The notes under the pieces are model-generated. The model made no database searches. It was not told the origin of the DNA and saw only the letters and a list, made by a program, of their open reading frames with translations. This document shows, piece after piece, positions 1 to 21,911 of a stretch of DNA of 21,911 bases. How positions within the stretch are numbered: position 1 is the first letter of the stretch; each line of letters opens with the position of its first letter. The position numbers were made by a program, and so were the translations under genes. Source of the DNA: a virus; IMG/VR virus record IMGVR_UViG_3300029319_000584, positions 1 through 21,911 of that record. The stretch is one strand, 5' to 3'.

Positions 1-99
1 CCGATTATAGGGGTTGATGCTTTGCCCAACGTAAACAATCTCGTCTTGTTTAAACAGAATATAGATCGTAGCCCCTGTCATGTTCTTGTGAATACTCAC
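1..99 (-). CDS. GIY-YIG nuclease-family protein, N-terminal part only
   Basis: The gene runs off the left window edge, so only the N-terminus is present. Read leftward it gives ATIYIL, then VYVGQS and NPYNR, the spacing and residues of a GIY-YIG catalytic module (TIYIL for the GIY strand, VYVGQS for YIG, followed by an Arg). Such phage proteins are usually endonucleases, either homing enzymes or repair and degradation enzymes, but the catalytic Glu lies outside the window. I chose the GTG at 99 because AGGA sits 9 nt upstream and the CGCAACA leader motif (117-123) precedes it. Alternatives are ATG at 81, or a long in-frame extension to ATG at 213 that has weak family character. A stretch of GTTTAAAC (48-55) codes Phe-Lys here. 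Confidence 0.72.
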   Translation of the reverse strand, partial: MSIHKNMTGATIYILFKQDEIVYVGQSINPYNR

Positions 100-167
100 G
101 TTACATATTCCTGTCATGTTGCGAAGGTAAAGTGTGTGGTGAATGGAGGGATTGGCGGCATGAAAAT

Positions 168-194
168 CCTGTCTAACCTTTCCTTGCAGACAGG
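168..194 (-). terminator. candidate leftward terminator hairpin
   Basis: A 7-bp inverted repeat (CCTGTCT / AGACAGG) with a 13-nt loop is followed on the minus strand by ATTTTC. It lies between the stop of the HTH gene (323) and the GIY-YIG gene, a sensible place to end the leftward transcript or attenuate it. The U-run is short, so the call is tentative. The rest of 100-322 shows no convincing gene. Confidence 0.35.
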
Positions 195-322
195 CTGCGG
201 GGCCGCTCTTCATCCCCCCTCTTTCTGGTTGTACACCCTCTGGAGATAGGCAAATGAGAGCCTAATTGAGAGTGCTAGGAATAGGTCTGAGGTCACCACG
301 CCCCTAACCATCCGTCCCACAG

Positions 323-736
323 TTACCTTAACAACCGTTCAATCTCTTCAATCTCTTCGTTCCTTTGCTCTTGGGTCATCTCTGGCAACCCATGCTGCTT
401 GTCTATGTAATCTTTATCCGCAAGGTTCTTAACCTTACGATCAATAGTCTTGTCTGTCCTGTACTTTATTTTGTACACCCAGTTCCTAGAACACCCCTCC
501 CTTTCCGCTATCTTTATTGCTGGCTCCCCCGAAGATAAGGCTGACCGTATTCTCTCTGTTCTTGGGGAGTATCTGGTTGCCAGCTTAAGCTCTTCATATT
601 CTTGTGCGTTTAAACGAGAAAGAAGATGCTCTCTAACGGGGGTGACCGACATTCCAAGAACGTCTGAAATTTTTTTAATAGACTTGCCCTCTCTTCTCAT
701 CTTGATAGCAGCATCACTCCAAGGTGGGTAATTCAT
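323..736 (-). CDS. Putative DNA-binding protein with two helix-turn-helix segments
   Basis: 137 residues, basic in the middle. Residues 17-42 (GKSIKKISDVLGMSVTPVREHL) and 69-92 (SGEPAIKIAEREGCSRNWVYKI) both have the spacing of helix-turn-helix units: a small residue in the turn, then a helix with Ser/Arg that would enter the major groove. The C-terminus (120-137) is a charged Glu/Arg helix. Two HTH units in one chain suggest binding of a palindromic or bipartite site, so it could be a phage transcription regulator; a small terminase or recombinase accessory role is not excluded. ATG is directly adjacent to the TAA of the upstream gene, implying translational coupling. The gene contains one GTTTAAAC copy (608-615), coding Arg-Leu-Asn. 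I do not recognise a named family. Confidence 0.7.
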   Translation of the reverse strand: MNYPPWSDAAIKMRREGKSIKKISDVLGMSVTPVREHLLSRLNAQEYEELKLATRYSPRTERIRSALSSGEPAIKIAEREGCSRNWVYKIKYRTDKTIDRKVKNLADKDYIDKQHGLPEMTQEQRNEEIEEIERLLR

Positions 737-1138
737 TTAGTAATCCTCTGGTAGTAAAAGCGTTACGGTTTCATGTCCAGCGTCCATAATCATCCAGACA
801 TCATCGCCTTTAGGGTCTCTCGGATCTAATGGATACACACCCATGACCATCAACCCTTCTTGCAAAGACGTTTTATTTTGACGCACATCATCATCACAAC
901 TTTTCCCGAAGTCGCCTGAGTCAAATCGGTAAAATGTGTTTCTAATGTATGGCAGCGACAGCTCACCATGCTTGTTTTGTAATGCCTCTAAAGCAGAAGG
1001 AGTGACAGCTCCGACCTTCATATTCTTTAAAACATTCTTAAACCTGTCTGCCTTAAGCGTTGGCGGCTGAGATGGATTAGTCCATATATCCATAGAATGA
1101 ACATTCCGATACGCATTAAAGTCTATTACCTCACCCAT
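737..1138 (-). CDS. Conserved-type phage hypothetical protein
   Basis: 133 residues, soluble, no membrane segment. The N-terminus (MGEVIDFNAYRN) and the C-terminal part (VWMIMDAGHETVTLLLPEDY, about 114-133) resemble small phage early proteins that end in an Asp/Glu-Tyr after a hydrophobic strand, but I cannot assign a function. The start is well supported: AGGAG about 6 nt upstream and the CGCAACA leader motif at 1156-1162. It sits between a tiny membrane-protein gene, whose stop is 1 nt away, and the HTH gene, whose ATG directly follows its stop. The three are therefore probably one translational unit. Confidence 0.75.
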   Translation of the reverse strand: MGEVIDFNAYRNVHSMDIWTNPSQPPTLKADRFKNVLKNMKVGAVTPSALEALQNKHGELSLPYIRNTFYRFDSGDFGKSCDDDVRQNKTSLQEGLMVMGVYPLDPRDPKGDDVWMIMDAGHETVTLLLPEDY

Positions 1139-1139
1139 A

Positions 1140-1301
1140 CTATTCTCCTAATAAATGTTGCGAAACACATTGTCTATCCTGTCTGCACTGGTCACGAAAA
1201 TCTAACTCGTGAATATACAGATAACTTATTGCGCAAAGCGCAGTCAGCAGCCACCGCATAATGCGATTGGTTTGCTGTTTAAACAAACTTAACAGATCCA
1301 T
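1140..1301 (-). CDS. Small putative membrane protein (53 aa)
   Basis: I take the ATG at 1301 because AAGGGG lies 7 nt upstream; a longer reading to 1391 overlaps the upstream gene heavily and has no such site. The product has one likely membrane helix at about residues 15-30 (IMRWLLTALCAISYLYI) followed by a polar tail with three Cys and several Arg and His. This layout would fit a small inner-membrane or lysis-accessory protein, but no family is recognised. It overlaps the end of the preceding gene by 23 nt, and its last codons contain the ribosome binding site of the next gene. The overlap and short length keep confidence moderate. Confidence 0.5.
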   Translation of the reverse strand: MDLLSLFKQQTNRIMRWLLTALCAISYLYIHELDFRDQCRQDRQCVSQHLLGE

Positions 1302-1758
1302 TTGGTGACCCCTTAAACCCTTCAAACTTTCTGGCTTGCTCGACCATGAATACTGGAACCATTGCAGCAAATCCAACCTCTTTGTCCTCAAGGTATCTAA
1401 TCAAAACGAATACATCCCTTACATAATTGCCGCCTATCGTCCAGCGTCTTATGTTTGAGACTGCATCGCCGCCGTAAGATGGCCCATCTTTCCAGTTATG
1501 AATGTCTATCCTTACCTTCATGGGCGCTAACATTGTGTTCTTTTCCCCAGTTGCCAAGTCATACTGGTCTTCAAACTCTAGCTCCCATATAGCGTCAACC
1601 TTGTCGCCCCCTCCGTCTTGGGGTTTGCCGAATAACTCTTCGAGAACACGGTAGGAAATATGTAATTCCCCGATCATGTGTGAGCTGCCTGTCAATAAAA
1701 TTGGTTTGCCGTTCACTACATTAGCCTGTAGATCTGGCGCAAAATTGTTGTCGTTCAT
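1279..1758 (-). CDS. Phage hypothetical protein (159 aa)
   Basis: A soluble, mixed alpha/beta protein with no motif I can name. The middle (IWELEFEDQYDLATGEKNTMLAP, KVRIDIHNW) looks like beta strands, and the part around residues 100-125 (IRRWTIGGNYVRDVFVLIRYLED) like a compact hydrophobic core. Its stop codon TAA lies inside a GTTTAAAC site (1277-1284). The ATG overlaps the TGA of the downstream-coordinate gene (1755-1758) in an ATGA arrangement, so it is part of the coupled leftward run. Full-length reading frame and codon use like its neighbours support it being real. Confidence 0.75.
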   Translation of the reverse strand: MNDNNFAPDLQANVVNGKPILLTGSSHMIGELHISYRVLEELFGKPQDGGGDKVDAIWELEFEDQYDLATGEKNTMLAPMKVRIDIHNWKDGPSYGGDAVSNIRRWTIGGNYVRDVFVLIRYLEDKEVGFAAMVPVFMVEQARKFEGFKGSPNGSVKFV

Positions 1759-1955
1759 GTCGTTTCCTCGCTGCGAATTGATTTAAATTGCTTGGGGTTC
1801 TTGTTTAAACCCCATACATGAATTGTTATTGTCCCTCCCTCTTGGTTGTTGAGTATGTCCATATCGGCATTGATTGCCCACTTATCTCCGAGCTGATGAT
1901 TCAAAAAGAATTTCAGCTTCTTGGTTAAATCATCACCGTTCATTGAGCGTGCCAT
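1755..1955 (-). CDS. Small phage hypothetical protein (66 aa)
   Basis: A short protein with a basic helix near the N-terminus (DLTKKLKFFLNHQLGDKW) and a beta-rich second half (GGTITIHVWGLN). No family recognised. The start is uncertain: ATG at 1955 (MARSMNGD) or at 1943 (MNGDD), neither with an obvious Shine-Dalgarno, so it is probably translated by coupling from the upstream gene, with which it overlaps by 23 nt. Its stop overlaps the next ATG as ATGA. A GTTTAAAC copy (1803-1810) lies in it, coding Leu-Asn. Confidence 0.62.
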   Translation of the reverse strand: MARSMNGDDLTKKLKFFLNHQLGDKWAINADMDILNNQEGGTITIHVWGLNKNPKQFKSIRSEETT

Positions 1956-2121
1956 TCAATATATGCTTGAGGCGCACTGCCATCTGTATAGTTTGCGCCC
2001 AGTTATTGTCGTTACCCTCAGTCACAGAGCCGACATAGAATTCCAAGGCAAGAGCAAGCAGTCGCCGCTCCTCCTCTGTTATGCCTGTGATGTCGAATGT
2101 TTTCTTCTCCTGTACATTCAT
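1933..2121 (-). CDS. Small phage hypothetical protein (62 aa)
   Basis: Mostly helical, with ITEEERRLLALALEFYVGSV in the first half and MAVRLKHILNG in the second. No named family. AAGGAG lies 8 nt before the ATG, and the ATG overlaps the TGA of the preceding gene (ATGA at 2118-2121). Coupled expression in the leftward cluster is therefore likely. Confidence 0.68.
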   Translation of the reverse strand: MNVQEKKTFDITGITEEERRLLALALEFYVGSVTEGNDNNWAQTIQMAVRLKHILNGTLNER

Positions 2122-2372
2122 TGAGAGATCTCCTTCACCCGATTGTTGAAGGCATCTAAGATCATTTCTACCTGATACCCAAAGACAAACTTCTGAAAGT
2201 CAATATCCATTTCTGCCATGTCTACAGATGCATCTCTGCAAGACTGAACCGCTGACTGAAACACATAGAGTAATTCCTCTGGTCTGTTGACCTGATCGAA
2301 AGTGTCCCTAAGTGAATCAGTTAGAATTTCCTCTTGAATACCCTCGACCATATCAGTCATCCTGTTATTCAT
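2118..2372 (-). CDS. Small acidic phage hypothetical protein (84 aa)
   Basis: An acidic, almost wholly helical protein rich in Asp, Glu and Gln, with no Cys pairs, membrane segment or catalytic signature beyond isolated residues. AGGAG is 7 nt before the ATG, and the ATG overlaps the HNH gene's TGA. Acidic helical small proteins in phage early clusters are sometimes host-takeover or anti-defence factors, but nothing in this sequence shows that. Confidence 0.7.
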   Translation of the reverse strand: MNNRMTDMVEGIQEEILTDSLRDTFDQVNRPEELLYVFQSAVQSCRDASVDMAEMDIDFQKFVFGYQVEMILDAFNNRVKEISQ

Positions 2373-2788
2373 CCTGCTACTCCTTTCCGTTTAAACGATG
2401 TTGCATTGTTGCATCTGGCTCTGCCTTCTTGCGAGAGATTTGACGCATTGTGATTGTGTGAAAGTTCGTGACACTCCAAGCAAATTACCTGAAGGTTTTC
2501 TTTCTCGTTATTGGTGTGGTCACCATCGATGTGGTGAACCTCTAAACCCTTCGCGACCTTTACTTGATCGCATACCTCGCATTGCTTGCCGCGCTCTTTG
2601 AATAGATACTTGCGCAGCGTTCTTGATCGGTAGTCCGAACCCTTCCTGAATCGCAGCTTCCCAACGTACTCACCAGAACATTCTCGTGAGCAGAAGAAAC
2701 CGTTCTTCTGAGAGTATCGGTATTGGAAAATCAGCCCGCAGTTTTTGCACTCTGATGTTCCCCAGAACTGGGGGTTTTTGTTTGCCAT
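2369..2788 (-). CDS. HNH endonuclease with N-terminal zinc finger
   Basis: 139 residues in two metal-binding parts. The N-terminal finger uses C14-x2-C17 and C33-x3-C37 (SECKNCG and FFCSREC). The HNH (beta-beta-alpha-metal) domain follows: C70-x2-C73, the H85-H86 pair in LEVHHIDGD, Asn in KENLQV, and C103-x2-C106-H107. In this family the histidines hold a divalent ion that cuts DNA. It is first in a transcript: a TTGACA/TATTGT promoter and the CGCAACA motif lie just upstream. It may be a free-standing homing-type nuclease or take part in genome processing; it sits far from the terminase genes, so a packaging role is less likely. GTTTAAAC at 2389-2396 codes Phe-Lys. Confidence 0.88.
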   Translation of the reverse strand: MANKNPQFWGTSECKNCGLIFQYRYSQKNGFFCSRECSGEYVGKLRFRKGSDYRSRTLRKYLFKERGKQCEVCDQVKVAKGLEVHHIDGDHTNNEKENLQVICLECHELSHNHNASNLSQEGRARCNNATSFKRKGVAG

Positions 2789-2818
2789 CCTTGTCTCCTG
2801 TTGCGAATAGGAACCCCA

Positions 2819-2847
2819 ACAATAATTGGGCTGTTGAAATCTGTCAA
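2819..2847 (-). promoter_or_regulatory. Leftward sigma70-type promoter before the HNH gene
   Basis: On the minus strand TTGACA (2847-2842), a 17-nt spacer and TATTGT (2824-2819) match the housekeeping consensus closely. It sits in the only sizeable gap (2789-2866) of this part of the cluster. The predicted start near 2812 would place the CGCAACA motif (2805-2799) about 7 nt into the transcript, directly followed by GGAGA and the ATG at 2788. Confidence 0.65.
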
Positions 2848-2866
2848 CGTTTATTTAGTTTACAAT

Positions 2867-3172
2867 CTAATACCATTGCTTTTTGCCTCTGGTATTTGAT
2901 GAGTTCGCCATAGCGTTGCGTTGCGCGTTATTAAAATGCGCCCTCGCGTTGACCTTTACTTGCTGTTTATTTCTGATCGGCTGGTATTTGCTCACGCCCT
3001 CCTCAACCTGCTCGATCTCGCCGCCCTCGGCCAAGAACTTTTGAACCTGATCCTCCAGCTCTTTGCTTTCGTCAGCCTTGTCTGCCGACCTAAACGGCGC
3101 GACTCCATTGGTTAGCGTAAGAGCTTCCCGGTGGAATCCGGGTCTCTTTTGTTTGTTTAAACGTGACATCAT
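2867..3172 (-). CDS. Phage hypothetical protein (101 aa), basic ends
   Basis: A polar protein with basic N- and C-termini and an acidic helical middle (ADESKELEDQVQKFLAEGGEIEQVEEG, about 34-60). The opening SRLNKQKRPGFHREALTLTNG resembles a small protein family common in phage early regions, of unknown function. ATG at 3172 overlaps the previous TGA; a second ATG follows directly, so residue 2 may be the true start. GTTTAAAC (3155-3162) codes Arg-Leu-Asn near the N-terminus. The C-terminal Lys/Arg/Asn tail suggests contact with nucleic acid, which is only inference. Confidence 0.7.
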   Translation of the reverse strand: MMSRLNKQKRPGFHREALTLTNGVAPFRSADKADESKELEDQVQKFLAEGGEIEQVEEGVSKYQPIRNKQQVKVNARAHFNNAQRNAMANSSNTRGKKQWY

Positions 3173-3375
3173 TCTTCCTCTTCGCCAAATACGTTATTCC
3201 ATTCTTCAGGTGTCACCCCATTAATAATAAACTCCCGATCTTCTGGCGGTAGATCTGGCATAATATCTTGGATGTAACCTTCGCCTCGTATGTATTTTAC
3301 ATACTGAGCAGGGGTAATCGGAAGATCTTTTGTGCGTGTTTTGCCGCTGACTATTGATCGCCTTGTTACTTTCAT
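3169..3375 (-). CDS. Conserved small phage protein (MKVTRRS family, unknown function)
   Basis: 68 residues. The pattern MKVTRRSxxSGKTRTxDLPIT, then a central QDIMPDLPPEDREFIINGVTPEEW block, is one I know from many unrelated phage genomes as an early hypothetical protein. The basic first 20 residues and acidic C-terminus (GEEEE) make it strongly dipolar. The start overlaps the previous stop as ATGA, and its stop overlaps the next ATG in the same way. No enzymatic motif is visible. Confidence 0.8.
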   Translation of the reverse strand: MKVTRRSIVSGKTRTKDLPITPAQYVKYIRGEGYIQDIMPDLPPEDREFIINGVTPEEWNNVFGEEEE

Positions 3376-3599
3376 GCGCTTCCCTTCTTAGTGGTTAAAT
3401 AAAATGTGTACAGTATGAGCGCAACAAAGCTGGCTGATACTGCTATCAACATACACACCCCCATGATTCTGGATAGCGTGTCGCCTAGCTCGATGAATAC
3501 AAAGCCTGTGTACCCCATGAATAGGTTGGCAAGTACCCAACTCGATAGGCCCAGCAGGTTATAGATTAAACTGGCAAGTTGTTTAAACGTCATCTTCAT
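3372..3599 (-). CDS. Small two-helix membrane protein
   Basis: I place the start at 3599 (MKMTFKQL), 7 nt after GGAGG; two earlier in-frame starts (3623, 3605) are possible. The product has two hydrophobic segments, one around LIYNLLGLSSWVLANLFMG and one around IMGVCMLIAVSASFVALILY, and ends with a short basic tail (TTKKGSA). The layout is compatible with a holin-like or membrane-remodelling early protein, but there is no lysis gene beside it and it lies in the early cluster, so no function is assigned. It overlaps the previous gene by 17 nt. GTTTAAAC (3581-3588) lies in this overlap, giving Phe-Lys here and the stop codon of the neighbour. Confidence 0.68.
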   Translation of the reverse strand: MKMTFKQLASLIYNLLGLSSWVLANLFMGYTGFVFIELGDTLSRIMGVCMLIAVSASFVALILYTFYLTTKKGSA

Positions 3600-3795
3600 C
3601 TTCATCCCTCCCGACCAACTCAACGATAGATCCGAAATGTTTCTCGAATGTATCGAGCAGGTGATCGTAATCGCCTTCTTTCATTTCGTCCGTGATCGCC
3701 GTGGCATCCCAGCCAAGTTGCTTTGCAAAGTTCCTCGCGCATCCTAGCAGCGCAAAGGCATTACCGTCCGGGCCTGTTATGTCTATCTGTCTCAT
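3583..3795 (-). CDS. Conserved small phage protein (70 aa, MRQIDITGPDGNAF type)
   Basis: The opening MRQIDITGPDGNAFALLGCA and the DYDHLLDTFEKHFGSIVELV segment are familiar from many phage genomes as a small early protein of unknown function. The C-terminus is highly acidic (GRDEDEDDV). A hairpin of six G:C pairs (3808-3824) and the CGCAACA motif (3828-3834) precede AAGGA and the ATG, so its translation may be controlled by that structure. Confidence 0.78.
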   Translation of the reverse strand: MRQIDITGPDGNAFALLGCARNFAKQLGWDATAITDEMKEGDYDHLLDTFEKHFGSIVELVGRDEDEDDV

Positions 3796-3807
3796 CGTGT
3801 TATCCTT

Positions 3808-3824
3808 GGGGGGACAAGCCCCCC
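3808..3824 (-). promoter_or_regulatory. Intercistronic G/C hairpin, loop CTTGT
   Basis: On the minus strand six G, loop CTTGT, six C, ending 3 nt before AAGGA of the 3795 gene. There is no U-run, so it is more likely an mRNA-stability or translation-control hairpin than a terminator. It closely matches the hairpin after the capsid gene (16114-16132), which has the same loop on its sense strand. Confidence 0.55.
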
Positions 3825-3839
3825 TGTTGTTGCGAAAGG

Positions 3840-4079
3840 TTAAGCCAAGGGTACTCGGCTGAAGAAATGCTCTGGACTATCCCAGTGCCTGTCAGCCTCG
3901 GCCTTGTCAAGAAAGGCGTTCTGCCTACGAATTAGCGCAGTAATCATGCGCCTCTTCTTTGCGAGGGTTAGTCCGTTATCATCACGCACTGCGAAGATGA
4001 TCTCGGTTATTGCCTCTCCGATCTGGTGATCGGCCCACGTTGATGGCGTTTCGCCATCGGTCATATCAGTAGTGAACAT
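3840..4079 (-). CDS. Small phage hypothetical protein (79 aa)
   Basis: A mostly helical protein with a central basic segment (LAKKRRMITALIRRQNAFL, about 40-58). No family recognised; the basic helix could bind nucleic acid. AGGAG lies 6 nt before the ATG and the CGCAACA motif (4092-4098) directly precedes it. A long inverted repeat containing a TTGACA box lies upstream, so this gene may begin its own transcript. Confidence 0.7.
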   Translation of the reverse strand: MFTTDMTDGETPSTWADHQIGEAITEIIFAVRDDNGLTLAKKRRMITALIRRQNAFLDKAEADRHWDSPEHFFSRVPLA

Positions 4080-4104
4080 ATCGTTCTCCTATGTTGCGGT
4101 TTAC

Positions 4105-4140
4105 AATAGTGACACCACTGATACTGAGGTGTCAACTATT
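4105..4140. repeat. Inverted repeat, 12-13 bp arms, possible operator or terminator
   Basis: The arms AATAGTGACACC (4105-4116) and GGTGTCAACTATT (4128-4140) are complementary apart from one bulged base, with an 11-nt spacer. It occupies the gap between two leftward genes. On the minus strand a perfect TTGACA lies in one arm and TATTGT near the other, but 21 nt apart, too far for a normal promoter. On the plus strand the repeat is followed by TTATTTT. An operator for a dimeric protein or a hairpin in the leftward mRNA are both possible. Confidence 0.5.
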
Positions 4141-4148
4141 TATTTTGG

Positions 4149-4667
4149 TTATCGTTTTCTGCCTGACCAGACGCAAAGATTCTCTCCGCTTTCGCTTTGA
4201 TATACCTTCGGGTTTGGGTTGCCCATTGCGGCCACAACATTGGTTGCATATAACTCAAGTGCTTTGTTGTAAACGCATCTCGAATACTCCCTCCAATTCT
4301 GACCACAAATTGCTGGCGGCGTTTCCATGCAGTCATAAAAGTATTGGGTTACATCGTCGCTTAATCGCTGTTTAAACATCACGTTATCTGGATTCATCGC
4401 GTTTTCAGTTATGAGCCAGCCACACTCGAATAGCTCCGCGACCATATGCGTGGTCAAGTGATGCGTTCCAGACTCGCTGCGCACGCCGCCGATAATCCAT
4501 AATGGCACTTCGATACCTAGCGAATCGAGGCTAACGTTTGGTAGCTCCCAGAGTATCGAAACAATCTCCGCTGGGGTATGCTCTATGATTCTCTCGTATC
4601 CCAGAAAAGCGGCAACGTTCGCCGCTGCGTGTCTATCTGAGTATGGGAATTTGATTAGTGTTTTCAT
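4149..4667 (-). CDS. Phage hypothetical protein (172 aa)
   Basis: A soluble protein with a helical N-terminal half (DRHAAANVAAFLGYERI, PAEIVSILWEL) and a central GGVRSESGTHHLTTHMVAEL segment whose paired His residues could bind metal or serve catalysis, though no known motif is complete. Only one clear start: ATG at 4667 with AGGAAA upstream and the CGCAACA motif at 4682-4688. It lies 27 nt after the DUF7192-like gene, so it is in the same transcript as the ATPase module. GTTTAAAC (4370-4377) codes Phe-Lys. Confidence 0.75.
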   Translation of the reverse strand: MKTLIKFPYSDRHAAANVAAFLGYERIIEHTPAEIVSILWELPNVSLDSLGIEVPLWIIGGVRSESGTHHLTTHMVAELFECGWLITENAMNPDNVMFKQRLSDDVTQYFYDCMETPPAICGQNWREYSRCVYNKALELYATNVVAAMGNPNPKVYQSESGENLCVWSGRKR

Positions 4668-4694
4668 TTTGGTTTTTCCTATGTTGCGTTTTGT

Positions 4695-5531
4695 TTATGC
4701 GGCATCCGCTAGCTTGCTGGATGCCTCCCATTCTTTCTGAATTGTTTCTATTGCCTGTTCTTGTGTCTCGAATCCATCGTCGGAATACATTGGCCCGAGG
4801 TGCATAGCGTTTGCCTCTCTTAAATCATTCGGCATTTCGCTAGGCGCTCCGTATCCGGGAATGTAGTTATCGAAAGTGCATTCCATGACTCGGAATTTGC
4901 AGCGCCGTAGCATTGATGGGTGTGCCATTGTAAAGGCAATTCGATCTAAATCTAACAGCTCATCCGATTCCTTCGCGGTTACTGTATAGATCAATCTATC
5001 ATAGGTTTCTTCGCCTACTCTCGCGCCTGAAAAAAGATTTGAGCAATAGCACACCAATTTAACCCGCTTCCCGGATTGCTCTATCTGATCTATGAGCGCC
5101 ACAATCGCCGCTCCGCGCCTAATAATCGCTTCACTTGATACCACATGGCTAGCGCCGAAACTCGCGTATATGGTCACGATAGGCTGCTTAGAATTGGTTC
5201 CTGAGTCATGCAGCGTCATCATATTGGATGGCACGCCCGCCGCCGCCGCTGGTACGTTTGGAATCGCTCCCGCTGGCGCGTAGTTCCATTGGGGTTTATC
5301 GATTGGTTGTGTCCTAGCGAATGCGTATTCCGCTGAGCTAGCTAGATCGCTTCGCCCTTCATCCCATCCATTAACCGCCAGCTCGATTGCCTCATCAAAA
5401 CTATTTGAGCCAGTAAATGCAAAGTCATCATCTATGGATGCATCCATTTTGTTATCCTTCATTTTTGCAGTTCGCATAAACTCGATAAACTCTGGATATG
5501 ATTGATTAATTGTTAGTGTATTATTTTCCAT
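4695..5531 (-). CDS. DUF7192-like protein, probable partner of the MoxR ATPase
   Basis: 278 residues. Three landmarks match what I recall of the phage family DUF7192: SFDEAIELAVNGWDEG (44-59), NVPAAAAGVPSNM (92-104), and a core strand-helix-strand IVTIYASFGAS ... RRGAAIVALIDQIEQSGKRVKLV (118-160). That core resembles one half of a VWA-like alpha/beta fold, the classical partner of MoxR AAA+ ATPases, although the metal-site DxSxS is not present (ASFGAS at that place). It follows the ATPase gene by 14 nt. A GTTTAAAC site (5532-5539) lies exactly between GGAC and its ATG. The family assignment is from memory. Confidence 0.68.
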   Translation of the reverse strand: MENNTLTINQSYPEFIEFMRTAKMKDNKMDASIDDDFAFTGSNSFDEAIELAVNGWDEGRSDLASSAEYAFARTQPIDKPQWNYAPAGAIPNVPAAAAGVPSNMMTLHDSGTNSKQPIVTIYASFGASHVVSSEAIIRRGAAIVALIDQIEQSGKRVKLVCYCSNLFSGARVGEETYDRLIYTVTAKESDELLDLDRIAFTMAHPSMLRRCKFRVMECTFDNYIPGYGAPSEMPNDLREANAMHLGPMYSDDGFETQEQAIETIQKEWEASSKLADAA

Positions 5532-5545
5532 GTTTAAACGTCCTA

Positions 5546-6649
5546 TTAAGCTGCTAATGCGCGGGTTGCGTTTCGTACCTGTTCGCTGGCTTCGATCTTT
5601 TCAATATCGGTATCGTTAAAACCCTTATTGAAAATGACGTATGCTTTAACCTTCTCTAAACTCATACCCGCCGCTAGCAATTTAGCGCCCTTGATGCTCG
5701 CGCGTTGGCTAACGATATGCCTCATCTTGTGTTCGATTGCCGCTGCTCTAATCGCTTGGACGTAGTTAACCCATGCATCATTACCCGCTAGCGCCAGCTC
5801 TAGCTCTTCATCATAGTCCATTGGGATATTGATATAGCGGTCTAATGTCGCGCCGTCCATTGGGTTACGCCCGACGTATTGAGCATTCGCGCCATGCCCT
5901 ACAGTGTTACCTGTCGCGATTACTACGAAGTCTGGATGCTTTTCTACCATGCCGCATGGGAAGCTTGCTACGTCGTTAGCTAACATAGCGTTTAAACAGA
6001 GAAGTGCATTGGGGTTAGATGCGTCCATCTCATCAAATAAAACTAAACCGCCATTCTTGAAAGCCTTATAGAGCATCGTTTCGACGTAATTACCATGCGC
6101 GTCTATGAAACCCTCGAATTTATGCTCCATAGAGATAGCGCCGTATTCGTAGAATGGGAGGTCTAAAGCTTTAGCTACTTGCTCCGCTATGTAGGTTTTG
6201 CCGCTTCCCGCTGGGCCAACTAAGAAAACATTCTCTCGCAGCGCCGCGCTCATGAGCACATCTTCAAATACGGGATGCCTGTAACCAGTGCCTAGGTTTT
6301 TAACAGTGCCATCAATGTTTATGGTTAGTTCGGTTTTAACTGTTTTGCCGACCATATCTTTCAGCTCGTTTAGCTGGTTTTGCATCCCCTCCATAACGCG
6401 CGTTTGTACGCTCAATAGATCGCTTTCGGATACGTTAACGACGTTTGCGCTAGCGTCCGGACCTTGCAGCCACAAACGAATTAATGCCTCTGTATCCATT
6501 GAGGGCGCTCTCTTATAGAGAACAGCCAGTTTGCGGAGCGCCGCCATCTCCGCGACCGTTGGCTCCGCGCCCGCTTGAATATGCTTAAGAGCTAGATCCA
6601 TATAAATAAGATTTTGCTCGGATAAATTGTTAGAATGGTTGTAGTTCAT
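5546..6649 (-). CDS. MoxR/CobS-type AAA+ ATPase
   Basis: 367 residues. The N-terminal third is helical (leader and adaptor region); the AAA+ domain covers about 125-345. Visible motifs are Walker A GPAGSGKT (145-152), Walker B LVLFDEMD (202-209), sensor-1 region VVIATGN (242-248), and the conserved LDRY with an Arg finger candidate at R271. This is the MoxR/AAA_5 pattern, in which a hexamer remodels a partner protein, often together with a VWA-type protein. Here the next gene is a DUF7192-like protein and the previous one a SprT-type protease, suggesting one functional module. ATG at 6649 has AGGA about 9 nt upstream. GTTTAAAC lies inside at 5990-5997. Confidence 0.92.
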   Translation of the reverse strand: MNYNHSNNLSEQNLIYMDLALKHIQAGAEPTVAEMAALRKLAVLYKRAPSMDTEALIRLWLQGPDASANVVNVSESDLLSVQTRVMEGMQNQLNELKDMVGKTVKTELTINIDGTVKNLGTGYRHPVFEDVLMSAALRENVFLVGPAGSGKTYIAEQVAKALDLPFYEYGAISMEHKFEGFIDAHGNYVETMLYKAFKNGGLVLFDEMDASNPNALLCLNAMLANDVASFPCGMVEKHPDFVVIATGNTVGHGANAQYVGRNPMDGATLDRYINIPMDYDEELELALAGNDAWVNYVQAIRAAAIEHKMRHIVSQRASIKGAKLLAAGMSLEKVKAYVIFNKGFNDTDIEKIEASEQVRNATRALAA

Positions 6650-6668
6650 TTCGATAATTCCTATTTGG

Positions 6669-13117: not shown

Positions 13118-14060
13118 ACCAGCATTCCCTGAACCACAAGAAACTCAAGCGGAACTAGATCTTAATCCTCAAGAGATTGAGGATATAGAAGTTGAGATTG
13201 TTGATGATCGACCCATAGAAGATCAAAAAGAGATAAGACCTCAAGCAGAGCCTTTCCGTCTTGATGAAGAAATAGATAATATGGACGAAGACGTTAAGAA
13301 AAGAACGAATCGTCTTAAATACGAATATCATCAGCAGCGCAGGGAGAAAGAAGAAGCCCAGCGTATGCGTGATGAAGCTATTCAATTTGCTCAACAACAA
13401 AAGCAGCAGAACGATCATCTTCAAGGATTGGTTGGAAGAAGCGAGCAAGCGTTGTTACAAAGCGTTCAGACTCGCACAGAGGCTGAGTTAGAGGCAGCAA
13501 AGCAAGCATACAAGAAGGCCCATGAAGAGGGCGATACGGATGCAATGGTTGCCGCGCAAGAGCAGTTGTCAAAAATACAGGCAGATAGAACGTATATACA
13601 AAACTATCAGCCTCAAATGAATCCAGAGCCGAGTGTACCTGAACAGCAGATACCTCAACAACAAACGGCGACAGCGCCGCAACAGCAACCTATGGACCCG
13701 AATTTGGTTTCGTGGTTGCAAAAAAACCCTTGGTTTGGAGCGCCCGGAAACGAAGCTTTAACAGGCTTTGCCTACGGTTTGGACGAAATGTTAAGTAACC
13801 GTGGCGTAGTAAGAAACTCACCAGAGTATTTTTCTGCGATTGATAAGACGCTTCGAGAAAGTTTTCCAAGAGCATTTGGTGTTGAACAAGAGCAGTCTGA
13901 AACAGCACAACGAAAAACTTCTGCGGTTGTTGCTCCCGCTGGAAGAGCGGGCAAGAAGTCTCGAAAAGTTAGGCTAAACGAAACGCAAGTTAGATTGGCA
14001 AAGCGATTAGGGATTACTAACGAACAATATGCAGCACAGTTGAATAAGGAGAATGTTTGA
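13110..14060 (+). CDS. Scaffolding protein
   Basis: 316 residues, starting with GTG (AGGGGG about 10 nt upstream) and overlapping groES by 8 nt. It is highly charged. The N-terminal 60 residues are acidic; 65-155 is a Gln/Glu/Lys coiled coil; about 160-195 is Pro/Gln-rich linker. The C-terminus is basic (GKKSRKVRLNETQ) and ends in VRLAKRLGITNEQYAAQL, as phage scaffold C-termini that contact the capsid protein often do. Position between portal and capsid genes and the composition support the call; there is no catalytic motif, so a fused protease is unlikely. Confidence 0.82.
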   Translation: MSEPAFPEPQETQAELDLNPQEIEDIEVEIVDDRPIEDQKEIRPQAEPFRLDEEIDNMDEDVKKRTNRLKYEYHQQRREKEEAQRMRDEAIQFAQQQKQQNDHLQGLVGRSEQALLQSVQTRTEAELEAAKQAYKKAHEEGDTDAMVAAQEQLSKIQADRTYIQNYQPQMNPEPSVPEQQIPQQQTATAPQQQPMDPNLVSWLQKNPWFGAPGNEALTGFAYGLDEMLSNRGVVRNSPEYFSAIDKTLRESFPRAFGVEQEQSETAQRKTSAVVAPAGRAGKKSRKVRLNETQVRLAKRLGITNEQYAAQLNKENV

Positions 14061-14539
14061 TGGAAGAAGATGTTTTAGTCGGAGAGGAATCTCAAGACAG
14101 AAAGCCAAGGGATTTAGAGTCGCGCAATAATACAGCGCGAGAACAACAGTGGTCACCTCCACCTATATTGCCAGACCCAACACCTCAACCCGGATGGGTG
14201 TTTCGGTATATCCGAACCTCTATGACGGGGCAAAGCGATGCGACTAATGTGTCACAGCGTTTTAGAGAAGGTTGGGAGCCTTGCAAGATAGAAGACCATC
14301 CAGAGTTGGAAATCATTCCAGACCATGATTCACGATTCCCCGGATGTGTCGAGATCGGAGGATTACTATTGTGTAAAGCTCCAAATGAAGTTGCGGAAGC
14401 TCGTCAGCGTTATTACGAGAATGTAGCTGCTCAACAAATGCAGAGTGTTGATAATTCGTACATGAAAGAAAACGATCCAAGGATGCCTTTATTAAAGCCT
14501 GATCGTAAAACTCGTGTCACGTTTGGGCGTGGTTCTTAG
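14060..14539 (+). CDS. Virion-associated hypothetical protein (160 aa class)
   Basis: ATG at 14060 overlaps the scaffold TGA (TGATG), with AAGGAG 8 nt upstream; the TTG at 14057 is rejected. The N-terminus is polar and Pro-rich; a compact part follows (GWVFRYIRTSMTGQSDATNVSQRFREGWEPC, about 48-78; then FPGCVEIGGLLLCKAPNEVAEARQRYY). I know similar proteins beside capsid genes in marine phages, without a known role; a head-completion or minor capsid part is plausible. Two Cys in GCVEIGGLLLC may be coincidental. Confidence 0.75.
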   Translation: MEEDVLVGEESQDRKPRDLESRNNTAREQQWSPPPILPDPTPQPGWVFRYIRTSMTGQSDATNVSQRFREGWEPCKIEDHPELEIIPDHDSRFPGCVEIGGLLLCKAPNEVAEARQRYYENVAAQQMQSVDNSYMKENDPRMPLLKPDRKTRVTFGRGS

Positions 14540-14575
14540 GAATCACATATATTTGTTTAGACGAGGTAACACATA

Positions 14576-15154
14576 ATGGCTACTACAGCAGCCCCATCGG
14601 GTGCAAGACCTGTCAATACTACGAGCGCTAGTGGCTCGTTTAATGGCAAGGTTCAGCACATTAAGATAGCTAGTGGTTATGCTACTGGCATATTTTATGG
14701 CGATTTTGTTAAGTTAGTTTCTGCTGGTACTGTTGAAAAGGATACTGGCACAACATCTTTAACTCCAATCGGTATATTCTTGGGATGTAAATACACAGAC
14801 CCAAGCACAAATCAAATGACTTTTAATCAACAGTGGCCCGCTTCAACGGTTGCTAGCGATGCAGAGGCATATGTTATTACTGACCCCAACGTTGTATTTT
14901 TAATGCAAAGTGATGCAGCAATTGCTCAAACAGCTATTGGCGCAAACTTTGCTGTTGTACAAACAGCGGGATCAACATCTATTGGTCGAAGCAAAAATGC
15001 AGTAGACGGAAGCACCGTAGCAACTACTAACACGCTACCGCTAAGAATCTACGATTTTTGGACAGGGCCAAATAGCGCAATCAATGACACCTATACAGAT
15101 GTCATTATGAAGTTCAATGTTGGTCACCAGTACGTTAATACTACTGGCGTTTAA
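14576..15154 (+). CDS. Probable capsid decoration or stabilisation protein
   Basis: 192 residues, beta-rich with many Gly, Thr, Ser and Ala (GSFNGKVQHIKIASGYATGIFYGDFVKL, TPIGIFLGCKY, AYVITDPNVVFLMQS). It lies directly before the major capsid gene, where decoration proteins usually are. Abundant-protein signals are present: GAGG upstream of the ATG and a stand-alone reading frame. No signal peptide or membrane segment. The role is inferred from place and composition. Confidence 0.72.
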   Translation: MATTAAPSGARPVNTTSASGSFNGKVQHIKIASGYATGIFYGDFVKLVSAGTVEKDTGTTSLTPIGIFLGCKYTDPSTNQMTFNQQWPASTVASDAEAYVITDPNVVFLMQSDAAIAQTAIGANFAVVQTAGSTSIGRSKNAVDGSTVATTNTLPLRIYDFWTGPNSAINDTYTDVIMKFNVGHQYVNTTGV

Positions 15155-15167
15155 AGGAGATTAAAGA

Positions 15168-16106
15168 ATGGCTATTTCAAGAGCGCAAATGCTTAAGGAA
15201 CTCCTGCCGGGACTTAATGCCCTTTTTGGCTTGGAGTACAATAAGTATGAAGACGAACACGCAGAAATTTATGAGACTGAATCTTCAGATCGTTCTTTCG
15301 AGGAAGAGGTTAAGTTGAGTGGATTTGCTGCGGCCCCAGTTAAGGACGAAGGTTCAGCTATCAGCTATGATACTGCGCAAGAGTCTTTTACTGCTAGGTA
15401 TAACCACGAGACAGTTGCGATGGGTTTCGCAATTACAGAAGAAGCTATGGAGGACAACCTCTATGACTCACTGTCTGCTCGTTATACCAAGGCATTGGCA
15501 AGAGCTATGGCTTACACTAAGCAAGTCAAAGCTGCTAATCCTCTTAACAACGGTTTCACTAATTCATTTCAGTCTGGTGATGGGGTAAACCTATTCACTG
15601 CATCTGGTGATGGTGTTACTGGTGGTGACGGTCACCCAACAGTTGACGGTGGTAAGAACGATAATCGTCCTGCTACTGGAACTGATTTGAATGAAACGTC
15701 ACTTGAAGCAGCGGTTATCCAGATTGCTGGATGGACTGATGAGCGTGGTCTATTGATCGCAGCTCGTCCTAGAAAGTTGATTGTTCCACCTAACAATATG
15801 TTTGTGGCAACTCGTATTCTACAGTCAGAGGGAAGACCTGCGACTGCGGATAACGACATCAACGCAATCCGTACTAACGGTACAATTCCAGAAGGTTATT
15901 CTGTCAATCACTATTTGACAGACACTAACTCATGGTATCTGATTACAGACGTACCTAACGGTATGAAGCACTTTGAACGTGCTGCTTTGGAAAATTCGAT
16001 GGACGGTGATTTCGATACAGGTAATGTTCGATACAAGGCGCGAGAGCGTTATAGTTTCGGCGTATCTGACCCATTGGGAATCTTTGGATCACCCGGATCG
16101 TCTTAA
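15168..16106 (+). CDS. Major capsid protein
   Basis: 312 residues with an ideal ribosome binding site (AAAGGAGA), as expected for the most abundant virion protein. The N-terminal MAISRAQMLKELLPGLNALFG and the segment EAMEDNLYDSLSARYTKALARAMAYTKQVKAANPLNNGF (about 88-126) are typical of HK97-fold capsid proteins of marine phages. A Gly/Asp-rich loop (FQSGDGVNLFTASGDGVTGGDG) follows, then the P-domain-like IVPPNNMFVATRIL. There is no N-terminal cleavage extension, fitting the separate scaffold gene. A terminator hairpin follows within 10 nt. Confidence 0.9.
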   Translation: MAISRAQMLKELLPGLNALFGLEYNKYEDEHAEIYETESSDRSFEEEVKLSGFAAAPVKDEGSAISYDTAQESFTARYNHETVAMGFAITEEAMEDNLYDSLSARYTKALARAMAYTKQVKAANPLNNGFTNSFQSGDGVNLFTASGDGVTGGDGHPTVDGGKNDNRPATGTDLNETSLEAAVIQIAGWTDERGLLIAARPRKLIVPPNNMFVATRILQSEGRPATADNDINAIRTNGTIPEGYSVNHYLTDTNSWYLITDVPNGMKHFERAALENSMDGDFDTGNVRYKARERYSFGVSDPLGIFGSPGSS

Positions 16107-16113
16107 AAATATG

Positions 16114-16132
16114 GGGGGAGCTTGTCTCCCCC
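16114..16132 (+). terminator. Terminator hairpin after the capsid gene
   Basis: GGGGGAG (16114-16120), loop CTTGT, CTCCCCC (16126-16132), then TTGTTA. Seven strong pairs with a short, broken U-run; possibly a partial terminator that lowers downstream expression relative to the capsid gene. Same loop as the hairpin at 3808-3824. Confidence 0.6.
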
Positions 16133-16187
16133 TTGTTACCTGACTGTTGTATAATCAGCAGACACTAGCCAAGACAGGAGACAATAC

Positions 16188-16697
16188 ATGGCTAATACTA
16201 CTTTTACAGGTGCTGTAAGATCTGAAAGCACCTTCAAAACCGTAAGCAAAAACACTAGCACTGGTGCTATTACTGAAATTGCAACTCTTGGTGACGGGCC
16301 TGTTAGCCTTTCCGATGGAGACGTAACCCTTACTAACGCAACTCATAGCGGCAGAATTCTGTTTGTTCCAGATGGCGGTCAAGATAATACTTATACATTG
16401 CCAGCTCCAATTGCCGGATCTGTGTTTAGATTTGTTTATGCTGGCGGCGCTGCCGATGCTACTGACGCTCTTATTGTTACTCCCGGCAATAGCAATTTTT
16501 ATATTGGCGGTGTGACCTTATTGGATACAGATGGTGACTCAATCAGCAGTGTTTTTTCTAATGGAAGTTCAAACAGCAGTATTCAATTAAATGTTCCTGC
16601 TGGATTTGATGTGACTATAGTTGGTTTAAATACCACCAATTATCAAATCTTTGGAAATGTTACGAGTACCACTGCACCTGCATTTGCTGACCAGTAA
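16188..16697 (+). CDS. Beta-rich virion structural protein
   Basis: 169 residues, nearly Cys-free, rich in Gly, Ser, Thr, Asn and Asp, with alternating strands (GRILFVPDGGQDNTYTLPAP, GSVFRFVYAGG, FDVTIVGLNTTNYQIFGN). This composition is typical of capsid-surface or tail decoration proteins. AGGAG lies 8 nt before the ATG. It begins after the capsid terminator, so it needs read-through or its own promoter. No named family. Confidence 0.72.
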   Translation: MANTTFTGAVRSESTFKTVSKNTSTGAITEIATLGDGPVSLSDGDVTLTNATHSGRILFVPDGGQDNTYTLPAPIAGSVFRFVYAGGAADATDALIVTPGNSNFYIGGVTLLDTDGDSISSVFSNGSSNSSIQLNVPAGFDVTIVGLNTTNYQIFGNVTSTTAPAFADQ

Positions 16698-16709
16698 TAG
16701 GAGGCATTT

Positions 16710-17111
16710 ATGGCTGACGCAGTATCAACTCAAACTATTCAAGATGGCCCTAAGACAGCCATTTTTAAGTTTAACAATGTCAGTGATGGAACGGGTGAAA
16801 GTGCAGTAACTAAAATAGATGTTTCTGCGCTAACGCCAAGTATTACGGGTGCATCTTGCTCGTCTGTTGTTATACAAAAAATCTATTATCAAACCATTGG
16901 TATGGGTGTAAAGATATTATTTGACGCTACTACTGATGACCTTGCGTGGCAATTAGCTGCGGATTGGACTGATACGTTAGACTTTTCAGATTTTGGATTA
17001 CCAGATCCATTATCCTCTGGAACTACAGGCGATGTGAAGTTTACTACGACAGGTCACTCTAGTGGTGATGTTTATGTTGTTGTAATGCAAGTTGCGAAAA
17101 GGTTTGGATAA
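16710..17111 (+). CDS. Virion structural protein (133 aa, beta-rich)
   Basis: Perfect AGGAGG 6 nt before the ATG suggests a well-expressed structural part. The sequence alternates strands (KTAIFKFNNVSD, SCSSVVIQKIYYQTIGMGVKILFD, DVYVVVMQVAKRFG) and has the Asp/Gly/Thr turns of tail or decoration proteins in marine phages. I recall similar proteins after capsid genes in uncultured marine phages, with no known role. Its TAA overlaps the next ATG. Confidence 0.72.
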   Translation: MADAVSTQTIQDGPKTAIFKFNNVSDGTGESAVTKIDVSALTPSITGASCSSVVIQKIYYQTIGMGVKILFDATTDDLAWQLAADWTDTLDFSDFGLPDPLSSGTTGDVKFTTTGHSSGDVYVVVMQVAKRFG

Positions 17112-17347
17112 TGCTTAGTGAATTTGATGAAAAGATGGTCTCGGTTTTGTTTTGTCTTACTGATCCTTCCGATCCTTGCAATATAGTTATATCGCTGGAT
17201 CAGGATGTAGATGTAGTAATACTAGAAACTAAAAGTGTTATACCTGTAGCGCACAAAATGTCGCTAGAGCAATTCCTTAATATGCCAGACCAAACAATTA
17301 AACAACTAGGTAAGGAGCTGCAAAGCTCTTTAAAAAAGGTGATTTAA
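17111..17347 (+). CDS. Small phage hypothetical protein (78 aa)
   Basis: Mixed strands in the first half (VSVLFCLTDPSDPCNIVISLDQDVDVVIL) and a helical second half (SLEQFLNMPDQTIKQLGKELQSSLKKV). No family recognised. It overlaps both neighbours by one base (TAATG), so it is translated as part of a coupled string. Confidence 0.68.
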   Translation: MLSEFDEKMVSVLFCLTDPSDPCNIVISLDQDVDVVILETKSVIPVAHKMSLEQFLNMPDQTIKQLGKELQSSLKKVI

Positions 17348-17571
17348 TGGCTGAAAGCAAAATAACTAAGGTTATGAAGGAGTTTAAATCTGGAGACTTA
17401 AAAACAGGCTCTGGCAAAAAAGTTACTAGCCCGAAGCAAGCTATGGCAATTGCTATTTCTGAACAGAAAGAAGCAAAGAAAATGGCAGAGGGCGGGATAA
17501 TTCCTGAACCTAAAACTGTTGCTCGTGGAAGCGGCGCAGCTCGAACTCAATACTTTAGGAAGAATGGATAA
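17347..17571 (+). CDS. DUF6496-like small basic protein
   Basis: 74 residues. KVMKEFKSGDLKTGSGKKVTSPKQAMAIAISE (about 8-39) matches the DUF6496 pattern, in which a short basic helix is followed by GKxVTSxKQAxAIALSE. The function is unknown, but these Lys-rich small proteins are common in phage structural regions. The C-terminal tail is Arg/Gly-rich (VARGSGAARTQYFRKNG). One-base overlaps with both neighbours indicate coupling. Confidence 0.7.
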   Translation: MAESKITKVMKEFKSGDLKTGSGKKVTSPKQAMAIAISEQKEAKKMAEGGIIPEPKTVARGSGAARTQYFRKNG

Positions 17572-18008
17572 TGGCGACAAGTGACGAAGAGGTAATGAAG
17601 AAAATATCTGAGGAAATGTCTCAGTATTATAATAAAAATTTTGCCAAGTTTGGGCCTATGGGAAAAATGGCTTCCGATAGTAATGCTGTAAAAGAAGATG
17701 CAGCAAGAGAAGGTACTGTTTTTGGCACTAAAGCAGGTGTTCTTGGATCTGGAATGGGATCTATTGCGGGGATGGGACAAGCTGCTGCACAAGCTGCGGC
17801 TGCGCAAGAAGACGCTATAGCTCTGGGTGCGGGAAATCGTCAAATGTCAGAAGCAGCAAGGCGGCAAGCTGTAATGGCGGAGCTTAATAAGCCTAGACCT
17901 GCTGGTATGGGCATGGGCAGGGGTATGCAAGGCATGAAAGGCGGCGGAAAGGTTTCTAAGTCAGGGCGATCATATCGCGGTTATGGCAAAGCTCGAATAC
18001 CTAGCTAA
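17571..18008 (+). CDS. Small Ala/Gly/Met-rich basic protein (145 aa)
   Basis: Three compositional zones: a charged helix (1-55), an Ala/Gln helix (AAAQAAAAQEDAI and neighbours, about 68-85), and a Gly/Met/Lys/Arg tail (GMGMGRGMQGMKGGGKVSKSGRSYRGYGKARIPS from about 112) that is flexible and positively charged. A membrane-active or DNA-binding role would fit such a tail, but no family is recognised. It is coupled to the DUF6496-like gene (TAATG) and overlaps the next gene by 26 nt. Confidence 0.68.
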   Translation: MATSDEEVMKKISEEMSQYYNKNFAKFGPMGKMASDSNAVKEDAAREGTVFGTKAGVLGSGMGSIAGMGQAAAQAAAAQEDAIALGAGNRQMSEAARRQAVMAELNKPRPAGMGMGRGMQGMKGGGKVSKSGRSYRGYGKARIPS

Positions 18009-18612
18009 CAGAACTAATAGTATACGGGAATATACTATTCGTAAGGAGATCAGGGAGTGGTCTTTTAATTGGCTAGAGGAGCCTGATGATCGTTATAACG
18101 GTATGTCCCCATGCCCGTATGCAAGACGCGCATGGAATGATGACAAGGTTTTTATAACGTTTAAACACCTTAAGAGTTATTGGCCTGTGTTTGATGTTTT
18201 AGAAAACTTCAATGATGACAAGGACTTAACTATTATTGCAGATACGCAGTATGAAGAAGAGCCTGAAGAGTTTCATCAAAGATTAGTTGGTATTAATCAC
18301 GGAATAGCTAATGGTGCATTTGGTGATAAAAATCTTTGGGTAATGGGTTTTCATCCAGATGATGAAGAGCATGAAGGAATGCTTGATTATGAAGACGATG
18401 CTCCTATTGAGTATGACACAAGCAGTCTTTTAATCCCGCCAGATGAAGAAGAAATATATGCAATGATATTTATCCAAAGGCTTGATAAGTTGCAGGAAGC
18501 TGCTTACAAGTTAAAACCTACTGGATATTATGAAGCTATGTTTAAAGATTCAGAGCCATCTCATATCTTTGAATTAAGAGAACAGTTTTATAAACAACTT
18601 AAGGAAAATTAA
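17983..18612 (+). CDS. Phage hypothetical protein (209 aa), acidic
   Basis: A soluble protein, basic at the N-terminus (residues 1-30) and strongly acidic from about 75 to 165 (EEEPEEF, DDEEHEG, PPDEEEIYAM). A Trp-rich part near 27-65 (EWSFNWLEEP, ARRAWNDD, KSYWPVFDVLEN) may form the folded core. I know no function. The start lies inside the previous gene without a good ribosome binding site, so coupling is likely and the exact start is uncertain. GTTTAAAC (18159-18166) codes Phe-Lys. Confidence 0.7.
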   Translation: MAKLEYLANRTNSIREYTIRKEIREWSFNWLEEPDDRYNGMSPCPYARRAWNDDKVFITFKHLKSYWPVFDVLENFNDDKDLTIIADTQYEEEPEEFHQRLVGINHGIANGAFGDKNLWVMGFHPDDEEHEGMLDYEDDAPIEYDTSSLLIPPDEEEIYAMIFIQRLDKLQEAAYKLKPTGYYEAMFKDSEPSHIFELREQFYKQLKEN

Positions 18613-18613
18613 G

Positions 18614-18748
18614 ATGCCCGGAAAGAAGCCAATGAAGAAAGTTGGAGTGAATAAGAAGAAGCGGCCCAAGGCTATGCGGGGCGGCAGAATGGTTGGCAAG
18701 CCAATGAAAAAGGTTGGGGTCAACAAGAAGAAACGACCCAAGAAGTAA
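18614..18748 (+). CDS. 44-residue Lys/Arg-rich protein with an internal 15-residue repeat
   Basis: ATG at 18614, 8 nt after AAGGA, stop TAA at 18746-18748. About half the residues are Lys or Arg and there is not one acidic residue. KPMKKVGVNKKKRPK occurs twice (residues 5-19 and 29-43), joined by AMRGGRMVG. The two DNA copies differ in 7 of 15 codons, every difference silent, which shows that the protein is under selection. It is almost certainly a nucleic-acid-binding or DNA-neutralising peptide, comparable in composition to protamine-like virion proteins, though that role is inference. It lies between structural genes, and the next gene also ends in a Lys/Ala tail. Confidence 0.8.
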   Translation: MPGKKPMKKVGVNKKKRPKAMRGGRMVGKPMKKVGVNKKKRPKK

Positions 18749-18760
18749 TTCGGAGGAATT

Positions 18761-18994
18761 ATGGCTGACAAACTAAAGGTAGTTGAAAATGGCTACAGCT
18801 TGCTTACAGGAGACCCTGTATATCAAATTGCAAATGCTGAAGACGAAGTTGTAGATGTTGGGCCTTATACAAAGAAGGAAGCAGATGCAGCGCTAAAGGC
18901 ATTGGCTCCTAAAAAAGCAGAACCTAAAAAAGAACCTGCTGCTAAAAAAGCTCCAGCTAAAAAAGCTTCAGCTAAAAAAACTGCGAAGAAGTAA
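18761..18994 (+). CDS. Small protein with histone-H1-like Lys/Ala/Pro tail
   Basis: 77 residues. Residues 1-48 form a small compact part (VVENGYSLLTGDPVYQIAN, VVDVGPYTKKEADAALKAL); 49-77 is a tail of KKA, KKE and AKK units (KKAPAKKASAKKTAKK) like the C-termini of histone H1 and some bacterial DNA-compacting proteins. GGAGG lies 4-5 nt before the ATG. Probably binds DNA or another polyanion in or near the virion. Low-complexity tails like this evolve fast, so homologues may differ in length. Confidence 0.8.
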   Translation: MADKLKVVENGYSLLTGDPVYQIANAEDEVVDVGPYTKKEADAALKALAPKKAEPKKEPAAKKAPAKKASAKKTAKK

Positions 18995-18997
18995 AGT

Positions 18998-19693
18998 ATG
19001 GCTACTAGCGGAACCTACACATTTAATTTAGATCTTGGAGATATAGTCGAAGAGTCGTTTGAGCGTGCTGGGTTAGAAGCAAAGAGTGGTTATGACTATA
19101 GAACTGCTAGGCGCAGCTTGGATTTATTATTTTTAGAATGGCAAAACAGAGGGTTAAACCTTTGGACTATTCAAGAAGGATCTCAAGCGATAACGTCTGG
19201 TACAGCTCGATATACCTTTAGCGGCGATGTTTTAGATATTGTTGAAGCGTTTATACGCACAGACTCAGGCGACACTAGTAAGCAGACAGACCAAATGCTT
19301 ACAAGAATATCTGTTAGTCAGTTTGCGCATTTAACAAATAAGCTGTCATCTTCCAAACCATTACAGTATTGGTTAGAAAAAGATCCAGCAGCTATATCTA
19401 TAAATCTTTGGCCTGTGCCTGATTCAAATCAAACGTATACGTTAATTTATTATTATCTTCAAAGAGTCGAGGATACTGGTAGTCCGGCAACTAACAATGT
19501 TGATATACCTGCTAGGTATTTGCCTTGTATGGTTGCTGGTCTTGCGTATCAAATAAGTCTTAAAAAGCCAGAGGTTGCAGACAGAATACCTGTGTTAAAG
19601 CAAGTGTATGAAGAGCAATGGTCATTGGCTGCTGATGCGGATCGTGATAAGTCATCTCTGTTTTTTACACCCGGAGGGTATAGAACAGTATGA
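18998..19693 (+). CDS. Head-tail connector (phage adaptor-like) protein
   Basis: 231 residues. The opening helix (LDLGDIVEESFERAGLEAKSGYDYRTARRSLDLLFLEWQNRGLNLWTIQ, about 9-58) is a hallmark I know from adaptor proteins of marine short-tailed phages, the P22 gp4-like group that extends the portal. The middle has strands (RYTFSGDVLDIVEAFIR, ISINLWPVPDSNQTYTLIYYYLQ), and the end PARYLPCMVAGLAYQISLKKPE is a helix pair. The next genes continue the connector or tail set. Its TGA overlaps the next ATG by 4 bases. Confidence 0.8.
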   Translation: MATSGTYTFNLDLGDIVEESFERAGLEAKSGYDYRTARRSLDLLFLEWQNRGLNLWTIQEGSQAITSGTARYTFSGDVLDIVEAFIRTDSGDTSKQTDQMLTRISVSQFAHLTNKLSSSKPLQYWLEKDPAAISINLWPVPDSNQTYTLIYYYLQRVEDTGSPATNNVDIPARYLPCMVAGLAYQISLKKPEVADRIPVLKQVYEEQWSLAADADRDKSSLFFTPGGYRTV

Positions 19694-20034
19694 GTATATA
19701 CGCTAGCGGTAAATATGCTTTTGGATATTGCGATATTACAGGCTTTAGATACAAGCTGAGTGATTTGGTTCCTCTAGTAAGGGATGGCAGAGATACTGGG
19801 CTTCGTGTTGGATATGATCAGCTTGATGTTGATAACCCGCAATACGAGCTTGGTCGCATGAGTATTTCAGATCCTCAAGCGTTAAGAAACCCAAGACCTC
19901 CTAAAGCATTGGCTGATTCAAGAAAAATGTTTGCGTTTGATCCTGTTGGTGGTGGCATAACTGAGCTAGGTAGCAGAACAGTTGGCTTAGATATACACGC
20001 TAAAGTTGGCAAAGTAACAGTGAGTACATCCTAA
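19690..20034 (+). CDS. Virion protein related to phage zinc-ribbon family, Cys ligands lost
   Basis: 114 residues. YASGKYAFGYCDITGFRYKLSDL (4-26) and LRVGYDQLDVDNPQYELGRMSISDPQALRNPRP (39-71) align in my memory with a phage virion family that reads CDRCGFRYKL and VCPxCxDxDHPQ in many members, with PQ(A/S)LRxPRP afterwards. In this copy only the first Cys remains, so zinc binding is unlikely. The function is unknown; it lies between two connector-type genes. ATG overlaps the previous stop by 4 bases and its stop overlaps the next start. Confidence 0.72.
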   Translation: MSIYASGKYAFGYCDITGFRYKLSDLVPLVRDGRDTGLRVGYDQLDVDNPQYELGRMSISDPQALRNPRPPKALADSRKMFAFDPVGGGITELGSRTVGLDIHAKVGKVTVSTS

Positions 20035-20675
20035 TGGCTTGGACATATACTACATTAACTCAGGCAATCAAGGACTATACAGAAAATACTGAGACAACCT
20101 TTAGCAATAACATTGCACGTTTTATTGTTTCAGCAGAAGAAACAATACTTAGAACAGTACAGCTTCCTAACTTTAGAAAGAATGTAACGGGTACGTTGAC
20201 AGCTAGCAGCCCTTATTTATCTACGCCATCAGACTTTTTGTTTCCTTATTCATTAGCAATTGATAACTCTGGCTATGAGTATTTAATATTTAAAGATGTT
20301 AATTATATGAGAGAGCTGTATCCAGTTGCTGCAACTACTGGTGTTCCTAAATACTACGCATTGTTTGATGACACAACGTTTATAGTTGGGCCTACGCCCG
20401 GATCAAACTACACAGCAGAGCTTCATTATTTTTATGAGCCTACTTCAATTACTACGTCTGGAGATGGAACAAGCTGGCTAGGAGATAATGCTGATAATGC
20501 GTTGTTGTATGGCTCTTTGGTTCAGGCTTATATATTTATGAAAGGCGAGCCAGATGTTGTTCAGCTTTATCAAAAGCAATTTGATGTTGCGTTAGGACAA
20601 TTAAAATTAGAAGCAGATGGTTATGATCGAACAGATGCCTATCGAACAGGGCAAATTAAAATGAGGACTAGCTGA
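20034..20675 (+). CDS. Second head-tail joining protein
   Basis: 213 residues. TLTQAIKDYTENTETTFSNNIARFIVSAEETILRTVQLPNFRKNV (about 7-51) and STPSDFLFPYSLAIDNSGYEYLIFKDVNYMRELYP (about 60-97) are familiar from marine-phage structural proteins at this place. A helical C-terminus (LLYGSLVQAYIFMKGEPDVVQLYQKQF) is followed by a polar tail. With the 231-residue protein it probably forms the neck. Coupled to both neighbours by overlaps (TAATG and TGATG). Confidence 0.78.
   Translation: MAWTYTTLTQAIKDYTENTETTFSNNIARFIVSAEETILRTVQLPNFRKNVTGTLTASSPYLSTPSDFLFPYSLAIDNSGYEYLIFKDVNYMRELYPVAATTGVPKYYALFDDTTFIVGPTPGSNYTAELHYFYEPTSITTSGDGTSWLGDNADNALLYGSLVQAYIFMKGEPDVVQLYQKQFDVALGQLKLEADGYDRTDAYRTGQIKMRTS

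Positions 20676-21911: not shown

What the first reader, a model, noticed from the sequence alone, without database searches (positions are those of the whole stretch)
18614..18748. Unmarked 44-residue Lys/Arg protein with a repeat kept at protein level
The 15-residue block KPMKKVGVNKKKRPK is present twice, and the two DNA copies differ in seven codons, all silent. Zero replacement changes against seven silent ones in one short gene is strong evidence for a real, constrained protein. Composition suggests a DNA-neutralising virion or early peptide, and automated gene finders would tend to miss it.
Basis: seen in the sequence. Interest (0 to 1): 0.72.

Follow-up and report, generated by a model that had tools for sequence, protein, structure and literature searches.

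The report
Basic repeat peptide paired with DUF1415-like gene
A tiny, strongly positively charged repeat protein in a marine phage is a real, selected gene, and in every related phage examined it sits directly behind one particular acidic protein of an uncharacterised, enzyme-like family, which points to an undescribed two-gene module.

Summary
The 44-aa ORF (18614-18748, +) exists. Its 15-residue block occurs twice, with seven codon differences, all silent (P about 1e-5 by chance). Six DNA alleles in close relatives give pN/pS 0.017. The gene is real.

That 209-aa acidic protein ("p209", net charge -22) and the basic peptide are an inseparable pair. All 30 viral loci found from a DNA motif of the peptide alone have p209 directly upstream. 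In all 21 p209 clusters (126 loci, down to ~30% identity), p209 is followed by a short basic peptide. These include phages HMO-2011 and CRP-810 (peptide unannotated) and CRP-345 (annotated gp77), where the surrounding genes differ. Only 12.5% of other short ORFs in these loci are that basic. Unit number and sequence vary; position, charge and repeat character do not.

p209 belongs to the DUF1415/DUF6875 superfamily (function unknown) and has an invariant Cys44 and His124. Its model resembles AglA, a heme-thiolate arginine N-hydroxylase. That link is suggestive only: a second model did not return AglA, and sequence evidence is at chance level.

Most likely this is a late phage polycation whose handling or modification depends on p209. 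Virion DNA neutralisation is plausible but untested.

The parts
18614..18748 (+). 44-aa polycationic tandem-repeat peptide gene (net +20)
   Evidence: conserved in relatives
18626..18670 (+). first copy of the 15-residue block KPMKKVGVNKKKRPK
18698..18742 (+). second copy of the block, seven silent codon differences
17983..18612 (+). p209: 209-aa acidic protein (net -22) of the DUF1415/DUF6875 superfamily, obligate upstream partner; invariant Cys44 and His124
   Evidence: (PHROG_28122)
18599..18605 (+). ribosome-binding-like AAGGA at about this place, inside the 3' end of p209, ahead of the 44-aa ORF (translational coupling likely)
   Evidence: sequence
18761..18994 (+). 77-aa gene with H1-like Lys/Ala/Pro tail; neighbour, absent in some relatives that keep p209 plus peptide
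18998..19693 (+). SU10-type tail adaptor gene, used as synteny anchor
   Evidence: PF24175, E 4.6e-11

Best explanation
The ORF is a genuine late phage gene for a short, probably disordered, polycationic tandem-repeat peptide. It is the second half of a two-gene module whose first half is p209, an acidic DUF1415-superfamily protein with an enzyme-like invariant Cys/His core. Shown: the gene is under strong purifying selection, unit number changes between relatives, and p209 and a basic peptide always occur together, also where the rest of the neighbourhood differs. Inferred: the two products act together. The most likely division of labour is that the peptide is a polycation that binds nucleic acid (or an acidic virion surface) during assembly, and p209 is the protein that binds it and either modifies it or keeps it soluble.
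For: Selection: 7 silent/0 replacement between copies and pN/pS 0.017, 0.080, 0.053, 0.244 in four ortholog groups; unit-versus-unit pS 0.65 against pN 0.106 over ten unit sets. Pairing: 30 of 30 loci found by a peptide DNA pattern without reference to p209 have p209 directly upstream. All 21 p209 clusters are followed by a basic peptide, 19 by script (121 of 126 loci) and 2 by inspection. Background of equally basic short ORFs is 12.5%, and 5.8% of all ORFs. The pair stays together in HMO-2011, CRP-345 and CRP-810, where flanking genes differ, and in a phage contig binned with an Oceanicoccus MAG. Copy-number change: L069 lacks one 16-aa unit that L070 has; L098 and L095 differ likewise. p209 superfamily: hhalign to DUF1415 E about 1e-6 and to DUF6875 2e-5, unrelated controls 0.18 or worse; Cys44, Pro45, His124, Pro125 invariant in 43 of 43.
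Against: No expression, binding or virion data exist. Many other small basic genes sit in the same genome region (DUF6496, H1-tail gene, others), so basicity alone is not special. HTVC027P and CRP-901 have no strongly basic gene between capsid and adaptor, so no such peptide is universally needed for this virion type. Cellular DUF1415 genes have no such peptide behind them (0 of 11). Some p209 relatives have a quite different basic protein behind them (KQGYNARLDESLG type in L155; Arg-rich ORF in CRP-810), so homology of all the peptides is not shown.
Confidence: 0.55

Rival explanations
1. Modification cassette: p209 is a heme-thiolate enzyme related to the AglA/YqcI-YcgG guanidine N-hydroxylases, and the repeat peptide is its multi-unit substrate, modified on Arg or Lys side chains.
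For: The idea was written down before the fold search; all five AglA entries then came out as the top five of 965 aligned chains (Z 6.8-7.2, rmsd 4.0-4.5, 146-156 residues aligned), next unrelated row Z 4.9. AglA uses Cys44 as heme ligand in a four-stranded sandwich (PMC12866846), and p209 has four strands in a helix-Cys-helix-strand order. hhalign puts p209 Cys44 on the invariant FPCVGAKSA Cys of YqcI and GFHP on GLHP. The peptide is multi-unit and gene-adjacent, as enzyme substrates of this kind often are. CRP-810 has a 2OG-Fe(II) oxygenase overlapping p209.
Against: Z under 8 can be a common arrangement. Foldseek itself gave no significant hit. A better model of a divergent homolog (L163, pLDDT 89.5) did not bring AglA into the list, best Z 4.4. 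p209-YqcI E 0.035 is no better than a chance pair (YqcI-capsid 0.003). Heme binding untested. CRP-810's oxygenase is not seen next to the other p209 genes.
Confidence: 0.18
2. Electrostatic chaperone: p209 only binds and masks the polycation until it is used; no chemistry.
For: p209 is the most acidic by net charge (-22) of the thirteen neighbouring proteins measured and the peptide the most basic (+20); one-base spacing suggests coupled, matched synthesis; relatives keep acidic p209 (-18, -19, -21, -25).
Against: The invariant residues are mostly Cys, His, Trp, Tyr and Pro rather than acidic patches, typical of an active or cofactor site; several other proteins of the window are acidic too.
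Confidence: 0.2
3. Virion DNA-neutralising peptide: protamine-like polycation packaged in the head; p209 merely co-transcribed.
For: Net +20 in 44 aa; late position between capsid and tail adaptor; small basic protamine-like proteins condense DNA in eukaryotic dsDNA viruses (PMC6163548, abstract).
Against: Tailed phages normally package naked DNA by motor (general knowledge); obligate pairing with p209 in 21 of 21 clusters and in different contexts is not explained by mere co-transcription.
Confidence: 0.25
4. Spurious ORF from a low-complexity AAG-rich stretch.
For: Low complexity; antisense frame also open.
Against: Selection figures, conserved start, ribosome site and position in 21 clusters.
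Confidence: 0.02

Closest known systems
CRP-345 gp77 and the unannotated ORF after HMO-2011 gp66
   Same: short Lys/Met/Gly-rich repeat peptide (net +17, +19) overlapping the 3' end of a p209 homolog
   Different: repeat motif is MKPRAM/MMRGG type rather than KKxGVxKKRP; p209 only about 30% identical; different flanking genes
DUF1415 (PF07209) and DUF6875 (PF21780)
   Same: p209 shares the CPFA/CPYA and HPD motifs and aligns over 137 and 103 columns
   Different: cellular members have no basic peptide behind them; p209 lacks the NRSPYP motif; the window protein itself does not reach Pfam significance
AglA and the YqcI/YcgG heme enzymes
   Same: overall fold resemblance of the p209 model and a conserved Cys in the same place by alignment
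   Different: no significant sequence relationship; no cofactor evidence; second model did not match
Protamine-like and core peptides of eukaryotic dsDNA viruses
   Same: size, charge, low complexity
   Different: phage context, paired with p209, no virion evidence, no sequence relationship tested

Membership tests
DUF1415 superfamily (p209) | profile similarity | tested here: met
   28 of 43 members hit PF07209 at E up to 1, best 2.8e-5; hhalign E 1.1e-6 and 7.8e-7, unrelated controls 0.18 or worse. The window protein on its own gave no Pfam hit.
DUF1415 superfamily (p209) | CPFA-type and HPD motifs | tested here: met
   C44-P45-[YF]-A47 and H124-P125, with D/E at 127, conserved in 43 of 43, aligned to CPFA and HPDY.
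DUF1415 superfamily (p209) | NRSPYP motif of cellular DUF1415 | tested here: not met
   p209 has Y159-A-M in that place. So p209 is filed as a relative (superfamily), not as a member of DUF1415 proper.
YqcI/YcgG heme-thiolate enzymes (p209) | sandwich fold of AglA | tested here: inconclusive
   Top five VIA rows, Z 6.8-7.2; not listed for the second model.
YqcI/YcgG heme-thiolate enzymes (p209) | PF08892 sequence profile | tested here: not met
   No PF08892 match in the window; hhalign E 0.035, within chance.
YqcI/YcgG heme-thiolate enzymes (p209) | heme bound by a conserved cysteine | not testable with these tools
   Only an aligned invariant Cys is shown.
Modified-peptide (RiPP-like) system | short precursor encoded beside its enzyme | tested here: inconclusive
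   Adjacency met; enzyme activity and peptide modification unknown.
Virion DNA-condensing peptide | presence in the virion and DNA binding | not testable with these tools
   No proteomics available; charge and late position only.
Known peptide families (Pfam, PHROGs) | match of the 44-aa peptide to a curated family | tested here: not met
   0 families for the window peptide in PHROGs and Pfam; the 84-aa relative gave only a sub-threshold Pfam hit (HTH_CodY, E 0.036).

The most novel reading that the evidence does not exclude
Marine phages carry a two-gene post-translational modification cassette: p209 is a small heme-thiolate (AglA-like) oxygenase that hydroxylates Arg or Lys side chains of a multi-unit polycationic peptide made from the next gene, giving a chemically altered nucleic-acid-binding peptide used in assembly or delivered to the host cell.
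Probability: 0.15. Interest if true: 0.88.

Novelty: new variant of a known kind. Interest (0 to 1): 0.57.

Why it matters
The pair occurs in 126 phage loci, mostly from metagenome contigs, and in HMO-2011, whose phage type is described as dominant and broadly distributed in the ocean (PMC9038755, abstract). One half has no annotation in two of three isolate genomes and the other is 'hypothetical'. The obligate pairing gives a functional handle on PHROG_28122 and on the phage branch of the DUF1415/DUF6875 superfamily, a family of unknown function with possible heme-enzyme relatives. If p209 acts on the peptide, a two-protein co-expression experiment could reveal the activity of a whole uncharacterised superfamily.

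Tried and rejected
tblastn of the 84-aa relative against phage records: no match, probably because BLAST's low-complexity filter removes it. DNA search of the region in phage records: none. PHROGs and Pfam scans of the peptide: no family. Rfam over 17900-19100: nothing. Antisense hydrophobic ORF as the real gene: rejected. Foldseek of both p209 models against PDB: nothing below E 0.001; second model's VIA list did not include AglA, so the fold claim is kept as suggestive. Viral structure library: the four matches below E 0.001 are unnamed or uncharacterised proteins. Literature: no paper on DUF1415 function; no virion proteomics of HMO-2011-type phages found; phiGT1 structural-gene paper has nothing on small basic proteins. 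A shared M[KR]xGG motif in all peptide types was considered and dropped: several clusters lack it and other basic genes of the region have similar motifs. Fetching genome relatives through a locus id failed and was replaced by a genome handle.

Full report
Observation. The 44-aa ORF at 18614-18748 (+) is present as described. It has net charge +20 and pI 12. The block KPMKKVGVNKKKRPK lies at 18626-18670 and 18698-18742, with seven codon differences, all silent. With 9 synonymous and 36 non-synonymous sites this has a neutral probability near 1e-5. Across the other readings of the two copies the number of residue differences is 8-9, except for the antisense register in which silent sites coincide; there only one residue differs inside the block. 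That antisense frame is open in most relatives but broken in L085 and L087, lacks an ATG and opposes the operon. The sense ORF starts one base after the stop of the upstream gene, behind an AAGGA site.

Relatives. IMG/VR loci were fetched with the 209-aa gene, the tail-adaptor gene, a peptide DNA pattern and an alignment of the 209-aa family. In close relatives the peptide is unchanged or carries one Lys-to-Arg change at its last residue, while the DNA differs by up to eight silent changes; pN/pS is 0.017 over six alleles. In more distant relatives the same position holds longer peptides with 2-4 units of the form KKxGVxKKRPxxMxGG, for example L087 with 84 aa. L069 and L070 differ by exactly one 16-aa unit. 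pN/pS in the other ortholog groups is 0.080, 0.244 and 0.053, and units within a protein differ at pS 0.65 and pN 0.106.

The partner. The gene just upstream, p209, is found with a basic peptide directly behind it in every cluster: 126 loci in 21 clusters, 121 loci by script and the L051 and L161 clusters by inspection; one further locus, in the L163 cluster, was not called by the script and was not resolved. In the reverse direction, all 30 loci found only by a peptide DNA pattern have p209 immediately upstream. Equally basic short ORFs make up 12.5% of the short ORFs of these loci. The loci are not all independent records: several come from the same contig or from near-identical contigs, which is why clusters are counted. 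The pair also stands together in Puniceispirillum phage HMO-2011 (gp66, then an unannotated 50-aa ORF of net +19), Roseobacter phage CRP-345 (gp78, gp77) and CRP-810 (gp20, then an unannotated Arg-rich ORF), where the surrounding genes are not those of the window, and in a phage contig binned with an Oceanicoccus MAG. Shared operon position alone therefore does not explain it. The peptides are not all alignable: window type, MKPRAM/MMRGG type and KQGYNARLDESLG type differ. Common descent of all of them is not shown; what is constant is charge, size class, low complexity and place.

What p209 is. It is PHROG_28122, function unknown. The window protein alone gives no Pfam hit, but 28 of 43 family members hit DUF1415 (best 2.8e-5) and 14 hit DUF6875. 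Profile comparison gives E 7.8e-7 with DUF1415 and 2.4e-5 with DUF6875, against 0.18 or worse for seven unrelated phage families. Cys44, Pro45, Ala47, Trp51, His124, Pro125, Tyr159 and Tyr183 are invariant in 43 of 43. The predicted structure (pLDDT 80.6) aligned best, among 965 chains, to all five AglA entries (Z 6.8-7.2), with the next unrelated chain at 4.9. AglA is a YqcI/YcgG heme-thiolate enzyme that N-hydroxylates arginine guanidine groups, heme held by Cys44 (PMC12866846). I had written this relationship down as an idea before the search. Profile alignment with YqcI proteins lays Cys44 on their invariant FPC cysteine and GFHP on their GLHP, but its E-value (0.035) is not better than chance, since YqcI against capsid scored 0.003. 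A second, more confident model of a divergent homolog did not bring AglA into the list. I regard the AglA link as a good lead and not as established.

Mechanism. Shown: selection on the peptide, variable unit number, obligate pairing, superfamily of the partner. Inferred: the peptide is a disordered polycation that binds nucleic acid or an acidic virion surface during late infection; p209 binds it and either modifies it or holds it. The invariant Cys/His/Trp/Tyr core of p209 favours chemistry or a cofactor over a purely electrostatic chaperone, but no test here decides. 'Early' function is disfavoured by the gene's place between capsid and adaptor genes. A virion role is open.

Novelty. The peptide matches no Pfam or PHROG family, and I found no paper describing the pair or the function of DUF1415. 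Small basic phage peptides, and enzyme genes beside a small substrate gene, are both known kinds of thing; this is an undescribed combination.

Noticed in passing
window 17571-18008; L063, L076, L087, L148 (ORF upstream of p209); L089:6629-6994 (HTVC023P gp53): The gene directly upstream of p209 in several lineages ends in a shared C-terminal motif RGYGxAR (RGYGKAR, RGYGAARKP, RGFGAART), also seen as RGSGAAR in the DUF6496 protein at 17347-17571; a possible common docking or processing signal of small late proteins.
   Followed up: no
window 17347-18994 and the same interval in L017-L087, L089, L090: The interval between the capsid-side genes and the SU10-type tail adaptor is a hotspot of unrelated small basic genes that are exchanged between relatives; CRP-901 and HTVC027P have no strongly basic gene there.
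   Followed up: partly
window 12725-13117: GroES-like co-chaperonin gene (Cpn10, E 4.7e-8) just ahead of the capsid gene cluster, also annotated in DSL-LC04, CRP-901 and HTVC027P.
   Followed up: no
window 18998-19693 and 20034-20675: Two neighbouring genes both match the SU10 adaptor family (PF24175, E 4.6e-11 and 1.3e-25), suggesting a duplicated adaptor.
   Followed up: no
L181:4435-5001: In Roseobacter phage CRP-810 a 2OG-Fe(II) oxygenase gene overlaps the start of the p209 homolog.
   Followed up: partly
L179:4503-4655 and L181:5485-5694: Unannotated basic ORFs in the HMO-2011 and CRP-810 records directly after the p209 homologs.
   Followed up: yes
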